Made by a program: the position numbers and the translations under genes. The notes beneath the pieces are model-generated. The model did not search any database and was not told the origin of the DNA. It saw only the letters and a list, made by a program, of their open reading frames with translations. Positions 1 through 64,000 of a stretch of DNA of 64,000 nt are shown here, one piece after another. How positions within the stretch are numbered: the stretch's first letter is position 1; each line of letters starts with the position of its first letter. The DNA is from Candidatus Methylomirabilota bacterium (GTDB lineage: Bacteria > Methylomirabilota > Methylomirabilia > Rokubacteriales > CSP1-6): contig DASTFB010000083.1 of assembly GCA_035709005.1 (NCBI GenBank), positions 62,001-126,000 on the forward strand. The letters run 5' to 3'.

Positions 1-164
1 ACGAGCGCTGCGGGCTCTCCGCCGAGCTCGACGGCATCAAACGACAGGGGGTGCCGTTGCCGCTGGACCTCGAGGAGCTGGAAGAGGCGAAGACCTCAGC
101 CGGGGCCCGGGCCCAGCTCAAGGAGTCGTTGCGCCTGTACTTCCGGAAGGTGCTCGGCAAGTGA
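1..164 (+). CDS. C-terminal end of an unidentified protein (partial)
   Basis: The frame is open from base 3 to a TGA at 162-164, giving about 53 C-terminal residues that finish with a charged helix-like stretch (LDLEELEEAK) and a basic end. The stop overlaps the GTG start of the next gene (GTGA), the coupling used throughout this window, so it is probably the upstream member of the same operon. Too little is visible to name a family. Confidence 0.55.
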   Translation, partial: ERCGLSAELDGIKRQGVPLPLDLEELEEAKTSAGARAQLKESLRLYFRKVLGK

Positions 165-868
165 CGGACGACGCAGGGCGGCTCTTGTTCCTTTGGCGGG
201 AGTGCCTGTTCCGAGTGCCCGATCGGGTGCAGGCGCCCAAAGCGGGCTCGCTGTTCTTCTGCCGTCACCTCGCCGTCCAGCGGGGTGAGCGCATGCTGGA
301 GATCGGCGCCGGACTCGGGCTGGCCGCGGTGCTGGCGGCCCGCGCCGGCGCCCACGTGGTCGCCACCGACATCCTCCCCGAGGCCGTCGACGCCATCCGG
401 GCCAATGCGGCGATCAACGGGGTGAGCGTCGACGCGCGCCAGGGCGACGGTTACGGGCCGGTCGTCGGCGAGCGCTTCGACCTGATCTGCACCAATGCGC
501 CCCAGATGCCGACACCGCCTGGCCGTGAACGGCGCGACGCCGCGGCGGCTGCCGACAACGGCGGGTTCGACGGCTGGGACATCCTCGACCGCGTCATCGA
601 GGGCGCCGGCGCCCATCTGCGGCCCGGTGGCCGGCTCGTCTTCTCCATCTTCGGCTTCCTGGGACGCAAGAGCGCGTTCGCCCGGCTCGAGCGCGCGGGA
701 TTCGTGCCGATGGTGGTGGCGGTGGAGACGCAGGCGTTCCCGCGCCTGGGGTATGAGCGCCTCGATCACATCCGCAGCGTCGATGGCGAAGGGACACTGC
801 CAGCCGGTGTGCCCGTGACCGTTGAGCGTCTGATCCTCCAGGGCACCCTGCCATGCTCCGCCGGCTGA
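161..868 (+). CDS. class I SAM-dependent methyltransferase, HemK/PrmC-like fold
   Basis: This is a 235-residue cytosolic protein. Motif I (EIGAGLG, residues 47-53) is the SAM-binding glycine loop and the acidic D70 follows as motif II. NAPQMP (112-117) sits where HemK/PrmC and small-molecule N-methyltransferases carry NPPY, so transfer to an amide or amine nitrogen is possible, but the motif is altered and the substrate is unknown. A GG(F)DGWDI segment and a final beta-strand region complete the Rossmann-like fold. The start is a GTG overlapping the preceding stop. The end overlaps the next gene by 16 bases, so it is co-transcribed with the deacetylase and ROK kinase. Confidence 0.8.
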   Translation: MTDDAGRLLFLWRECLFRVPDRVQAPKAGSLFFCRHLAVQRGERMLEIGAGLGLAAVLAARAGAHVVATDILPEAVDAIRANAAINGVSVDARQGDGYGPVVGERFDLICTNAPQMPTPPGRERRDAAAAADNGGFDGWDILDRVIEGAGAHLRPGGRLVFSIFGFLGRKSAFARLERAGFVPMVVAVETQAFPRLGYERLDHIRSVDGEGTLPAGVPVTVERLILQGTLPCSAG

Positions 869-1596
869 TCGTCAACGCCGACGACTTCGGGATGACACCG
901 GGGGTGAGCGCCGGGATCCTCCTCGCCGCTCGCCACGGCATCGTGACCAGCACCACAATCCTCATGACGGCGGACATCGACCGCGGCCAGCTGTCCGCCG
1001 CGCTCGATTCCGGCCTGGGGCTGGGCATCCACCTCAACCTCACGCTCGGCAAGCCGCTCACCCGCGCCCGCTCCCTGGTCGACGGCGACGGCCGCTTCGT
1101 GCGTGATCCGCGCCGGGCGGCGGCCCGGGCGGACGTCAAGGACGTCGAGAGCGAGATCGAGGCGCAGGTCGAGCGCTTCATTGCTCTTGCCCGCCGCCCG
1201 CCCACGCACCTGGACACCCACCATCACGTCGGGCTCTTCCCGCCCGTCGATGACGTCGTGCTGCGAGTGGCCCGCCGGCTGGGCGTCGCCGTGCGCAGCC
1301 AGACGGAGCTGGTCCGGGCGCGCGCCCGCGCGGCTCGGCTCAAGACCCCCGATCACTTCTTCGGCGAATCGGGGCCTGCGGCCTACTGGTCGCCGGCGCG
1401 CCTGCGCCAGGTCTTGAAGGAGGTGCCCGGCGGTGTCTCCGAGTTCATGACGCATCCCGGCCACTGCGACGAGGGCCTTGCCGGCAGCCGGTACGGGCGC
1501 CAGCGCGAGACGGAGCTGGTCGGCCTGGGGAGCGCGGCCGGCCGGGCGGCCGTGGCGAGCCTCGGTATCCGCCTCTGCCACTTCGGCGACCTCTGA
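853..1596 (+). CDS. ChbG/HpnK (YdjC-like) family carbohydrate deacetylase
   Basis: A protein of 247 residues with the family landmarks: NADDFG (8-13) carrying the metal-binding aspartates, GIHLNLT (58-64), and a THLDTHHHVG segment near 118-127 that supplies the metal-binding histidines. Family members remove N-acetyl groups from chitooligosaccharides (ChbG) or from an N-acetylglucosaminyl hopanoid precursor (HpnK). Neighbouring kinase and dehydrogenase genes favour sugar or amino-sugar metabolism here; no hopanoid genes are nearby. The ATG lies inside the end of the methyltransferase gene, and 7 bases separate its stop from the kinase start. Confidence 0.85.
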   Translation: MLRRLIVNADDFGMTPGVSAGILLAARHGIVTSTTILMTADIDRGQLSAALDSGLGLGIHLNLTLGKPLTRARSLVDGDGRFVRDPRRAAARADVKDVESEIEAQVERFIALARRPPTHLDTHHHVGLFPPVDDVVLRVARRLGVAVRSQTELVRARARAARLKTPDHFFGESGPAAYWSPARLRQVLKEVPGGVSEFMTHPGHCDEGLAGSRYGRQRETELVGLGSAAGRAAVASLGIRLCHFGDL

Positions 1597-1603
1597 TCCG
1601 GCC

Positions 1604-2599
1604 ATGACCTCTGTCGTGGTCGGGGTCGACGTCGGCGGAACGACGACGGCTGCCGGCGCGGTGACCGGGCGGGGCGAGGTGTTGATCGAGGAGCGTGCTC
1701 CAACTCACGGCGACGGCCCGGGGACTGCCGGACGGACCATCGTCGGGCTCATCGAGTCGATCCTCGACCGCGCCGCCGACCTCGGGCTGCGCCCGAGCGC
1801 GATCGGCGTCGGGTTGCCCGGCATCGTGGATCCGGCGAGTGGAGTCATCGGCGAGGAGGCTCCGCACGTCTTCGATCTCCAGGGTCAGCCTTTGAGACAG
1901 AAGCTTGCCGATCGGTTTCGATTACCAGCCTATATCGATAATGATGTCAATGCGTTAGCCATTGGAGAATATGTTTTTGGTCAAGGTATAGGTGCTCGTT
2001 CTCTGGCCGTTCTGGCTGCCGGGACGGGGTTCGGGGCCGGCATCATCCTGGACGGGCACCTGGTCCGTGGCGTCCGCGGCTTCGGCGGCGAGTTCGGCCA
2101 CGCGCCGGTGAAGTTCGACGGGCGAGCCTGTTGGTGCGGTGGCCGCGGGTGTCTGGCGGTGTACGCCAGCGGCCGCGGCATCGCCGAGGCCGGGCAGGAA
2201 CGGGCGGGCCCGGACGCGAGCAGTGAGTTGCTGCGTCTGGCCGGGGGAGATCCTGGCGCCATCACGGCCCCGCTCGTCTTCCAGGCGGCTGCCTCGGGCG
2301 ACCCCGTGGCGACGGGTATTGTCGAGGAGGCGTGCCGCGCGCTCGGGGCGGGTATCGCCGTCATCGTGAACGGTCTGAACCCCGAGGTCGTGGTGATCAC
2401 GGGCGGCGTCGCCGCCGCCTACGCGCCGCTGGAGAAGCGCGTGCTGGCCGCCGCTGCCGAGCACGCCTTCCCCCGGGCGCTGGTCGACACGAGGGTGAGC
2501 ATCGTGCCGGGCGACAAGCGCCACAGCATGCGGGGAGCCGCGGCCCTGGTGCTCTACGAGACGCGGGGTGGGCAGCGACCCCCGGGAGGGCAGCGATGA
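1604..2599 (+). CDS. ROK family sugar kinase (glucokinase-like)
   Basis: A 331-residue ATP-dependent sugar kinase of the ROK family. The ATG at 1604 was chosen because it directly precedes the phosphate-binding segment VVVGVDVGGTTTAAG; upstream in-frame codons lie within the preceding gene. GLPGIVD, IDNDVNALAIGEY and AAGTGFGAGII are typical ROK blocks. The zinc motif CWCGGRGCL is present, but the Glu that normally follows in CxCGxxGCxE, a sugar-contact residue, is replaced (GCLAVYAS), so specificity may differ. Bases of about 1885-1995 are unusually AT-rich for this genome although the protein there is highly conserved. The stop overlaps the dehydrogenase start (ATGA). Confidence 0.88.
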   Translation: MTSVVVGVDVGGTTTAAGAVTGRGEVLIEERAPTHGDGPGTAGRTIVGLIESILDRAADLGLRPSAIGVGLPGIVDPASGVIGEEAPHVFDLQGQPLRQKLADRFRLPAYIDNDVNALAIGEYVFGQGIGARSLAVLAAGTGFGAGIILDGHLVRGVRGFGGEFGHAPVKFDGRACWCGGRGCLAVYASGRGIAEAGQERAGPDASSELLRLAGGDPGAITAPLVFQAAASGDPVATGIVEEACRALGAGIAVIVNGLNPEVVVITGGVAAAYAPLEKRVLAAAAEHAFPRALVDTRVSIVPGDKRHSMRGAAALVLYETRGGQRPPGGQR

Positions 2600-3648
2600 A
2601 GGCCATCACGTTCCATGGGGTGGGCGACGTGCAGGTCGACGACGTCGCGGATCCGAAGATCGTCGATTCCGCCGATGTGGTCCTGCGCATCACCACCAGC
2701 GCGGTGTGCGGCTCGGACCTGCACCAGTACCACGGCCGGGGCGGCGGCCTCGTCGCCACCGGCGCCGTGATGGGGCACGAGTTCATGGGCGTCGTGGAAG
2801 AAGTGGGCCCGGCCATCCGGAGCTTGCGTCCCGGCGACCGCGTCGTGGCACCGTTCTCGGTCTCCTGCGGTCGCTGTGAGTGGTGCCAGCGGAGGCTGCC
2901 CACGCAGTGCACCACCACGGGGCGGGCCGTCTTCGGCGGCCGCTTCGGCACGATCTTCCCCGGCGGGCAGGCCGAGCGCATCCGCGTGCCCTTCGCCGAT
3001 CACCTGTGCGAGAAGCTGCCGGCCGGCATGTCGGACGAGGACGCGCTATTCCTGGGCGACATCCTCTCCACGGGCTACTGCTGCGCCGAGAACGGCGGCA
3101 TCCGTCCCGGCGACACCGTGGCCGTCTTCGGCGCCGGCCCCGTCGGGCTCCTGGCCATGCAGTCCGCCCAGCTCTTCGGGCCGGCCCGAGTCTTCGCGGT
3201 GGATCGCGTCGACTACCGGCTGGCTCTGGCCCGTGACCTCGGCGCCGAGCCCGTCGACCTCGAGCGCGGCGATCCCGCCGAGCAGCTACGGGCCCAGACC
3301 GGCGGCTGGGGGCCCGATGTCGTCCTCGAGTGCGTGGGCCACGAGACGCCCTTCACCCAGGCCATCCAGGCGGTGAGGGCGGGCGGAGTGGTCTCGTCGG
3401 TCGGCGTCTACGTCGAGCCGAGCATGGGGTTCCCCGCCCGGGAGGCGTTTATCAAGGACCTCACGCTCAAGATGGGCATCTGCAACGCCCGCAACTACAT
3501 CACGCCCCTGATGAAGCTGGTCGCCCTGGGCAAGCTCCGGCCCGCGCGCATCATCACCCACACCATGCCGCTCAAGGACGGCCCCCGCGGTTACGCGATC
3601 TTCGACCGCAAGGAAGACCGGGCGGTGAAAGTGCTGTTGAAGCCCTGA
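2596..3648 (+). CDS. zinc-dependent medium-chain alcohol dehydrogenase
   Basis: A 350-residue MDR-superfamily dehydrogenase. Catalytic zinc ligands are visible as C38 and H61-E62 (GHE). The structural zinc lobe has C91, C94, C97 and C105 (CGRCEWCQRRLPTQC), and a GAGPVG loop begins the NAD(P)-binding fold in the second half. The resemblance is to the threonine/sorbitol/formaldehyde dehydrogenase group; the exact substrate cannot be read from the sequence. It starts with ATG overlapping the kinase stop and ends the operon. Only 4 bases separate it from the convergent acetyltransferase gene. Confidence 0.88.
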   Translation: MKAITFHGVGDVQVDDVADPKIVDSADVVLRITTSAVCGSDLHQYHGRGGGLVATGAVMGHEFMGVVEEVGPAIRSLRPGDRVVAPFSVSCGRCEWCQRRLPTQCTTTGRAVFGGRFGTIFPGGQAERIRVPFADHLCEKLPAGMSDEDALFLGDILSTGYCCAENGGIRPGDTVAVFGAGPVGLLAMQSAQLFGPARVFAVDRVDYRLALARDLGAEPVDLERGDPAEQLRAQTGGWGPDVVLECVGHETPFTQAIQAVRAGGVVSSVGVYVEPSMGFPAREAFIKDLTLKMGICNARNYITPLMKLVALGKLRPARIITHTMPLKDGPRGYAIFDRKEDRAVKVLLKP

Positions 3649-3652
3649 GGCC

Positions 3653-4189
3653 TCAGGCGATCACGCGGGCATAGACGTAACAGTCGCGCGGGTGGGCCGA
3701 CAGATTGGGGTGCACGATCCAGCGCCGCAGCATGCCCTCGCGCGACATGCCGAGCTTCTCGAGCACCCGCGCGGACGCCACGTTCTCGACGTCGCACACG
3801 GCCCACACGCGATAGATGCCCGAGAGGCCCGTCGCCCAGCCGACGACCGCCCGGCCCGCCTCGGTGGCATAGCCGAAGCCCCAGCTCGCCCTGGCCAGGG
3901 CGTAGCCGATCTCGGCGGCGTGACCGCGGATGCGGCAGGCGATCGAGCCGACCACCTGATCCCGTTCCTTGAGCCCGATGACCCAGCAGTACTCCTCGCC
4001 GGACCCCCAGCGCTGGCCGCAGCCGGCAAGGAACCGCTCGGCGTCGGCCCGCGACCGATGGGTCTGGAAGATGAGGTATCGCGTCACCGCGGGGTCGCGC
4101 CCGTACTCGTACACGGCGTCGGCGTCCGCCCGTCGAGGACGGCGGAGCAGCAGGCGCTCGGTCGTGAGCGTGTCAGGAGGGCGGATCAT
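3653..4189 (-). CDS. GNAT family N-acetyltransferase (RimJ/RimL-like)
   Basis: A 178-residue protein that opens with the RimJ/RimL-type strand TERLLLRRPRRADADAVYEY and contains the acetyl-CoA-binding region around GYALARASWGFGYATEAG, followed by a C-terminal EKLGMSREG segment typical of this GNAT branch. Such enzymes acetylate N-terminal amines of ribosomal proteins or small molecules; the target is unknown. The ATG overlaps the stop of the HNH protein gene by 4 bases (ATGA), so the two are translationally coupled. Confidence 0.85.
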   Translation of the reverse strand: MIRPPDTLTTERLLLRRPRRADADAVYEYGRDPAVTRYLIFQTHRSRADAERFLAGCGQRWGSGEEYCWVIGLKERDQVVGSIACRIRGHAAEIGYALARASWGFGYATEAGRAVVGWATGLSGIYRVWAVCDVENVASARVLEKLGMSREGMLRRWIVHPNLSAHPRDCYVYARVIA

Positions 4190-5637
4190 TCGTCGACGTC
4201 GCCAGTGGGCGGTGATCCGTTGGCTCGCGGATGCAAGACGTCGATCGCCCAGCGGACATCGAGGCGCTCTCCGAGCCAGCCGGGGCCGGAGGTCCTTGGA
4301 TGGATGTTGAGCCCCTGCGCGGCGTGGTGTGAGCGAAGGGCGTGCGCCGGGTCGGTCGGCACTGCGGCTGGCGGCGGGACTTCCGGGAGGAGCCGCCCGT
4401 CGGGCCGCCGGAACCGGAGCGTGCCGTCGGGCTGTCGATCGACCTGGAAGCCCTCCTCGTGGACCGCCCGGTGGTGCCGCCGACAGAGCAGCGTGAGGTT
4501 CGAGAGCGTCGTCGGGCCGCCCTGAGCCCAGTGGCGGATGTGGTGCCCCTGGCCGAAGGGGACGCCGCAGCCCGGGAAGCGGCAGCTGCGATCGCGATGC
4601 TGGAGTGCTCTCCGTAGGGCGGGTGGAATCGTGCGCGTTCGGGCACCGACTTCCAGCAGGCCGCCGTCCTGGTCGTGGCGCATGATCACCCGGGTGGCGT
4701 CGCAGGCCAGGCGCTGGGATGTTTCCGCGGAGAGGCGTGTGCCCTCCTCGAGGACGGACTGGCGGGGCGCATCGGCGTCCGCCAGGACGTCGGCATCGAC
4801 GTGCACGACAACTTGATAACGCTCGCCCGGGGCCCCGAGATCGAGCCCGTGGTGCAGGGCGGTCTCGGCCAACAGCGCCAGGGCGTCGGCCTGCTGCTGG
4901 GCCAGCGTGGAGGTGTCGGGGTGCGGTGCACCCCAGAAAACCACCGGAGACGTTCCCGCGGGAACGTCCACCGGAAGCGTTCCCTCGGGAACGTCGCCCG
5001 GGCTGGTGTCGCCTCGATCGGCGCGCTCGTGTCCGCCTGCGCGCGCTTTCTGATACAGCGCCTCCCGGGCCGCGGCCAGCGCCTGCATGACCAGGGCGCC
5101 GACCTCGGGCTCCAACCGCCCCCGCAGGACGACCATGCCGTCTTCGTCGTAATACACGTGCAGGGCCCGGCTCTTGTGCCGCTGGGCGGCTTCCTGTGCT
5201 TCGGCCTGCCGGTCGACCTTACGCCAGCCCCGCACGATGCGCTCGACGTGTTCGGCCGTCCCGGCCCGCCCGACGGCCAGCAGCCGCTCTTCCGTTTCCG
5301 GGGTCGCCACCCGGGTCAGGGCCCGGACCTTCGAGTACGAGAGCTCCCCACGGGCGAGCGCCTGGGCCAGCAACGGTAAGGTTCCCAGGGCGCGGGCCAC
5401 GCGCACGTGCTCGCGGGCGGCGCCAGGAGCGAGGCCGATCCGCCAGGTCAACCAGTGGGCGCAGGACTTGAACCCGTTGCTCCAGCCGCCGAGGGCATCG
5501 AACTCGCGTATCAGGTCGAGCAGGCGGGCAGTCGCAGCATCCAGGTGAGCCGCCAACTCGGCGATCTCGTCGCCCAGCCGGTCGGGCTCTGCGGTGCGAT
5601 CGTCAGTGGGAACACGAATCGGCGAGTGAATTCCCAT
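4186..5637 (-). CDS. DUF222 domain protein with C-terminal HNH endonuclease domain
   Basis: A 483-residue protein. The N-terminal half is a DUF222-type helical domain (blocks around SNGFKSCAHWLTWR and ARALGTLPLLAQALARGELS). Near residues 350-395 a zinc-type HNH module is visible: CRFPGC, GQGHHIRHWAQGGPTTLSN and LCRRHHRAVHEEGF. Proteins of this 13E12/REP-like class are abundant in actinobacteria and some other GC-rich soil bacteria; their role is unresolved, with mobility or DNA processing suggested. Between the domains is a short Pro/Gly/Thr linker with two copies of a 9-residue repeat (for example TLPVDVPAG). It is probably the first gene of a two-gene unit with the GNAT gene. Confidence 0.85.
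   Translation of the reverse strand: MGIHSPIRVPTDDRTAEPDRLGDEIAELAAHLDAATARLLDLIREFDALGGWSNGFKSCAHWLTWRIGLAPGAAREHVRVARALGTLPLLAQALARGELSYSKVRALTRVATPETEERLLAVGRAGTAEHVERIVRGWRKVDRQAEAQEAAQRHKSRALHVYYDEDGMVVLRGRLEPEVGALVMQALAAAREALYQKARAGGHERADRGDTSPGDVPEGTLPVDVPAGTSPVVFWGAPHPDTSTLAQQQADALALLAETALHHGLDLGAPGERYQVVVHVDADVLADADAPRQSVLEEGTRLSAETSQRLACDATRVIMRHDQDGGLLEVGARTRTIPPALRRALQHRDRSCRFPGCGVPFGQGHHIRHWAQGGPTTLSNLTLLCRRHHRAVHEEGFQVDRQPDGTLRFRRPDGRLLPEVPPPAAVPTDPAHALRSHHAAQGLNIHPRTSGPGWLGERLDVRWAIDVLHPRANGSPPTGDVDE
4950..4993. repeat. two 27-bp-spaced near-palindromic repeats inside the HNH gene
   Basis: ACGTTCCCGCGGGAACGT at 4950-4967 is a perfect palindrome. CGTTCCCTCGGGAACG at 4978-4993 is a near copy 27 bases on. 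The spacing equals nine codons, so the protein gains a 9-residue tandem repeat without a frame change. The DNA symmetry is stronger than the protein repeat requires. Confidence 0.7.
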
Positions 5638-5641
5638 GGCG

Positions 5642-5664
5642 CCCCCTTCGATGGGGGGACTCTA
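5642..5664 (-). promoter_or_regulatory. candidate -10 (TAGAGT) and G5/C5 stem-loop before the HNH gene
   Basis: Read on the minus strand, TAGAGT (5664-5659) is followed by CCCCC-ATCGAA-GGGGG (5657-5642) and then the ATG at 5637. The G5 arm is the only Shine-Dalgarno-like sequence, so the stem would hide it if it lies in the transcript. The promoter assignment is weak because no good -35 is visible. Confidence 0.35.
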
Positions 5665-5875
5665 CACCGTGTTCTTTACGTCATCCGGGAGCCTCCAGGA
5701 TAGCCGCTCTTTCGCCCGGCCGGGTTTTTTCGAAACCGCGGGCTCGGCGTCGATTGGGGCAGCGCTCCGCAGCCCAAAACCGGTATTTCCTGAAGGGCAT
5801 GGGCGGGCGGCAACCGTGGCTCCACAAACCTGTCAACGTCGATTTTTACTGACAGCGTTTTCGGGCAGGGATCAG

Positions 5876-6364
5876 CTATCCGGCATACGCCCGCTGCAGC
5901 TCTGCGAGGTTGATCTTCTTCATGCGCAGCATGGCTTCCATCGTCCTTTCGGACTTCTGGGTATCTGGATCCCCGAGCATCTCCAGAAGAGCGGTCGGGA
6001 AGACCTGCCACGACACGCCATATCGGTCCTTGAGCCAGCCGCATTGCTGTGCCTTTTCGTCTCCCCCGGCCGAGAGTTTCTCCCAGTAGTAATCCACCTC
6101 TTCCTGCGTCTTGCAGCCGACCTGGAACGAGATGGCCTCGTTGAACTTGAACTGCGGGCCACCGTTGAGCGCCGTGAACGGCTGCCCATCGAGCTCGAAG
6201 GCGACGGCCATGACCGTTCCCGCGGGTTTGCCGTGGACCTCGCGTCCCGCCCCTCCGTAGCGAGTGACCTCCACGATCCTGGAATTCTTGAAGATTCCGG
6301 TATAGAAGCGGGCTGCCTCCTCCGCCTGATTGTCGAACCAAAGACACGGGGTGATCTTTTGCAT
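5876..6364 (-). CDS. VOC family (PhnB-like glyoxalase fold) protein
   Basis: A 162-residue protein of the PhnB/3-demethylubiquinone-methyltransferase-like branch of the vicinal oxygen chelate superfamily. It begins MQKITPCLWFDNQAEEAARFY and has the typical blocks TVMAVAFELDGQPFTALNGG and EEVDYYWEKLS, then a DRYGVSWQVFP strand. Members bind a metal or small ligand, and many have no assigned reaction. The ATG is preceded by a clear AGGAGA Shine-Dalgarno sequence. The gene stands alone, with a 17-bp palindrome just upstream. Confidence 0.85.
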   Translation of the reverse strand: MQKITPCLWFDNQAEEAARFYTGIFKNSRIVEVTRYGGAGREVHGKPAGTVMAVAFELDGQPFTALNGGPQFKFNEAISFQVGCKTQEEVDYYWEKLSAGGDEKAQQCGWLKDRYGVSWQVFPTALLEMLGDPDTQKSERTMEAMLRMKKINLAELQRAYAG

Positions 6365-6380
6365 GGCATTTCTCCTGATT

Positions 6381-6397
6381 GGTCCAAAGTGTGGACC
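6381..6397. promoter_or_regulatory. 17-bp perfect palindrome upstream of the VOC gene
   Basis: GGTCCA-AAGTG-TGGACC is a 6-5-6 inverted repeat centred 25 bases upstream of the VOC start codon. Position and symmetry suit an operator for a dimeric regulator. No regulator gene is adjacent. Confidence 0.4.
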
Positions 6398-6488
6398 TGG
6401 ATGGCCTCGACCACCAGCTAGTCGCCTGGAGGACCCCGCGATCGACAGCGTCAGCTGTTCGACTGGGACACTGGTTGGCCGGCGTTCA

Positions 6489-7400
6489 TCAGTTGATGAT
6501 CTGATCCGCTCGCAGCAAGAGCGATTGCGGGATGGTGACGCCGAGAGCTTTCGCCGCCGTGAGGTTTATCACGAGCTCGAACTTCGTGGGCTGTTCGACC
6601 GGCAGGTCCGCGGGTCGGGCGCCCTTGAGAGTTTTGTCGATGTAGGTCCCAGTGCGCCGTAGGAGCTCCGGAAGGCTCGTTCCATAGCTCATGAGGGCCC
6701 CCAGCTCAACCGCCTCCCTGTTGTTGAACACCCCGTATCGTGGCACTCGCCGCGAGACACCGGCTACCCTCTGCGCGTTCGGCAAAAAGCATCGTGCTCG
6801 GGAAGACGGCAAAGTCCTGGCGGCGGCCTCGGCCTCCTTCAACATGTCCCGCATCGTGCTGTCGGCGAATGCCCCCGGATGCCATAAAATCGCGATGCGG
6901 GTGGCCCGGGGAAGAGCCTCGGTGAGCAGCGCCAGGTGCTTGGGGACGAGCGTCGGGCCCAGGAACGTGGTGCCTGTGAGATTCCCGCCTGGGCGTGCGA
7001 GGCTGGCAACCAGGCCGTCTCCGACAGGATCGCCCATAGCCATGACGATGATAGGGATCGTCGCAGTCGCGGCCCGCGCGGCGCGGCCCGCCGGCGTCGC
7101 TCCAGCGACGATGAGATCGACCTTCAGGCGAGCAAGTTCGGCCGCGAGACCGGGGAGCCGCTCGATATTCCCATCGGCAGCGCGATATTCGATCAGGATG
7201 TTCCGACCTTCGACATATCCGTGGTCGCGCAGCCCCTGCCTGAAGGCGTCGAGGGATGCCTTCGTCTCGGGCATCTCGAGCGCTCCCGTGATCAGAACCC
7301 CTATCCGGGGGACTTTTCCCGGTTCCTGCGCCTGAAGCGCGAGCGCTCCAGCGAGGCAGAGGAGGATAGCCGCCGCGCCACGACCGGCAGTCTTCAGCAC
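6489..7400 (-). CDS. ABC transporter substrate-binding protein (PF04392-type), probably damaged
   Basis: A solute-binding protein of the tripartite-like family common in GC-rich soil bacteria: signal region (AAAILLCLAGALALQAQ), GKVPRIGVLITG, RLPGLAAELARLKVDLIV, GLVASLARPGGNLTG and a C-terminal PVEQPTKFELVINLTAAKALG. I take the GTG at 7400 because it directly precedes the signal peptide; another GTG at 7472 overlaps the thioredoxin stop. Between EAAARTL and RYGVFNNREA the family's usual stretch is about 25 residues too short, and part of it (FPSTMLFAER) is readable only in another frame near 6780-6815. An internal deletion plus frameshift is therefore likely, and the protein may not fold. Confidence 0.6.
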   Translation of the reverse strand: MLKTAGRGAAAILLCLAGALALQAQEPGKVPRIGVLITGALEMPETKASLDAFRQGLRDHGYVEGRNILIEYRAADGNIERLPGLAAELARLKVDLIVAGATPAGRAARAATATIPIIVMAMGDPVGDGLVASLARPGGNLTGTTFLGPTLVPKHLALLTEALPRATRIAILWHPGAFADSTMRDMLKEAEAAARTLPSSRARCFLPNAQRVAGVSRRVPRYGVFNNREAVELGALMSYGTSLPELLRRTGTYIDKTLKGARPADLPVEQPTKFELVINLTAAKALGVTIPQSLLLRADQIIN

Positions 7401-7468
7401 CCCCCTAGCTCGGTCAGGCAGTCGACGCGGCAGGGGGGATGCCCGGTGGCGAAACCGGCCGCGCGGCC

Positions 7469-7987
7469 TCACGAGCCCGGGGGCGCCTCGCGCAGCGCCG
7501 CGTCGATGATGGCGGGCAGGCGGTCCAGCGCCGACGCGCCCTCCAGGCGGGCCACCAGATGCCCCTTGAGGTCCATCACGACGGTGTAGGGGGTGCCTTT
7601 GAAGCCGAAGCGGTTGCCGATGTTGAGCTGGGGGTCCAAGGCTACGGGATAGGCCACCTTCTGGGCCCGGATGAACTTCCGGGCGTCAACCTGCGTGTCC
7701 TGGACGTGAACAGCCACGAACTCCACCGCCTGCCCGCGATAGCGCTCCACCAGGCGGCTGAACGCCCGTGACTCCCGGGCGCAGGCCCGGCAGTAGGAGG
7801 CCTGGAAGCGCACCACGAGGACCTTCTTGCCGGTGATCTCGCGGGAATCGATGACCCGGGAGTCGTTGAGCGGCTCCACTCGAAGTCCCGGCGCTTCTCC
7901 CAGGTGGTCCGCCCGACCGGAACCCGGGATGGCGGCGATCACCAGCGCCAGCGCGAGCGCCAGCACGAGACGGTGGCCCGGACCCAC
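7469..7987 (-). CDS. secreted thioredoxin-like (TlpA/AhpC-TSA fold) redox protein
   Basis: A 172-residue protein with an N-terminal signal peptide (hydrophobic residues 8-20, then polar) and a thioredoxin fold. The redox pair is C66-x-x-C69 in YCRACARES, preceded by VLVVRFQAS and followed by a cis-Pro block (GTPYTVVMDLKGHLV). It is likely to act outside the membrane in thiol reduction or delivery, as TlpA and ResA do for cytochrome maturation; no cytochrome genes are adjacent. The GTG start lies 18 bases from the divergent oxidase start, and a TATTAT hexamer ends 6 nt upstream, suggesting a leaderless mRNA. Confidence 0.82.
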   Translation of the reverse strand: MGPGHRLVLALALALVIAAIPGSGRADHLGEAPGLRVEPLNDSRVIDSREITGKKVLVVRFQASYCRACARESRAFSRLVERYRGQAVEFVAVHVQDTQVDARKFIRAQKVAYPVALDPQLNIGNRFGFKGTPYTVVMDLKGHLVARLEGASALDRLPAIIDAALREAPPGS

Positions 7988-8005
7988 ACGCGTATAATAA
8001 GCCCG
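7988..8005. promoter_or_regulatory. 18-bp divergent promoter region with overlapping -10 hexamers
   Basis: TATAAT (7993-7998, plus) ends 7 nt before the GTG of the oxidase. On the other strand TATTAT (7999-7994) ends 6 nt before the GTG of the thioredoxin gene. The two -10 candidates share five bases. No Shine-Dalgarno sequence fits in the space, so both genes are predicted to be leaderless and mutually exclusive in promoter use. The -35 regions would fall inside the opposing coding sequences and are not obvious. Confidence 0.5.
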
Positions 8006-10912
8006 GTGCGCGACCTAGAGCACGAACTGCGGAAGGTCATCTCGGGCGACGTCCGCTTCGACCGTACCTCCCGGCTCCTCTACGCCACCGACGCCTCGAT
8101 GTACCAGGCGGAGCCGATCGGGGTGGTCATCCCCCGCGAGGTGTCCGACGTGCAGGCCGCCGTGGAAGCGGCCTGGAAGTTGGGCGCTCCGCTCTTGCCT
8201 CGGGGTGGTGGTACCGCGCTCAGCGGCCAGACCGTGAACCACGCCCTGGTGATCGACTTCTCCGCCCATCTCAACCGCGTGCTGGAGGTCAACATCGAGG
8301 AGCGGTGGGCGCGGGTGGGGCCGGGGCTGGTGCAGGACGAGCTGAACCACCACGTGCGCCCGCTGGGGCTCCTGTTCGGGCCCGACACGTCGACCTCCAA
8401 CCGGGCCACCCTGGGAGGCATGATCGGCAACAATTCCGGGGGATCCCACTCCATCGCCTACGGCCTCACGGTCGATCACGTCCTCGAGCTCACCACGCTC
8501 CTGGCGGATGGCACGCGGCTCGTCTTCGGCGAGCTCACGGCCGACGAGTTCGCCGCCAAGTGTCGGCTCCCCGGCCGCGAGGGTGACATCTATCGCGCGG
8601 TGGACCGCCTGCGCACCGCCTATGCCGACGAGATCCGCGCCCGCTACCCCGCGCACTGGCGGCGGGTCGCCGGTTACAACCTCAACGAGCTCGTCGGCGT
8701 CGGGGTGAAGCCCGGTTCGTACGCCGGCGGCGGCAACGGCGCGCCGCGGCCACTGAGCATGGCCCGGCTCCTGGTCGGTTCGGAAGGCACGCTCGTGACG
8801 GTCGTGGAGGCCAAGGTGCGGCTGATGCCGCGGCCCCGGGCCACGGCCCTGGACGTGATCCACTTCGCGGAGATGCAAGAGGCGCTGGAGGCGTCCCAGG
8901 CGATCCTGGAATCCGGTCCCTATGCGGTCGAGCTCACCGACAAGATGATCCTGGATCTGGCCCGCGGGAACATCGAGCACCGACAGCGAGCGGCCTTCAT
9001 CCAGGGCGATCCCGCCGCGATCCTGATGGTGGAGTACGCGGGCGACCGCGAGGCCGAAGTCCGGGCCAAGGTGGAGACGCTGGAGGCCCGGCGCCAGCGC
9101 GAGCGGTTCGGGTACGCCGCCCACATCACGTACGACCCGGCCGCCCAGCAGTCCATCTGGAAGCTACGCAAGGCGGGGCTCGGGCTGCTGCTGGGCATGA
9201 AGGGCGACCGCAAGCCGATCGCCTTCGTCGAGGACACCGCCGTCGAGCCCCGGCACCTGCCGAAGTTCGTGGAGCGCTTTCGCGAGATCGTCGCCCGTCA
9301 CGACACCGAGGGCGCCTACTACGGCCACTGCTCGGTGGGCTGCCTGCACATCCGGCCCGTCATCAACCTCAAGACCCCGCGTGGCCTCGAGCAGGTGCGG
9401 GCGATCGCCGACGAGATCACCGACCTGGTGCTGGAGTTCGGCGGGACCATCTCCAGCGAGCACGGCGATGGCCGGGCCCGCAGTCCCTTCCTGGAGCGCA
9501 TGTACGGCCCGACCCTCATGCGGGCGTTCCGCGAGCTCAAGCAGGCGTTCGACCCCGACAACCGCATGAACCCGGGGAACCTGGTCGAGAGCCCCGGCAT
9601 CACCGAGCACATGCGCTACGGCGCCCAATACACGACGTGGGAGCCGTCGACGCTGCTGGACTTCAGGGGGCAGGGAGGGTTTGCCGCGGCCGTCGAGATG
9701 TGCAACGGCGTCGGGGTCTGCCGCAAGACGCTGGAGGGCACCATGTGCCCCTCCTACATGGCGACCCGGGACGAGGAGCACTCCACGCGCGGGCGGGCCA
9801 ACGCGCTGCGGGCGGTCTTGTCCGGGCAGGTACCGGCCGGGGAGTTCACGGGCAAGCGCCTGTACGAGGTGATGGATCTGTGCCTGGAGTGCAAGGGCTG
9901 CAAGGCCGAGTGCCCGTCCAACGTCGACATGGCCAAGCTGAAGTACGAGTTCCTGCACCACTACTACCGCGCCAACGGGCTGCCCCTGCGCAACCGACTC
10001 TTCGGCCACCTCGCCCGCGTGAGCGCGCTGGGCGCCGCGGCCCCGTGGTTGGTGAACCGCCTCTCCGCGCTGGCTCCCAGCCGGTGGCTGCTGGAGAAGA
10101 TCGCGGGAATCGACCGCCGCCGGCCGCTGCCGCCGCTGGCGGCCCAGACGTTCACGGACTGGTTCGCGCGGCGACCCGCGCCGGCGGCGGCATCGAAGGG
10201 CGACGTCGTGCTCTTCCACGACACGTTCGTGACCTACAACGTCCCCGAGATCGGCCAGGCCGCCGTGGGCCTGCTGGAGGCGGCCGGGTACCGTGTCGTG
10301 CTCGTCGACCGCAAGTGCTGCGGGCGGCCCCTCATCTCCAAGGGGCTGCTGGACCAGGCGCGCGAGCACGCAGCCTGGAACGTGGCGCGCCTGGCGCCCC
10401 ACGCGAGCCGGGGGACCGCCATCGTCGGGCTCGAGCCCTCGTGTCTGCTGACGCTGCGCGACGAGTGGGTGGATCTGTTGCGCACCGACGAGGCCCGGGC
10501 CGTGGCGCGTCAGAGCTTTCTCCTCGAGGAGTTCCTCGTCCGCGAGCGCGACCGCGGGCTGCGGCTTGCGTTCAAGGGCCAGGGGCGTGCGGCCCTCTTG
10601 CACGGCCACTGCCACCAGAAGGCGCTGGTGGGCACGGCGCCCACGGTGGAGGCGCTGCGCTGGGCCGGGTTCGCGGTCAGCGAGGTCGACTCGGGCTGCT
10701 GCGGAATGGCCGGCTCGTTCGGCTTCGAGCACGAGCACTACGACATCTCGGTCTGGCTCGGTAACCGCCGCCTGGCTCCCGCCGTGAAGGCGGCGCCGAC
10801 CGAGACCGAGATCGTGGCCCCGGGCATCTCGTGCCGCCAGCAGATCGGGCATCTGGCGGGGCGGCGCGCCCGACATCCGGCCGAGGTGCTGTGGGAGGCG
10901 CTCGCGACCTGA
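8006..10912 (+). CDS. FAD-linked oxidase / Fe-S oxidoreductase fusion (YdiJ-like)
   Basis: A 968-residue fusion. The N-terminal half is a GlcD/VAO-type FAD domain (PRGGGTALSGQ, then LGGMIGNNSGGSHS) with an FAD-oxidase C domain and the metal-site region HCSVGCLHIRP. From about residue 566, two cysteine clusters (CNGVGVCRKT...MCPSY and CLECKGCKAECP at about 626) bind Fe-S. The last third carries CCG-type cysteine domains (RKCCGRPL; SGCCGMAGSFG). E. coli YdiJ, a D-2-hydroxyglutarate dehydrogenase, has the same order and length, so a D-2-hydroxyacid is the likely substrate, with electrons going to a quinone or carrier. The GTG at 8006 was chosen because the -10 element and the thioredoxin start lie just upstream. 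Confidence 0.85.
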   Translation: MRDLEHELRKVISGDVRFDRTSRLLYATDASMYQAEPIGVVIPREVSDVQAAVEAAWKLGAPLLPRGGGTALSGQTVNHALVIDFSAHLNRVLEVNIEERWARVGPGLVQDELNHHVRPLGLLFGPDTSTSNRATLGGMIGNNSGGSHSIAYGLTVDHVLELTTLLADGTRLVFGELTADEFAAKCRLPGREGDIYRAVDRLRTAYADEIRARYPAHWRRVAGYNLNELVGVGVKPGSYAGGGNGAPRPLSMARLLVGSEGTLVTVVEAKVRLMPRPRATALDVIHFAEMQEALEASQAILESGPYAVELTDKMILDLARGNIEHRQRAAFIQGDPAAILMVEYAGDREAEVRAKVETLEARRQRERFGYAAHITYDPAAQQSIWKLRKAGLGLLLGMKGDRKPIAFVEDTAVEPRHLPKFVERFREIVARHDTEGAYYGHCSVGCLHIRPVINLKTPRGLEQVRAIADEITDLVLEFGGTISSEHGDGRARSPFLERMYGPTLMRAFRELKQAFDPDNRMNPGNLVESPGITEHMRYGAQYTTWEPSTLLDFRGQGGFAAAVEMCNGVGVCRKTLEGTMCPSYMATRDEEHSTRGRANALRAVLSGQVPAGEFTGKRLYEVMDLCLECKGCKAECPSNVDMAKLKYEFLHHYYRANGLPLRNRLFGHLARVSALGAAAPWLVNRLSALAPSRWLLEKIAGIDRRRPLPPLAAQTFTDWFARRPAPAAASKGDVVLFHDTFVTYNVPEIGQAAVGLLEAAGYRVVLVDRKCCGRPLISKGLLDQAREHAAWNVARLAPHASRGTAIVGLEPSCLLTLRDEWVDLLRTDEARAVARQSFLLEEFLVRERDRGLRLAFKGQGRAALLHGHCHQKALVGTAPTVEALRWAGFAVSEVDSGCCGMAGSFGFEHEHYDISVWLGNRRLAPAVKAAPTETEIVAPGISCRQQIGHLAGRRARHPAEVLWEALAT

Positions 10913-10914
10913 GG

Positions 10915-10920
10915 TAGCAT
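10915..10920 (+). promoter_or_regulatory. -10-like TAGCAT directly before the TSUP gene
   Basis: TAGCAT ends 7 nt before the GTG start and only a few bases after the oxidase stop. No Shine-Dalgarno sequence is present. The geometry matches the other predicted leaderless promoters in this window. Confidence 0.35.
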
Positions 10921-10927
10921 CCTCGGC

Positions 10928-11665
10928 GTGCAGGCTCTTCCGGTCGCCGCCCTGGCCGTGCTCCTCGCGGCGGTCGTCAAGGGCACCATCGGGATCGGTT
11001 TTCCGACCCTGGCCACGCCCCTGCTCACGCTGGTCCTCGACGTCAAGACGGCGGTCGTCCTGCTCATCCTGCCGAACATCGTGATGGACGGTATCCAGTT
11101 CACCCGTCAGGGCGTGCCGGTGGCGACGATGCGCCGCCTGACCTCGCTGATCATCTTCGGGGCGCTGGGCACCGTGCTGGGAACCCGGCTGCTGGTGGAG
11201 TTGCCCGCCCACGTCGTCCTCCTGGTCCTGGGGGTGTTCCTGCTGGTGTTCGTCGCCCTCAACGTGGCGCGCATGTCGCCTCGGATCCCGGCGGGCTGGG
11301 AGCCCTGGGTCGCCCCGGTGGCCGGTCTCGTGGCCGGGGTCCTGGGCGGGGTCACGAATGTCCCGGGCACGCCGCTGGCCGTCTACTTCTACGCCCTGGG
11401 CATGGAGAAGCGCGAGTTCATCCGGGCGGTGGCCTTCACCTTCCTCGTCTACAAGCTCGTGCAGCTCGGCGCGGTCGCCTACTACGGACTGCTGACGTGG
11501 AGCCTGCTGCTCGTCTCGGCCGGGCTCACCGCGGTCGCGGTTACCGGGTTCGCCGGCGGGCTACTGGTCCAGGACCGGCTGGAGCAGCGGGCCTTCAACC
11601 GCCTGATCTTGATCTTTCTGGCCGGGCTCGGTCTGTGGCTGGTGCTGCGCGCGACGCGCGGCTGA
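10928..11665 (+). CDS. TSUP (TauE/SafE) family membrane exporter
   Basis: A 245-residue, strongly hydrophobic protein with about eight transmembrane segments. The two halves each contain the TSUP-type loop: VVKGTIGIGFPTLATPLL near the N-terminus and AGVLGGVTNVPGTPLAVYF past the middle. TSUP proteins export or import sulfite, sulfonates, sulfoacetate or related anions, and the specificity cannot be read from the sequence. It follows the oxidase by 15 bases and is convergent with the HD-GYP gene. Confidence 0.85.
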   Translation: MQALPVAALAVLLAAVVKGTIGIGFPTLATPLLTLVLDVKTAVVLLILPNIVMDGIQFTRQGVPVATMRRLTSLIIFGALGTVLGTRLLVELPAHVVLLVLGVFLLVFVALNVARMSPRIPAGWEPWVAPVAGLVAGVLGGVTNVPGTPLAVYFYALGMEKREFIRAVAFTFLVYKLVQLGAVAYYGLLTWSLLLVSAGLTAVAVTGFAGGLLVQDRLEQRAFNRLILIFLAGLGLWLVLRATRG

Positions 11666-11683
11666 GCGGGCCCGGTTACCGTC

Positions 11684-12721
11684 TCAAGGCTGGAAGCTGG
11701 CGAGCCGGATCTCGGCCAGCACGGCGTCGGGCACGCAGAGGAAGGAGGCGACCACGGCGGGGTCGAAGTGGCTGCCGGCGCAGCTCTGAATCTCCCGCTT
11801 GGCCGCGTCGAACGAGATCGCCTTCGAGTACGGGCGGTCGAACGTCATGGCGTCGAAGGCGTCGACCACGCTGAAGATGCGGGCCCCCAGGGGAATGACC
11901 TCGCCCTTGAGCCCTTGCGGGTAGCCGGTGCCGTCCCACCGCTCGTGATGGGAGTACACGATGGGCACCGCGCCCTTGAGGAACGGGATGTTCTCGATGA
12001 GCCGCTTGCCGATATCGGGATGCCGCCGCATGATCGCCCACTCTTCGGGGGTCAGCGCGCCGGGCTTGAGCAGGATGTGGTCGGGAATGCCGATCTTGCC
12101 GATGTCGTGCAGCAGCACGCCGTGGGCGAGGTCGACGAGCTCCTCGTCGCTCAGGCCGTGCTGCCGCGCGGTAGCCAGCGCGTAGCCGTGCACCCGCCGG
12201 GAGTGCGCCTCGGTGCCGACGTCGCGGGAATCCAGCGCGGCGCCCAGGGTTTCCAGCGTCGCGCGGTAGGTGTCCTGCAGCTGGCGATAGGCTCGTTGCA
12301 GATCCCGGGTGGCTTCGTCGACCCGGCGCTCCAGCCGCACCTGATACTCGCGCCGGTCCACGAGGAGCTGGCGGCGCTCCAGGGCCCGTTCGGCGGCGAT
12401 GAGCAGCTCGTCGACGTTGACCGGCTTCACGATGAAGTCGTCGGCGCCCAATCTCAAACTTTCGATGGCGGTCGTCACGTCGGGGGCCCCGGTGAGCACG
12501 ATGACGGCGGCATCGCGGTCGAGCGCCCGGATCCCGCTGAGCACGGCGATGCCGTCGAGCTCCGGCATCCGGAGGTCCATCACCGTCAGCGCCGGCCGCG
12601 ACTCGGTGAAGGCGGCCAGGCCCTCCTGACCATTGCTCGCGTGCAGGCAGTCATAGCCGGCCGACAGGAAGACCTGATGCAACAGCGTCCGCACATGAGC
12701 GTCGTCGTCGACGACCAGCAC
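11684..12721 (-). CDS. response regulator with HD-GYP phosphodiesterase domain
   Basis: About 345 residues. The receiver domain begins VLVVDDDAHVRTLL, with the phospho-acceptor Asp in LTVMDLRMPELDG and Lys in DDFIVKPVNV. A coiled linker (EYQVRLERRVDEATRDLQ) leads to the HD-GYP domain: LLHDIGKIGIPD, PEEWAIMRRHPDIG and HHERWDGTGYPQG, all the residues expected of an active c-di-GMP phosphodiesterase. I give the GTG at 12721. A CTG at 12742 would overlap the cyclase stop (CTGA) and restore a more normal N-terminus, so it may be the true start. It lies directly downstream of a diguanylate cyclase with the opposite activity. Confidence 0.85.
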   Translation of the reverse strand: MLVVDDDAHVRTLLHQVFLSAGYDCLHASNGQEGLAAFTESRPALTVMDLRMPELDGIAVLSGIRALDRDAAVIVLTGAPDVTTAIESLRLGADDFIVKPVNVDELLIAAERALERRQLLVDRREYQVRLERRVDEATRDLQRAYRQLQDTYRATLETLGAALDSRDVGTEAHSRRVHGYALATARQHGLSDEELVDLAHGVLLHDIGKIGIPDHILLKPGALTPEEWAIMRRHPDIGKRLIENIPFLKGAVPIVYSHHERWDGTGYPQGLKGEVIPLGARIFSVVDAFDAMTFDRPYSKAISFDAAKREIQSCAGSHFDPAVVASFLCVPDAVLAEIRLASFQP

Positions 12722-12738
12722 CTGCCGGCGGTGTGCGT

Positions 12739-13695
12739 TCAGAGGATCTTCTCCGGCGAGTCGGTGGTGGCCACCTGATTCTTGCCGGCGCGCTTGGCCG
12801 CGTAGAGCGCCTCGTCGGCGGCCCGGACCAGCTCCTCGGCGCTGGCGGCGTCGTCGTCGGGCAGGCTGGCCAGCCCGAAGCTGGCGGTGAGGGGCTTGCC
12901 GTGGGCGAAGGCGTGAGTGGAGACGACGTGGCGGATGCGGTCGGCGTACAGGCGGGCCCCCGCTCGCGAGGTCTCGACCAGGAGGACGACGAACTCGTCG
13001 CCCCCATACCGCGCCACGACGTTGATCCCACGCGAGTGCTTGACCAGGATCTGGGCCACGTCCCGCAGCGACTCGTCCCCGACGGCGTGCCCCAGCTCGT
13101 CGTTGACGGCCTTGAACCCGTCCAGGTCCATGAGCACGACGGAGACGGGATGATTGAAGCGCCGGTGCCGCTGCATCTCCTCCTCGAGCCGGATGGAGAA
13201 GAAACGGCGGTTGTAGAGGCCGGTGACTTCGTCCTTGAACGACGTCTCCTTCAGACGGGTGTTGGTGTTCTCGAGCTCCTTGTAGGCGGCGTCCAGGCGG
13301 GAGGCGAAGCTGTTGATCTCGCCCGCCTGCTGCTCGATCGTCTCCAGCATCCGGGCGATGGTCTGCATCAGCGTGCCGGCCTCGCCACGGCGCTCGGCCA
13401 GCTCGCCCAGACGCCCCTCCTCGCCGAGCATCCGGGCCACGCGGGCCACCGTGCGCCCGATGTCCCACACCATATAGCCGCCGGCGACGATGGCCAGCGC
13501 GGTGAAGAGGAACAGGCCCAGCAACCCGAAGAATTCGGCGCTACCGAGCGGGCTCAAGGACGGCAGCACGAACCGGTGGGTGACGTACGCCAGGACGAGG
13601 AGCGGGATGATGGCGACGAGGCCGAGGGCGACGAGGACCTTGTGGCTGAGCCGCTGGCCTGCTTCCGCCACGTCGGACGGGGGCTTGGCCGGCAT
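12739..13695 (-). CDS. membrane-bound diguanylate cyclase (GGDEF)
   Basis: A 318-residue protein with two N-terminal transmembrane segments (around VLVALGLVAIIPLLVLAYV and LLGLFLFTALAIVAGGYMV), a HAMP-like helical linker, a coiled coil, then the GGDEF domain with an intact YGGDEF active site. It should make c-di-GMP at the membrane. The inhibitory I-site, normally RxxD five residues before GGDEF, reads RGIN here, so product inhibition may be weak or absent. Promoter elements TTGACA and GACAAT lie just upstream, the latter 6 nt from the ATG. Confidence 0.87.
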   Translation of the reverse strand: MPAKPPSDVAEAGQRLSHKVLVALGLVAIIPLLVLAYVTHRFVLPSLSPLGSAEFFGLLGLFLFTALAIVAGGYMVWDIGRTVARVARMLGEEGRLGELAERRGEAGTLMQTIARMLETIEQQAGEINSFASRLDAAYKELENTNTRLKETSFKDEVTGLYNRRFFSIRLEEEMQRHRRFNHPVSVVLMDLDGFKAVNDELGHAVGDESLRDVAQILVKHSRGINVVARYGGDEFVVLLVETSRAGARLYADRIRHVVSTHAFAHGKPLTASFGLASLPDDDAASAEELVRAADEALYAAKRAGKNQVATTDSPEKIL

Positions 13696-13701
13696 ATGGG
13701 C

Positions 13702-13731
13702 ATTGTCTCGGGTGTTGCTGCGAAGTGTCAA
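13702..13731 (-). promoter_or_regulatory. sigma-70-type promoter of the diguanylate cyclase gene (leaderless)
   Basis: On the minus strand, TTGACA (13731-13726), an 18-nt spacer and GACAAT (13707-13702) are followed by 6 nt and the ATG at 13695. Transcription should begin at or next to the start codon. This is the best-formed example of the leaderless arrangement in the window. Confidence 0.6.
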
Positions 13732-13843
13732 TGTCCAGAGGTCGGCCGGGCCAACTCCCCGGAAAGACTCGACAAGTCCGTTTCGGGCCCGCCGTCGGCC
13801 GGTTGCGCTCGGCCGCCGGTCGGTGTCAGAATGTCGGTGCACG

Positions 13844-14080
13844 ATGCTCCTCACACCCGACAAGAAGCTCGATTGCATTGGTCTGTTCTGCCCGATGCCA
13901 GTCCTCAAGGTTCGGGAGGCGCTCACGACGATGGCCGAAGGCCAGGTGCTGGAGATGCTCGCCGATGATCCCGCCGCCGAGGCGGACCTCAAGAGCTGGT
14001 CCGCCCGCACGGGGCACCAGCTCCTGGTGGTGGACAAGGATGGGCCCGTCTTCCGCTTCCTCGTCCGAAAGACCAAGTAG
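13844..14080 (+). CDS. tusA: TusA family sulfurtransferase
   Basis: A 78-residue protein with the hallmark LDCIGLFCPMPVLKVREAL; the CPxP cysteine carries the persulfide. TusA proteins accept sulfur from cysteine desulfurases and pass it on for tRNA thiolation, molybdenum cofactor or energy metabolism. The ATG at 13844 gives the usual family length. The next gene, 22 bases downstream, is a desulfurase homologue, which would be its natural donor, but that protein lacks the PLP-binding lysine. Confidence 0.88.
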   Translation: MLLTPDKKLDCIGLFCPMPVLKVREALTTMAEGQVLEMLADDPAAEADLKSWSARTGHQLLVVDKDGPVFRFLVRKTK

Positions 14081-14102
14081 CGGCGTCGTCGCCGTCACTC
14101 GC

Positions 14103-15242
14103 GTGTACCTGGACTACGGCAGCTTCACCCCTGTCGACCCGCGAGTGGTCGCGGTCATGCGGCCGTTCCTGGAGGGGGGCGCCGGCAACCCGTCGGCGCC
14201 GCACTCGCTGGGCCTGGAAGCGCGGGCCTCGCTGGACGGCGCCCGGGCCAAGATCGCCCGACTCTTCGGCGGCGCCCCCGCGGGCATCATCTTCACCGCC
14301 AGCGCCACCGAGGCCAACAACCTGGCGGTCAAGGGGACCGCCCTGCGCACGCCGGTGCGCCACGTCGTCACCTCGGCCGTCGAGCATGTCTCCGTCCTCA
14401 ACCCGTGCCGGGACCTCGAGAAGCACGGCTCCCCCGTCACCTATGTGGGGGTGAATCACGAGGGTCGGGTCGAGCCGGCCGCCGTGGAGCGGGCTCTGCG
14501 GGACGACACGACGCTCGTCTCGATCATGGCCGCCAACGGCGAGATCGGCGCCGTTCAGCCGCTGCGCGAGATCGGCCTGATCACTCGGCGCCGGGGCATC
14601 CCGTTTCACGTCGACGCCGTCCACGCCGCCGGTCGGCTGCCGCTGTCGGTCGACGAGTGCGGGATCGATCTGCTTACCCTCTCTTCCAACGACCTCTACG
14701 GCCCTCCGGGCGCCGGGGCGCTCTGGGTGCGGCCGGAGGTGAGGCTGGCGCCCCTCATCCTGGGTGGCGGTCAGGAGCGCGGCTACCGCGCAGGCACGGA
14801 GAACCTGCCGGCCATCGTGGGCATGGGCGTGGCCGCCGAGCTGGCCCGCGTGGAACGCGTCGGGGAGTCGACGCGCCTGACCGCCCTGCGCGATCGCCTG
14901 ATAAACCAGCTGCTGGACCGGGTGACCGGCGCCGGCCTGACCGGCCCGCGCGCCGAGGCGCGCCTGCCCCACCACGCCAGCATCGTGGTCCCGGGGGTCA
15001 AGGCGGAGGCGCTGCTGCTCGAGCTCGATCTGCGTGGGGTGGCGGTGTCGTCGGGTTCGGCCTGCACCACGATGACGGGCGAGCCCTCGCACGTGCTGCG
15101 GGCCATCGGCTGCGACCGCGAGGCCTCCGAAGGGTCGCTGTGCTTCACGCTGGGGCGGTGGACCACGGCCGCCGAGATCGACTTCACGCTGGACGTCCTG
15201 CCTGGCATCGTCGAGCGCCTGCGCCGGCTGGCGCGGGGCTAG
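14103..15242 (+). CDS. NifS/IscS-like aminotransferase-fold protein lacking the PLP lysine
   Basis: A 379-residue protein with clear cysteine desulfurase architecture: SATEANNLAVKG, AVEHVSVLNPC (His contacting PLP), HVDAVHAAG (Asp kept, the usual Gln replaced by His) and ERGYRAGTENLPAIVGMG. The mobile catalytic cysteine is kept in SSGSACTTMTGEPSHVL (C321). The Schiff-base lysine, expected in the S-x-H-K-x-Y-G-P block, is absent: the sequence is SSNDLYGPPGAGALW with D197 in place of Lys. Without it normal PLP chemistry should fail. It could be a non-catalytic partner or use another mechanism. The GTG start lies 22 bases after tusA. Confidence 0.8.
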   Translation: MYLDYGSFTPVDPRVVAVMRPFLEGGAGNPSAPHSLGLEARASLDGARAKIARLFGGAPAGIIFTASATEANNLAVKGTALRTPVRHVVTSAVEHVSVLNPCRDLEKHGSPVTYVGVNHEGRVEPAAVERALRDDTTLVSIMAANGEIGAVQPLREIGLITRRRGIPFHVDAVHAAGRLPLSVDECGIDLLTLSSNDLYGPPGAGALWVRPEVRLAPLILGGGQERGYRAGTENLPAIVGMGVAAELARVERVGESTRLTALRDRLINQLLDRVTGAGLTGPRAEARLPHHASIVVPGVKAEALLLELDLRGVAVSSGSACTTMTGEPSHVLRAIGCDREASEGSLCFTLGRWTTAAEIDFTLDVLPGIVERLRRLARG

Positions 15243-15244
15243 CG

Positions 15245-15436
15245 ATGCCGCTGCAGCGCTCCCGCCGCCACCGGATGATCGCCGGCGTCTGCGGGGGCCT
15301 CGCCGAGTGGCTGGGATGGGATCCCACGCTGGTGCGGGTGCTCTACGTGCTCGTCTCGATCCTGTCGGCGGCCTTTCCGGGCATTGTCGTCTACCTGTTG
15401 CTCTGGATCATCATGCCCCGGGCCCCGGCGGAGTGA
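15245..15436 (+). CDS. PspC domain membrane protein
   Basis: A 63-residue protein with the PspC consensus: a basic start, then MIAGVCGGLAEWLGWDPTLVRVLYV and one hydrophobic segment ending YLLLWIIMPRAP. In E. coli PspC is a membrane partner in the phage-shock response; stand-alone short PspC proteins occur in many bacteria. It follows the desulfurase-like gene by 2 bases and overlaps the next gene by GTGA, so it belongs to the same operon. Confidence 0.85.
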   Translation: MPLQRSRRHRMIAGVCGGLAEWLGWDPTLVRVLYVLVSILSAAFPGIVVYLLLWIIMPRAPAE

Positions 15437-15876
15437 GGCTGTTCGCGCTCTGGGTTCACGTGCTCGGCGCGGTGGTCTGGCTGGGCGGGCTCGTGTACCA
15501 GATCCATGTCGTCGGTCCGCGGGCCGGGCAGGCGCGGACCTTCGCCGAGGCCGCCCGGGGCGCCCGCCCGTACGCCTGGACGGCCCTCGGGCTGACCACC
15601 CTGACCGGGTTCTACAACGTCACCCGCCTGGGTCCGCTGGAGCGTGTCATGGAGAGCGGCGCGGCCCTGCTCCTGGCCGGCAAGTTCCTTCTGGTCCTGC
15701 TCATCGTCGCGCTCGCCGCTCAGCGCGACTTCGCCCAGATCCCTCGTCTGGCCCGGGTACTCACGGCGGGCGAGGATCCCGGGCCGGCCCTGGCGGCGAT
15801 CGGCTGGCTCGATCGCATCGCCATGCTGCTCGGTGTCATCGTCGTCTATCTGGGGTTGGCCATCTCCCGGAGCTGA
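15433..15876 (+). CDS. CopD-like four-helix membrane protein
   Basis: A 147-residue protein with four predicted transmembrane segments. It begins LFALWVHVLGAVVWLGGLVYQ, the His-containing first helix typical of CopD/DUF4149-like proteins, and later has LLLAGKFLLVLLIVALAAQ and a final helix AMLLGVIVVYLGLAISRS. Conserved histidines could bind heme or copper, but the role is uncertain. It is the last gene of the tusA operon and converges on npdG with an 11-base gap. Confidence 0.7.
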   Translation: MRLFALWVHVLGAVVWLGGLVYQIHVVGPRAGQARTFAEAARGARPYAWTALGLTTLTGFYNVTRLGPLERVMESGAALLLAGKFLLVLLIVALAAQRDFAQIPRLARVLTAGEDPGPALAAIGWLDRIAMLLGVIVVYLGLAISRS

Positions 15877-15887
15877 CGGGCGGCTGC

Positions 15888-16532
15888 TCAGAGTCCGGTG
15901 ATTCTGACGCCGGCGTTCTTCACCTTGTACCGGCGGTTGATGGTGGCGAGCAGGGCGGTGACGCCTTCCAGCGGCCCCGCGTTGGCCAGGGGGCCAGCGT
16001 CGAAGGTTCGCAGCCCCATCGTCGCGCCAAGCTCCGCCACGGTCTCTTTGGCTGCCGGCTCGTCGCCGCAGAGCAGCAGATCGCAATCGATCGTCTCCTG
16101 GATGTCGGCGAGCTCGTGAGCCGCGATGTGCTGGAAGGCCCCGACCACGCGCGCCCCCGGCAGCAACGCCTGAATTTCCTCGGCCGACGAGCCGGCCGGC
16201 GGCGGGGTGAAGAGGCGAGGACCCTTGAAGTCGAGCGCGACCACCGTGCTGACCACGACCTTGCCGCGACAGGCCTCGGCCAGGGGCGGCAGCGTGGCCG
16301 CCAGGCCGCTGGCGGGCAGGGCCACCACGACGATCTGACCCAGGGCGGCCGCCTCCGCGTTGGTGTGACCGACGATGGTGAGCTTGCGCGTGAGCTCACG
16401 GAGCTCGACGGCCTTGGCCTTCGCCCGCTCGAGGTCGCGGGAGCCGATGACGATGCCGTGGCCGCCCAGCGCCCACCGGGCGGCCAGGCCCACGCCTTCC
16501 TTGCCGGTGCCTCCGAGAATGGCGATGTTCAT
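15888..16532 (-). CDS. npdG: NADPH-dependent F420 reductase (F420H2:NADP oxidoreductase)
   Basis: A 214-residue protein that begins MNIAILGGTGKEGVGLAARWA, with the NADP-binding GGTGKEG loop and GSRDLERA. Further on are VVVALPASGL and a VGAFQHIAAHELAD segment typical of Fno/NpdG. It moves hydride between NADPH and coenzyme F420, so the cell can charge F420 for the LLM-type oxidoreductases. It is the last gene of the cofD-cofC-cofE run, 2 bases after cofE. Confidence 0.9.
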   Translation of the reverse strand: MNIAILGGTGKEGVGLAARWALGGHGIVIGSRDLERAKAKAVELRELTRKLTIVGHTNAEAAALGQIVVVALPASGLAATLPPLAEACRGKVVVSTVVALDFKGPRLFTPPPAGSSAEEIQALLPGARVVGAFQHIAAHELADIQETIDCDLLLCGDEPAAKETVAELGATMGLRTFDAGPLANAGPLEGVTALLATINRRYKVKNAGVRITGL

Positions 16533-16534
16533 GG

Positions 16535-17290
16535 CTAGCGAAACAGGTCCCGGGCCGGGTCGCGCAGCAGCGGCTTGGAGCCCTCCTCGCCCGGCGCCAC
16601 CCGCAGGCCGCGCACGATCGCGACGGGGACGCGGTCGAGCTTGCCCATGACCAGCTCGGCGGCTCCGGTCACCTCGTCGGCCACGGCCAGGATCGTGGCC
16701 TGCAGGGCGCGTCCGGCCTGATCCTTGTACCCCAGGTAGCTGCGCAGCGGCGCCATCCCGCTCACGCCGATGGCCACGTTGGTGAGTCCCTCGCGCCAGG
16801 GACGCCCGAACGTGTCGGCGATGATGACGGCAAGGTCGATCCCGGCCGCTCCGCGAATCGCCTCGCGCAGCCGCCGGGCCGAGCGATCGGGATCCTCGGG
16901 GAGCAGGGCCACGCAGTCGGGCTCGACGTTGGACTGGTCGACGCCCGCGTTCGCGCAGACCCAGCCGTGGTGGGTCTCCGCGATGAACACGCCACGGTCC
17001 ATGCGCACGATGCGTCGCGACTCACGGAGGATGACCTCCACGAGGCGTGGATCACGTCCGAGCTGGGTCGCCATGGTGATAGCCGCCGGCGACGGCGACA
17101 CGTCGCTCAAGCGGACCAGGCGGCCTTCCGCCTTGGACACGACCTTCTGGCCGACCACCAGCAGGTCGCCGTCGCGCAGCGGGGTCCCCTGACGGTCGGC
17201 CGACTCCACGACGAGTCGGCCGAGGTCGTCGCCGGGGCGGACTTCCGGGATCCCGGTGACGCCGACCACCTCGTACCGGGGCAGCATCAT
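16535..17290 (-). CDS. cofE: coenzyme F420-0:L-glutamate ligase
   Basis: A 251-residue enzyme that adds gamma-linked glutamates to F420-0 in a GTP-dependent reaction. Visible blocks are YEVVGVTGIPEVRPGDDL, GDLLVVGQKVVSKAEGRLV, ETHHGWVCANAGVDQSNV and IADTFGRPWREGLTNVAIG. It is the single-domain CofE form; the C-terminal nitroreductase-like FMN domain of actinobacterial FbiB (about 450 residues) is missing, so any dehydro-F420 reduction must be done by another protein. The ATG shares a base with the cofC stop (TGATG). Confidence 0.92.
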   Translation of the reverse strand: MMLPRYEVVGVTGIPEVRPGDDLGRLVVESADRQGTPLRDGDLLVVGQKVVSKAEGRLVRLSDVSPSPAAITMATQLGRDPRLVEVILRESRRIVRMDRGVFIAETHHGWVCANAGVDQSNVEPDCVALLPEDPDRSARRLREAIRGAAGIDLAVIIADTFGRPWREGLTNVAIGVSGMAPLRSYLGYKDQAGRALQATILAVADEVTGAAELVMGKLDRVPVAIVRGLRVAPGEEGSKPLLRDPARDLFR

Positions 17291-17967
17291 CAGTGCGCGC
17301 GCTGAAGCGACGGTGGTAGCGCCTCGTTCAACTGGATTCCCCAGCTCGCGACCAGACGGCCGCTCTCGGTGCCCGGCCCCTGGTGGAGCAGGGCACGGAG
17401 GTCGTCGAGTTCGTCCACGTCGAGACCCAGCCCCGCCAGCGGCAGCACCCAGGGGTTCAGCCCCCGCGCGCGCGCGGCGGCCAGATGGTTGTCGAACGAA
17501 GGCTCGCCGAAGACGAGCGGCATGATGTCGGGGGGAGCCAGGGCGGCCCCGTTGGTGCCGCGGCCCGAGCGGGACGGGGTGAAGACCACGCCGGGATGTC
17601 CGGACGCGGCCACCTCGATCAGGGCGGCCACCTCGTCGGCGGTCGTGCAGGGCACATCGCCGGGCACGGTGAGGAAGAGGCGGGCGCGGCGACGGGCCGC
17701 CTCGGCCTGGGCCTGGGCCACCGCCGCCGTGTGCCCGCGATTGCAGTCCTCGTTGAGGGTCGCGGCGCCGGCACGCCGTGCAATGGCGGCCACTTCGGCG
17801 TCCCCGCTCACTACCCACACCGCGTCGAGCCCGGCGCCCATCAGGGCGCCGAGCACGTCGCGCAGCATTGCCCGGGCCAGATCCACGCGCTCGGCCGGAG
17901 TAAGCACGGTGATCAGGCGTTGCTTGGCGTTGACGAGGTCCTTCACGGGAACCGCGGCGACCCTCAT
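17290..17967 (-). CDS. cofC: 2-phospho-L-lactate guanylyltransferase (CofC/FbiD)
   Basis: A 225-residue nucleotidyltransferase that makes the GDP-activated C3 acid (lactyl, enolpyruvyl or glyceryl) for F420. It shows MRVAAVPVKDLVNAKQRL (nucleotide-binding loop), EDCNRGHTAAV, FLTVPGDVPCTTADEV (metal-binding Asp) and RSGRGTNGAALAPP. Whether it uses phospholactate, PEP or 3-phosphoglycerate cannot be judged by eye. The start overlaps the cofD stop (ATGA). Confidence 0.9.
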   Translation of the reverse strand: MRVAAVPVKDLVNAKQRLITVLTPAERVDLARAMLRDVLGALMGAGLDAVWVVSGDAEVAAIARRAGAATLNEDCNRGHTAAVAQAQAEAARRRARLFLTVPGDVPCTTADEVAALIEVAASGHPGVVFTPSRSGRGTNGAALAPPDIMPLVFGEPSFDNHLAAARARGLNPWVLPLAGLGLDVDELDDLRALLHQGPGTESGRLVASWGIQLNEALPPSLQRAH

Positions 17968-18911
17968 CCGCCGGCCACCTCGAGCACCCGCCTCGCCAGC
18001 GCGACCTCGCGCTGGCGATCGGGCATGAGGATCTCGGCCAGGACCGGCGAGACGCCCCGCTCGCGCAGCGCGGGAACCGAGGCGCGGTCGCCGGAGTCGA
18101 TGAGAAGCATGCGGAGCCACGGCGCGTAGGCCAGGGCGACGCCCACGGGCGACACCGGCAAGCCCCGAGCGCGCATGAGCTGAGCGGCGGGTCCGCTCAC
18201 GGCGGCGCCGCCGATGATGGGGCTCACCCCCACGATCGGCGCCGGGGCCCTGGTCAGGGCCTCGACGATGCCGGGCACGGCGAGCACCGGCCCGATCGAC
18301 GTCACGGGATTCGAAGGACAGATCACGATGAGCTCGGCTTCGGCGATCGCGCCCAGCACCTCCGGTGGCGCCGTCGCCTGGGCCGCGCCCGCGTAGGCGA
18401 CCTCGAGCACCTCCCCGAGGGCCTTGTCCCGCACGAAGTACTCCTGGAACGTGAGCCAGCCGTCCTCGGCCCCGGTGGCCATCGCCGCGCGGATCCGGGT
18501 CCGCACAGGATCGTCGCTCATGGGCAGGATGCGCGTCTCCACCCCGAGACGACGGGCGATGGCCGCCATCACGTCCGACAGCGGCGTCCCCGCGCGCAGC
18601 GCCCGCGTGCGGAACAGATGCGTGGCCAGATCGCGGTCGCCGAGGTTGAACCAGGTCTCGGCGCCGAGCTCGGCCATCGCCCCCAGGCAGCGGAACGTCT
18701 CTCCGGCCAGCCCCCAACCCCGCTCGGTGTCCAGGCGGCCGGCCAGCGCGTACGTGATGGTGTCGAGGTCCGGGGAGACGTGCAGGCCCCAGATCTCCGT
18801 GTCGTCGCCGGTGTTCCCGATGACCGTCAGGTTCCGGGGCCCCAGGCAGACGACCAGTCCCCGCAACAGCTTGGCGGCGCCGGTTCCGCCGGCGATGGCG
18901 GTCACCTTCAC
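17964..18911 (-). CDS. cofD: 2-phospho-L-lactate transferase (CofD/FbiA)
   Basis: A 315-residue enzyme that joins the GDP-activated C3 acid to Fo, forming F420-0 or dehydro-F420-0. Family marks are MKVTAIAGGTGAAKLLRGL, TVIGNTGDDTEIWGLHVSPDLDT, ERGWGLAGETF and ICPSNPVTSIGPVLAVPG. The start is GTG, 4 bases after the upstream gene. It couples to cofC by ATGA. Confidence 0.92.
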   Translation of the reverse strand: MKVTAIAGGTGAAKLLRGLVVCLGPRNLTVIGNTGDDTEIWGLHVSPDLDTITYALAGRLDTERGWGLAGETFRCLGAMAELGAETWFNLGDRDLATHLFRTRALRAGTPLSDVMAAIARRLGVETRILPMSDDPVRTRIRAAMATGAEDGWLTFQEYFVRDKALGEVLEVAYAGAAQATAPPEVLGAIAEAELIVICPSNPVTSIGPVLAVPGIVEALTRAPAPIVGVSPIIGGAAVSGPAAQLMRARGLPVSPVGVALAYAPWLRMLLIDSGDRASVPALRERGVSPVLAEILMPDRQREVALARRVLEVAGG

Positions 18912-18915
18912 GACG

Positions 18916-19500
18916 TCACTCGCGAGGTGCTTCGCGCAGGGTCCAGAGGGCGCTGCCCCCTCGCCAGGCGTAGAGGCCGACCCCGGCCCGACCGGTCAGG
19001 GCTCCGGGCAGGGTGCCCTCCGGTACGGGAATGAAACCGAACCGCACCCACACGCGGTCAAGACCTTGCGGGCGCGCGAACACCACGTCGCCACCGAGGG
19101 CGGTGCTGTGATCCAGCGCCGCCGTCACCAGTTGGGCCGCGATCTCGAGGGGGTCTTCGCCGGCGACGACGACGGGACCGTGCAGGAACAGGGCGCGCCC
19201 CTCGCGCTCGGCGAGCACCGCCCCCACCAGCCGCTCGCCCTGGGGTGGTGTGGCCACGAAGGCTCCCCACGCGAAGGCGAGCCTCGCCGGTTCGGGCCAG
19301 GCGAACGCGGCGAAGTCGAACAGCGAGCGCGCTTCGGTCCCGTCGGCCAGGGGACGGTAACCTACTCCCTGCCACACGCGAGGGACGGTTGCCTGAGCCA
19401 GCGACGGAGTGGGCGCGAGCGCGACGCCCGGCGCCCCGGCCGCCGCCGCCGGCGCCGACCCGGGACCGGGACGGCGCCGGCGCGGGCTACTTCTTCCCAA
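18916..19500 (-). CDS. GNAT-like protein of unknown function inside the F420 locus
   Basis: Up to 194 residues; the first 35-40 are Arg/Pro/Ala-rich and doubtful. The start shown is a TTG overlapping the HU gene end, and a GTG at 19377 (VWQGVGYRPL) would give 153 residues. The remainder resembles a degenerate GNAT fold: GERLVGAVLAEREGRALFLHGPVVV, an alpha-helical middle, and DRVWVRFGFIPVPEGTLPG near the end. No clear acetyl-CoA loop is seen. Its place 4 bases before cofD suggests co-expression with F420 synthesis, but nothing indicates a chemical role. Confidence 0.6.
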   Translation of the reverse strand: MGRSSPRRRRPGPGSAPAAAAGAPGVALAPTPSLAQATVPRVWQGVGYRPLADGTEARSLFDFAAFAWPEPARLAFAWGAFVATPPQGERLVGAVLAEREGRALFLHGPVVVAGEDPLEIAAQLVTAALDHSTALGGDVVFARPQGLDRVWVRFGFIPVPEGTLPGALTGRAGVGLYAWRGGSALWTLREAPRE

Positions 19501-19774
19501 GCACGGAGTCCTTCAGGCTCTTCGTCAGCCGGAACTTGCACACGCGCTTGGCCGGGATCTTGATGGGCTCGCCGGTCTGCGGATTGCGTCCGATCCGCGC
19601 TTTGCGATTGGACAGGACGAGCTTTCCGAAGCCGGGGAGAACGAAGCCGTTCTTGGCCTCCTTGCACGCGAGCGTGACCAGCTCGTCGAAGAGTTCCCCG
19701 ACCTGCTTCTTGGAGAGGTTGCTCTTCTGCGCGAGGTGGGACATCGTCGCCGACTTCGTCATCATCTTCGCCAC
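19487..19774 (-). CDS. HU-family DNA-binding protein
   Basis: A 95-residue histone-like protein. The C-terminal half has the beta-arm signature GFGKLVLSNRKARIGRNPQTG, followed by IKIPAKRVCKFRLTKSLKD. The N-terminal half is the usual dimerising helix pair (LSKKQVGELFDELVTLACKEA). It bends and packages DNA. GTG start with AGGAGG 8-9 bases upstream. It lies between cofH and the cofD group, so it may be co-transcribed with F420 genes. Confidence 0.92.
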   Translation of the reverse strand: MAKMMTKSATMSHLAQKSNLSKKQVGELFDELVTLACKEAKNGFVLPGFGKLVLSNRKARIGRNPQTGEPIKIPAKRVCKFRLTKSLKDSVLGKK

Positions 19775-19843
19775 GGGCAGCCTCCTGTTCGTCGGTTGGG
19801 AGTGAGGGTGACGTGAATTAATACCACAGGCCGCAATCGCCGG

Positions 19844-21109
19844 CTACCGACCCGTGTAGCGAAACTCCCCCGACGCGATGAGACGACGGTACGAGCCGAA
19901 CCGCGACTCGGTGTCGTGGATGGCGTCGAGGGGCGAGGCCTCGTCGTCTTCCCCGTCGTAGCGCCGGAGGATCGTGTACAGCGTGTCCCGCTGCGCCGGC
20001 ACCCGACCGGCGTCACGGACCAAGCGCTTGAGCTCGGCCGGCGGCACCAGCTGCCCGTAGGCGGCCCCCGCCGACGTCGAGATGGATTCATTGATCAGCG
20101 TTCCACCCAGGTCGTTGGCGCCGGCGTCGAGCAGGAGTTGGGCCAGCTTGGGTCCTTCCTTCACCCACGAGGCCTGGATATTGGGTATGTGAGCGCCGAG
20201 CATGATCCGGGCCAGGGCGTGCATGACCACCACCTCGGCCCCCGTCGCCCCCGGCCGGACCCCTCCGACCAGCCCTTTGGCCCACATGGGCGCTTCCGTA
20301 TGGATCAACGACAGGGGCACGAACTCGGTGAATCCCCCGGTGTCCTTCTGGATCGAGCGCAGCAAGGCCAGGTGCCGCACCCAGTGGGCGGGGGTCTCGA
20401 CGTGGCCGTACATGATCGTCGAGGTGGTCCGGAGCCCCAGCGCGTGAGCGGTCGTCACGACCTCGACCCACTGCGGTACCGTGATGCGCCCACGGGCGAT
20501 CCGGTCGCGGATCTCCTGATCGAGGATCTCGGCCGAGGTGCCGGGCAGCGTCCCCACCCCGGCCGCCTGCAGCTCGGCGAGGTATTCGCGCACCGGCAGC
20601 CCCGAGCGCACGGAGCCGTACAGCACTTCCTCCGGTGAGAAGGCGTGCAGGTGCAGCGCGGGGATGGCCTCCTTGATGGCCCGGCACAGGTCGATGTAGT
20701 AGCGCCCATCGAGCTTGGGCGGTAGCCCGGCCTGGATGCACACCTCGGTGGCGCCCAGCTCCCAGGCCTCCCGGGCCCGCCGCACGACCTCGGCCACCGG
20801 GAGGAAGTAGCCTTCTTCCTCGCGGTGATCCCGGCTGAAGGCGCAGAAGGTACAGTGCTTGATGCAGACGTTCGTGAAGTTAATGTTGCGGTTGATGACG
20901 AATGTCACCAGCTCGCCCGCCTGTCGCCGCCGCAGGGCGTCGGCGGCGCGGACGAGGGCCTGGAGATCGCGGCCGCGGGCCGTGGCCAGCACGAGCGCGT
21001 CGTCGACGGACACTTCGCCGCCCTCGAGCGCCCGCCCCAGCACGCGGCGCACCGGGGCGGCGGCCGCGTCGAGCGTCGGGCGGAGGCTACCAGCGTCGCC
21101 AGTGTTCAT
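19844..21109 (-). CDS. cofH: FO synthase subunit 2 (5-amino-6-(D-ribitylamino)uracil-L-tyrosine transferase)
   Basis: A 421-residue radical-SAM enzyme that, with CofG, builds the deazaflavin chromophore Fo from tyrosine and aminoribityluracil. The 4Fe-4S cluster motif is C82-x3-C86-x2-C89 (CIKHCTFC), preceded by NRNINFTNV. ATEVCIQAGLPP, LHLHAFSPEE, GVGTLPGTSAEIL and TSTIMYGHVET are typical. The start overlaps the cofG end by 23 bases. It is one of only two F420 genes separated from the cofDCE group by HU. Confidence 0.93.
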   Translation of the reverse strand: MNTGDAGSLRPTLDAAAAPVRRVLGRALEGGEVSVDDALVLATARGRDLQALVRAADALRRRQAGELVTFVINRNINFTNVCIKHCTFCAFSRDHREEEGYFLPVAEVVRRAREAWELGATEVCIQAGLPPKLDGRYYIDLCRAIKEAIPALHLHAFSPEEVLYGSVRSGLPVREYLAELQAAGVGTLPGTSAEILDQEIRDRIARGRITVPQWVEVVTTAHALGLRTTSTIMYGHVETPAHWVRHLALLRSIQKDTGGFTEFVPLSLIHTEAPMWAKGLVGGVRPGATGAEVVVMHALARIMLGAHIPNIQASWVKEGPKLAQLLLDAGANDLGGTLINESISTSAGAAYGQLVPPAELKRLVRDAGRVPAQRDTLYTILRRYDGEDDEASPLDAIHDTESRFGSYRRLIASGEFRYTGR

Positions 21110-22229
21110 AGGACTCCTTGACGAGGCCGTCCTCGTCGGTCAGGTTCGCGATCCGAGGGCGCAGCGGCTCGGCCACGAACTCGGCCCGCCGGCTGTATTC
21201 GGGATAGATGGCCAGGCGTTCCCGCAACACGAAGCCCGCGCGCGCCGTCGCCTCTCGCAGGTCGATGATGCGCGGCCAGGGCTTTTCGGGATTGATGTGA
21301 TCGAGGGTGAGCGGCGACACGCCGCCCCAGTCGTTGAGGCCGGCGGCGAGCAGGCGGGCGTAGGCGCCCGGCGACAGGTTGGGCGGGGCCTGGATGTTGA
21401 CTTCGGGTCCGAGGATCAGCCGGGCCACCGCGATCGTGCGGAGGAGGTCGTCGAACGACGGCTCGGGGGCGTCGCGCATGGGAATCGCGGGCTTGGCGCG
21501 GAAGTTCTGGACGATGACTTCCTGGATGTGGCCGTAGCGCTCGTGGAGGCTGCGGATGGCCATGAGCGCATCGACTCGCTCCCGGGGTGTCTCGCCGATG
21601 CCGATGAGGATCCCGGTCGTGAAGGGGATCTGCAGCTTGCCGGCCAGCTCGATCGTCCGGAGTCGGCGCGCCGGCACCTTGTCGGGCGCGCGCTCGTGGG
21701 CCATGCCCGGCGCGAGCAGACGCTCGGCGACCGTCTCCAGCATGAGCCCCATGCTGACCGTGACCTCGCGGAGCGCGGCCAGGTCGCGTTCGCCCATGAG
21801 CCCGGGGTTCGCGTGGGGCAGGAGCGGCGATTCCCGCAGGGTCGCCGCGCACATCGCCGTCAGATACTGGAGCGTCGTGCGGTGGCCGTGCGCCCGCAGG
21901 AACTGTCGATGCTCGGGGAAGCGAGCTTCCGGCTTGTCCCCGAGGGAGAACAGCGCCTCCTTGGCCCCGATGCGCTCGCCGGCCTGCACCAGGGCGACGA
22001 CCTCGTCCGGGGTCATGGTGTGCGCGCCGGCCTGGCCGGGGTCGCGGCGGAAGGTGCAATAGCCGCAATAGTCGCGGCACAGCGTGGTGAGCGGCACGAA
22101 GATCTTCTTGGAGAAGGTGACGCGGCGGCCGCGGCCCTGGTCGCGCAGCGCGCCGGCCCGGTCCAGGAGGTCGGGGATGCCCGCGGCGGGCGTCTCGATC
22201 AGCGCGCACGCCTCAGCGTGAGTGGTCAC
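21087..22229 (-). CDS. cofG: FO synthase subunit 1 (7,8-didemethyl-8-hydroxy-5-deazariboflavin synthase)
   Basis: A 380-residue radical-SAM partner of CofH. The cluster motif C51-x3-C55-x2-C58 (CRDYCGYCTF) follows VTFSKKIFVPLTTL. Further marks are ALFSLGDKPEARFPE, GLMLETVAERL, IPFTTGILIGIGET and DWGGVSPLTLDHINPEKPWP. It closes the Fo ring system. The GTG overlaps the stop of the upstream LLM oxidoreductase gene (GTGA), placing an F420-using enzyme and the first synthesis gene in one transcript. Confidence 0.93.
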   Translation of the reverse strand: MTTHAEACALIETPAAGIPDLLDRAGALRDQGRGRRVTFSKKIFVPLTTLCRDYCGYCTFRRDPGQAGAHTMTPDEVVALVQAGERIGAKEALFSLGDKPEARFPEHRQFLRAHGHRTTLQYLTAMCAATLRESPLLPHANPGLMGERDLAALREVTVSMGLMLETVAERLLAPGMAHERAPDKVPARRLRTIELAGKLQIPFTTGILIGIGETPRERVDALMAIRSLHERYGHIQEVIVQNFRAKPAIPMRDAPEPSFDDLLRTIAVARLILGPEVNIQAPPNLSPGAYARLLAAGLNDWGGVSPLTLDHINPEKPWPRIIDLREATARAGFVLRERLAIYPEYSRRAEFVAEPLRPRIANLTDEDGLVKESYEHWRRW

Positions 22230-23350
22230 TGTATCGGGGGCCGTGAGGCCGGCTTGGACCGTGGGTGGCCTGTTCTAGGTGCGGGGCGGCTGCGTTCGTT
22301 TTTCCGATTGATTGGACTCGAACTAGGTGCGGCGTGGCTCCGTTCGGATTTCCGATTTATTGAAGTCGATCGTGCTGCGGGGTGGCGTCGCCCGGTCTTC
22401 AGTTTGGGGAGGACGTCGTGGGCGAAGCGCTCCATGCTGGCCAGAACTTTGCCCAGGGCGGGGCGTACGGGGTCGAACACGAAGTGGGTGACGCCCAGGG
22501 ACTGGTACCGGCGGATGTCGGAGGCGACCTCGGCGGCCGTGCCCTGGAACAGGGGGCGCTCGCCGGCGGGGGCCCGGTCGCGCGGGCCCCGAACCTCCAT
22601 GGGAGCGCGGAAGCTCAGGGTGATGGCGCGGGGGTCGCGCCCGGCCTGCCGGGCGTAGGCCTGCAATTGTGCGACCCGGGTCCCGTACTCGTCCGGGTAG
22701 AGCAGGGCGGGTGGGCGCAGCCCGATCGGATGCCACCCATCCCCCAGGCGGGCCGCCCGCCGCAGCGCGGCGTCGGTGTGGCCGCCGATCCAGATCGGGA
22801 TCCCGCCTCGTTGGGCGGGCTTGGGCAGGGCGTGGACCTCGCGGACGGTCGCGTAGCGTCCCTCGAACGTCACCGGGTCGGTCGTCCACACCCGACGCAT
22901 CAGGCTCAGATACTCGTCGGTGACTCGTCCCCGTTCCTCGAAGGGGGGTGCGCCCACCGCCTCGAACTCCTCCTTCAGCCAGCCCGTTCCTGCGCCCAGG
23001 ATGAGTCGCCCCCGCGACAGCACGTCGATCATGGCCAGCATCTTGGCGGTGAGCAGCGGGTTGCGGTAGGGAATGACCAGCACGCTGGTCCCCAGCCGCA
23101 GCGTGCGGGTGACGTGCGCCAGGTAGCCCAAAAGCACCAGGGGCTCCAGATAGTCCTGCTGGGAGCCTCCGGGGAAGCGGCCGCTCGCCGCATAGGGATA
23201 GATCGACGCATCCGTCTTCACCGGAAGCACGATGTGATCGGTGACGAACAGGGAGGAGAAGCGCAGCGCCTCGGCCCGCGTCGCGATCTTGAGTACGGTG
23301 TCGAGGGTAGCGAACGGTCCGCGGCCCGGCAGCGAGAGGCCGAACTCCAT
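22226..23350 (-). CDS. LLM-class F420-dependent oxidoreductase with a repeat-extended C-terminus
   Basis: A 374-residue luciferase-like (TIM-barrel) oxidoreductase: MEFGLSLPGRGP, RFSSLFVTDHIVLP, LRLGTSVLVIPYRNP, GAGTGWLKEEFEAVG and GIPIWIGGHTDAALRRAARLGDGW. Members use F420 (or FMN) to reduce or oxidise diverse substrates. Linkage to cofG supports F420. The natural domain seems to end near LPKLKTGRRHP (about residue 320). The last 50 residues are a low-complexity tail encoded by two 48-bp tandem repeats. The stop still overlaps the cofG start. Confidence 0.87.
   Translation of the reverse strand: MEFGLSLPGRGPFATLDTVLKIATRAEALRFSSLFVTDHIVLPVKTDASIYPYAASGRFPGGSQQDYLEPLVLLGYLAHVTRTLRLGTSVLVIPYRNPLLTAKMLAMIDVLSRGRLILGAGTGWLKEEFEAVGAPPFEERGRVTDEYLSLMRRVWTTDPVTFEGRYATVREVHALPKPAQRGGIPIWIGGHTDAALRRAARLGDGWHPIGLRPPALLYPDEYGTRVAQLQAYARQAGRDPRAITLSFRAPMEVRGPRDRAPAGERPLFQGTAAEVASDIRRYQSLGVTHFVFDPVRPALGKVLASMERFAHDVLPKLKTGRRHPAARSTSINRKSERSHAAPSSSPINRKNERSRPAPRTGHPRSKPASRPPIQ
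22275..22370. repeat. two tandem 48-bp repeats at the 3' end of the LLM gene
   Basis: Units 22275-22322 and 22323-22370 both begin CTAGGTGCGG and share a TTCCGATT core; a third partial unit follows at about 22371. They are more AT-rich than their surroundings. The 48-bp length keeps the frame and adds a 16-residue protein repeat (INRKSERS, then INRKNERS). Confidence 0.8.
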
Positions 23351-23470
23351 GGCGGGCGTAATGGTAGGCTACGCTCCAGGCCTTTGCAATCGCGGGCATG
23401 CTCACGCGTGTCTCGTCCCTGACGCCAAGAGGGACAACCCTCCCCCGTTCACGCTATCTTTGAAGCGCGT

Positions 23471-24916
23471 ATGAAGCTCGGGGCCAAATTGTTCGTGGCC
23501 TTCTCGCTGGTGCTCGGCGTCCTCTTCATCGTCGGTGTGCTGAGCCTGCGCGCCCTGGACCGGCTGGTCACGGTGAATCGGGACATCACGACGCGGACCT
23601 TGCCGGCGGTGCGGCACGTCTCGGCGGCCCACGAGGCCATGCCCGGCCTGGCCCGGCTGGAAGCCCGTATGCTGATCCTCCGCGACGCCGCCTACGCCGT
23701 CGCCTGGACGGAGCGGATGGCCGAGGTCCGGCAGGATCTGGCCCGCCTGTCGGCGCTGCTGACCGCGCCCAGCCAGACCGCGTTGCTGAACGAGGCCCGG
23801 CTCGCCCTGGACCAGTACGACGCCGTGGTGGCCCGCGAGCAGCTGCTGACCGCCGAGGGCAAGCGCCAGCAGGCGCTGGAGGTGGCCCAGACCGAATCCA
23901 GCGCGCTCGTCGAAGCGGTCGAACACGCGCTGGGCAGACTCATCGAGGACATCCACGAGGCGGCGCGCAGCGCCCAGATCGAAGCGGCGCGACTGGAGGC
24001 CCGAACCTGGACCGGCGTGCTCGTCGCCCTGGGCGCCGCGGTGGGCCTGGCCTTTCTGGCCGCCGCGGTGATCGTCGTCCGCCTCACGCGCTCGCTCCGG
24101 GCCCTGTCGGTCGCGACCTCGGCGCTGGCCACCGGCTCGTTCCGCGAGCCGGTCAAGGTGGAGGGGCGTGACGAGGTGGCCGCCCTGGCCCTGGCCTTCA
24201 ACCGGATGGCCGAGCGGCTGCAGGAGATCGATCGGCTCAAGGAGACGTTTCTCGCCGCCGTCTCCCACGAGCTCCGCTCGCCGCTGACCTCCATTCGCGA
24301 AGCGGGCCACCTGCTGCGCGAGGGGGTGCCCGGCGGCCTCAATCCCAAACAGACGCGCCTGGTCGCCATCGTGGAGAAGGGCGCCGACCGCCTGCTCCGG
24401 CTGGTCAACCAGATCCTGGACCTGTCCCGTCTGCGCGCCGGCATGCTCCGGATCGAGCGCAAGCCGGTGGTCCTCGACCGGGTAGTGGCCCGTGCGGTGG
24501 AGGAGCTCCGCCCTCAGGCCGAGGACGCCAATCTCACCCTGACGCTGGAGCGGGTCGGCACCCGGTTCGATTTCCTTGGAGACGAAGATCGCCTGGTGCA
24601 GGTCGTCGTGAACCTCGTCTCCAACGCCGTGCGCTTCACGCCGGGCGGAGGACGCATCACCGTGCGCGTGATCGACGTCGGCCGCGAGATCGAGGTTCAA
24701 GTGGAGGACACCGGCATGGGCATCCCCGCGGCGGCGCTGCCTCACATCTTCGGCTGGTACGAGCAAGCCCATCACGACCGCGGGGGCACCGGCCTGGGTT
24801 TGCCCATCGTGCGGGGACTGGTGACCGCGCACGGGGGGCGCGTGACGGTAGAATCCCAGGAGGGCAAGGGCAGCCGGTTCACCGTGCTGCTGCCCCGCGA
24901 AGGTGTGGACCCGTGA
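23471..24916 (+). CDS. membrane sensor histidine kinase (HAMP, HisKA, HATPase)
   Basis: A 481-residue kinase with TM1 at about 7-28, a periplasmic helical sensor rich in Leu/Ala, TM2 near 178-205, a HAMP domain, the dimerisation helix with H266 (AVSHELRSPLTSI), and the ATP domain (NLVSNAVRFTPGGG, DTGMGIP, GGTGLGLPIV). It overlaps the lipoprotein gene by GTGA. Gene order kinase-lipoprotein-NtrC activator-glnB resembles enterobacterial glrK/qseE-qseG-glrR/qseF-glnB, so it may sense envelope stress. A TATCTT hexamer ends 10 nt before the ATG; no Shine-Dalgarno sequence is evident. Confidence 0.88.
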   Translation: MKLGAKLFVAFSLVLGVLFIVGVLSLRALDRLVTVNRDITTRTLPAVRHVSAAHEAMPGLARLEARMLILRDAAYAVAWTERMAEVRQDLARLSALLTAPSQTALLNEARLALDQYDAVVAREQLLTAEGKRQQALEVAQTESSALVEAVEHALGRLIEDIHEAARSAQIEAARLEARTWTGVLVALGAAVGLAFLAAAVIVVRLTRSLRALSVATSALATGSFREPVKVEGRDEVAALALAFNRMAERLQEIDRLKETFLAAVSHELRSPLTSIREAGHLLREGVPGGLNPKQTRLVAIVEKGADRLLRLVNQILDLSRLRAGMLRIERKPVVLDRVVARAVEELRPQAEDANLTLTLERVGTRFDFLGDEDRLVQVVVNLVSNAVRFTPGGGRITVRVIDVGREIEVQVEDTGMGIPAAALPHIFGWYEQAHHDRGGTGLGLPIVRGLVTAHGGRVTVESQEGKGSRFTVLLPREGVDP

Positions 24917-25308
24917 GGAGCGACCGACTCCTGGTCGGGATCGCGCTGGTGTCGGTGGCGTCGGGCTGTGCCGCGTCTCGTCCGGCCACGTCGCTGCTGG
25001 AGCGCGCCGATCGCCTCGTTCAGCAGGGCCAGTATCAGGCTGGGATGCGCGCGTACGACGAGCTGGTGTCGACGTACCCGACCGATCCCGGGGCGCCGCG
25101 AGCGCTGGCGGCCCGGGACGCCCTGGGCTCCCTGCTGGCCGCGCGCGGCGACGTGGCCCGTCTGAAAGAGGAGCTGGCGGCGCGGGACAGCGAACTCGGC
25201 CGTCTCAAGCAGGAGCTGCAGCGGTTGCAGGGCGAGACCGAACGCCTGCGCGCCGACCTCGAGGCGCTCAAGAAGATCGATCTCAAGCAGGAGCGCCGGC
25301 CGCGATGA
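24913..25308 (+). CDS. small lipoprotein with TPR-like and coiled-coil regions (QseG-like position)
   Basis: A 131-residue protein with a signal peptide and a lipobox-like SVASGC ending at Cys19. The middle (LLERADRLVQQGQYQAGMRAY) looks like one TPR repeat. The remainder is a strong coiled coil (LKEELAARDSELGRLKQELQ). Sandwiched between a histidine kinase and downstream regulators, it occupies the place of QseG, the lipoprotein that activates QseE in enterobacteria. The equivalence is inferred from order, size and topology, not sequence identity. Confidence 0.72.
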   Translation: MRSDRLLVGIALVSVASGCAASRPATSLLERADRLVQQGQYQAGMRAYDELVSTYPTDPGAPRALAARDALGSLLAARGDVARLKEELAARDSELGRLKQELQRLQGETERLRADLEALKKIDLKQERRPR

Positions 25309-25456
25309 GGCGACGGGAGCCCCAGCTCGGATCGCGCGATCGAACCATCACAGCCGGAGGTCGCGGCGGGGCACGGGCCCGCGGTGCGAGCCGCAGGACG
25401 TCGCGGGGCTGGGGCCCCGCCGTCCGAGGCGAGCCGACGAGGCAATCACAGCCCGG

Positions 25457-26974
25457 GTGCCCAATCCCATGAAGCGACGCGTGCTCATCGTGGACGACGA
25501 TCCGGCCATCCTCGAGGTGCTGGAGATGCGCCTGAATGCCATGGGCTTTCAGGTCGTGGCCACCACCGACGCCCGGCGGGCGAGCGAGGCGGTGGAGAAG
25601 ACGCGCTTCGACGTGGCCCTGCTGGACCTGCGTATGGAGCCCGTCGACGGCATCCGGCTCATGGAGATGCTGCACGCCCGCCAGCCGCGCCTGCCCGTGC
25701 TCATCATGACGGCGCACGGGACGATCGAGACCGCCGTCGACGCGGTGCAGCGGGGCGCCTTCGATTACCTCACCAAGCCGTTCGTCCGCGACGAGCTCCG
25801 GGCCAAGATCGGTCGGGCCCTGGCCGTGCGCCAGTGGGCGCGGGATCGGGAACGACTGCTGATGATCGGGGAGACCTTCGCCTCCTCGGGCGTCATGACC
25901 CGGATCCTCGACTCGGTGGCCCAGGCCGCCGTCGAGACCACGGAGGCCGAGCGCTCGGTCGTCTTTCAGCTCACCAACGGCCGCCTCACGCCCATGGCCA
26001 GTGCCGGCACTCCGCCGCCCTCCTGGAAGGCGCTCGAGCAGGCAGCCGGCCAGGCCATCGACAAAGGCGCGCCCGTGACGACGCCCGGCACCGAGAGCCG
26101 GGTGATCATGGCCGCGCCCCTGGTGGTGCAGCGGGGACCCGTGGGGGCCCTGGTGATCGAGACGCCGGCCCGGGTCGAGCCTACCGACGACGACCTCGAC
26201 TTGATGGCCCTCTTCTCGTCGCAGGCGGCCATCGCCATCCGGAACAGCCACGAGCTGGAGCGGTTGCGGAGCGGGGCCCTGGCCGCGCTGGGCCGCATGG
26301 CCACCCAGGTCGCCCACGAGCTCAAGAACCCCCTGGCCGGGTTGCGGCTCTACGCCCATCACCTGGAGCAGCGGCTGGAGCGAGCCGGCGAGGCCGACAC
26401 CGCCGAGCTGGCGCGGAAGATCAGCTCCACGGTCGATCATCTGGCCTCGGTCGTGTCGGAGATCACCGCGTTCGGGCGGCCCCCCGAGCTGCACCGCGCG
26501 CGGACGGCGTTGGCCCCGCTGCTCGACGAATGCATCGCGCTGGGGCGGGCCCGCTGTCCCGACGAGCGCATCGAGGTCGTGCGGACCTACGACGCCCGCT
26601 GTCCCGAGGTCCACGTGGACCCGCGCGAGCTTCGCAAGGCGTTCCTCAACCTGATCCTCAACGGGCTGGAGGCGCTCGGGGGCAATGGCCGCCTCAGCGT
26701 CAGCCTGGCCTACGCCGGCGAGACGCAGTCCGTCACCGTGGGCATCGACGACACCGGCGCCGGCATGACCGAGGAGGTCCTGGTGCGCGCCTTCGATCTG
26801 TTCTTCACTACCAAGCCGGAGGGGACGGGGCTGGGGATGGCTATCTCCCGCTCGGTCATCGACCTGCACGGGGGCGAGCTGGGCATCCAGAGCTCGCCCG
26901 GGCAGGGCACCCGCGTCCGCATCCGCCTGCCGGTGGGCGCGCCATCGCGCGGCGAGGCGGCGGAGGGTCGGTGA
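25457..26974 (+). CDS. soluble hybrid: receiver-GAF-histidine kinase
   Basis: A 505-residue protein with no membrane segment. The N-terminal receiver carries D57 (VALLDLRMEPVDG) and a KPF lysine block. A GAF-like domain occupies roughly residues 140-270 (SVVFQLTNGRL ... AAPLVVQRGPVGALVI). H287 lies in QVAHELKNPLAGL and the ATPase domain has NLILNGLEALGG, DDTGAGM and GTGLGMAIS. The NtrB-like H-box and gene position suggest it phosphorylates the NtrC-type protein encoded directly downstream. Starts possible are GTG at 25457 or ATG at 25469; neither has a clear ribosome site. Its stop overlaps the activator start (GTGA). Confidence 0.87.
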   Translation: MPNPMKRRVLIVDDDPAILEVLEMRLNAMGFQVVATTDARRASEAVEKTRFDVALLDLRMEPVDGIRLMEMLHARQPRLPVLIMTAHGTIETAVDAVQRGAFDYLTKPFVRDELRAKIGRALAVRQWARDRERLLMIGETFASSGVMTRILDSVAQAAVETTEAERSVVFQLTNGRLTPMASAGTPPPSWKALEQAAGQAIDKGAPVTTPGTESRVIMAAPLVVQRGPVGALVIETPARVEPTDDDLDLMALFSSQAAIAIRNSHELERLRSGALAALGRMATQVAHELKNPLAGLRLYAHHLEQRLERAGEADTAELARKISSTVDHLASVVSEITAFGRPPELHRARTALAPLLDECIALGRARCPDERIEVVRTYDARCPEVHVDPRELRKAFLNLILNGLEALGGNGRLSVSLAYAGETQSVTVGIDDTGAGMTEEVLVRAFDLFFTTKPEGTGLGMAISRSVIDLHGGELGIQSSPGQGTRVRIRLPVGAPSRGEAAEGR

Positions 26975-28347
26975 GGCAGGGCCGCACGATCCTCGTCGTC
27001 GACGACGAACCGACCATCGTCGACGGGCTGCGCATGACGCTGGAGGCCGAGGGCTACGCGGTTCGCATCGCCGGCAGCGTGGAGACGGCCCTGGCCGCGC
27101 TGGCCCAGCTCGAGGCTCACATGGCGATCGTGGACCTCATGCTCCCCGACGGGGACGGTATCGCGCTCACCCGCGAGCTCAAGAAGCGCGATCCCTCGCT
27201 CGAGGTGATCATCATCACCGCCTACGGATCGGTGCGCCGGGCGATGGAGGCCACCAAGGGAGCGGGGGCCTTTCACGTGCTGGAAAAGCCCTTCGATCCC
27301 GAGGAGGTGCTGGGGCTGGTCAGGAACGCCCTGGAACACCGCAAGCTGCTGGCCGAGAACACGGATCTCCGGCGACGGCTGGGCGAGCAGACGGCCGACA
27401 GCGAGATCCTGTTCGAGGCGCCCTGCATGCAGCGGGTCATGGAGACCGTGTCGGCCGTGGCCGACGCCGACGCCAACGTGCTCCTCATCGGCGAGAGCGG
27501 CACCGGCAAGGAGCTGATCGCCAACGCGCTGCACGAGCGCAGCCGGCGCCGTGACGGACCGTGGGTGAAGATCAACTGCGCGGCTCTGCCCAAGGACCTC
27601 ATCGAGTCGGAGCTGTTCGGCCACACCCGCGGCTCGTTCACCGGGGCCACCGCCGAGAAGCCCGGCCTCCTGGAGGAGGCCCACCGGGGCTCCCTGCTGC
27701 TCGACGAGATCACGGAGATGCCCTTCGATCTCCAGGCCAAGCTCCTGCGGGTCCTGGAGGAGCGCATCGTGCGGCGCATCGGCGGCACCAAGGCGGTCAA
27801 CGTCGACTTCCGCCTGATCTCGTCGACCAATCGCAACGCCGAGGCCGTCGTGAAGGAGGGCGGTCTGCGCCAGGACCTCTACTTCCGGATCAACACCGTT
27901 ACCATCCAGGTGCCCCCCCTGCGCGAGCGCCGGGACGACATCCCGCTGCTGGTCCGGTCCTTCTTCGAGCGCTACGTGCGGAAGCACGCCCGGCCCATGG
28001 AGGGCATCGAGCCCGAGGCCTACCGCCGGCTCATGAACTATCCCTGGCCGGGCAACGTGCGCGAGCTCCAGCACGCCATCGAGCATGCAATTCTGGTATC
28101 CCGGGGGCAGCAGATCACCCTGGCCGATCTGCCCGAGAGCGTCCAGCGGGCCGGCGGCGGCGCCGCGGCGATCGCGCCCTCGGAAGTGCCGTCGGGCTCG
28201 CTGGAGGAGATCGAGCGGGCCTCCATCCTCAAGGCCCTGGAGACGACCCGTTGGAACAAGCAGGCGGCGGCGGCGTTGCTGGGCCTGCGGCGGCCGACCC
28301 TCTACTCCAAGATGCGCAAGCACGGCATCCCCCAGCGCCCCGGCTAG
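26971..28347 (+). CDS. sigma-54-dependent response regulator (NtrC/GlrR-like)
   Basis: A 458-residue activator with three domains. The receiver has D55 (IVDLMLPDGDG). The AAA+ domain has Walker A GESGTGKE (174-181), the sigma-54-contacting loop GSFTGA (221-226, Ala to Ser variant of GAFTGA) and Walker B SLLLDEI. The C-terminal Fis-type helix-turn-helix ends near KHGIPQRPG. It should drive sigma-54 promoters. The next gene, glnB, has such a promoter 120 bases downstream with a palindrome upstream of it, making glnB a likely target. Confidence 0.92.
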   Translation: MRQGRTILVVDDEPTIVDGLRMTLEAEGYAVRIAGSVETALAALAQLEAHMAIVDLMLPDGDGIALTRELKKRDPSLEVIIITAYGSVRRAMEATKGAGAFHVLEKPFDPEEVLGLVRNALEHRKLLAENTDLRRRLGEQTADSEILFEAPCMQRVMETVSAVADADANVLLIGESGTGKELIANALHERSRRRDGPWVKINCAALPKDLIESELFGHTRGSFTGATAEKPGLLEEAHRGSLLLDEITEMPFDLQAKLLRVLEERIVRRIGGTKAVNVDFRLISSTNRNAEAVVKEGGLRQDLYFRINTVTIQVPPLRERRDDIPLLVRSFFERYVRKHARPMEGIEPEAYRRLMNYPWPGNVRELQHAIEHAILVSRGQQITLADLPESVQRAGGGAAAIAPSEVPSGSLEEIERASILKALETTRWNKQAAAALLGLRRPTLYSKMRKHGIPQRPG

Positions 28348-28384
28348 CCCGGGCAGTTCAAAACTCGGGCAGCAGCCCGCCGCG

Positions 28385-28401
28385 TGCCTAATCGATAGGC
28401 A
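28385..28401. promoter_or_regulatory. palindrome, candidate activator-binding site for glnB
   Basis: TGCCTA-ATCGA-TAGGCA is a perfect 6-5-6 inverted repeat 64 bases upstream of the -24 element of glnB. The architecture equals that of NtrC enhancer sites, though the bases differ. It is a candidate site for the adjacent NtrC-type protein. Confidence 0.5.
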
Positions 28402-28464
28402 ACGGCGTCCGGCTGAGTTCCCGCTAAGTCGCCGAAAACACGAGGCTCTACATTCTCCGAGACA

Positions 28465-28478
28465 GGCACACGCGTTGC
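28465..28478 (+). promoter_or_regulatory. sigma-54 (-24/-12) promoter of glnB
   Basis: GGCACACGCGTTGC has GG at 28465-28466 and GC at 28477-28478 with the required 10 bases between, close to the GGCAC-N5-TTGC consensus. Transcription should start near 28490, leaving a short leader with a GGAGG ribosome site before the ATG. Confidence 0.75.
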
Positions 28479-28483
28479 TTTGA

Positions 28484-28846
<363 letters not shown>

Positions 28847-28907
28847 CCACGAGCCTGGCTGCCCGCCGGGCCGGACCCGACGGCGAGCCCAGAGGAGGGG
28901 GTTGACC

Positions 28908-30365
28908 GTGACGCGACTGACACTCGCATTCGCAGTGGTGGTGGTCCTGATGGGGGCGGTCGTCGCATCCGCCCAGCAACCGGCGGCGCCGCCGGCGAGC
29001 CCGACGGCCTCCGCTCCGGCGGCCGAGGCGCCCAAGGCAGCCGAGGCGCCCAAGATCGACAAGGGCGACACGGCGTGGGTGCTCACATCGTCGCTCCTCG
29101 TCCTCATGATGACCGCGCCCGGCCTGGCCCTCTTCTACGCGGGGATGGTTCGCCAGAAGAACTCCCTGGCCACGCTGATGCACTGCTTCATCATCGCCGC
29201 GCTGATCTCCGTGCAGTGGGTCCTGTGGGGCTACAGCCTGGCCTTCGGCCCCGACAAGGGCGGCATCGTAGGGGGTCTGGAGTGGATCGGCCTGCGTGGC
29301 GTGGGCTCCGAGCCGTTCCCCACCTATGCGGGGACCATACCCCATCAGGCGTTCATGATCTTCCAGATGATGTTCGCCATCATCACGCCCGCCCTGATCG
29401 TCGGCGCGTTCGCCGAGCGGATGAAGTTCTCGGCGCTCATCCTGTTCACGCTGCTGTGGGCCACGTTCGCCTACGACCCCCTGGCCCACTGGGTGTGGGG
29501 CGACGGCGGCTGGCTCAAGAAGCTGGGCGCGCTGGACTTCGCGGGGGGGACGGTCGTTCACATTTCCTCGGGCGTCTCCGCGTTGGTCTGCGCGCTGGTG
29601 ATCGGCCGCCGACGCGGCTACGCCCACCAGCCGATGCCGCCCCACAGCTTGCCGCTCACGGTGACCGGCGCGGCCCTGCTCTGGGTGGGGTGGTTCGGCT
29701 TCAACGCCGGCAGCGCCCTGGCCGCCGACGGCCTGGCGGCCAGCGCCTTCCTGGCCACCAACACGGCGGCCGCGGCGGCGGCCCTGGGCTGGATGTTCAC
29801 GGAGTGGCTCACGCGGGGCAAGCCCACGGTGCTCGGGGCGGCGTCGGGCGCCGTGGCCGGTCTGGTCGCCATCACGCCGGCCGCCGGCTTCGTGGGACCC
29901 GTCGCGTCGATCATCATCGGGGCGATCGGCGGCGCCCTGTGCTACAGCGCCTGCAACTTCAAGGCGCGCCTGGGCTACGACGACTCGCTGGACGTCGTGG
30001 GCGTGCACGGAGTGGGCGGGACGTGGGGCGCTATCGCCACCGGCCTGTTCGCCTCCAAGGCGGTCAACGCCGCCGGCGGCGACGGGCTGTTCTACGGCAA
30101 CCCCGGCCAGCTGATGACTCAGGTCCTGGCGGTGCTGGCCACGTTCGTCCTGGCCGTCGTCATCACCGTCATCGTCCTCAAGGTCGTGGACGCGCTGGTC
30201 GGGCTCCGGGTCAGCGAAGAGGACGAGGTGGCGGGGTTGGACCTCTCCCAGCACTCCGAGACCGCCTATACGTTGGGCGGGGGCTCGTACGGCGAGTTCT
30301 CGAGCGGCGGGGCCATGGCCGAGGCCATGCGGGCGGCGGAAGCCAAGGTACGGACGGCCCATTGA
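28908..30365 (+). CDS. amt: ammonium channel/transporter
   Basis: A 485-residue protein from the GTG at 28908, chosen because AGAGGAGGGG lies just upstream and a signal peptide (LTLAFAVVVVLMGAVVASAQ) follows. A Pro/Ala-rich segment precedes about eleven transmembrane helices. Conserved blocks: LALFYAGMVRQKNSL, VLWGYSLAFGP, GALDFAGGTVVHISSGVSAL (pore His) and DVVGVHGVGGTWGAIATGLF (second pore His). It carries ammonium across the inner membrane and is gated by GlnB, encoded 61 bases upstream. Confidence 0.95.
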   Translation: MTRLTLAFAVVVVLMGAVVASAQQPAAPPASPTASAPAAEAPKAAEAPKIDKGDTAWVLTSSLLVLMMTAPGLALFYAGMVRQKNSLATLMHCFIIAALISVQWVLWGYSLAFGPDKGGIVGGLEWIGLRGVGSEPFPTYAGTIPHQAFMIFQMMFAIITPALIVGAFAERMKFSALILFTLLWATFAYDPLAHWVWGDGGWLKKLGALDFAGGTVVHISSGVSALVCALVIGRRRGYAHQPMPPHSLPLTVTGAALLWVGWFGFNAGSALAADGLAASAFLATNTAAAAAALGWMFTEWLTRGKPTVLGAASGAVAGLVAITPAAGFVGPVASIIIGAIGGALCYSACNFKARLGYDDSLDVVGVHGVGGTWGAIATGLFASKAVNAAGGDGLFYGNPGQLMTQVLAVLATFVLAVVITVIVLKVVDALVGLRVSEEDEVAGLDLSQHSETAYTLGGGSYGEFSSGGAMAEAMRAAEAKVRTAH

Positions 30366-30378
30366 GGCCGGAGGTGCC

Positions 30379-30407
30379 TTGATTTTGCGCGCGTAGTTCA
30401 CTAAGGT
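30379..30407 (+). promoter_or_regulatory. candidate sigma-70 promoter of glnA
   Basis: TTGATT (30379-30384), 17 bases, TAAGGT (30402-30407). Transcription would begin just before a 12-bp stem-loop in the leader. The same TAAGGT -10 occurs in the TRAP promoter at 62456. Confidence 0.5.
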
Positions 30408-30415
30408 AGCGCGGT

Positions 30416-30441
30416 CCGGCGGCGCCGCACGGCGCCGCCGG
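30416..30441. promoter_or_regulatory. 12-bp perfect stem-loop in the glnA leader
   Basis: CCGGCGGCGCCG and its exact reverse complement are separated by only CA. No T-run follows, so it is not a simple terminator. It may stabilise the glnA transcript, end the amt transcript in part, or regulate glnA. Confidence 0.6.
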
Positions 30442-30476
30442 GGCCTCGTCAAACTCAACAAGAGGAGAAGGATCGC

Positions 30477-31901
30477 ATGACCCCGAAGGATGTCCTCAAG
30501 CTCGCCAAGGAGAAAGGCGCCAAGATCGTCGATCTCCGCTTCATCGACTTGCCGGGGCTCTGGCAGCATTTCTCGATCCCCATCTCCGAGCTCAACGAGG
30601 GCATCTTCGAGGACGGGCTCGGCTTCGACGGCTCGTCGATCCGCGGCTTCCAGACCATCGACGAGTCCGACATGCTGCTCATGCCCGATCCGGCCACGGC
30701 CGCCATGGACCCGTTCACGGCGGTGGCGACCCTCGTGCTCATCTGCAACGTCAAGGACCCCGTGACGGGCAAGGCCTACACCCGGGATCCGCGCTACGTG
30801 GCCCAGAAGGCCGAGGCGTACGTGAAGAAGAGCGGCGTGGGCGACACCGTCTACATCGGGCCAGAGCTCGAGTTCTTCTTCTTCGACTCGATCCGCTTCG
30901 ACCAGTCGTACAACTCCGGCTACTACTTCATCGACTCCGAGGCCGGCTTCTGGAATTCCGGCAAGGAAGGCCCGGCGGACAATCCCAACCTGGGCTACAA
31001 GCCGCGCTACAAGCAGGGCTACTTCCCGGTGCCGCCGATGGACAAGTTCCAGGACATCCGCTCGGACATGGTGCTGGCCCTGGAGAGCGTGGGCGTCCGC
31101 GTCGAGGTGCACCACCACGAGGTGGCGACCGGCGGTCAGACCGAGGTCGACATGCGCTACGACACGCTGACGAAGATGGCCGACAAGGTCATGTGGTACA
31201 AGTACTGCGCCAAGAACACCGCGCGGAAGTGGGGCAAGACGGCCACCTTCATGCCCAAGCCGCTGTTCCAGGACAACGGCTCCGGGATGCACACGCACCA
31301 GTCGATCTGGAAGAACGGCAAGAACCTGTTCTACGAGCGCGGCGGCTACGCCGACATCTCCAAGACCTGCCTCTACTACATCGGCGGGATCCTCAAGCAT
31401 GCCCCCGCGCTGCTGGCGCTGATCGCGCCCTCGACGAACTCCTACAAGCGCCTGGTGCCGGGCTACGAGGCGCCCATCAACCTGGTCTACAGCCAGCGCA
31501 ACCGTTCGGCCTGCATCAGGATCCCGATGTACTCCAAGTCGGAAGGGGCCAAGCGCATCGAGTTCCGCACGCCCGACCCGACCTGCAACCCGTATCTGTC
31601 GTTCGCGGCCTGCGTGATGGCAGGGCTGGACGGCATCGCCAACAAGATCGATCCTGGCAAGCCGGTGGACAAGGACCTCTACGAGCTGCCGCCGGCCGAG
31701 CAGAAGAAGATCAAGCAACTGCCCGGCGCGCTCGACATCGTGCTCGACAATCTCGAGAAGTCGCACGACTGGCTGCTCAAGGGCGACGTGTTCACGCCGG
31801 ATCTCATCGAGACGTGGATCGACTACAAGCGCAAGAACGAGGTCGATGCCATTCGGCTGCGGCCGCACCCCTGGGAGTTCGCCCTCTACTTCGATATTTG
31901 A
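30477..31901 (+). CDS. glnA: glutamine synthetase, type I
   Basis: A 474-residue enzyme converting glutamate, ammonia and ATP to glutamine. [13 protein letters not shown], the metal-site [13 protein letters not shown], the ATP-binding [16 protein letters not shown] and NRSACIRIP are all present. Y402 in [11 protein letters not shown] matches the adenylylation tyrosine (Y397 in E. coli), so it is the adenylylatable GSI-beta form. ATG start with AGGAG upstream. Two strong stem-loops close the operon downstream. Confidence 0.97.
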
Positions 31902-31904
31902 TCG

Positions 31905-31933
31905 CATGGGGGGCCTCGAAAGGGCCCCCCATG
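31905..31933. terminator. stem-loop after glnA (first of two)
   Basis: CATGGGGGGCC pairs perfectly with GGCCCCCCATG across a 7-base loop, 3 bases after the glnA stop. No T-run follows. It resembles other G-rich end-of-gene stem-loops in the window. Confidence 0.65.
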
Positions 31934-31949
31934 CCGCCCGAAACGTTCG

Positions 31950-31976
31950 GACCGCCCCGGGGGACCCGGGGCGGTC
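31950..31976. terminator. stem-loop after glnA (second of two)
   Basis: GACCGCCCCGGG and CCCGGGGCGGTC form a perfect 12-bp stem with a GGA loop, followed by GTCTATTTCC. Together with the preceding stem it probably terminates the nitrogen operon. Confidence 0.7.
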
Positions 31977-32083
31977 GTCTATTTCCGCCTGCCGTTATTT
32001 CCGGCTGCCGTGGACACGCTCGCTGGGCGGAGTATGCGCTGGCGCCCATCACACGTTTCCGTTAGACTCCGGAGCAGCCGGTC

Positions 32084-32701
32084 ATGTTCAAGCTTTTCCC
32101 GCGGGAAGCCCGGTTCTTCGATCTCTTCGAACAGCAGTCCCAGCACATCCTGCGCGCGGCGGGGCTCCTGCACGATCTCGTGCACAACTTCACCGACGCC
32201 CGGGTCAAGCTCCACGCCATCAAGGAAGTCGAGCACCAGGGCGACCAGATCACGCACGAGGTCGTCCGCCGCCTCAACACCACGTTCATCACGCCGCTGG
32301 ATCGCGAGGACATCCACGCGCTGGCCAGCCGGCTCGACGACGTGCTGGACTACATCGAGGCCGCGGCCGAGCGGCTGGTGGTGTACCGGATCAAGGAACC
32401 GACCGCGGCGTCCCGCGCCATGGCCCAGGTCATCGTGGAGATCGCGCGGGCCACGGACCGGGCCGTCCGCTGCCTGCGGGGCATGGATCCCGGCTTCCAC
32501 GAGCAAGCAGTCGAGGTCAACCGCCTGGAGAACAGCGCCGACAACCTCTTGCGCGACAGCCTCGCCGAGCTGTTCGAGCAGCAGGCCGATCCCATCGAAG
32601 TCATCAAGTGGAAGGAGATCTACGAGACGATGGAGATCGTCACCGACCGCTGCGAGGACGTCGCCAACGTCATCGAGGGCATAATTCTCAAGATGGCTTG
32701 A
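32084..32701 (+). CDS. DUF47 (PhoU-like) regulator of the Pit transporter
   Basis: A 205-residue all-helical protein: FPREARFFDLFEQQSQHI, VEHQGDQITHEVVRRLN, ITPLDREDIHALASRLDDVLDYIE and EDVANVIEGIILKMA, all DUF47/TIGR00153 hallmarks with the acidic metal-binding clusters of PhoU folds. These proteins accompany and probably restrain Pit phosphate carriers. The stop shares a base with the Pit start (TGATG). A TAGACT hexamer lies 15 nt before the ATG. Confidence 0.9.
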   Translation: MFKLFPREARFFDLFEQQSQHILRAAGLLHDLVHNFTDARVKLHAIKEVEHQGDQITHEVVRRLNTTFITPLDREDIHALASRLDDVLDYIEAAAERLVVYRIKEPTAASRAMAQVIVEIARATDRAVRCLRGMDPGFHEQAVEVNRLENSADNLLRDSLAELFEQQADPIEVIKWKEIYETMEIVTDRCEDVANVIEGIILKMA

Positions 32702-33684
32702 TGGAGTCGTCCCTCCTCCTGGTCCTGCTGCTGGTCCTGGCCGCGGAGTTCGCCAATGGCTGGACCGACGCCCCCAATTCCATCGCCACCGTCGTCTCGA
32801 CCCGTGTGCTCACGCCGCTGCAGGCCCTGGTCATGGCCAGCGTACTCAACATCGTCGGCGCCATGTCGGGCACGGCGGTCGCCGCCACCATCGGCAAGGG
32901 GATCATCGACCCCGGCGCCGTCCATCTGGGCACGGTGGCCGCTGCCATGGTGGCCATCGTGCTGTGGAGCACGGTGGCCTGGTACTACGGGCTCCCCACC
33001 AGCGAGAGCCACGCCCTGGTGGCCGGGCTCAGCGGCGCCGCGCTGGCCACGGCGGGTGCCGGCGCCCTCATCTGGGACGGCTGGCAGAAAGTCCTCATCG
33101 GGCTGCTGTTCTCCACGTTCCTCGGCTTCGCCGGAGGACTGGTCCTCACGCTGGTGATCTACTGGACCTTTCGGGAGGCGCGGGCGGGGTCCGTACGTCG
33201 AAAGTTCGGGCGGCTGCAGATCCTGTCCTCGGCCTTCATGGCGTTCAGCCATGGCTCCAACGACGGCCAGAAATTCATCGGCGCCTTCACCCTGGCCCTG
33301 GTGCTCGGCGGCATGCTCCCCCGGTTCGATGTTCCCCTGTGGGTGATTTTCCTTTGCGCGGTCACGATGGGCATCGGGACGGCGATCGGCGGCTGGCGGA
33401 TCGTCAGGACCATGGGACTCAAGGTGACCAAGCTGGATCCGGTGCACGGCTTCGCGGCGGAGACGGCCGCCGCCAGCGCCATCGAGCTGGCCTCGCGGCT
33501 GGGGATCCCGGTCAGCACGACGCACACGATCAACACCGCGATCATGGGGGTCGGCTCCACGCGCCGGCTGTCCGCCGTCCGCTGGGGCGTCGGGCGAGAG
33601 ATCGTGATCGCCTGGATCCTCACCTTTCCGGTGTGCGGCTTCATCGCCTGGGCGGTGGCCAAGGTCTTCGCGCTTCTGCGCTGA
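32701..33684 (+). CDS. PiT-family inorganic phosphate transporter
   Basis: A 327-residue membrane protein with about ten helices. The two signature repeats are visible: EFANGWTDAPNSIATVV at the start and AFSHGSNDGQKFIGAFTLAL in the middle, plus GLPTSESHALVAGL and GIPVSTTHTINTAIMG. It is a low-affinity proton- or metal-phosphate symporter. It complements the high-affinity Pst system encoded about 4 kb downstream. Confidence 0.94.
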   Translation: MESSLLLVLLLVLAAEFANGWTDAPNSIATVVSTRVLTPLQALVMASVLNIVGAMSGTAVAATIGKGIIDPGAVHLGTVAAAMVAIVLWSTVAWYYGLPTSESHALVAGLSGAALATAGAGALIWDGWQKVLIGLLFSTFLGFAGGLVLTLVIYWTFREARAGSVRRKFGRLQILSSAFMAFSHGSNDGQKFIGAFTLALVLGGMLPRFDVPLWVIFLCAVTMGIGTAIGGWRIVRTMGLKVTKLDPVHGFAAETAAASAIELASRLGIPVSTTHTINTAIMGVGSTRRLSAVRWGVGREIVIAWILTFPVCGFIAWAVAKVFALLR

Positions 33685-33692
33685 CCGTGCGC

Positions 33693-33698
33693 TAGAGT
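33693..33698 (+). promoter_or_regulatory. -10-like TAGAGT before the first PhoB-type gene
   Basis: TAGAGT ends 6 nt before the ATG at 33705. No ribosome site is visible. It fits the leaderless promoter geometry seen repeatedly here. Confidence 0.4.
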
Positions 33699-33704
33699 GC
33701 GGGC

Positions 33705-34391
33705 ATGGCGCAGAACGTCCTGGTGGTCGAGGACGAGACCGACATCCGCAACCTGGTGGTCTTCCACCTCGCTCGCGAGGGCTTTCGCTGTCGGACGGCG
33801 GCGACCGGCACCGAGGCCCTGCAGGAGGTGCGGCAGCACCCGCCAGATCTCATCGTCCTCGACCTCATGCTGCCCGAGATGGACGGCCTCGAGGTATGCC
33901 GGCGGGTGCGTGCCGACCCGGCGGCGGCGGTGGTGCCCATCATCATGCTGACGGCGAAGGCGGACGAGGTGGACCGAGTGGTGGGGCTGGAGATGGGCGC
34001 CGACGACTATCTCGTCAAGCCATTCTCCCCCAAGGAGCTCGTGGCCCGTGTGCGGGCCGTCCTGCGCCGGACCCGGGCGCCGGTTCCGGCCGCCGCCCTC
34101 CACGCCGGCGCTCTGGTGCTGGATGCTGGGCGCCACATGGTCGCCGTCGAGGGCGCTTCCATCGTGCTCACCCCCAAGGAGTTCGACCTGCTGCAGGCGC
34201 TCATGGAAGCCGCCGGGCGCGTGCTCTCCCGCGAGCATCTGCTCGATCGTGTCTGGGGATACGCCCGGGCCGACGAGGTCGAGTCGCGGACCATAGACGT
34301 CCACGTGCGGCGGCTGCGGGCCAAGCTCGGGGAGGAGGGCCGACGGATTACGACGGTCAAGGGCGTGGGCTACCGCTTCGAGGCGGAGTGA
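33705..34391 (+). CDS. phoB: PhoB-like response regulator (OmpR family)
   Basis: A 228-residue regulator: receiver with D53 (LIVLDLMLPEMDG) and YLVKPFSPKEL, then a winged-helix DNA-binding domain (LTPKEFDLLQALMEAAGRVLSREHLLDRVWGY, then a final KGVGYRF strand). It is followed after 4 bases by a PhoR-like kinase, and the pst genes lie downstream, so phosphate limitation is the likely signal. A second PhoB-type regulator is encoded at 37114. Confidence 0.9.
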   Translation: MAQNVLVVEDETDIRNLVVFHLAREGFRCRTAATGTEALQEVRQHPPDLIVLDLMLPEMDGLEVCRRVRADPAAAVVPIIMLTAKADEVDRVVGLEMGADDYLVKPFSPKELVARVRAVLRRTRAPVPAAALHAGALVLDAGRHMVAVEGASIVLTPKEFDLLQALMEAAGRVLSREHLLDRVWGYARADEVESRTIDVHVRRLRAKLGEEGRRITTVKGVGYRFEAE

Positions 34392-34395
34392 GGCG

Positions 34396-36204
34396 GTGAC
34401 GGCCGGCGTCGTCCAGCTCCTGCGCCGGCGCATCGCCGTCAAGCTCACGCTCGCCCTGGTCGGCTTCGTTGCCGTCACCCTTCTGATCGTCGGCCTCTAC
34501 GTGAACCGGGTTTTGGAGCGCCTGGCCCTCGAGGGTCTGGAAGCTCGGCTGACCACCGCCGCCGAGCTGCTTCACGACGAGGCCCGGGCGTTGCTTGCGC
34601 GCGGGGCATCCCCCGAAGAACTCCAGGCCTTCGCGGCGGGAGCCGGGCGGGCGAGCGACTTCCGGGTCACCCTGATCACCCCCGACGGCCGGGTGGTAGG
34701 GGAGTCGCAGCTCCAGCTGCGCGATCTGGCTTGGGTGGAGAACCACCGCGGTCGGCCGGAGGTGGAGGCCGCCCTCGCTGGTCGTCACGGCCGTGACCTG
34801 CGGCGCAGCACGACCGTGGACACGCCCTTGCTCTACGTGGCGGTGTCTATCCGAGACGACGGACGCGTTCTGGGGGTGATGCGCACGTCGCTGCCGCTGC
34901 GCGTGGTGACGTCCTCGCACGGCGCGATCCGGCGCCTCCTCTTCCTCGGCAGCCTGGTGGCCCTCGCGGTCGCTCTCGGCATCGGGCTCTTCGTGGCCCA
35001 CCGGGTGACACGCCCGGTGATCCAGATGCAGTCGGTGGCCCGGGCCATGAGCGAGGGCGACTTTTCTTTCCGCGCTCCCATCCGCTCCCCCGACGAGATC
35101 GGCCAGCTCGGCCGGGCCCTGAACGCGATGGCGGCGAGTCTTCAAGATCGGCTTGCCGACCTCCAGCACGAGCGCGCCAAGACCGCGGCCATCCTCGACA
35201 GCATGGTGGAGGGCGTCATCGCCGTCGACGGGCAGGATCACCTGCTGCTCATCAACGAGCAGGCCCGGGTGATCCTGGGGGTCGGGCGGGGGCCGGCCGA
35301 GGGCAAGCCGTTGCTGGAGGTCGTCCGCAACGTGGACCTGCACGGCGTGCTGCGCCAGGCGCGAGCCACCAGCCAGGGTCCGCTGACGACCCGGGAGTTC
35401 GTCGTGCCCGGGCTCGTGAATCGGCGGCTGCAAGTCAATGCCGTGACTCTGCGTCTGGGCCCCGAGGACAGCGGCGTGGTGATGGTGCTCCACGACCTCA
35501 CCGAGCTCCGGCGCCTCGAGCAAGTGCGCACCGAGTTTGTGGCCAACGTCTCCCACGAGCTGCGCACACCGCTCACGGCCATCCAGGGATATCTGGAGAC
35601 GCTGCTGGGCGGAGCCCTCGAGGATCCCGCGCACGCCCGACGATTCCTGGAAGTCGTCGCCCGGCACACCGAGCGCCTGGGTCGCCTGCTGAACGATCTC
35701 ACCGACCTCTCGAACATCGAGCTGAACAAAATCAGTCTCCGGCTCGAGCCGACCGGGCTTCTCGAGGTCATCGACTCCGTGATCGGGATCATCCGTCCCC
35801 GCGCCCAGGGCGGGGGCGTGCGGCTGGATGCCACGCTTGCCCCCGACCTCCCTCCGGTGAAGGCCGATCGCGACCGGCTGGCGCAGATCCTGATCAATCT
35901 CGTCGACAACGCCGTCAAGTACACCCCGGCGGGCGGCCAGGTGACGGTGACGGCCCACGGGGCGCCGCCCGGGATGGTGGAGATCGCTGTCCAGGACACC
36001 GGCCTCGGCATCCCGGCCGCGGACCTGCCCCGGATCACCGAGCGGTTCTACCGGGTGGACAAGGCGCGCTCGCGCGAGCTCGGCGGCACCGGGCTGGGCC
36101 TGGCCATCGTCAAGCACCTGGTCGCCGCGCACGGCGGCGACCTGAGGATCACGAGCGAGCTGGACCGGGGAACGACCGTCCGCGTCACCCTGCCGGCCGC
36201 CTGA
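34396..36204 (+). CDS. phoR: PhoR-like membrane sensor histidine kinase with PAS domain
   Basis: A 602-residue protein: TM1 at about 18-38, an extracytoplasmic domain of about 130 residues, TM2 near 180-200, HAMP, a PAS domain (ILDSMVEGVIAVDGQDHLLLIN), HisKA with H387 (NVSHELRTPLTAIQGY) and HATPase (NLVDNAVKYTPAGG, DTGLGIP, GGTGLGLAIV). GTG start 4 bases after phoB. It is the likely partner of that regulator and the phosphate sensor working with PstSCAB-PhoU. Confidence 0.9.
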   Translation: MTAGVVQLLRRRIAVKLTLALVGFVAVTLLIVGLYVNRVLERLALEGLEARLTTAAELLHDEARALLARGASPEELQAFAAGAGRASDFRVTLITPDGRVVGESQLQLRDLAWVENHRGRPEVEAALAGRHGRDLRRSTTVDTPLLYVAVSIRDDGRVLGVMRTSLPLRVVTSSHGAIRRLLFLGSLVALAVALGIGLFVAHRVTRPVIQMQSVARAMSEGDFSFRAPIRSPDEIGQLGRALNAMAASLQDRLADLQHERAKTAAILDSMVEGVIAVDGQDHLLLINEQARVILGVGRGPAEGKPLLEVVRNVDLHGVLRQARATSQGPLTTREFVVPGLVNRRLQVNAVTLRLGPEDSGVVMVLHDLTELRRLEQVRTEFVANVSHELRTPLTAIQGYLETLLGGALEDPAHARRFLEVVARHTERLGRLLNDLTDLSNIELNKISLRLEPTGLLEVIDSVIGIIRPRAQGGGVRLDATLAPDLPPVKADRDRLAQILINLVDNAVKYTPAGGQVTVTAHGAPPGMVEIAVQDTGLGIPAADLPRITERFYRVDKARSRELGGTGLGLAIVKHLVAAHGGDLRITSELDRGTTVRVTLPAA

Positions 36205-36253
36205 AATCGGGTAGACTCCGGGACGTCGTCCAACCGACCCGAGGGAGGGGCTC

Positions 36254-36667
36254 ATGGCCGATACGGTCAGCCTGGTCGACTACTATTACGTCATGGCGCC
36301 GGATCGTCCGGGCGAGGCATCCCGGATGCTCGAGCATCTCAAGAGAGCGGGAGTCAATCTGCTCGCGTTCACGGGATTCCCCAAGGGCAAGCAGGCCCAG
36401 CTGGACTTCGTTCCGGCCGACGCGGCCGCCTTCCGGGCGGTGGCCAGGCAGGCGAAGTGGAAGCTGACGGGCCCCAAGAAGGGCTTCCTGATCCAGGGGG
36501 AGGACCGCGTGGGCGCCCTGGCCGACCTCCTGGGCCGGCTCGCGGAAGCGAAGATCAACGTCACGGCCACCGACGCCCTCTGTGCGGGCGCCGGCCGTTA
36601 CGCGGTGCTGCTATGGGTCAAGCCCCGCGACGTCAAGCGCGCGGCGCAGGCGCTCGGCGCGTCGTAA
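36254..36667 (+). CDS. small ACT-domain protein
   Basis: A 137-residue protein containing two ACT-like halves: DYYYVMAPDRPGEASRMLEHLKRAGVNLLA and GFLIQGEDRVGALADLLGRLAEAKINVTA. ACT domains bind amino acids or related small ligands. No enzyme domain is attached, so a regulatory role is likely but unproved. A GGGAGGGG ribosome site precedes the ATG, and a TAGACT -10-like hexamer at 36212-36217 would give a leader of about 30 nt. Confidence 0.75.
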   Translation: MADTVSLVDYYYVMAPDRPGEASRMLEHLKRAGVNLLAFTGFPKGKQAQLDFVPADAAAFRAVARQAKWKLTGPKKGFLIQGEDRVGALADLLGRLAEAKINVTATDALCAGAGRYAVLLWVKPRDVKRAAQALGAS

Positions 36668-36675
36668 GCCTCGCG

Positions 36676-36840
36676 TCACCACCCGAAGAACTCGTGCGCC
36701 CATTGGAAGCGGCCGACCCCGGCGCGCGCCGCCGCCTCGCGGTCTTTGTCGGAGTCTCCGACGTGCAGCGACGCCGGTAGATCGAGGCCATAGCGCCTGG
36801 CGAGCTCGAGGAACATGCCGGGCTGGGGCTTCCTCGGTGT
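36676..36840 (-). pseudogene. C-terminal remnant of a HAD-family phosphatase
   Basis: On the minus strand the frame reads RKPQPGMFLELARRYGLD, then SLHVGDSDKDREAAARAG, then a FFGW end and TGA. That is motif III (K-P) and motif IV (GDSxxD) of a HAD/HisB-type phosphatase. The N-terminal motifs I and II are missing, and the upstream frame is stopped at 36895-36897. The rest has been lost, so this is a decayed fragment. Confidence 0.7.
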
Positions 36841-36894
36841 ATTCGACCTCGACCGGCCGCCGGGAGCGTCTCGTCGTCCGGAGTCGCCCTCGCG

Positions 36895-37044
36895 CTATGC
36901 GCTCGCCTCGATCGGGTGAAGGTTCTCGACGTGACAGGCCGCCCGAATTTCGACGCCCTGGTCGGGATCATAGACGAGCTGGACCGCTGACCTGGAAAAG
37001 CCCTCGCTCCGCGCCTGAATGAGCAGGTGGCGGGCGCCCTGCAC
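36895..37044 (-). CDS. small hypothetical ORF in the decayed segment
   Basis: A 49-codon minus-strand frame from GTG at 37044 to TAG at 36895. The product (starting VQGARHLLIQA, later AVQLVYDPDQGVEIRA) looks protein-like in composition and codon use. It lies between the HAD fragment and the PHO-box region, and no ribosome site is visible. It may be a genuine small gene or the tail of a lost one. I recognise no family. Confidence 0.3.
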   Translation of the reverse strand: MQGARHLLIQARSEGFSRSAVQLVYDPDQGVEIRAACHVENLHPIEASA

Positions 37045-37053
37045 ACGCCGCTC

Positions 37054-37091
37054 GTTACGCAGGATTTACCCGGCCGTCATCGCTCGTTAAC
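37054..37091. promoter_or_regulatory. PHO-box-like repeats upstream of the second PhoB-type gene
   Basis: GTTAC (37054), TTTAC (37065) and GTCAT (37076) are spaced exactly 11 bases apart, with GTTAAC at 37086. PhoB-family proteins bind direct repeats of this kind with an 11-bp period. It suggests auto- or cross-regulation by the PhoB proteins. Confidence 0.6.
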
Positions 37092-37113
37092 GCTGCTGGC
37101 GGACACTCCCCAT

Positions 37114-37869
37114 GTGGCCAAGACGACCGGAGAAGTGGGTCGGCAGCCGGGACGAGCGCAGGCGCCCCAGCGGCTCGGCCGCGTCCTGGTCGTCGAGGAC
37201 GAACCCGACGTCGCCGAGCTCCTCCGCTACAACCTCCAGAAGGAAGGTTGGGAGGTTCTGGCTGTCTCCACCGGCGCCGAGGCCCTGCGCCGCGCCCGCG
37301 AGGCCCGGCCTGACGTCATCCTCCTCGACATCATGGTGCCCCAGCTCAACGGCTGGGAGGTGTGTCGCCGTCTCAAGCAGGACGCCGAGACGCGGGCCAT
37401 CCCGATCATCATGGTCACCGGTCGCGTCGAGGAAGGCGACAAGGTCCTGGGCTTCGAGCTGGGCGCCGACGATTACGTCACCAAGCCGTTCTCCCCGCGC
37501 GAGCTGATCGCGCGCATCCGCGCCGTCATGCGGCGCGGCAAGGTCGAGGCCCAGGAGCGCAAGCACTACCTCAAGGCCGGCGACCTCGAGGTGGACCGCC
37601 ACCGCTTCGAGGTCCGGATGAGCGGCAAGCCGGTCGAGCTCACCCCCAAGGAGTTCGAGTTGCTGGCGGCTCTGGTCGCCACGCCCGGCCGGGTCTTCGG
37701 CCGCGAAGAGTTGCTCGACCTCGTCTGGGGTCACGACGGTTTCGTGGAGCCGCGCACCGTGGATGTCCACGTGGCCCGTCTGCGCGGCAAGTTCACGGTG
37801 GCCAAGCTGCCCACCGCGGCCATCGAGACCGTGCGGGGCATCGGTTATCGCTTCCGGGACCCGGGGTGA
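37114..37869 (+). CDS. second PhoB-type response regulator (OmpR family)
   Basis: About 251 residues from the GTG at 37114, placed after the PHO-box repeats. A further in-frame start at 37027 would overlap those repeats. The receiver has D72 (VILLDIMVPQLNG) and DDYVTKPFSPREL, and the DNA-binding domain has LTPKEFELLAALVATPGRVFGREELLDLVWG. No kinase is adjacent. It may be phosphorylated by the PhoR-like protein or act on the pst operon, whose PHO box begins 9 bases after its stop. Confidence 0.88.
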   Translation: MAKTTGEVGRQPGRAQAPQRLGRVLVVEDEPDVAELLRYNLQKEGWEVLAVSTGAEALRRAREARPDVILLDIMVPQLNGWEVCRRLKQDAETRAIPIIMVTGRVEEGDKVLGFELGADDYVTKPFSPRELIARIRAVMRRGKVEAQERKHYLKAGDLEVDRHRFEVRMSGKPVELTPKEFELLAALVATPGRVFGREELLDLVWGHDGFVEPRTVDVHVARLRGKFTVAKLPTAAIETVRGIGYRFRDPG

Positions 37870-37877
37870 CGCCGGAC

Positions 37878-37905
37878 GTAACAGGTTTGTAACACGGCGG
37901 TCACA
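37878..37905 (+). promoter_or_regulatory. PHO box upstream of pstS
   Basis: GTAACA at 37878, GTAACA at 37889 and GTCACA at 37900 are three direct repeats with an exact 11-bp period. This is the layout bound by PhoB dimers and resembles the CTGTCAT repeats of E. coli. It should make pstSCAB-phoU phosphate-regulated. Confidence 0.78.
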
Positions 37906-37958
37906 TGGACGAAACACAGGTGGCAGAGCATGACACCCAGGACAGAGGGAGGCGCAAC

Positions 37959-38930
37959 ATGAGGAAGACGGTACTCGTCGCAGGCCTGCTGATGATCCTC
38001 TCCGTCGTCGGCGCCTACGCCGCCGGACCGCCCAAGCTGGATCCGGCGCTCGTTGTCTACAAGGCGTCGTCGGGCGTGAGCGGCAACGTGAACAGCATCG
38101 GCTCCGACACGCTGAACAACCTCATGACCCTGTGGGCCGAGACCTTCAACAAGTTCTATCCCAACGTGAAGATCCAGATCGAGGGCAAGGGCTCGGCCAC
38201 GGCCCCGCCCGCGCTCATCGCCGGCACCGCCCAGCTCGGCCCGATGTCCCGCCCGATGAAGGGCACCGAGATCGACCAGTTCGAGAAGCGATTCGGGTAC
38301 AAGCCGGTGGCGGTCCGCGTCGCCGTCGATGCGCTCGCCGTCTATGTCAACAAAGACAACCCGATCAAGTGCATGACGATGGCCCAGGTGGACGCGGTGT
38401 TCTCCAAGTCGCGCCGCTACGGCTACCGGGAAGACATCAAAACGTGGAGGCAGCTCGGTCTCACCGGAGAGTGGGCGAGCCGGCCCCTCAGCATCTACGG
38501 CCGTAATTCCGCCTCCGGTACCTACGGGTTCTTCAAGGAGCACGCGCTGAAGAACGGCGATTACAAGGATGAGGTCAAGGAACAGCCGGGCTCGGCCTCG
38601 GTGGTCCAGGGCGTGACCGTCGATCGCTACGGCATCGGGTACAGTGGGATCGGGTACGCTACCGCCGGCGTCCGCGCGGTGCCTCTGGCCGCCAAGGAAG
38701 GCGGCAAGTGTTTCGACGCGGTCCCCGACAACGCCTACTCGGGCGACTTCCCGCTCTCGCGGTTTCTCTATGTCTACGTGAACCGGGCCCCCGGCAAGAC
38801 GCTCGATCCCATCACCCGAGAGTATCTGAGGCTGGTGCTGTCCCGGGAAGGGCAGGAGGTCGTGATCAAGGACGGCTACTTCCCCATCCCGGCCTCGATC
38901 GCGAAGGAAGAGCTGAACAAGGTCCTGTAG
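37959..38930 (+). CDS. pstS: phosphate ABC transporter, phosphate-binding protein
   Basis: A 323-residue periplasmic protein with a signal peptide (KTVLVAGLLMILSVVGAYAA). Phosphate-site blocks are visible: NSIGSDTLNNLM, GKGSATAPPAL, GPMSRPMKG and YGRNSASGTYGFF. The ATG at 37959 was chosen over an in-frame ATG at 37905 because GAGGGAGG lies just upstream and the signal peptide follows. It delivers phosphate to PstC and PstA, encoded immediately downstream. Confidence 0.93.
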   Translation: MRKTVLVAGLLMILSVVGAYAAGPPKLDPALVVYKASSGVSGNVNSIGSDTLNNLMTLWAETFNKFYPNVKIQIEGKGSATAPPALIAGTAQLGPMSRPMKGTEIDQFEKRFGYKPVAVRVAVDALAVYVNKDNPIKCMTMAQVDAVFSKSRRYGYREDIKTWRQLGLTGEWASRPLSIYGRNSASGTYGFFKEHALKNGDYKDEVKEQPGSASVVQGVTVDRYGIGYSGIGYATAGVRAVPLAAKEGGKCFDAVPDNAYSGDFPLSRFLYVYVNRAPGKTLDPITREYLRLVLSREGQEVVIKDGYFPIPASIAKEELNKVL

Positions 38931-38931
38931 C

Positions 38932-41229
38932 TTGGCCGTTACCAGCGAGACGCTGAAGGCGGGCGGGTCGGGACTCCCGGCCCGCCCGCTGCTTCAGACC
39001 CGCCAGCAGACGAGCCGCCGGCTTGGCCTCGACCGCTGGGCCGGACGCCTGGTTGTCCTCGGTGGCGTCACCATCATCGCCTCGATCCTGGCGATCCTCG
39101 CGGTGATCCTGGTCGAGGTCTACCCGATGTTCGAGACGCCCCACGCGGCGTTGGTGGGGCTTCGACGTCCGGCCGGCCCCGCCGAGCCAGCGCCGACCTC
39201 GCCCGTCGCCGCCGACGAGTATCGCGAGATCGCATACCTGGTCACCGCCGAGGGCGCTCTCACGTTCATCGCGTTGAACGATCGCGCTCCGATGCCTCCC
39301 GTCCCCGTGCCCGGGCTCGGCGGCGCCCGAGTGACCGCCGTCACCTCCTGGGTCTCGAAGGAGGGAGTCTGGTACGTGATCGGAACAGCGGATGGACGCA
39401 TCGTCCCGGTGGAGATCAAGTTCGAGGTGACCTACGAGGGCGGTCGGCGCGCCGTCGTCCCGGTGCCGGCGATTGGCGAGTCGTCCTTCCTCGATCCGGA
39501 GCAGCGACGGCCCGTCCAGCGCTTGACCTTTGCCCACACGGGCGCCGGGCCCCTAGCGGCAGGCCAGCTCGGGCCGCGAGAGCTCGTGATCCAGACGATC
39601 GTCGAGAAGAAGGCGTTGATCGGCGAGAGCAAGCGGGAGGCGCGCCTGGAACCGCTAGCGCTGGCGATCGACGGCGTCGTGACCGCTGTTCGGGTCGACG
39701 AACGGGGGGATGACCTCTTCGTGGGCACCTCCACCGGCCGGATCCTGCGCTACGACCTTCGCGAGCAGGGCAGCGTCCGGTTGGCCGAGGTACGGGAGGC
39801 GACCAGCCGATCCGGTGCCGCGGTGACCGAGATCGGTCTGCTGAACGGGGACCGCACCGTCGTCATCGGCGACGCGGCGGGTGGCGTGTCGTCGTGGCAA
39901 GTGGTCGGTCTGCCCGGCGAAGGGGAGCGCCGGCTTACCCGGATCCACCAGTTCGAGGGTCACCAGGGGCCAGTCGTGGCCTTCAGTCCGTCCCGCCGGG
40001 ACAAAGGGTTCGTGACTGCCGATCCCACTGGAGGGATCCGTGTCCATTACGCGACGTCCGGGAGGACGCTGATCTCGCTCCAGGCCGAACATCCCGGGCT
40101 TCGAGCCGTGGCGATTGCCCCGAAGGCCGACGGGTTGGTCAGCCTGCACGATGACGGCGCGGTATCGCACTGGACGCTGGCCAACCCCCACCCGGAGATC
40201 ACGCTCCAGACCCTGTTCGGGGCCGTGTGGTACGAGGGTTACGCGGGGCCCGACTACGTCTGGCAGTCTCACGGCGGGACCGACGACTTCGAGGCCAAGT
40301 ACAGCCTCACCCCGCTCGCATTCGGGACTGTGAAAGGTACGCTCTACGCGCTGCTCTTCGCCGTCCCTATCGCGCTGTTGGCTGCCCTCTACGTCAGCGA
40401 GTTCATGCACCCCACCATGAAGAGCTACGTCAAGCCGGTCGTTGAGGTCATGGCGGCGCTGCCCAGCGTCGTCCTCGGCTTCATCGCGGGACTCTGGCTG
40501 GCCCCAGTCGTGGAGCGGGTCGTTCCCGCGCTCTTCGTGCTGCCTGTGGTCGTCGCCGTGGCGATTCTGATCGCTGCGGCCCTGTGGCGCGGGCTTCCGG
40601 CCACGCTGCGAGGCCGCGTCCGACCCGGCACCGAAATGTTCGTGGTCATCCCGGTGGTCGTGGTGGCCGGCGCGACCGCCCTCTGGTTGGGCGGCGTGAT
40701 CGAGGACCGGTTCCTCGGCGCCGACTACCGCCGATGGCTGCTGTCGGCCCTCGGCTTCACCTACGACCAGCGCAATTCGCTGGTCGTCGGCATCGCCATG
40801 GGATTCGCGGTGATCCCGATCATCTTCACCATCGCCGAGGACTCGCTGGCCAACGTGCCCCAACACCTCCGAGCTGGCTCCCTCGCACTGGGGGCCACCC
40901 GCTGGCAGACGGCCCTGCGCGTCGTGCTGCCCACCGCGAGCCCGGGGATCTTCTCGGCTGTCATGATCGGGTTTGGACGCGCTGTCGGCGAGACCATGAT
41001 CGTGCTCATGGCCACCGGCAATACCCCGGTGATGGAGTGGTCGATCTTCAACGGCTTCCGGGCACTCTCGGCCAACATCGCCGTGGAGCTGCCGGAGGCC
41101 CCGGTGGGCCACACGCACTACCGGGTGCTATTCCTGGCCGCGTTGCTCCTGTTCTGCCTGACCTTCCTCGTGAACACGGTGGCCGAGCTGGTGCGGCTCC
41201 AACTGCGCCGCCGGTACCGTTACCTATGA
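38932..41229 (+). CDS. pstC: phosphate ABC transporter permease with beta-propeller-like insert
   Basis: A 765-residue permease with TTG start one base after the pstS stop. TM1 is near residues 38-65. Residues of about 75-445 form a periplasmic insert built of repeated strand blocks (DDLFVGTSTGRILRYDL, DKGFVTADPTGGIRVHYA, DGLVSLHDDGAVSHWTL), reading as a WD-type propeller. The rest is the membrane domain with the PstC block ALPSVVLGFIAGLWLAP and the coupling segment LRAGSLALGATRWQT. Ordinary PstC has about 320 residues, so the insert is notable; long PstC forms are known in some bacteria. It overlaps pstA by ATGA. Confidence 0.9.
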   Translation: MAVTSETLKAGGSGLPARPLLQTRQQTSRRLGLDRWAGRLVVLGGVTIIASILAILAVILVEVYPMFETPHAALVGLRRPAGPAEPAPTSPVAADEYREIAYLVTAEGALTFIALNDRAPMPPVPVPGLGGARVTAVTSWVSKEGVWYVIGTADGRIVPVEIKFEVTYEGGRRAVVPVPAIGESSFLDPEQRRPVQRLTFAHTGAGPLAAGQLGPRELVIQTIVEKKALIGESKREARLEPLALAIDGVVTAVRVDERGDDLFVGTSTGRILRYDLREQGSVRLAEVREATSRSGAAVTEIGLLNGDRTVVIGDAAGGVSSWQVVGLPGEGERRLTRIHQFEGHQGPVVAFSPSRRDKGFVTADPTGGIRVHYATSGRTLISLQAEHPGLRAVAIAPKADGLVSLHDDGAVSHWTLANPHPEITLQTLFGAVWYEGYAGPDYVWQSHGGTDDFEAKYSLTPLAFGTVKGTLYALLFAVPIALLAALYVSEFMHPTMKSYVKPVVEVMAALPSVVLGFIAGLWLAPVVERVVPALFVLPVVVAVAILIAAALWRGLPATLRGRVRPGTEMFVVIPVVVVAGATALWLGGVIEDRFLGADYRRWLLSALGFTYDQRNSLVVGIAMGFAVIPIIFTIAEDSLANVPQHLRAGSLALGATRWQTALRVVLPTASPGIFSAVMIGFGRAVGETMIVLMATGNTPVMEWSIFNGFRALSANIAVELPEAPVGHTHYRVLFLAALLLFCLTFLVNTVAELVRLQLRRRYRYL

Positions 41230-42836
41230 ACGGCCGGCAGCGGTTCTGGCGCAGCGGTGACCCCTTCATCTGGCTGACCGGGAGCGCGGTGGCCATCGCG
41301 CTCCTCATGGTCGCCGGCCTGGTCGGCCTGATCCTCGTCAACGGCCTGGGCTTCTTCTGGCCCGCGGAGGTCGTCCGCCTGACCCTGGCCGACGGCGCCG
41401 TGCTCACGGGACAGATTGCCCAGCGCGAGACGATCCCCGGTCAGGCCGGCCAATACCGGATCAAGCTCAAGGTGGCGAACCGCGACCTCTACGGCGCCGA
41501 TTTCCTGTGGGTGGACGAGGCGAAGATTGCGCGGCGCGAGCGGCCGGCCGATGTACTCGTCATCGAGCGCACCGAGTGGGGGCTCCTCATCGGCACGATC
41601 CGTGAGATCCGCGAGGGCGGCCAGGTCGTGACCCGCGGGCCCGAGGCCGGTCGGCAAGCACTGCTCGATCGCCTGCCCGAGGCCACCCGCGTGCGACGCG
41701 AGATCCGCCGCATCGAGAAGGGCGATATCGGCCGTGTCAATTACGCGCAGGAGCAGGCCCGGCTCCAGCTCCGCCGGCTGGAGCTTCGGGGCGTCACCGA
41801 GGGGCCGGAGGTGACGGCGATCCGGGCGCAGCAGGCGGAGCTCGCGGCACGCTATCAGGACCTGGCGGCCCGCGTAGCCGAGCTCCGTCAGCGGCAGACG
41901 GCCAGTGTGCTGGTGGCGGCCGACGGCGGCAGGGACAAGGAGTGGCCGTTGACCGAGGTGGTGGACGTCTACTGGCCGAACACGATGTCGGCCGCCGCCA
42001 AGGTGGGCCACTACGCGGCCAAGGCGTGGGAGTTCGTCAGCGATGACCCGCGCGAGTCGAACACCGAGGGTGGGGTGTTGCCGGCCATCTTCGGGACCGT
42101 GATGATGGTGCTGATCATGAGCGTGGTCGTGACCCCGCTCGGGGTGCTGGCCGCCTTTTACCTGCGTGAGTACGCCAAGCAGGGGCCCTTCGTCAGCGCT
42201 GTCCGCATCGCCGTGAACAACCTGGCCGGCGTGCCCTCGATCGTCTTCGGTGTGTTCGGCGTCGGCTTCTTCATCTACTTCGTGGGAGGGACCATCGATC
42301 GCCTCTTCTACGTCGAGGCCCTGCCCACGCCGACCTTCGGCACCGGCGGCATCCTGTGGGCCTCGCTGACACTCGCCTTGCTGACGGTGCCGGTGGTGAT
42401 CGTGGCCACGGAGGAAGGCCTGGCCGCCATCCCGGGAGGCATGCGCGAGGCCTCGCTGGCCCTGGGGGCGACGAAGCTGGAGACCACCGTCCGTGTGGTG
42501 CTGCCAGCGGTCATGCCCTCGATCCTCACCGGGCTCATCCTGGCCATGGCCCGGGCCGCCGGAGAGGTGGCGCCGCTCATGCTCACCGGGGTGGTCAAGC
42601 TGGCGCCCTCCCTGCCTGTCGACGGCTTCTGGCCCTTCCTCCACCTCGACCGCAAGTTCATGCACCTGGGGTTCCACATCTACGACGTGGGGTTTCAATC
42701 GCCGAACGTGGACGCCGCACGTCCGATGGTCTTCGCCACCACCCTCTTGCTGCTGACCATCGTGGTGCTCATGAATCTCTTCGCGATCGCGCTCCGAAAT
42801 CGGTTGCGCCGCAAGTACGTGATCGTGGCAATCTAG
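41226..42836 (+). CDS. pstA: phosphate ABC transporter permease with long periplasmic insert
   Basis: A 536-residue permease. After TM1 (about 18-38) comes a periplasmic region of about 240 residues with a beta-rich start ([14 protein letters not shown]) and a predicted coiled coil ([31 protein letters not shown]). The membrane domain follows from about residue 290, with [18 protein letters not shown] and [20 protein letters not shown]. Standard PstA has about 300 residues. Both permeases carry large inserts, so the two may interact outside the membrane. Confidence 0.9.
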
Positions 42837-42844
42837 GAGGAGCT

Positions 42845-43663
42845 ATGGCAACCAGTATCCAGGTGACGGCCAGCCTCAACCCCCAGGCGAGCGCCGCCCC
42901 CATGCTCGAGCCTCCCATGGTCGAGATCGAGCGCCTCTCGCTCTGGTACGGTCCCAAGCAGGCCCTTCGCGAGGTGTCCATGACCGTGCCCAAGCACCGG
43001 GTCACCGCCTACATCGGCCCGTCGGGCTGCGGCAAGACCACGTTGCTCCGGTGCCTGAACCGGATGAACGATCTGGTGGACGGGGTCAGGATCGCCGGCA
43101 CCATCCGGATCGGGGGCACCGACATCTACGACGCGTCACTCGAGGTGACCGACCTCCGCAAGCGGGTGGGCATGGTCTTCCAGAAATCGAACCCGTTCCC
43201 GAAGTCCATCTTCGAGAACGTGGCCTACGGGCCACGGGTCCTGGGCGTGCGCAGCCGCGACGATCTGGCCGGCATCGTCGAGCGCAGCCTGCGGGCGGCC
43301 GCGCTGTGGGAGGAGGTCGAGGATCGCCTGCACGACTCGGCCCTGAGCCTGTCGGGGGGACAGCAGCAGCGCCTCTGCATCGCCCGGGCCATCGCCGTAG
43401 AGCCCGACGTGCTCCTGATGGACGAGCCCTGCTCGGCCCTGGACCCCATCGCTACCGCCAAGATCGAGGAGCTCATGCTGGAGCTCAAGGCCAGCTTCAC
43501 GATCGTGATCGTCACCCACAACATGCAGCAGGCGGCCCGGGTGAGCGACTACACAGGGTTCATGCTCCTGGGGGAGCTGGTGGAGTTCGGCGTCACGCGG
43601 GAGCTCTTCACCAATCCGCGGGACAAGCGTACCGAAGACTACATTACCGGTCGGTTCGGATAG
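42845..43663 (+). CDS. pstB: phosphate ABC transporter ATP-binding protein
   Basis: A 272-residue ATPase with Walker [10 protein letters not shown], the PstB block [18 protein letters not shown], signature LSGGQQQR, Walker [14 protein letters not shown] and the switch His in VTHNM. It powers phosphate uptake by PstC and PstA. ATG with an AGGAGG ribosome site 7 bases upstream. Confidence 0.96.
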
Positions 43664-43673
43664 GCGCCAGGCC

Positions 43674-44330
43674 GTGCAACGGCACTTCCACGAAGAGCTG
43701 GACGGCCTCAAGCAGACGCTCCTGGCCATGGGCGCGCTGGTGGAGGATCAGATCCGCCGGGTGATGCGGGCCCTCGTCGAGCGGGACGGCGCGCTGGCCC
43801 AGGACGTCATCGACCGCGACCGCCAGGTGAACGCCTACGACGTGGAGATCGACGAGAAGTGCGTGGAGCTGCTGGCCCTGCACCAGCCGACCGCCGGCGA
43901 CCTACGCTTCATCACCACGGCGATGAAGATCGTGACCGATTTGGAGCGCATCGGGGACCAGGCTGTGAACATCGCCCAGAGGGCGCTGGAGCTGAACGAG
44001 GAGCCGCAGCTCAAACCCTACATCGACCTGCCTCGCATGGCCCAGAAGGCCCAGGGCATGGTCAAGGAGGCGCTGGACGCCTTCGTGGCCCGCGACACCG
44101 AGCTGGCTCGTCAGGTGTGCGCCAGGGACGCGGAGGTCGACGGCATCAAGGAGCAGGTGTTCCGGGAGCTGCTGACGTACATGATGTCGGACCCCAAGAC
44201 CATTCCCCGGGCGATCCGCCTCATCCTCGTCTCCCGCTTCCTGGAGCGGGTGGCCGACCACGCCACCAACATCGCCGAGATGGTGGTCTATATGGTGGAG
44301 TCCAAGATGGTCCGCCACACCCTGGCGTGA
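43674..44330 (+). CDS. phoU: phosphate transport system regulator PhoU
   Basis: A 218-residue protein with two helical repeats: VIDRDRQVNAYDVEIDEKCV and VCARDAEVDGIKEQVFREL, each carrying the E/DxxxD metal-binding motif. LVSRFLERVADHATNIAEMVVY is the family C-terminal block. It restrains PhoR when phosphate is plentiful and controls Pst uptake. GTG start 10 bases after pstB. Confidence 0.94.
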   Translation: MQRHFHEELDGLKQTLLAMGALVEDQIRRVMRALVERDGALAQDVIDRDRQVNAYDVEIDEKCVELLALHQPTAGDLRFITTAMKIVTDLERIGDQAVNIAQRALELNEEPQLKPYIDLPRMAQKAQGMVKEALDAFVARDTELARQVCARDAEVDGIKEQVFRELLTYMMSDPKTIPRAIRLILVSRFLERVADHATNIAEMVVYMVESKMVRHTLA

Positions 44331-44381
44331 GCCTGGCCTGAGCCCGCCTGCGGAACGGCAAGGTCGGGGAGCCCCGGGCGG

Positions 44382-44387
44382 TATACT
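44382..44387 (+). promoter_or_regulatory. -10-like TATACT before the LOG gene
   Basis: TATACT ends 7 nt before the GTG start and no ribosome site is present. It is one of the better -10 matches in the leaderless set, although no -35 is obvious. Confidence 0.45.
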
Positions 44388-44394
44388 CGAAGAT

Positions 44395-45480
44395 GTGCCG
44401 GAACCCCGCCGTTATCAGCTGCAGAACGAGGCCGCCAATCGTCTGATTCTCGAGATCCTGGACGTCACCGGCGTTCCGCCGGAGCGGCGTCTGTGGATCC
44501 AGCACATGCTGACGACGGTGCTGAAGCTCCACGAGGACGGTGCCTCCACCGGCGACCTCAAGATCACCAACGCCACCCTCAAGGAGCTCCGCTACGCCTA
44601 CAAGGTGTTCGCGCCCTACCGGGACGTCCGCAAGGTGACGGTGTTCGGGTCGGCCCGGATCTCCCCGGACGAGGCGGCGGCGGCGGCGGCCCGGGAATTT
44701 GGCCGTCGCATGGTGGAGCAGGGGTGGATGGTCGTCACCGGAGCGGGGGCCGGCATCATGGGCGCCGCCCAGGAGGGGGCCGGAGGGGAGCGGAGCTTCG
44801 GGCTGAACATCCGCCTGCCGTTCGAGCAGGAGGCCAACCCGTGGATCGCCGCCGACCCCAAGCTCATCACCTTCAAGTACTTCTTCACCCGCAAGCTCTT
44901 CCTGCTCAAAGAGGCGAGCGCGGTGACGCTGTTCCCCGGCGGGTTCGGCACCATGGACGAGGCCTTCGAGCTGTTGACCCTCATGCAGACGGGCAAATCC
45001 GCCATCGTCCCCGTCGTCCTGGTCGAGACGGGCCCTAAACCCTACTGGCGGATCTGGAATCGCTGGATCGCCGCCACGCTGGTGGAGCGCAAGCTCATCG
45101 AGCCCCAGGACACCACGTTCTATCGCGTCGTGGACAGCAGCGAGCAGGCGGTGGACGAAGTCCTCGCCTTCTACCGGGTAGTTCACTCCAGCCGCATCGT
45201 CGGGGACAACCTGGTCTTCCGTCTCCAGCGGGCGCTCGGCGAGGACGAGCTGGCGGCGGTGCAGCGGGAGTTCGAGGACATCCTCAAGGGACGGGTCGAT
45301 CAGACGATGGGGCCGACACCACCGGAGCAGGCCGAGTTCCCCACGCTGCCGCGCCTCACCCTGCCGTTCAATCGGACGTCGTACGGCCGCCTGCGCCAGC
45401 TGATCGACTTCATCAACGACCTGGGCGGTCCCGGCAACCGGGCGCCCAGCCCGCCCAGCCCCGGGCTCGAGCGTCCCTGA
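44395..45480 (+). CDS. LOG family protein (TIGR00730-like nucleotide phosphoribohydrolase fold)
   Basis: A 361-residue protein. The central Rossmann domain holds VVTGAGAGIMGAAQEGAGG and the family signature FPGGFGTMDEAFELLTLMQ (PGGxGTxxE). It is flanked by about 100-residue N- and C-terminal extensions, longer than plant LOG proteins of about 215 residues. LOG enzymes remove ribose 5-phosphate from nucleotide monophosphates; the older name lysine decarboxylase is a misannotation. It is alone in its unit, and a terminator stem follows the stop. Confidence 0.88.
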   Translation: MPEPRRYQLQNEAANRLILEILDVTGVPPERRLWIQHMLTTVLKLHEDGASTGDLKITNATLKELRYAYKVFAPYRDVRKVTVFGSARISPDEAAAAAAREFGRRMVEQGWMVVTGAGAGIMGAAQEGAGGERSFGLNIRLPFEQEANPWIAADPKLITFKYFFTRKLFLLKEASAVTLFPGGFGTMDEAFELLTLMQTGKSAIVPVVLVETGPKPYWRIWNRWIAATLVERKLIEPQDTTFYRVVDSSEQAVDEVLAFYRVVHSSRIVGDNLVFRLQRALGEDELAAVQREFEDILKGRVDQTMGPTPPEQAEFPTLPRLTLPFNRTSYGRLRQLIDFINDLGGPGNRAPSPPSPGLERP

Positions 45481-45486
45481 TCGTCG

Positions 45487-45530
45487 GAGGGGGCGCTTAC
45501 TGGCCCGCCTAAGGGCGCGACGGCCCCCTC
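45487..45530. terminator. bidirectional stem-loop between convergent genes
   Basis: GAGGGGGC (45487-45494) and GCCCCCTC (45523-45530) form the outer stem. An inner GCCC/GGGC stem sits in the loop. It lies exactly between the LOG gene and the convergent zinc-ribbon gene. Confidence 0.6.
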
Positions 45531-45531
45531 A

Positions 45532-45720
45532 CTACTCCGGCTCGGGGCGCTCCTCCATCGTCTGGCACTCCGTGCAGATCCACGTGCGGAACACGACCTT
45601 GGTGTGCCCATCGCGCCGGAGAGTCCAGGGGATCAAGGCGCGCCGCCCACACCGGGGACAGCGCTCGACCTCGGCTCCTGGCGGCACGACGGACGGTAGC
45701 CACGGCGTCTTGGCTCTCAT
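45532..45720 (-). CDS. small zinc-ribbon protein
   Basis: A 62-residue protein with two CxxC pairs: CPRCGRRALIPW and, after a 20-residue strand region, WICTECQTM. The spacing fits a rubredoxin-like or zinc-ribbon knuckle. Its ATG overlaps the stop of the peptide-binding protein gene (ATGA). No partner or function can be named. Confidence 0.65.
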   Translation of the reverse strand: MRAKTPWLPSVVPPGAEVERCPRCGRRALIPWTLRRDGHTKVVFRTWICTECQTMEERPEPE

Positions 45721-47273
45721 CGTTCGCCGATCGTACCATCGCGCGACCGTGGTTTGGCGTCGAACAACCACAGCCACTGATCGCTGCGGGCGGCGTAGTC
45801 GATCCGGTCCGACAGCGCGAGCGTGTCGACCTCGTGGAAGAGGAAGATGCTGGGGCACTCCTCTTTGAGGAGTCGGAGGATGTGGGCATAGGTCCGCTTC
45901 CGCAGATCGGCGTCGAGCGTGGAGCGGGCCTGGTCGATCAGGTGGTCCAGGCCGTCGATTCGCGTGTACCACTTGCCCACCCACCCCCGGGGGCCCGTGT
46001 GGTAGAGCGGGTACAGACTGGCGTCGGCGTCGAAGACTGAATAAGAGCCCCACGACCCGTAGTAGCCGTTCGTCGCCTTACCCTCGCGCTGGAAGAACGT
46101 CGTCCAGGCCTCTCCCGGCTCCCACGTGCGCAGGGTGGTCTTGAAGCCCGCCGCGGTGAGCATCCGGGCGAGGGCCTCGAACACCGGACGGGATTCCACG
46201 AAGGCGCTGTGGAGCGTGATGCTGACGCCGTCGGGATAGCCGGCGCGGGCCAGCAGCGCCCTGGCCTTGTCGGGATCGTAGGGATAGGCCGTCACGGCCG
46301 CGTCGTAGCCGAACGCCGCCGGATGCACGGCGGTCGGCACGACGCCTCCTCGCCCGGCCAGCAAGGTCCGGACGATCGTGTCCCGGTCGATGGCATAGTT
46401 GGCGGCCTGCCGCGCGGCCTTCCTGTCGAACGGCGCGGTCCGCATGTCCAGCTGGACGTGGTGCGTGCGCAGGATGGGCGCCGAGCTGAGCCGGATCCGG
46501 GGGTGGGCCCGGAGGTCGGCGATCTGGGCGGCGGAGACGTGGCGGACGATGTCGATGCCGCCCCTCTTGAGCTCGTTCACCTGGGCGACCTTGTCGGGAA
46601 TGACCCGGAACGTGAGGAACTTGAAGGCGGGCTTGCCGCGCCAGTGGCCCTCGAAAGCCTCCAGCCGGATGTGCTGCCCGGGCTTGAGCTCCGAGAGCTT
46701 CCAGGGGCCGGTTCCCACGGGGGCTGACCGGCCGAAGACCTCGTCGCCCACGCGCTCGACGTGCTGCTTGGGGACGATGGGGAAGTAGACCAGCCGCTCG
46801 AGCAGGAGCGGGGCTGGCCGCTCGGTGATCAGATGGATCGTGTCCGGGCTCACCACCCTGATCGACCGGACGGCACGCACGTTGTGGTACTGCGGTGATC
46901 CGCGCAGAGGATCGAGCACCCTCTCGAAGGAGTACTTCACGTCCTGCGCGGTCAGGACGGCGCCGTTGTGGAACTTCACGCCCTCGCGTAGCTTGAACTC
47001 CCACACGGTGTCGTTCAGGGCCTTCCAGGACACGGCCAGGCCCGGTTCGTACTCGAGCCGGGCGTTCCGGTGCAGGAGGGAATCGAACATGTTGAGGCTG
47101 ATGAGGATTCCCACCCACTCGTAGTGCATGTGGGGATCGAGCGTCGGGGCCTGCGCGGTCAGGGCCACCGTCAGTGTGTCCGCGGGTGGCGCGGCGACGC
47201 CGGGGGTGGGAGCAGCGGCCGCTGTCGCCGCGAAGATGGTCAGAGCCAGGGCGAGCAGCGGACGGCGACGCAT
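45717..47273 (-). CDS. ABC transporter substrate-binding protein, SBP family 5 (peptide/nickel type)
   Basis: A 518-residue secreted protein with a signal peptide (RRRPLLALALTIFAATAAA). It has the family 5 blocks: APTLDPHMHYEWVG, WEFKLREGVKFHNGAVLTAQDVKYSFERVLDP (cluster signature) and GTGPWKLSELKPG. Ligands of this family are oligopeptides, nickel chelates or opines. No permease or ATPase gene is adjacent, so it works with components encoded elsewhere. GAGGAGAAG precedes the ATG; unlike its divergent neighbour nadE it has a normal leader. Confidence 0.92.
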   Translation of the reverse strand: MRRRPLLALALTIFAATAAAAPTPGVAAPPADTLTVALTAQAPTLDPHMHYEWVGILISLNMFDSLLHRNARLEYEPGLAVSWKALNDTVWEFKLREGVKFHNGAVLTAQDVKYSFERVLDPLRGSPQYHNVRAVRSIRVVSPDTIHLITERPAPLLLERLVYFPIVPKQHVERVGDEVFGRSAPVGTGPWKLSELKPGQHIRLEAFEGHWRGKPAFKFLTFRVIPDKVAQVNELKRGGIDIVRHVSAAQIADLRAHPRIRLSSAPILRTHHVQLDMRTAPFDRKAARQAANYAIDRDTIVRTLLAGRGGVVPTAVHPAAFGYDAAVTAYPYDPDKARALLARAGYPDGVSITLHSAFVESRPVFEALARMLTAAGFKTTLRTWEPGEAWTTFFQREGKATNGYYGSWGSYSVFDADASLYPLYHTGPRGWVGKWYTRIDGLDHLIDQARSTLDADLRKRTYAHILRLLKEECPSIFLFHEVDTLALSDRIDYAARSDQWLWLFDAKPRSRDGTIGER

Positions 47274-47323
47274 GGTCTTCTCCTCGTACCACGCTTCGTG
47301 GGCTGGCCACCAGTGTCGCGGGG

Positions 47324-47329
47324 TACAAT
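47324..47329 (+). promoter_or_regulatory. -10-like TACAAT before nadE
   Basis: TACAAT ends 6 nt before the ATG of nadE. No Shine-Dalgarno sequence is visible, giving another predicted leaderless mRNA. No clear -35 was found. Confidence 0.42.
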
Positions 47330-47335
47330 GACGCC

Positions 47336-49060
47336 ATGCGGCGGTTCCGGGTGGGCCTCGCCCAGATCAATCCCACGGTGGGAGACTTCGAGGGCAACGT
47401 CCGCACGATCACGGAGGTGATCGGCGAGGCCCGGCGGCTGGGGTGCCGGCTGCTGGCCTTCCCGGAGCTGGCGGTGACCGGCTATCCGCCCGAGGACCTC
47501 GTGCTCAAGTCGGCGTTCATCGAGGCTAACCTCCGGGCCCTGGAGGACGTGGCCAAGGCGACCCGGGGGCTCACCGTGATCGTCGGCTTCATCGACCGCC
47601 GCGACGACGTCTTCAACGCCGCCGCGGTTTTGCACGACGGCGCGCGCGCAGCGACCTATCACAAGCGGTACCTGCCGAACTACGGCGTGTTCGACGAGAA
47701 CCGGTACTTCCAGGCCGGGACCGAGGCGCCCGTCTTCGCCCTGGACGACGCCATCTTCGCCGTGAACATCTGCGAGGATCTCTGGTACCCGTCGGGACCC
47801 ACCAGCGCCCAGGCCCTGGCCGGCGCCGAGCTGATCGTCACCATCAACGGCTCGCCCTACCATGCGGGCAAGGCCCACTTCCGCGAAAAGATGGTGGCCA
47901 CCCGGGCCGCCGACGAGGTGGTGTGCCTGGCTTTCGTGAACCTGGTCGGGGGACAGGACGAGCTCGTCTTCGACGGCGCCAGCCTGATCGTCAACGAGCG
48001 CGGCGAGGTGCTGGCCCGGGGCCACGCCTTCGAGGAAGATCTGATCGTCGCCGACCTCGATCTCGACGCCGTGTTCCGCGCGCGCCTGCACGACTCCCGG
48101 CGCCGCAAGGAGAAGCTCCGGGCCCCGAGCTCGGCCAGCTGCGTCACCCTGCCCGCGCTCCCGGCGCTTCCGGCGCCTCCCCTGCCGTCCCGCGACGTCC
48201 CCGTGCTGGGGCGGGTCGAGGAGATCTTCCGGGCCCTCGTGCTGGGCACCCGCGACTACGTGCAGAAGAACCGGTTCAAGCGGGTGGTGATCGGGCTGTC
48301 GGGCGGCATCGACTCTTCCCTGGTGGCTGCCATCGCCGTGGAGGCGCTGGGCCGCGAGAACGTCACCGGTGTCACCATGCCCTCGCCCTATTCATCGGCG
48401 GGGACCCGGGCCGACGCCCGGCGGCTGGCCAAGAACCTGGGCATCGAGTTCCTGCGCCTGCCCATCACCCCGGCCTTCCGCGCCTTCCGGCGTATCCTGG
48501 CCCGCCCCTTCAAGGGCCTCAAGGAAGACGTCACCGAAGAAAACATCCAGGCGCGCGTGCGCGGCACCCTGCTCATGGCGCTGAGCAACAAGTTCGGCTG
48601 GCTCGTGCTCACCACCGGCAACAAGAGCGAGATCGGCGTGGGCTACTCCACGCTCTACGGCGACATGGCCGGGGGTTTCGCGGTCATCAAGGACGTGCCG
48701 AAGACGCTGGTCTACGAGCTGGCCCGCCACGCCAACGAGCGGGCCGGCCGCGCGGTGATCCCCGAGACCGTCTTCACCCGGCCGCCCTCGGCCGAGCTGC
48801 GGCCCGACCAGACGGATCAGGACACGCTGCCCCCCTATCCCGAGCTCGACGCGATCCTGGAAGCGTACGTGGAGCAGGACGAGAGCGTGGCCGACATCGT
48901 CGCCCGGGGCTTTGCGCCCGAGACCGTTCGTCGGGTCGTGCACATGGTGGACGCCAACGAGTACAAGCGTCGGCAGGGGCCCATCGGCGTCAAGATCACG
49001 CCGCGCGCGTTCGGTCGCGACTGGCGGCTGCCCATCGTGAACCGGTTCCGGCAGGGTTGA
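47336..49060 (+). CDS. nadE: glutamine-hydrolysing NAD+ synthetase
   Basis: A 574-residue two-domain enzyme. The N-terminal nitrilase-type glutaminase has Glu in FPELAVTGYPPEDL, Lys in YHKRYLPNYGVFDE and Cys in VNICEDLWY. The C-terminal synthetase has the P-loop GLSGGIDSSLVA and LTTGNKSEIGVGYSTLYGD. Ammonia from glutamine is channelled to deamido-NAD. Ordinary translation from ATG at 47336 gives the full family length. A stem-loop follows the stop. Confidence 0.95.
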   Translation: MRRFRVGLAQINPTVGDFEGNVRTITEVIGEARRLGCRLLAFPELAVTGYPPEDLVLKSAFIEANLRALEDVAKATRGLTVIVGFIDRRDDVFNAAAVLHDGARAATYHKRYLPNYGVFDENRYFQAGTEAPVFALDDAIFAVNICEDLWYPSGPTSAQALAGAELIVTINGSPYHAGKAHFREKMVATRAADEVVCLAFVNLVGGQDELVFDGASLIVNERGEVLARGHAFEEDLIVADLDLDAVFRARLHDSRRRKEKLRAPSSASCVTLPALPALPAPPLPSRDVPVLGRVEEIFRALVLGTRDYVQKNRFKRVVIGLSGGIDSSLVAAIAVEALGRENVTGVTMPSPYSSAGTRADARRLAKNLGIEFLRLPITPAFRAFRRILARPFKGLKEDVTEENIQARVRGTLLMALSNKFGWLVLTTGNKSEIGVGYSTLYGDMAGGFAVIKDVPKTLVYELARHANERAGRAVIPETVFTRPPSAELRPDQTDQDTLPPYPELDAILEAYVEQDESVADIVARGFAPETVRRVVHMVDANEYKRRQGPIGVKITPRAFGRDWRLPIVNRFRQG

Positions 49061-49074
49061 TTTCAGCTTTTAGC

Positions 49075-49105
49075 CTGGAGGGGGCACGAGACGCGCCCCC
49101 TCCAG
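49075..49105. terminator. stem-loop between nadE and the Ehr large-subunit gene
   Basis: CTGGAGGGGGC and GCCCCCTCCAG form a perfect 11-bp stem with a 9-base loop. It lies between convergent genes and can serve both strands. The arms nearly repeat those at 45487 and 63893. Confidence 0.7.
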
Positions 49106-49155
49106 ACCTCCCCATTCGCGCGAGGTGCGACAACGGTTGCTGTCTCTCCGCGCAA

Positions 49156-50733
49156 CTAGAGATCGTTGCCCGAGTACGAGAGGTTGAATGATTTATTGCA
49201 GAGGGGGAAGTCGGGGACGATGTTCTTGAGCACGGCGTACTCGAGCGCCGGCCAGTTCCTGAACGAGGGGTCGACGACCTTCACGCGGGCGAGCTCGTGT
49301 GGCCCCGCGGCCCGCACCCAGTACCAGATGGGTCCCCGCCAGGCCTCGACGAGGCCGAGCGCGTCTGCCTCGGCGGGCAACGGGCCCAGCGGCGCGCGCG
49401 GGGGCCCCCCGGGGGCGCGGTCGGCGGCGAGGGTGATGAGTCGCGCAGCCTCCCGGGCCTCGTCGAGCCGCACCATGGTCCGCGCCCACACGTCGCCTGC
49501 CTCGTAGGCGGGCACCCGCACGTCGAGCTCCCCGTAGGCGGCGAAGGGGGCGTCGCGGCGGGCATCGGCATCGATCCCGCTCGCCCGGCCGACCAGTCCC
49601 ACGACCTGCATCTCGCGGGCCGTGCGCGGCGTGAGGCGGCCGGTGCCCTGCAGGCGCTCCAGCACCATGGTGTTGTCGAGGCACAGCCGCGCGACTTCTA
49701 AGAATGCCGCGACCAGGCGGTCGACCTCGGCGGCCACCGCGTCGAGCGGAGCCTTCGCCAACGGCCCGGCCACTCCGCCCGGCACGATGGCGCCCCGGAG
49801 GAGGCGGTGGCCGGCGAGCCGGTCGTTCAGCCGCAGGAGCTCTTCGCGAATACGGAAGCAGTGGGCGTGACCGAAGGCGAAGCCCGTGTCGTTGACGATC
49901 ATGCCGACGTCGCCGACGTGGTTGTAGAGCCGCTCGAGCTCGAGCAGGATGACCCGCAGCCAGCGGGCTCGCGCCGGGATGGCGCAGCCGGCCAGGGTCT
50001 CCAGCGCCTGGGCGAAGGCCAACGCGTGGGCGGCGCTCTCGTCGCCGGACACGCGCTCGGCGAGCTCGAGGGTGCGCTCGAACGGCAGGGTCTCGAAGAG
50101 TTTTTCGATTCCCTTGTGCACGAAGCCCAGGCGCGTCTCGAGGTTCACGATCGTCTCGCCCTCGACGCTGAAGCGGAAGTGCCCGGGCTCGATGATGCCG
50201 GCGTGCACGGGCCCTACGGTGATCTCGAAGATGCCTTCGCCGTCGACCCGGCGGAAGGGGAACGGCTGGCCCTCGTCGACGAAGTCCCGGCGCGCCGCCA
50301 CGTCGCGGCGAAGCGGATGATAGGTCTCGGGCCAGAACTGGTGCAGGGCCAGCCGGCGCGGGTCCGGGTGGCCCACCGGGATCAGCCCGAAGAGATCCCG
50401 GATCTCGCGCTCGAAGCGGCTGGCCGCGAACGAGCGCGTGGCGAGCGACGGGAAGCGCGGGATGGCGGCGGGCAGCGTTACCAGCACCACGGCGGCCGGC
50501 TGGCCGCCCGCCGGAGCGAAGACGTAGGCCAGCGTGAAGGTTCCGGACGTCGCGGTGCTGTCGGCGGCGGCGAGGAGCTGGAGCTCCGCGCCCAGCAAGG
50601 AGAGCCGGTCGGCCAGCGCCGGCACCCGGGCGGCGTCGAGCCGGCCGCGCAGCACGCCGTCGCCGTCACGGGACACGGCGGCGACACCGCCGGCGGCGAG
50701 CGCCTCCGCGAGCGCCTCGGCGGTGAGGATCAT
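49156..50733 (-). CDS. Ehr/hydrogenase-4-like large subunit (NuoCD fusion) without NiFe cysteines
   Basis: A 525-residue fusion of a NuoC-like domain (residues 1-150, FEREIRDLFGLIPVGHPDPRRL) and a NuoD/HyfG-like domain. RLGFVHKGIEKLFE and the helix LELERLYNHVGDVGMI are clear. The first NiFe motif, RxCGxC in true hydrogenases, reads RVSGDE (227-232). The C-terminal DPCxxC is DPSFRNW (about 488). All four nickel ligands are gone, so it cannot be a hydrogenase. It fits the energy-converting hydrogenase-related (Ehr) class. It is the last gene of the operon. Confidence 0.9.
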   Translation of the reverse strand: MILTAEALAEALAAGGVAAVSRDGDGVLRGRLDAARVPALADRLSLLGAELQLLAAADSTATSGTFTLAYVFAPAGGQPAAVVLVTLPAAIPRFPSLATRSFAASRFEREIRDLFGLIPVGHPDPRRLALHQFWPETYHPLRRDVAARRDFVDEGQPFPFRRVDGEGIFEITVGPVHAGIIEPGHFRFSVEGETIVNLETRLGFVHKGIEKLFETLPFERTLELAERVSGDESAAHALAFAQALETLAGCAIPARARWLRVILLELERLYNHVGDVGMIVNDTGFAFGHAHCFRIREELLRLNDRLAGHRLLRGAIVPGGVAGPLAKAPLDAVAAEVDRLVAAFLEVARLCLDNTMVLERLQGTGRLTPRTAREMQVVGLVGRASGIDADARRDAPFAAYGELDVRVPAYEAGDVWARTMVRLDEAREAARLITLAADRAPGGPPRAPLGPLPAEADALGLVEAWRGPIWYWVRAAGPHELARVKVVDPSFRNWPALEYAVLKNIVPDFPLCNKSFNLSYSGNDL

Positions 50734-52160
50734 GGCGCCAGCAGGCTCACGATCTGCCCGAGCGCTCCGGCCAGGCCCGGAGGCCACGCCAGTCCGGTGA
50801 CGACCAGCATGAGCAGCGCGACGCCGAGGGGCAGCGCGGATGCCCAGTGAGGGTTCTCCGAGACCTGGCCGGTGACCGGGCCGTAGAGCATGCGATGGGC
50901 GGCGCGCAGGAGCCCGGAGAAGGCCACGACGAGCAGGGCCAGGCCGAGCGCAGCCGCCGGCGCGTACCCTGCCTGAAAGCCCGCGGCGAAGATCATCACC
51001 TCGCTCACGAACAGGCCGAAGGGTGGCAGGCCCATGAGGGCCAGCATGGCGACCAGGAAGCCGCGTCCCGTGACCGGCATGGCCCGGAGCAGGCCGCTCA
51101 CCGCCGGGATCTCGGCGGTGCCATAGGCGGCGCGGATGCGACCCGACAGCAGGAACAGCACCGACTTGGCCAGGGCGTGATTGCCGATGTGCAGGACGGC
51201 TCCGGCCACGCCCAGGGGCCCGCCGAAGCCCAGCCCGAGACAGACCACTCCCACGTGCTCCACGCTGGAGTAGGCGAGCATGCGCTTGTAGTTGCGGGGG
51301 GCCCAGAGAAACGCCGCCGCCACGCCCAGCGAGGCCAGGCCCAGCGCCACCAGCAGGCGGCCGGCGAAGTCCGGGCCCGCCGCCAGATCGACCACCGCCT
51401 TGAACCGCAACACCGCGTAGAGGCCAACGCTCAGGAGCACGCCGGACATCAACGCGCTCACCGGGGCCGGCGCTTCGCTGTGGGCGTCGGGCAGCCAGGT
51501 GTGCATGGGCGCCAGGCCGGCCTTGGTGCCGTAGCCGACGAGGAGGAACACGAAGGCCAGCTGGATCACCGGAGCCGGCAGTCCCGGGGCCAGCCGTAGC
51601 AGGGTCGTCCATCGCAGCGCGTAGGCCTGGTCGCCGAACTGCTGGACGTCGGCGAAGTACACGAGCACGGTGCCGGCGAACGCGATGGCCACGCCGACGG
51701 AGCAGATGAGCAGGTACTTGTACGACGCCTCCAGCGAAGACCGGGACCGCTCGAAGTTCACCAGGAACACGGAGGCCAGGGTGGTGCCTTCGACAGCCAC
51801 CCACATGAGCCCGACGTCGTCGGTGGTCACGGCCAGCAGCATGGTGAAGGTGAAGAGGTGGAGCAGCGGGTAAAAGCGCCGGCCTTCGTCCGGCGGCACC
51901 TGACGGGGCGCCTCCAGCGCGGCCAGGGCCGCGATCAGCCCCACCAGCCCCGCCATCCACGCCGACAGGGCATCGGCGCGGAGCAAGCCGTCGAGCGCCG
52001 TCACGCTGCCCTGTCGCGCCACCGCGGCGACGACGGCTGCGGCGGCGGCCAGCGTGACCGCCGCGGTGAGCGCGTTCACGGCGCGGGCAACGCCGCCGAC
52101 CGCGCGCGTCAGCACGGCGGCCCCGGCGAGAGGAGCGGCCAGCAGCAGGAGCAGGCTCAT
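50730..52160 (-). CDS. Ehr/hydrogenase-4-like proton-channel subunit (HyfF/NuoN-type)
   Basis: A 476-residue membrane protein with about 13-14 helices, homologous to antiporter-like subunits of complex I. Characteristic blocks are EGTTLASVFLVNF (glutamate of the conserved TM5 pair), GYGTKAGLAPMHTWLPDAHSEAP (lysine) and SSVEHVGVVCLGLGFGG. The stop overlaps the large-subunit start by ATGA. It should carry protons or sodium, coupled to the redox module. Confidence 0.9.
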   Translation of the reverse strand: MSLLLLLAAPLAGAAVLTRAVGGVARAVNALTAAVTLAAAAAVVAAVARQGSVTALDGLLRADALSAWMAGLVGLIAALAALEAPRQVPPDEGRRFYPLLHLFTFTMLLAVTTDDVGLMWVAVEGTTLASVFLVNFERSRSSLEASYKYLLICSVGVAIAFAGTVLVYFADVQQFGDQAYALRWTTLLRLAPGLPAPVIQLAFVFLLVGYGTKAGLAPMHTWLPDAHSEAPAPVSALMSGVLLSVGLYAVLRFKAVVDLAAGPDFAGRLLVALGLASLGVAAAFLWAPRNYKRMLAYSSVEHVGVVCLGLGFGGPLGVAGAVLHIGNHALAKSVLFLLSGRIRAAYGTAEIPAVSGLLRAMPVTGRGFLVAMLALMGLPPFGLFVSEVMIFAAGFQAGYAPAAALGLALLVVAFSGLLRAAHRMLYGPVTGQVSENPHWASALPLGVALLMLVVTGLAWPPGLAGALGQIVSLLAP

Positions 52161-52801
52161 CCCCGCAGCTCCCGCAACCGGTCCACGTCGATGGAGTCGT
52201 GCTCGCGGCGGACCCGAAGGACCACGCCTTCCATCAAGAGCACGATGGCCAGGACGTCGAGGAACACGCCCGCCTCGACCAGGCCGGGTAGGCCGTAGGT
52301 GGCCAGCAGGGCTAACCCGAAGATCCCGTTCTCGAACATGAGGAAGCCGAGCAGGTGGCCCAGCGCATCGCGTCCGGTGACGCAGACGAACAGGCCGATG
52401 AGGGCCATGGCGAAGGCCAGCGGGATGCCGCCCTCGGTGGGCAGCGTGGTGGCGGCGTTGACGGGCAGCATCACGGCATAGGCGACGACGACGAGACCTC
52501 CTGACACGAGCAGCGGGACCGCGGAGGACCGCCCGGGGGCGAGGGGCCGCAGCACCGGCGTGCCGGCCCCCATCCGGGCCAGCGCGCGGGGGATGAGCCA
52601 GGCCTTGAGGAGCACCACCACGGCGGCGACGACGAGGAGGCCGGGCTTGCCGGCCAGGATCCCGATGACGACGGCGAGGAGCGCGAGGAGCAGCGACTGG
52701 GCCACGAAGAGGGCGAGCCGTCCCGGCCAGCCCTGTCGCCAGACGATGAGTAGCGTCACCACGAGCCCGAGAAAGGCCAGCAGGTTCGTGAGGGCTGTCA
52801 T
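52157..52801 (-). CDS. Ehr/hydrogenase-4-like small membrane subunit (HyfE-type)
   Basis: A 214-residue protein with about six helices and the HyfE-type end TYGLPGLVEAGVFLDVLAIVLLMEGVVLRVRREHDSID. The C-terminal half resembles NuoK (an acidic residue in GVFLDVLAIVLLMEG). It overlaps its neighbours by ATGA at both ends. It links the channel subunits. Confidence 0.87.
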   Translation of the reverse strand: MTALTNLLAFLGLVVTLLIVWRQGWPGRLALFVAQSLLLALLAVVIGILAGKPGLLVVAAVVVLLKAWLIPRALARMGAGTPVLRPLAPGRSSAVPLLVSGGLVVVAYAVMLPVNAATTLPTEGGIPLAFAMALIGLFVCVTGRDALGHLLGFLMFENGIFGLALLATYGLPGLVEAGVFLDVLAIVLLMEGVVLRVRREHDSIDVDRLRELRG

Positions 52802-53739
52802 CGCAGCAGGAACACCGCGGTGACCGAGAGCAGCGCCAGCGCGAACGATCCCGCCAGCAGCTCCGGCACCCGGAAGAGCCGGAGCTTGGCCACCGAGGTC
52901 TCGACCAGGGCCAGAGCCGCGGCGAGGACGAGCAGCTTCGCGCCCAGCGCCAGAACCGCCAGCGCCACCGGCCCCGGCGCCACTTCGGCGGAGACGCCCC
53001 AGGGCAGGAAGAGGTTGGCCAGCAACGCGAGGAAGACAAACAGCTTCATGCTCGCGGCCCACTCCACCAGCGCCAGATAGTGGCCGGAATACTCGAGCAC
53101 CATGGCCTCGTGGATCATCGTCAATTCCAGGTGCGTGGCGGGGTTGTCGACCGGCAGGCGGCCCGTCTCCGCGATCATGACCACGAAGAAGGCGGCGAAG
53201 GCCAGCAGGTGGCCGGGGTTGGCGACCAGGAGGGGATCGCCGGCGAAGCGCTCGACGACGCCGCCCAGGTTGATGGTGTCGGCCCGCAGTGCCAGGGCGA
53301 ACACGGCGATCACGATGGTCGGCTCGGCCAGAGCGGCCACCGCGACTTCCCGACTCGAGCCCATGCCGCCGAAGGCGCTGCCGGCGTCCAGGCCGGCCAG
53401 CGCGAGGAAGAACGTGCCGAGCATGAACAGGTACATCAGCAGGATGATGTTGCCGGCGAACGCGAGCAGGGGGCGGCTCACGAGCACCGGCACCACGAGG
53501 GCGGCGACGAGCATCGTGGCCACCAGCACGTAGGGCGTGAAGCGGAAGATCCAGGAGGTAGTGGTGGAGACGACCGGCTCCTTGCCCAGGAGCTTCACGA
53601 GGTCGGCGCAGGGCTGCCACGGGCGGGGCCCCCGCCGGCCGGCCAGCCGGGCTTTGAACGCGCGGAGCAGGCCCACGAGGAGCGGGCCGCCCAGGCCGAC
53701 GACGGCCAGCTGGGCCAGCGCGGCCATCACGTCGGCCAT
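52798..53739 (-). CDS. Ehr/hydrogenase-4-like NuoH-type membrane subunit (HyfC-type)
   Basis: A 313-residue membrane protein. The N-terminal KARLAGRRGPRPWQPCADLVKLLGKE and NPATHLELTMIHEAMVLEYSGH are NuoH/HyfC landmarks near the quinone or coupling site. It anchors the peripheral redox module to the channel subunits. The start shares a base with the preceding stop (TGATG). Confidence 0.9.
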   Translation of the reverse strand: MADVMAALAQLAVVGLGGPLLVGLLRAFKARLAGRRGPRPWQPCADLVKLLGKEPVVSTTTSWIFRFTPYVLVATMLVAALVVPVLVSRPLLAFAGNIILLMYLFMLGTFFLALAGLDAGSAFGGMGSSREVAVAALAEPTIVIAVFALALRADTINLGGVVERFAGDPLLVANPGHLLAFAAFFVVMIAETGRLPVDNPATHLELTMIHEAMVLEYSGHYLALVEWAASMKLFVFLALLANLFLPWGVSAEVAPGPVALAVLALGAKLLVLAAALALVETSVAKLRLFRVPELLAGSFALALLSVTAVFLLR

Positions 53740-55646
53740 CACGCGAGCACCAGCAGGGCCAGCAGCGCGGCCAGGATATAGATGAGGTAGAGATTGGCGC
53801 TGCCGGATTGGAGGAGCCGGGCGCGGCGCGCGGTGCGGTGGAGCACGCCCAGCGCGGGACGGTAGAGCCACCGGTCGAAGACCGAGTGCGTGGGGTTGGC
53901 GTACTCGATCCGGGTGACGAAAAACCGCGATTCCGGATGCGCCTCGATGTCGAGCTGGGCGACCGGGCGATAGAAGAAGTCGAAGATGCGCTTGAAGGGA
54001 TTGGCGAAGGCGGTGGCGGTGTACTCCATGCGCGCGGTCTGCACCAGGCGGCCACAGCCCCACGTCTCGTAGAGCCGCCGCCGGCGGCCGACGCCGGCGG
54101 CGGCGAGGAGCACGGCGGGCAGGGCCAGGGCGGCCAGCAGTGCGGCCCCCACCGCCACCGTCGACAGGCTCGCGAACTCGCCGGAGATGTTGAGCGTGAG
54201 CCAGCCACCGAGGTTGGCCGGGTCCGGCACGCGCATGACGTCGGCGCCGACGCGGACCAGGGCCGGCACCACCAGGGTGGGCGCCAACCCCAGGCCGACG
54301 CAGGCCAGAGCGAGCAGCCCCATGCCCGCGCGCATGGGCCAGGACGCCTCGTGGGCGCGGGCGGCGGCCTCGCTGCGGGGCAGGGCCAGGAACGTGATGC
54401 CGAAGGCCTTCACGAAACAGGCCATGGCCAGACCGCTGGTGAGCGCCAGGCCGGCGATGCCCAGGGCGAACACCAGATTCTGCTCGGCACGGTCGATCCT
54501 GAGGTTCTGCAGCAGGGCCTGGAACGTGAGCCACTCGCTGACGAAGCCGTTGAGCGGCGGCAGCGCGGCGATGGCGGCCGAGCCCACCAGGAACGCCGCC
54601 GCCGTCCACGGCATCCGCTTGATGAGCCCTCCCATCTCTTCCATGTTCCGCGTCCCCGTGGCGTGCAGGACCGCACCCGCCCCGAGAAAGAGCAGCGCCT
54701 TGAACGCAGCGTGGTTGAGCGTGTGGTACAGCGCTGCGGCGAAGCCCAGCAGCGCGAGCGCGGGCAGGCTGGCCAGGTGGAAGAGCATGCCGGCGCCCAG
54801 GCCGATGAGGATGATGCCGATGTTCTCGATGCTGTGGAAGGCCAGCAGCCGCTTGAGGTCGTGCTCCACGAGGGCGTAGAGCACTCCGGCCACCGCCGAG
54901 ATCACGCCGGCCAGCATGACGGCGATCCCCCACCAGGCCTGGCCGTCCCCGAGCCAGTCCAGGCTGATCCGCATGAGGCCGTAGATCCCGAGCTTGATCA
55001 TCACCCCGGACATGAGCGCCGAGACGTGGCTGGGCGCGGCCGGATGGGCCAGCGGCAGCCAGACGTGGAGCGGAATCACCCCGGCCTTGGCGCCGAAGCC
55101 GAGCCCGAGCAGCGCAAACGCCAGGCCGGCGCCGGCGGGCGGCAGGGTGGACGCCGTCGCCGACCAGTCCGCGAACCGGAAGCTGTCCGTCCAGACGCCC
55201 AGCAGCAGCATCCCGGCCAGCAGGCAGGCCAGCCCGGCCTGCGTCATCACGGCGTAGACCCACGCGGCGCTGACGGCCTCGCGATCGCCCGACTGCGCGA
55301 CCAGCACGTAGGAGGCGAGCGACATGAGTTCCCAGGCCAGCAGGAAGGTGAGGGCGTTGGCCGCCAACGGCACGGCGCACATGGACGCCACGAACACGTT
55401 GTAGGCCAGGAGGCCACGCCGCTCGCCCCCGCCATAGCCGACGGCGTAGAGGGAGGCCGGGATGGCGGCGCCGCCGATCAGCGCCAGGAAGAAGCCGCCG
55501 AGCGGGTCCAGCGTGAGCTCGAGGCCTCCCAGCGGCAAGAGCGCGGGCGCGGCCACGGTGAACGTCGCGCCCGCCATACCGGCCAGGCCCAGCAGCGCCG
55601 CCGCCAGCCCGCCGCCGGCGGCGAGGACATAGGCGAGCGCCGCCAT
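53739..55646 (-). CDS. Ehr/hydrogenase-4-like large proton-channel subunit (HyfB/NuoL-type)
   Basis: A 635-residue protein with about 14-16 membrane helices. AWELMSLASYVLVAQSGDREA, GFGAKAGVIPLHVWLPLAHPAAPSHVSA and LYHTLNHAAFKALLFLGAGA contain the conserved Glu, Lys and His of antiporter-like subunits. A C-terminal soluble part follows (GCGRLVQTARMEYTATAFANP). The ATG shares a base with the small-subunit stop. Confidence 0.92.
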   Translation of the reverse strand: MAALAYVLAAGGGLAAALLGLAGMAGATFTVAAPALLPLGGLELTLDPLGGFFLALIGGAAIPASLYAVGYGGGERRGLLAYNVFVASMCAVPLAANALTFLLAWELMSLASYVLVAQSGDREAVSAAWVYAVMTQAGLACLLAGMLLLGVWTDSFRFADWSATASTLPPAGAGLAFALLGLGFGAKAGVIPLHVWLPLAHPAAPSHVSALMSGVMIKLGIYGLMRISLDWLGDGQAWWGIAVMLAGVISAVAGVLYALVEHDLKRLLAFHSIENIGIILIGLGAGMLFHLASLPALALLGFAAALYHTLNHAAFKALLFLGAGAVLHATGTRNMEEMGGLIKRMPWTAAAFLVGSAAIAALPPLNGFVSEWLTFQALLQNLRIDRAEQNLVFALGIAGLALTSGLAMACFVKAFGITFLALPRSEAAARAHEASWPMRAGMGLLALACVGLGLAPTLVVPALVRVGADVMRVPDPANLGGWLTLNISGEFASLSTVAVGAALLAALALPAVLLAAAGVGRRRRLYETWGCGRLVQTARMEYTATAFANPFKRIFDFFYRPVAQLDIEAHPESRFFVTRIEYANPTHSVFDRWLYRPALGVLHRTARRARLLQSGSANLYLIYILAALLALLVLA

Positions 55647-56161
55647 CAGCGGGCCTGCCCGATGATCGCGAGCAATCCGGCCAGGAGCGTCCGCGGCGAG
55701 GGCGGGCAGCCGGGGATCACCGCGTGGACGGGGATGACATCCCCGACGCCCCCGACCACGGCGTAGGAGCCGCGGAAGATGCCGGCATCGCGCCCGCAAT
55801 CGCCCACGGCAATCACGATCTTCGGATCCGGCGTGGCCTCGTACGTGCGCCGCAGCGCCTCGGCCATGTTGAGCGTCACCGGCCCCGTCACCAGCAGGCA
55901 GTCGGCATGCCGGGGGGAGGCCACGAAGTGCAAGCCGAAGCGCTCGAGGTCGTAGTGAGGTCCGGTGAGGCCCCCGATCTCGAGCTCGCAGCCGTTACAG
56001 GAGCCGGCATCCACCTGCCGGATGTGGAGCGAGCGCCCGAACCGCCGGCGGATCTCCCCGGCCAGCCGCGTGCCCAGCGCCTCCAGCGAGAGCGACTCGT
56101 CGGGGGCGGCGGGCTCGGTGACGATGCCGGCGCGCAGGGCAGCGCGGAGCTGACGGAGCAT
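55646..56161 (-). CDS. Ehr/hydrogenase-4-like small Fe-S subunit (NuoB-type)
   Basis: A 171-residue protein. The four cysteines for the N2-like 4Fe-4S cluster are present: C55 and C58 in SCNGCELEIGG, C122 in GDCGRDAG and C152 in PGCPPSP. I chose the ATG at 56161, which shares a base with the ArsR stop (TGATG), over a GTG one codon upstream. It is the terminal electron carrier before the large subunit, yet no ferredoxin-like NuoI/HyfH gene is present in the operon. Confidence 0.9.
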   Translation of the reverse strand: MLRQLRAALRAGIVTEPAAPDESLSLEALGTRLAGEIRRRFGRSLHIRQVDAGSCNGCELEIGGLTGPHYDLERFGLHFVASPRHADCLLVTGPVTLNMAEALRRTYEATPDPKIVIAVGDCGRDAGIFRGSYAVVGGVGDVIPVHAVIPGCPPSPRTLLAGLLAIIGQAR

Positions 56162-56520
56162 CACCGCCGCGCCGGCCGGCGCGCCTCGCGCTGGAGCTCG
56201 CGGAGGAGGGTCCGGGTGCCCGTCAACTGGTTGTTGAAGATGCGCCGGGCCACGTCGAGGAGATCGCCGACCAGGGGGTCGCGCACCGCGTAGCGGACCG
56301 TCGTGCGCTCCTTGCGCGCGCCGACGACGTTCTTGGCGCGGAGCACGGCGAGCTGCTGGGAGACGGTGGACTGGTCGAGTCCGAGGGCCGCCTGCAATTC
56401 CTGGACGCTGTGCTCCCGCGCTCGCAGCAGCTCGAGGAGACGGATCCGGAGGGGATGGGCCAGGGCCTTGAAGAAGTCGGCCTTGAAGCGCTGGAGGTCA
56501 GTGGGGGCGGCCCGGGACAC
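56161..56520 (-). CDS. ArsR-family transcriptional regulator, no cysteines
   Basis: A 119-residue winged-helix protein: FFKALAHPLRIRLLELLRAREHSVQELQAALGLDQSTVSQQLAVLRAKNVV is the ArsR DNA-binding core. No Cys residue occurs, so the usual thiol-based metal or persulfide sensing is excluded. It is the first gene of the Ehr operon and probably its regulator. The start is a GTG 6 nt after a TATATC hexamer, which again predicts a leaderless mRNA. Confidence 0.88.
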   Translation of the reverse strand: MSRAAPTDLQRFKADFFKALAHPLRIRLLELLRAREHSVQELQAALGLDQSTVSQQLAVLRAKNVVGARKERTTVRYAVRDPLVGDLLDVARRIFNNQLTGTRTLLRELQREARRPARR

Positions 56521-56526
56521 GGCCCA

Positions 56527-56555
56527 GATATATATAAATATTCTTATATAGTCAA
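56527..56555 (-). promoter_or_regulatory. promoter and AT-rich candidate operator of the ArsR-Ehr operon
   Basis: On the minus strand TTGACT (56555-56550), 17 bases, TATATC (56532-56527), then 6 nt to the GTG. The spacer holds an AT-rich inverted repeat (ATATAA-GAATAT-TTATAT), suiting ArsR autoregulation. This 30-base AT block is exceptional in a GC-rich genome. Confidence 0.65.
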
Positions 56556-56564
56556 GTTTATCGT

Positions 56565-58310
56565 CTAGCCGGGCACCCCCTCCATCTGCAGGGCGTAGAG
56601 CCGGCGGTAGAGGCCGTCGCGGGCCAGGAGCTCGTCGTGGCGGCCGGCCTCGGCGATCCGGCCCTCGTGCACGACGACGATGCGGTCGGCGCTGCGGACG
56701 GTGGCCAGCCGGTGGGCGATGACGAGGACGGTCCGACCCCGCATGAGCTCGGCGAGGGCTTGCTGGACCATGAACTCGCTTTCGGCGTCGAGGTCCGAGG
56801 TGGCCTCGTCGAGGATGAGGATGGGCGGGTTCTTGAGGAAGGCCCGGGCGATGGCGATCCGCTGGCGCTGCCCGCCGCTGAGCCGGACGCCGCGCTCGCC
56901 GACCAGGGTCTGATAGCCCTCGGGGCAGGCCTCGATGAAGTCGTGGGCCTGGGCCAGGCGGGCGGCGGCCACCACCTCGTCGGCCGTCGCGTCCAGCCGC
57001 CCGTAGGCGATGTTGTAGTAGACAGAATCGCTGAACAGGAACGTCTCCTGGGTGACGATGCCGATCTGGTCGCGCAGCGAGGCCTGGGTGATGTCCCGGA
57101 CATCGTGGCCGTCCATGAGGATGCGCCCGGCCGTCACGTCGTGGAAGCGGGGCAGCAGGTCCATCAGCGTGGATTTCCCGGCGCCGCTCATCCCCACGAA
57201 GGCGACCGCCTCACCCTTGCGCACCGTGAGGGCGATGTCCTTGAGCGTGAAGTCCTCGGCCCCGGGATACCGGAAGTCGACCCGGTCGAACACGATCTCG
57301 CGCTCGAAGCCCTTCAGCACGACGGCGCCCGGCTTGTCGCTGAGCGCCGGCGGGCGGTCGATGATCTCGAACACCCGCTCCACCGAACCGGCCGTCTGCT
57401 GAATGGTGTTCAGGGCCCGGGCCAGGCGCCGGACCGGGCCGTAGAGCATGATGACGGCGGCCGTGAAGGAAAAGAACGTCCCGGGAGTCATGTCGCCGTG
57501 GATCACCCGGTAGCCGCCGTACAGCATGGCGGCCACGATGCCCAGGGCGGCGGCCACCTCCATGAGCGGCTCGGTCGCCTCGTCGGCCCGGACATTCTTG
57601 AGGGACAGGGTGAGCAGCCGGTCGTTGAGCTGGTCGAAGCGTCGGCGCTCGTGGGCCTCCCGCCCGAAGGCTTTGACGATCTTCGTCCCCGCGAAGGATT
57701 CGTGGAGCATGACGGCCAGCTGGGCGATGCGCTCCTGGGCGCGCCGGTTGATGTTGTACAGCCGCTCGCCGATGCGCTTCACCATGAGGGCGATCAGCGG
57801 GAAGGCGACGAGAGCGGCCAGCGTCAGCAGCCACTCGCGCAGGAACATCACCACGAGCAGCGCCACGATCGTCGCCACCTGCCGGACCACGAGCACCAGG
57901 GCGCCCGAGGACACGCGGGCCAGCCGGCCCACGTCGCCCAGGATGCGTGACATGAGGTCGCCGGAGTGCAGGTCGGCGAAGAAGGCCAGCGGCATGCCCT
58001 GGATGTGCGTGTAGAGGTCGTGGCGCAGGGCGGCCACCACGCGCTCGCCCACCGAGGCCATGAGATAGGCCTGCGCGTAGCGGGCGCCGGCCTTGACGAC
58101 GTAGGCGGCCACCAGGGCCAGGGGAATGAGCTTCAGCATCAGGAGGTCGCGCTTGATGAAGATCTCGTCCATCGCGGGCTTGACGAGCCAGGCCACCACG
58201 CCCTCCATGGCGGCCACCACGATGGCCAGCACGCTGCCCACGATGAGCCACGGCAGGTGCGGCCGGATGTAGGGCAGGAGCCGTCGGTACGGGCTGACCG
58301 GCAACTTCAC
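56565..58310 (-). CDS. MsbA-like ABC exporter (fused permease-ATPase)
   Basis: A 581-residue half-transporter: six membrane helices in the first 320 residues, then the ATPase with Walker A GMSGAGKST, signature VRLSGGQRQR, Walker B ILILDEATSDLD and the switch His in IAHRL. Its relatives flip lipid A or export lipids, drugs and peptides. The GTG overlaps the DegT gene stop (GTGA). The neighbouring aminotransferase suggests export of an amino-sugar-bearing glycolipid, but this is an inference. Confidence 0.92.
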   Translation of the reverse strand: MKLPVSPYRRLLPYIRPHLPWLIVGSVLAIVVAAMEGVVAWLVKPAMDEIFIKRDLLMLKLIPLALVAAYVVKAGARYAQAYLMASVGERVVAALRHDLYTHIQGMPLAFFADLHSGDLMSRILGDVGRLARVSSGALVLVVRQVATIVALLVVMFLREWLLTLAALVAFPLIALMVKRIGERLYNINRRAQERIAQLAVMLHESFAGTKIVKAFGREAHERRRFDQLNDRLLTLSLKNVRADEATEPLMEVAAALGIVAAMLYGGYRVIHGDMTPGTFFSFTAAVIMLYGPVRRLARALNTIQQTAGSVERVFEIIDRPPALSDKPGAVVLKGFEREIVFDRVDFRYPGAEDFTLKDIALTVRKGEAVAFVGMSGAGKSTLMDLLPRFHDVTAGRILMDGHDVRDITQASLRDQIGIVTQETFLFSDSVYYNIAYGRLDATADEVVAAARLAQAHDFIEACPEGYQTLVGERGVRLSGGQRQRIAIARAFLKNPPILILDEATSDLDAESEFMVQQALAELMRGRTVLVIAHRLATVRSADRIVVVHEGRIAEAGRHDELLARDGLYRRLYALQMEGVPG

Positions 58311-59395
58311 CCCGCGCGGCGTGTCTCGAAGAACTCCCGCACCGCCGCCACCACCGCGTCGATCTCCGCCTCCGTGTGCTGCGCCGAGATCGGCAAGCTG
58401 AGAACCTCCTGGGCCAGGCGCTCGGTCCACGGCAGGGCCGGGGGGTCCAGGCGCTCCAGCGCGGGCTGGCGGTGGGCCGGCACCGGGTAGTGAATGCCGG
58501 TCTCGATCCCGCGGCCCTCGAGGAACGCGGCCAGCGCGTCCCGGTCAGGCGTCCTCACCACGTAGAGATGATAGACGTGGCCGGCCCGCGGCCGCTCCTC
58601 GGGCAAGACCAGGGGCAGGTCGGCCAGCCCGCGCGCGTACCGGGCGGCCAGGGCCCGGCGGCGCGCGTTCATTGCCGGGAGCCGGCGCAGCAGGACCCGA
58701 AGCGCGGCCGCCGGCAGCTCGCCGAAGCGCAGGTTGAAGCCGATCTCATCGTGCAGGTCCTTGCCCAGCCGCCCGTGGTCGCGCAGCCGTCGGCAGCGGG
58801 CGGCCAGCTCGTCGTCCGAGGTCAGCACGGCGCCGCCGTCGCCGAGCGCCGGCAGGTTCTTCGAGGGATAGAACGACAGGACGGCGGCCCGCCCGAAGCT
58901 GCCCACGGGGCGGCCGTCCCATGCCGCGCCGTGCGCCTGGGCACAGTCCTCGAGAATCCACAGCCCGAACCGCGCGGCCAGGTCCTGGACGGCTGCCATG
59001 TCCGCCGGCTCCCCGTAGAGATGCACGGGCACGAGCCCCACCGTGCGGGGCGTGATCTTGGCGACGGCATCCTCGACGTCGTACGTGTACCAGCGATCCA
59101 CGTCGACGAAGACGGGCGTCGCTTCGGCCACGCAGATGGCCTCGACGGTGGGAAAGGCCGTGTGCGCGGGCACCAGCACCTCGTCGCCTGCCTTGACGCC
59201 CAGCGCACGCAGCGAGAGCCACAGGGCGGCCGTGCCCGAGCTGGTGAGGACGGCGTGCCTGACGCTGGCGTGACCGGCCAGCTCGGCCTCCAGGGCCTGG
59301 CACTGCGGGCCGAGGATGTACCGCCGCGAGTCGATGGCGGCCAGTACCGCGTGCTTGATCTCGTCGTCCACCGGCGGGCGCGACAGCGGGATCAC
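58307..59395 (-). CDS. DegT/DnrJ/EryC1/StrS family aminotransferase
   Basis: A 362-residue PLP enzyme: begins MIPLSRPPVDDEI, has SSGTAALWLSLRALG, GLWILEDCAQAHGA (Asp contacting PLP) and K179 in SFYPSKNLPALGDGGAV as the Schiff-base lysine. Members transaminate keto-sugar nucleotides (for example ArnB or PerA). The start overlaps the flavin reductase stop (ATGA). It likely makes an amino sugar for a surface glycan. Confidence 0.92.
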   Translation of the reverse strand: MIPLSRPPVDDEIKHAVLAAIDSRRYILGPQCQALEAELAGHASVRHAVLTSSGTAALWLSLRALGVKAGDEVLVPAHTAFPTVEAICVAEATPVFVDVDRWYTYDVEDAVAKITPRTVGLVPVHLYGEPADMAAVQDLAARFGLWILEDCAQAHGAAWDGRPVGSFGRAAVLSFYPSKNLPALGDGGAVLTSDDELAARCRRLRDHGRLGKDLHDEIGFNLRFGELPAAALRVLLRRLPAMNARRRALAARYARGLADLPLVLPEERPRAGHVYHLYVVRTPDRDALAAFLEGRGIETGIHYPVPAHRQPALERLDPPALPWTERLAQEVLSLPISAQHTEAEIDAVVAAVREFFETRRAG

Positions 59396-59874
59396 GCCGG
59401 CTTGTCGCTGAGGCGGTTGTACCGGCCACGGAAGTAGAGCAGCGGCTCACCGTCATTCGTGGCGGCCCGCTCGACGCGGCCGACGAAGATCGTGTGGTCG
59501 CCTTCCACGTGGGTGGACGCGGTCACGCACTCGATGTGAGCCAGCGCGGCGGTGAGCAGCGGCAGCCCCATGTCGCTGATCCGATAGGCCGCGGCATCGA
59601 ACTTGTCCAGGCGCGTGGAGGCGAACCGCCGGGAAAGCGCCTCCTGGTCGGTGGTGAGGACGTTGACGGCGAAGCGGCCCGTGTCGCGCAGAGCCGGAAA
59701 GGTCTGAGACTTGTGATCGACGCACACGAGCACCAGCGGCGGATCGAGCGACAGGGACGCGAAGGCGCTGACGGTCAGGCCGGAGGGGCGGGCCTCGGCA
59801 TCACAGGTGGTCACGATGGTGACGCCGGTCGCGAAGTGGCCCAGGACGCGGCGGAACTCGTCGGGACCGATCAC
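59392..59874 (-). CDS. flavin reductase domain protein
   Basis: A 160-residue FMN-binding protein: FRRVLGHFATGVTIVTT, the phosphate-contacting GLTVSAFASLSLDPPLVLVCV and GRFAVNVLTTDQ are the hallmarks of HpaC-like reductases, and ECVTASTHVEGDHTIFVGRV the C-terminal block. It reduces flavin with NAD(P)H, usually for a monooxygenase; none is adjacent. GTG start 6 nt after TAGAAC, a probable leaderless mRNA. Confidence 0.88.
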   Translation of the reverse strand: MIGPDEFRRVLGHFATGVTIVTTCDAEARPSGLTVSAFASLSLDPPLVLVCVDHKSQTFPALRDTGRFAVNVLTTDQEALSRRFASTRLDKFDAAAYRISDMGLPLLTAALAHIECVTASTHVEGDHTIFVGRVERAATNDGEPLLYFRGRYNRLSDKPA

Positions 59875-59880
59875 CGTAAC

Positions 59881-59886
59881 GTTCTA
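59881..59886 (-). promoter_or_regulatory. -10-like TAGAAC before the flavin reductase gene
   Basis: On the minus strand TAGAAC ends 6 nt before the GTG. No ribosome site is visible. The mrp gene is divergent and shows the same geometry. Confidence 0.4.
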
Positions 59887-59930
59887 TCAGGAGCGGGCCG
59901 CTCAACGCAAGGTCCGCCGCCCCGAGGGCG

Positions 59931-59958
59931 TTGCGCCGCCCCGACGGTAAGGTATAGT
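59931..59958 (+). promoter_or_regulatory. promoter of the mrp gene (leaderless or near-leaderless)
   Basis: TTGCGC (59931-59936), 16 bases, TATAGT (59953-59958), then 8 nt to the ATG. No Shine-Dalgarno sequence is present. Confidence 0.5.
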
Positions 59959-59966
59959 GACGCCGT

Positions 59967-61064
59967 ATGGTCAGCGAGCAAGCCGTCCTCGACGCGCTCC
60001 GTAGCGTCAGAGACCCGGCCGGGCAGTCCGACATCGTCACGCAGGGGCTGGTCAAGGATCTGCACATCCACGATTCCGAGGTCACGTTCACGCTGGCTCT
60101 GACCAGCCACCCGCCGGCCGCCAAGGCCTCCCTGCACAGCATGGCCTCCCGCGTGGTCGGCCAGATCCCCGGCGTGACACGCGTCCAGGTCAAGCTCGGC
60201 AGCGCCCCGGCGGCGCGAGCGGCGGCGGCCGCGCCGGCGGCGGCAGCGCCGCCAGCGAGCCGACCCGCCGACATGATTCCCGAGGTCCAGCACACCATCG
60301 CGGTGTCGTCGGGCAAGGGCGGTGTGGGCAAGTCCACGGTGGCCGTCAATCTGGCGGTGGCCCTGCGGCTCGGCGGCGCGCACGTGGGCATCGTGGACAG
60401 CGACGTCTACGGCCCCGACGTCCCGCTCATGCTGGGCAGCCGCGACCAGCCCGGAATGCTCGCCAACAAGATCCTCCCCGTGGAAGCCCACGGCCTGAAG
60501 CTCATGTCGCTGGGGCTGCTCGTCGGCGAGCGGGAGGCGGTGGTCTGGCGCGGGCCGATGATCCACTCGTTCATCCAGCAGATGCTCAAAGACGTGGCCT
60601 GGGGCGCGCTCGATTACCTGGTCTTCGACATGCCGCCCGGCACGGGCGACGCCCAGCTCTCGCTGTCCCAGGTCATTCCGCTGAGCGGCGTGGTGATGGT
60701 GACCACGCCGCAAGACGTCGCGCTGCTGGATGTGCGCAAGGCGGTGGCGATGTTCCAGCGTCTCAACGTGCCGATCCTCGGCATCGTCGAGAACATGAGC
60801 GCCTTCGTGTGCCCGCACTGCGGTGAGCGCACCGACGTCTTCGGCAGCGCCGGCGGCCAGCGGCTGTCCCAGGAGTACGGCGTGCCGCTGCTGGCCCAGC
60901 TCCCGCTCGATCCGGAGACGCGGGCCGGCGGCGACGAGGGACTGCCCATCACGCTGCGCCGTCCGCAGTCGCCCCAGGCCGCCGCCTTCCGCAATCTCGC
61001 CGCGGCCGTCGCCCGACGTCTCGACGAGCTGGCGCCGTTGCGGACGCTGCCCCGGATCGGCTGA
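59967..61064 (+). CDS. mrp: Mrp/ApbC-type Fe-S carrier P-loop ATPase
   Basis: A 365-residue protein. An N-terminal MIP18/DUF59 domain (residues 1-80) is joined by an Ala-rich linker to a deviant-Walker ATPase (SSGKGGVGKST, about 114-124). C282-x-x-C285 (FVCPHCGE) is the bridging cluster site of a dimer. It assembles and hands over Fe-S clusters. It starts a unit with the Lon-N and PDZ genes. Confidence 0.93.
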   Translation: MVSEQAVLDALRSVRDPAGQSDIVTQGLVKDLHIHDSEVTFTLALTSHPPAAKASLHSMASRVVGQIPGVTRVQVKLGSAPAARAAAAAPAAAAPPASRPADMIPEVQHTIAVSSGKGGVGKSTVAVNLAVALRLGGAHVGIVDSDVYGPDVPLMLGSRDQPGMLANKILPVEAHGLKLMSLGLLVGEREAVVWRGPMIHSFIQQMLKDVAWGALDYLVFDMPPGTGDAQLSLSQVIPLSGVVMVTTPQDVALLDVRKAVAMFQRLNVPILGIVENMSAFVCPHCGERTDVFGSAGGQRLSQEYGVPLLAQLPLDPETRAGGDEGLPITLRRPQSPQAAAFRNLAAAVARRLDELAPLRTLPRIG

Positions 61065-61074
61065 GCGGAGGGGG

Positions 61075-61746
61075 ATGACCATCCCCGAGCCGGCCTCCGC
61101 GTTCGGCCCCGCCGGCGCGCTGGTGCTGCCGATCTTCCCGCTCCCCGACATCACGCTCTTCCCGCACAGCGTGATACCGCTCCACGTCTTCGAGGCGCGC
61201 TACCGGGCGATGGTTACGGACGCGCTGGCCCGCGACCGGCGCCTCTGCATCACCCGCCTGCTGCCGGGTTACGAGGCCCGCTATGTGGGCAAGCCGCCCG
61301 TGGCCCTCGTGGCCGGAGCCGGCGAGATCGTGCGCTGGGAGCGCCTGCCCACCGGGCGCTTCAACATCCTGGTCGCGGGCCGCAGCCGGGTGCGGATCGA
61401 GACCGAGCAACCCACCGACACGCTCTATCGCGTGGTCCGGGCGCGGGTCCTGGCCGACGAGCCGCCCGCCACCGACGTCTCGGCCCTGATGGCGCGGGTC
61501 CGCGCGGCGTGCCGGCAGCTCCTCGAGGCGCTGGATCGGCCGCGCGACCTCGCCGACGGCCTGCTGGAGGAGGCGGGGGCCGATCCCGGCCGGCTTGCCG
61601 ACCGGGCGGCGGCGGCCTTCGTCCCCGATGCCGATGTGCGCCAGGAGCTCCTGGAGACGCTCGCTGTCGAGGCGCGCCTGGCCCGGTTGTCGGCCGCGCT
61701 CGAGGGACTGCTCGGTTCGCTGCGCAAGCGGGGCAAGCCCGAATGA
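61075..61746 (+). CDS. stand-alone Lon N-terminal (LAN/substrate-binding) domain protein
   Basis: A 223-residue protein with the Lon N-domain pattern: LVLPIFPLPDITLFPHSVIPLHVFEARYRAMV, then a beta-rich core and a helical tail. There is no ATPase or protease domain. Such proteins are found in many bacteria and may bind unfolded substrates. It follows mrp by 10 bases and overlaps the PDZ gene by ATGA. Confidence 0.85.
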   Translation: MTIPEPASAFGPAGALVLPIFPLPDITLFPHSVIPLHVFEARYRAMVTDALARDRRLCITRLLPGYEARYVGKPPVALVAGAGEIVRWERLPTGRFNILVAGRSRVRIETEQPTDTLYRVVRARVLADEPPATDVSALMARVRAACRQLLEALDRPRDLADGLLEEAGADPGRLADRAAAAFVPDADVRQELLETLAVEARLARLSAALEGLLGSLRKRGKPE

Positions 61747-62423
61747 AGCTTTTCCTGGCCGCCGCCTTGGCCCTTGTGCTGCTCGACGCGGCCGCCGCCG
61801 GCGGCCGGTCGTGGGCCTGGCTGGGCGTCCGCATCCGCGACATGTCCGAGCAGGAGATGAACGACGTGAGCGCGCGTCACGGGATCCGCGAGGGCTTCGG
61901 TGTCGTCATCGTGGAGGTGCTGAGCGACACGCCGGCGGCGCGCGCCGGCCTGCAGAGCGGCGACATCGTCGTCGCCGTGGGTGACCGGCCCATCACCGAG
62001 ACCCGCCTGCTGCAGCGGCTGATCGCGTCGGCGTCCACCGCCGAAGATACCTCGCTCACCGTGCTCAGGGACGAGGGACGCCGCCAGCTTCCCGTGCGGC
62101 TCACCGCGATGCCCGGGGAGATGGTCGGCGAGCGGGTGGCCGCCGAGTTCGGCTTCGTCCTGCGCGACGTCCAGCCTCCGGCCGGCGTCCTCGGCGCGGC
62201 CGCGGTGCTCCGGGGGCCTACCGTCGGCGCCGTCATCCGCGGGGGGGCTGCCGAGAAGGCGGGTCTGCTCGTCGGCGACATCCTGGTTCAGATCGGAGAG
62301 CGACCGGTGCTCACCCGGGACGCCGCGCGGCAGGCGCTGGCCGAGGCGCCGCTCGACCGGCCGCTCGAGCTCGCGGTCCGGCGCGGGGACAGCCGTCTGA
62401 ACCTGGCGCTTCCCGTGCCCTGA
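61743..62423 (+). CDS. exported double-PDZ protein without protease domain
   Basis: A 226-residue protein: signal peptide (KLFLAAALALVLLDAAAAG), first PDZ about 25-120 (VVIVEVLSDTPAARAGLQSGDIVVAVGDRPI), second PDZ about 145-226 (AVIRGGAAEKAGLLVGDILVQIGERPV). Both are of the DegP/DegS type, but the trypsin-like catalytic domain is absent. It may be a scaffold or a substrate-presenting factor in the periplasm. Confidence 0.85.
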   Translation: MKLFLAAALALVLLDAAAAGGRSWAWLGVRIRDMSEQEMNDVSARHGIREGFGVVIVEVLSDTPAARAGLQSGDIVVAVGDRPITETRLLQRLIASASTAEDTSLTVLRDEGRRQLPVRLTAMPGEMVGERVAAEFGFVLRDVQPPAGVLGAAAVLRGPTVGAVIRGGAAEKAGLLVGDILVQIGERPVLTRDAARQALAEAPLDRPLELAVRRGDSRLNLALPVP

Positions 62424-62431
62424 GCGCCGCC

Positions 62432-62464
62432 TTGACAAGCTCTGGTCAGACCGCGTAAGGTCTG
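62432..62464 (+). promoter_or_regulatory. promoter of the TRAP operon with overlapping palindrome
   Basis: TTGACA (62432-62437), 18 bases, TAAGGT (62456-62461). CAGACC-GCGTAA-GGTCTG (62447-62464) is an inverted repeat that covers the -10, so a repressor there would block RNA polymerase. Transcription would start near 62468, leaving a leader of about 210 nt. Confidence 0.55.
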
Positions 62465-62553
62465 CGCCGTGGTTGGACCAGCCGGCCACCCGGGATCGAA
62501 CCCGCGGTCGTCTTGCGACGCGTGGTCATAGGACTCGAGACGGCCAGACATCG

Positions 62554-62574
62554 CCGGCGGCGCCCGTCCGCCGG
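62554..62574 (+). promoter_or_regulatory. stem-loop in the TRAP leader
   Basis: CCGGCGG and CCGCCGG pair across a 7-base loop. It lies within the predicted long leader of the TRAP transcript. The function is unknown. Confidence 0.35.
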
Positions 62575-62598
62575 GAACATCGCACACCGGCAACCCGT

Positions 62599-62614
62599 TG
62601 ACCTTAGCAGGTCA
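62599..62614. promoter_or_regulatory. palindrome upstream of the TRAP binding-protein gene
   Basis: TGACCT-TAGC-AGGTCA is a perfect 6-4-6 inverted repeat 65 bases before the ATG. It may be an operator, for example for a GntR-type regulator. It also overlaps a possible second -35 (TTGACC). Confidence 0.45.
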
Positions 62615-62679
62615 CATGAGCCTCATGTCCGCTCGCCTCGGGAGAGTGCCACACCGCCGACAGGGAAAGGAGCGAGAGT

Positions 62680-63834
62680 ATGAGTGACACGGTCAAGCAG
62701 GTGGGCGAGAGCATGCCGTCGCCAGGGGCACGGCGCAGCTTCCTCAAGAAGGCCGCGGTAGCCGCCGGGGCCGCCGGCGCCGCTACGGTCGGCTTCCCGA
62801 TGGTGTCCCGGGCCCAGACCACGGTACTGAAGATGCAGGGATCCTGGGGCGCCAAGGACGTGTTCAACGAGTTCGCCGAGGACTACGTCAAGCGCGTGAA
62901 CGAGATGGCGGGCGGCCGCCTCAAGATCGACTATCTCGTCGGCGGCGCGGTGGTCCATCCCTTCCAGGTGCTGGACGGCGTGCACGGCGGCCAGATCGAC
63001 GCCGCGCACACCGTCACCGTGTACTGGTACGGCAAGCACAAGGCCGCCTCGCTCTTCGGCACCGGCCCCGTGTTCGGCTTCAACGCCAACGAGGGGCTCG
63101 GCTGGATTCACAATGGTGGCGGCCGTGAGCTTTTCCATGAGCTGCAGACCAAGATCATGAAGGTCAACGTGATCAGCTTCTTCGTCATGCCGATGCCGAC
63201 GCAGCCGCTCGGCTGGTTCAAGCGGCCGGTCAAGAGCGCGGCCGACCTCAAGGGCCTGAAGTACCGCACGGTCGGCCTGGCCGCCGACCTCTTCCAGGCC
63301 ATGGGCGTGAGGGTGTCCCAGCTTCCGGGGGGCGAGATCGTGCCCGCCATGGAGCGCGGGGTCATCGACGCCTTCGAGTTCAACAATCCGACCTCCGACC
63401 GCCGCTTCGGAGCCCAGGACGTGGCCAAGAACTACATGATGGGCAGTCACCATCAGGCCACCGAGTACTTCGAGATCATGTTCAACCGGACCAAGTTCAA
63501 CGCGCTGCCCAAGGAGCACCAGGCCATCCTCCAGTATGGCGCCGAGGCGGCCTCCTCGGCCAACGAGTGGAAGGGGATGGACTACTACTCGAAGGACCTC
63601 CAGGACCTGATCAGCAAGGACAAGGTCAACGTCATCCGGACGCCCAAGGACGTGTTCGACGCGCAGATCAAGGCCTGGGACGGTCTGATCGAGGTGCTGA
63701 GCAAGGATCCCTTCATGAAGAAGGTCATGGATTCCCAGAAGGCCTGGGTGAAGCGCGTGGTGTACTACGGTATGTTCAACTCCACTGACTACCGCGGCGC
63801 CTACGAGCATCACTTCGGCAAGGTGAAGCTGTAA
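62680..63834 (+). CDS. TRAP transporter substrate-binding protein (DctP family) with Tat signal
   Basis: A 384-residue protein. The Tat signal has twin Arg R18-R19 (GARRSFLKKAAVAAG) followed by an Ala-rich hydrophobic region to SRAQ. Family blocks are KMQGSWGAKDVFNEFAEDYV, DLKGLKYRTVGLAADLFQAMG and LPGGEIVPAMERGVIDAFEFNNP with the carboxylate-binding Arg in KYRT. The ligand is probably an organic acid. A GGAAAGGAG ribosome site precedes the ATG. The small permease gene follows after 130 bases. Confidence 0.93.
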   Translation: MSDTVKQVGESMPSPGARRSFLKKAAVAAGAAGAATVGFPMVSRAQTTVLKMQGSWGAKDVFNEFAEDYVKRVNEMAGGRLKIDYLVGGAVVHPFQVLDGVHGGQIDAAHTVTVYWYGKHKAASLFGTGPVFGFNANEGLGWIHNGGGRELFHELQTKIMKVNVISFFVMPMPTQPLGWFKRPVKSAADLKGLKYRTVGLAADLFQAMGVRVSQLPGGEIVPAMERGVIDAFEFNNPTSDRRFGAQDVAKNYMMGSHHQATEYFEIMFNRTKFNALPKEHQAILQYGAEAASSANEWKGMDYYSKDLQDLISKDKVNVIRTPKDVFDAQIKAWDGLIEVLSKDPFMKKVMDSQKAWVKRVVYYGMFNSTDYRGAYEHHFGKVKL

Positions 63835-63892
63835 CGGGGCAAGCAGCCGGCGGCTCGGTGCGGGCGAAGCCGGGGCGAGGTCGGGATGGTTT

Positions 63893-63918
63893 GGAGGGGG
63901 CCGGTCGCGGCCCCCTCC
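63893..63918. terminator. stem-loop between TRAP binding-protein and permease genes
   Basis: GGAGGGGGCC and GGCCCCCTCC pair perfectly across 6 bases, with no T-run. It may partly end or protect the binding-protein mRNA, so that this subunit is made in excess over the membrane subunits. Confidence 0.6.
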
Positions 63919-63967
63919 GAGTGCGGGGGGGTTGGATGGAGCGACGGCGTCCGCGGCGTGAACGGAC

Positions 63968-64000
63968 ATGAGTCGCTTTCTCCTCTTCATCGATTCCCTC
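63968..64000 (+). CDS. start of a TRAP small permease (DctQ) gene (partial)
   Basis: ATG at 63968 begins MSRFLLFIDSL and runs off the window end. The identity is inferred from position after the binding-protein gene and the hydrophobic start; only 11 codons are visible. Confidence 0.45.
   Translation, partial: MSRFLLFIDSL

Follow-up and report, generated by a model that had tools for sequence, protein, structure and literature searches.

A lysine-less IscS homologue linked to tusA in the Rokubacteriales and its possible role in relaying persulfide sulfur

Introduction

Cellular sulfur traffic is taken, as a general rule, to begin with cysteine desulfurases, minimal ISC systems being described as including one (PMC12192291), and annotation names such proteins by their fold. 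What, then, might a protein with this fold do when the lysine that would bind PLP is missing and the gene for the sulfur carrier TusA lies directly upstream? The question is raised by a locus in the window (the whole stretch of 64,000 nucleotides analysed here) from a Candidatus Methylomirabilota bacterium of the Rokubacteriales, for which a first-pass annotation had proposed that a conserved lysine-less lineage would point to a non-PLP sulfur-binding scaffold or to a new activity. The lysine loss itself is already known from Archaeoglobus fulgidus IscS, which has the same SSND motif and is reported to be without desulfurase activity, the lysine being aspartate (PMC7585200).

Results

An IscS fold with altered catalytic positions

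Translation of positions 14103–15242 on the forward strand of the window, together with Pfam, AlphaFold2 and Foldseek, identified a 379-amino acid IscS/NifS homologue with a GTG start and the motif SSNDLYGP at residues 194–201. When this was aligned with Escherichia coli IscS, whose numbering is used for the sites below, three signs of a group I cysteine desulfurase were found to be absent: Asp197 (codon 14691–14693) takes the place of the PLP lysine Lys206, His174 (14622–14624) that of Gln183, and Cys347 (15141–15143) that of the substrate-binding Arg354, while Asn196 (14688–14690) lies at the His205 site. Three others are retained as Cys321 (15063–15065), the persulfide cysteine of the mobile loop equivalent to Cys328, His95 (14385–14387), equivalent to His104, and Asp171 (14613–14615), equivalent to Asp180; all of these codons are on the forward strand. 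The alignment agrees with the first-pass annotation both on the three NifS/IscS residues kept and on the Asn–Asp and Gln-to-His replacements. The cysteine in place of Arg354, which that annotation did not mention, is found in every Rokubacterial sequence. The phosphate-cup residues Thr76, Ser203 and Thr243, as well as Asp180, are largely kept amongst the Rokubacteria in the same alignment.

The protein falls short of the NCBIfam equivalog cut-offs for both NifS (409.6 of 530.75 bits) and IscS (359.9 of 643.2 bits). An AlphaFold2 model based on an alignment of 48 relatives has a pLDDT of 92.9, and the top Foldseek matches to this model are the A. fulgidus IscS structures with a TM of about 0.95.

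In E. coli IscS the substitutions K206A, Q183E and H104Q each abolish desulfurase activity; the R354K mutant is still active, and Cys, Leu and Val at this position lie outside that study (PMC9978102). As Lys206, the PLP-contacting Gln183 and the cysteine-carboxylate-binding Arg354 are all gone, the window protein should be unable to extract sulfur from cysteine, and we infer the loss of PLP chemistry from the inactivity of these mutants and of A. fulgidus IscS. We consider it very probable that the window protein has an IscS fold without PLP-dependent desulfurase function.

Conservation within the Rokubacteriales

An orthologue is present in 35 of 39 Rokubacteriales genomes, with one copy in each (E ≤ 1e-120), and at this threshold none was found in 21 other genomes of the class. 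The Asn–Asp pair, the loop cysteine, Cys347 and the adjacent tusA are kept in all 29 orthologous loci from other genomes (L100–L128), and the codons at the Asp197 site are GAC or GAT. Pairwise dN/dS values amongst the orthologues do not exceed 0.40 (median 0.24), indicating purifying selection. Close homologues which all kept the lysine would have spoken for an error or a single decayed gene; instead, the Asn–Asp pair is read in 29/29 orthologous loci, and the comparison of gene neighbourhoods which had been suggested for such homologues finds tusA at each of them. The conserved lysine-less lineage that had been anticipated is thus borne out by the 35 genomes, and by a wider clade with a support of 100/99 described below.

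The gene neighbourhood

The 78-amino acid TusA is encoded at 13844–14080 on the forward strand, separated by 22 bp from the IscS-like gene that follows. It matches Pfam PF01206 with 86.4 bits (cut-off 28.6) and has the CPxP cysteine, and it misses the NCBIfam TusA equivalog cut-off (67.8 of 78 bits). The persulfide cysteine, equivalent to E. coli TusA Cys19 (codon 13889–13891, forward strand), is conserved in 54/54 Rokubacterial and 13/13 other linked TusA proteins (the 54 Rokubacterial sequences of our residue comparison come from two collections which partly overlap). Downstream, and also on the forward strand, are genes for a 63-amino acid PspC-domain protein (15245–15436; PF04024) following a 2-bp gap, and for a CopD-like membrane protein (15433–15876; PF05425) which overlaps the PspC gene and is kept in 19 Rokubacterial loci, CopD and HAD neighbours being a Rokubacterial feature. 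All three neighbours named in the first-pass annotation were therefore found by Pfam, but only tusA is a constant partner; pspC was not detected beside the Rokubacterial orthologues, only in the window. We note that divergent GGDEF diguanylate cyclase and response-regulator/HD-GYP genes (11684–13869, reverse strand) lie upstream of tusA, and are found in the same place in many Rokubacteria. The same genome also encodes lysine-containing NifS/IscS paralogues (L002 and L004) and, elsewhere, iscU genes.

Linkage of tusA with lysine-less iscS genes

In the genome_contigs collection plus the window, tusA lies immediately upstream at 25/25 Rokubacterial loci, none of which was found to have an iscU within the flanks that were fetched (at most 6 kb). 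Amongst the other lysine-less loci of this collection, tusA is present in the fetched flanks of 13 of 25, compared with none of 31 lysine-containing loci. A similar contrast was seen when one archaeal phylum was sampled evenly: amongst its 30 best-matching loci, tusA occurs within 1.5 kb of 20/24 lysine-less and 0/6 lysine-containing loci (Fisher p = 0.0004, which is only indicative as the test ignores relatedness). It should be noted that the lysine-less loci with tusA come from one deep clade and are not phylogenetically independent, that an independent-pairs test of lysine loss against tusA had only two pairs and so no power, giving no significance, and that between a sixth and a half of the lysine-less loci outside the Rokubacteria have no tusA nearby.

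Lineages differ in where tusA is placed. The order is tusA–iscS*–iscU in archaea and Nitrospirota (iscS* being the lysine-less gene; in Nitrospirota it follows an Rrf2 regulator), and ApbC–iscS*–iscU–ThiI-like–tusA in Aquificota. Chloroflexota and Actinomycetota (L034, L038, L039, L042 and L049) have iscS*–iscU–small zinc-ribbon protein–DsrE2–tusA–rubrerythrin, possibly a dedicated sulfur-delivery and Fe–S operon. Most Archaeoglobi lysine-less loci are linked to tusA, and the second A. fulgidus copy (L244, 87% identical) has tusA upstream and iscU downstream. As the linkage persists despite these rearrangements, it argues for a functional tie between tusA and the lysine-less iscS. We found no report of this link in the open-licence literature searched, which is weak evidence of absence.

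An ancient lysine-less clade

Taking the sites His104, Asp180, Gln183, His205, Lys206, Arg354 and Cys328 in this order, the signature is HDQHKRC in 47/47 lysine-containing relatives (which include the probably engineered protein of PDB 9wep). In every member of the lysine-less clade Gln183, Lys206 and Arg354 have been lost together while His104 and Cys328 are kept, and the Lys206 site is occupied by Asp, Gln, Tyr, Leu, Ser, Thr or Arg. The members come from Archaeoglobus, Methanoperedens, Bathyarchaeota, Rokubacteria, Chloroflexota, Geothermincola (Actinomycetota), Nitrospirota, Aquificota and Desulfarculaceae. In a tree without PDB 9wep the lysine-less sequences form one side of a branch with a support of 100/99, and the clade is ancient. 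A grouping of A. fulgidus IscS, other archaea and the Rokubacteria was likewise supported at 100/99. Neither the joint loss with Cys328 and His104 kept nor the invariant Cys347 of the Rokubacteria has apparently been reported before, in so far as absence from the open-licence literature searched is evidence, which is weak. In some methanogen lysine-less IscS proteins (L235, L240 and L242) the Asp180 site is Asn, which changes the contact with the pyridine nitrogen of PLP as well.

Our first tree and an AU test had indicated several independent losses of the lysine, but we dropped this interpretation as an effect of the lysine-bearing 9wep being nested amongst lysine-less Aquificota sequences. 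PDB 9wep, 9wer, 9wew, 9wf8, 9wfb, 9wfe and 9wfy are entries for an Aquificota-like cysteine desulfurase which varies at the Gln183, Asn155, Lys206 and Arg354 sites. We left 9wep out of the tree because these entries differ stepwise at exactly the catalytic sites, and with this the clade becomes single. Judged from the sequences, the series looks like a deliberate conversion between lysine-less and canonical states; a paper on it was not found in the open-licence literature searched.

A second and separate loss in the ISC operon

The window's own genome also has an ISC operon with the order IscR–IscS–IscU–IscA–HscB–HscA–Fdx, in which the IscS (G000:C87:173854-175077, reverse strand; L162 8852–10078) has Gln at the His104 site and Leu at the Lys206 site. 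This gene was found in 23 genomes of the window's family (L165–L187), and all 23 have Gln together with Leu or Met at these two sites, whereas His and Lys are both present in the genes read from three genomes in other families of the order and from four in families further away within the class. The gene has a median dN/dS of 0.15. An AU test rejects a single origin for this loss and that of the TusA-linked clade (p = 4e-6), and we regard it as an independent and recent loss of desulfurase residues in a housekeeping operon, for which we found no earlier report in the open-licence literature. The loss may mean something different here, because Gln183 and Arg354 are retained; the protein may, as one example, depend on a lysine-containing NifS downstream, which is present at every ISC locus that reaches far enough. 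In L162 this NifS is accompanied by NifU-like and serine acetyltransferase-like genes (about 2300–4199), and the ISC operon and the downstream NifS are separated by a DsrE-family gene in the opposite orientation.

Discussion

A putative persulfide relay

The explanation we lean towards, and consider moderately probable, is that the window protein is a desulfurase-dead IscS which takes persulfide from TusA on Cys321 and relays it onward. No PLP internal aldimine would form in such a protein, there being no Lys206 to form it. TusA, encoded directly upstream, would dock in the manner known from canonical IscS, and its persulfide sulfur would pass to Cys321 in a reversal of the usual IscS-to-TusA transfer, leaving the dead IscS to act as a persulfide relay and as a docking platform for an acceptor. 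This acceptor would be IscU in archaea and many bacteria, feeding Fe–S assembly; in the Rokubacteria it would be a protein not encoded next door, and Cys347 in the emptied pocket would perhaps serve as a second thiol. Both the way in which the sulfur flows and the existence of such an acceptor in the Rokubacteria are hypotheses.

In the E. coli IscS–TusA complex Cys328 is about 4 Å from TusA Cys19 (PMC2854127). Two residues of the E. coli salt-bridge network have counterparts in the Rokubacteria, with the IscS Asp52 site acidic in 54/54 sequences and TusA Arg27 kept in 51/54, but the interface residues IscS Trp45 and TusA Phe58 are not kept, and from these comparisons the docking of TusA on the lysine-less IscS is plausible. 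The canonical desulfurases of the same genome could supply TusA, or could do the work alone.

An alternative is that the A. fulgidus model alone applies, in which the protein makes up half of a cluster-assembly scaffold and gives a cysteine ligand to a [2Fe–2S] cluster on a U-type scaffold, with sulfide coming from solution and TusA being a passenger or part of another pathway. The motif and fold are the same, the loop cysteine is described as a cluster ligand in the A. fulgidus IscS–IscU complex (PMC7585200 and PMC5176006), and in archaea and many bacteria the next gene downstream is iscU. We nonetheless think this unlikely, as the Rokubacterial loci have tusA without exception and iscU in none of the 25 sets of flanks, and the Archaeoglobi themselves, including the second A. 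fulgidus copy, mostly have the tusA linkage.

In another reading the protein is a regulatory pseudoenzyme: by titrating TusA, or by pairing with an active NifS/IscS paralogue in mixed dimers, it would steer sulfur whilst carrying none. Lysine-containing paralogues are present both here and in most of the bacterial genomes that have a lysine-less gene, and IscU and TusA are described as competing on E. coli IscS (PMC11302665). However, Cys328 is invariant in all lysine-less sequences, which is not expected of a pure decoy, and some archaeal and Nitrospirota genomes have no other strong NifS/IscS match (these assemblies may be incomplete), so that we find this explanation quite doubtful.

It is improbable that PLP is held without a Schiff base and that Asp197 or another residue acts as the base in a slow desulfurase or other PLP reaction. 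The largely conserved phosphate cup and Asp180 would suit this, some PLP remains bound to E. coli K206A (PMC9978102), and the title of PDB 4hvk describes the A. fulgidus protein as an 'unusual L-cysteine desulfurase'; set against these, three catalytic positions have been lost together, single mutations at two of them (K206A and Q183E) are enough to kill the E. coli enzyme, and the title of a later paper, cited in PMC7585200, states that A. fulgidus IscS has no desulfurase activity. A sequencing error or decaying gene is rejected by the presence of the gene in 35/39 genomes, by the Asn–Asp pair and loop cysteine in all of those read, and by dN/dS values of no more than 0.40.

The non-PLP sulfur-binding role offered in the first-pass annotation is therefore favoured by the evidence, and a new activity is not needed, since the A. 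fulgidus archetype has been crystallised (4eb5 and 4hvk), has the identical Asn–Asp pair and is reported as inactive (PMC7585200).

Possible sulfur entry by relay

A deep archaeal and bacterial clade in which the chemistry is lost, the persulfide cysteine is kept and tusA is usually linked suggests that Fe–S sulfur may be delivered by relay, and makes TusA a concrete candidate sulfur donor for IscS–IscU of the A. fulgidus type. More tentatively, TusA and the lysine-less IscS might be an ancient and widespread entry of sulfur to Fe–S assembly in which the sulfur does not come from cysteine at the IscS step, with TusA fed by DsrE2, other sulfurtransferases or another desulfurase, and the output going to IscU in archaea, Chloroflexota and Nitrospirota or to an acceptor via Cys321 and Cys347 in the Rokubacteria. 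The second, independent loss in a complete ISC operon would place a recent case beside this ancient one.

Comparison with known systems

The closest counterpart is A. fulgidus IscS (4eb5, 4eb7 and 4hvk, with the D199K mutant as 4r5f), which shares its fold, SSND motif, loop cysteine and clade with the window protein, as well as the losses at Gln183 and Arg354, at 44–45% amino acid identity. It is archaeal and has iscU next door, whereas the Rokubacteria have no adjacent iscU, tusA directly upstream, and Cys rather than Leu at the Arg354 site. Methanosarcina acetivorans IscS1 is likewise reported to have no catalytic lysine and has been suggested to work in the way of A. fulgidus IscS (PMC7585200). 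PDB 9wfy is lysine-less (AHLMYGP, with Pro at the Gln183 site and Val at the Arg354 site) and closest to the Aquificota members of the clade, while the other entries of the 9wep–9wfy series have Lys, Gln or Arg at exactly those sites, apparently by design. E. coli IscS with TusA (3lvj) has the same fold, the Cys328 loop and TusA as a partner, physically in E. coli and as a gene neighbour here, but the E. coli enzyme is PLP-dependent and gives sulfur to TusA, whereas for the window protein, without these catalytic residues, any flow between the two would have to run in reverse.
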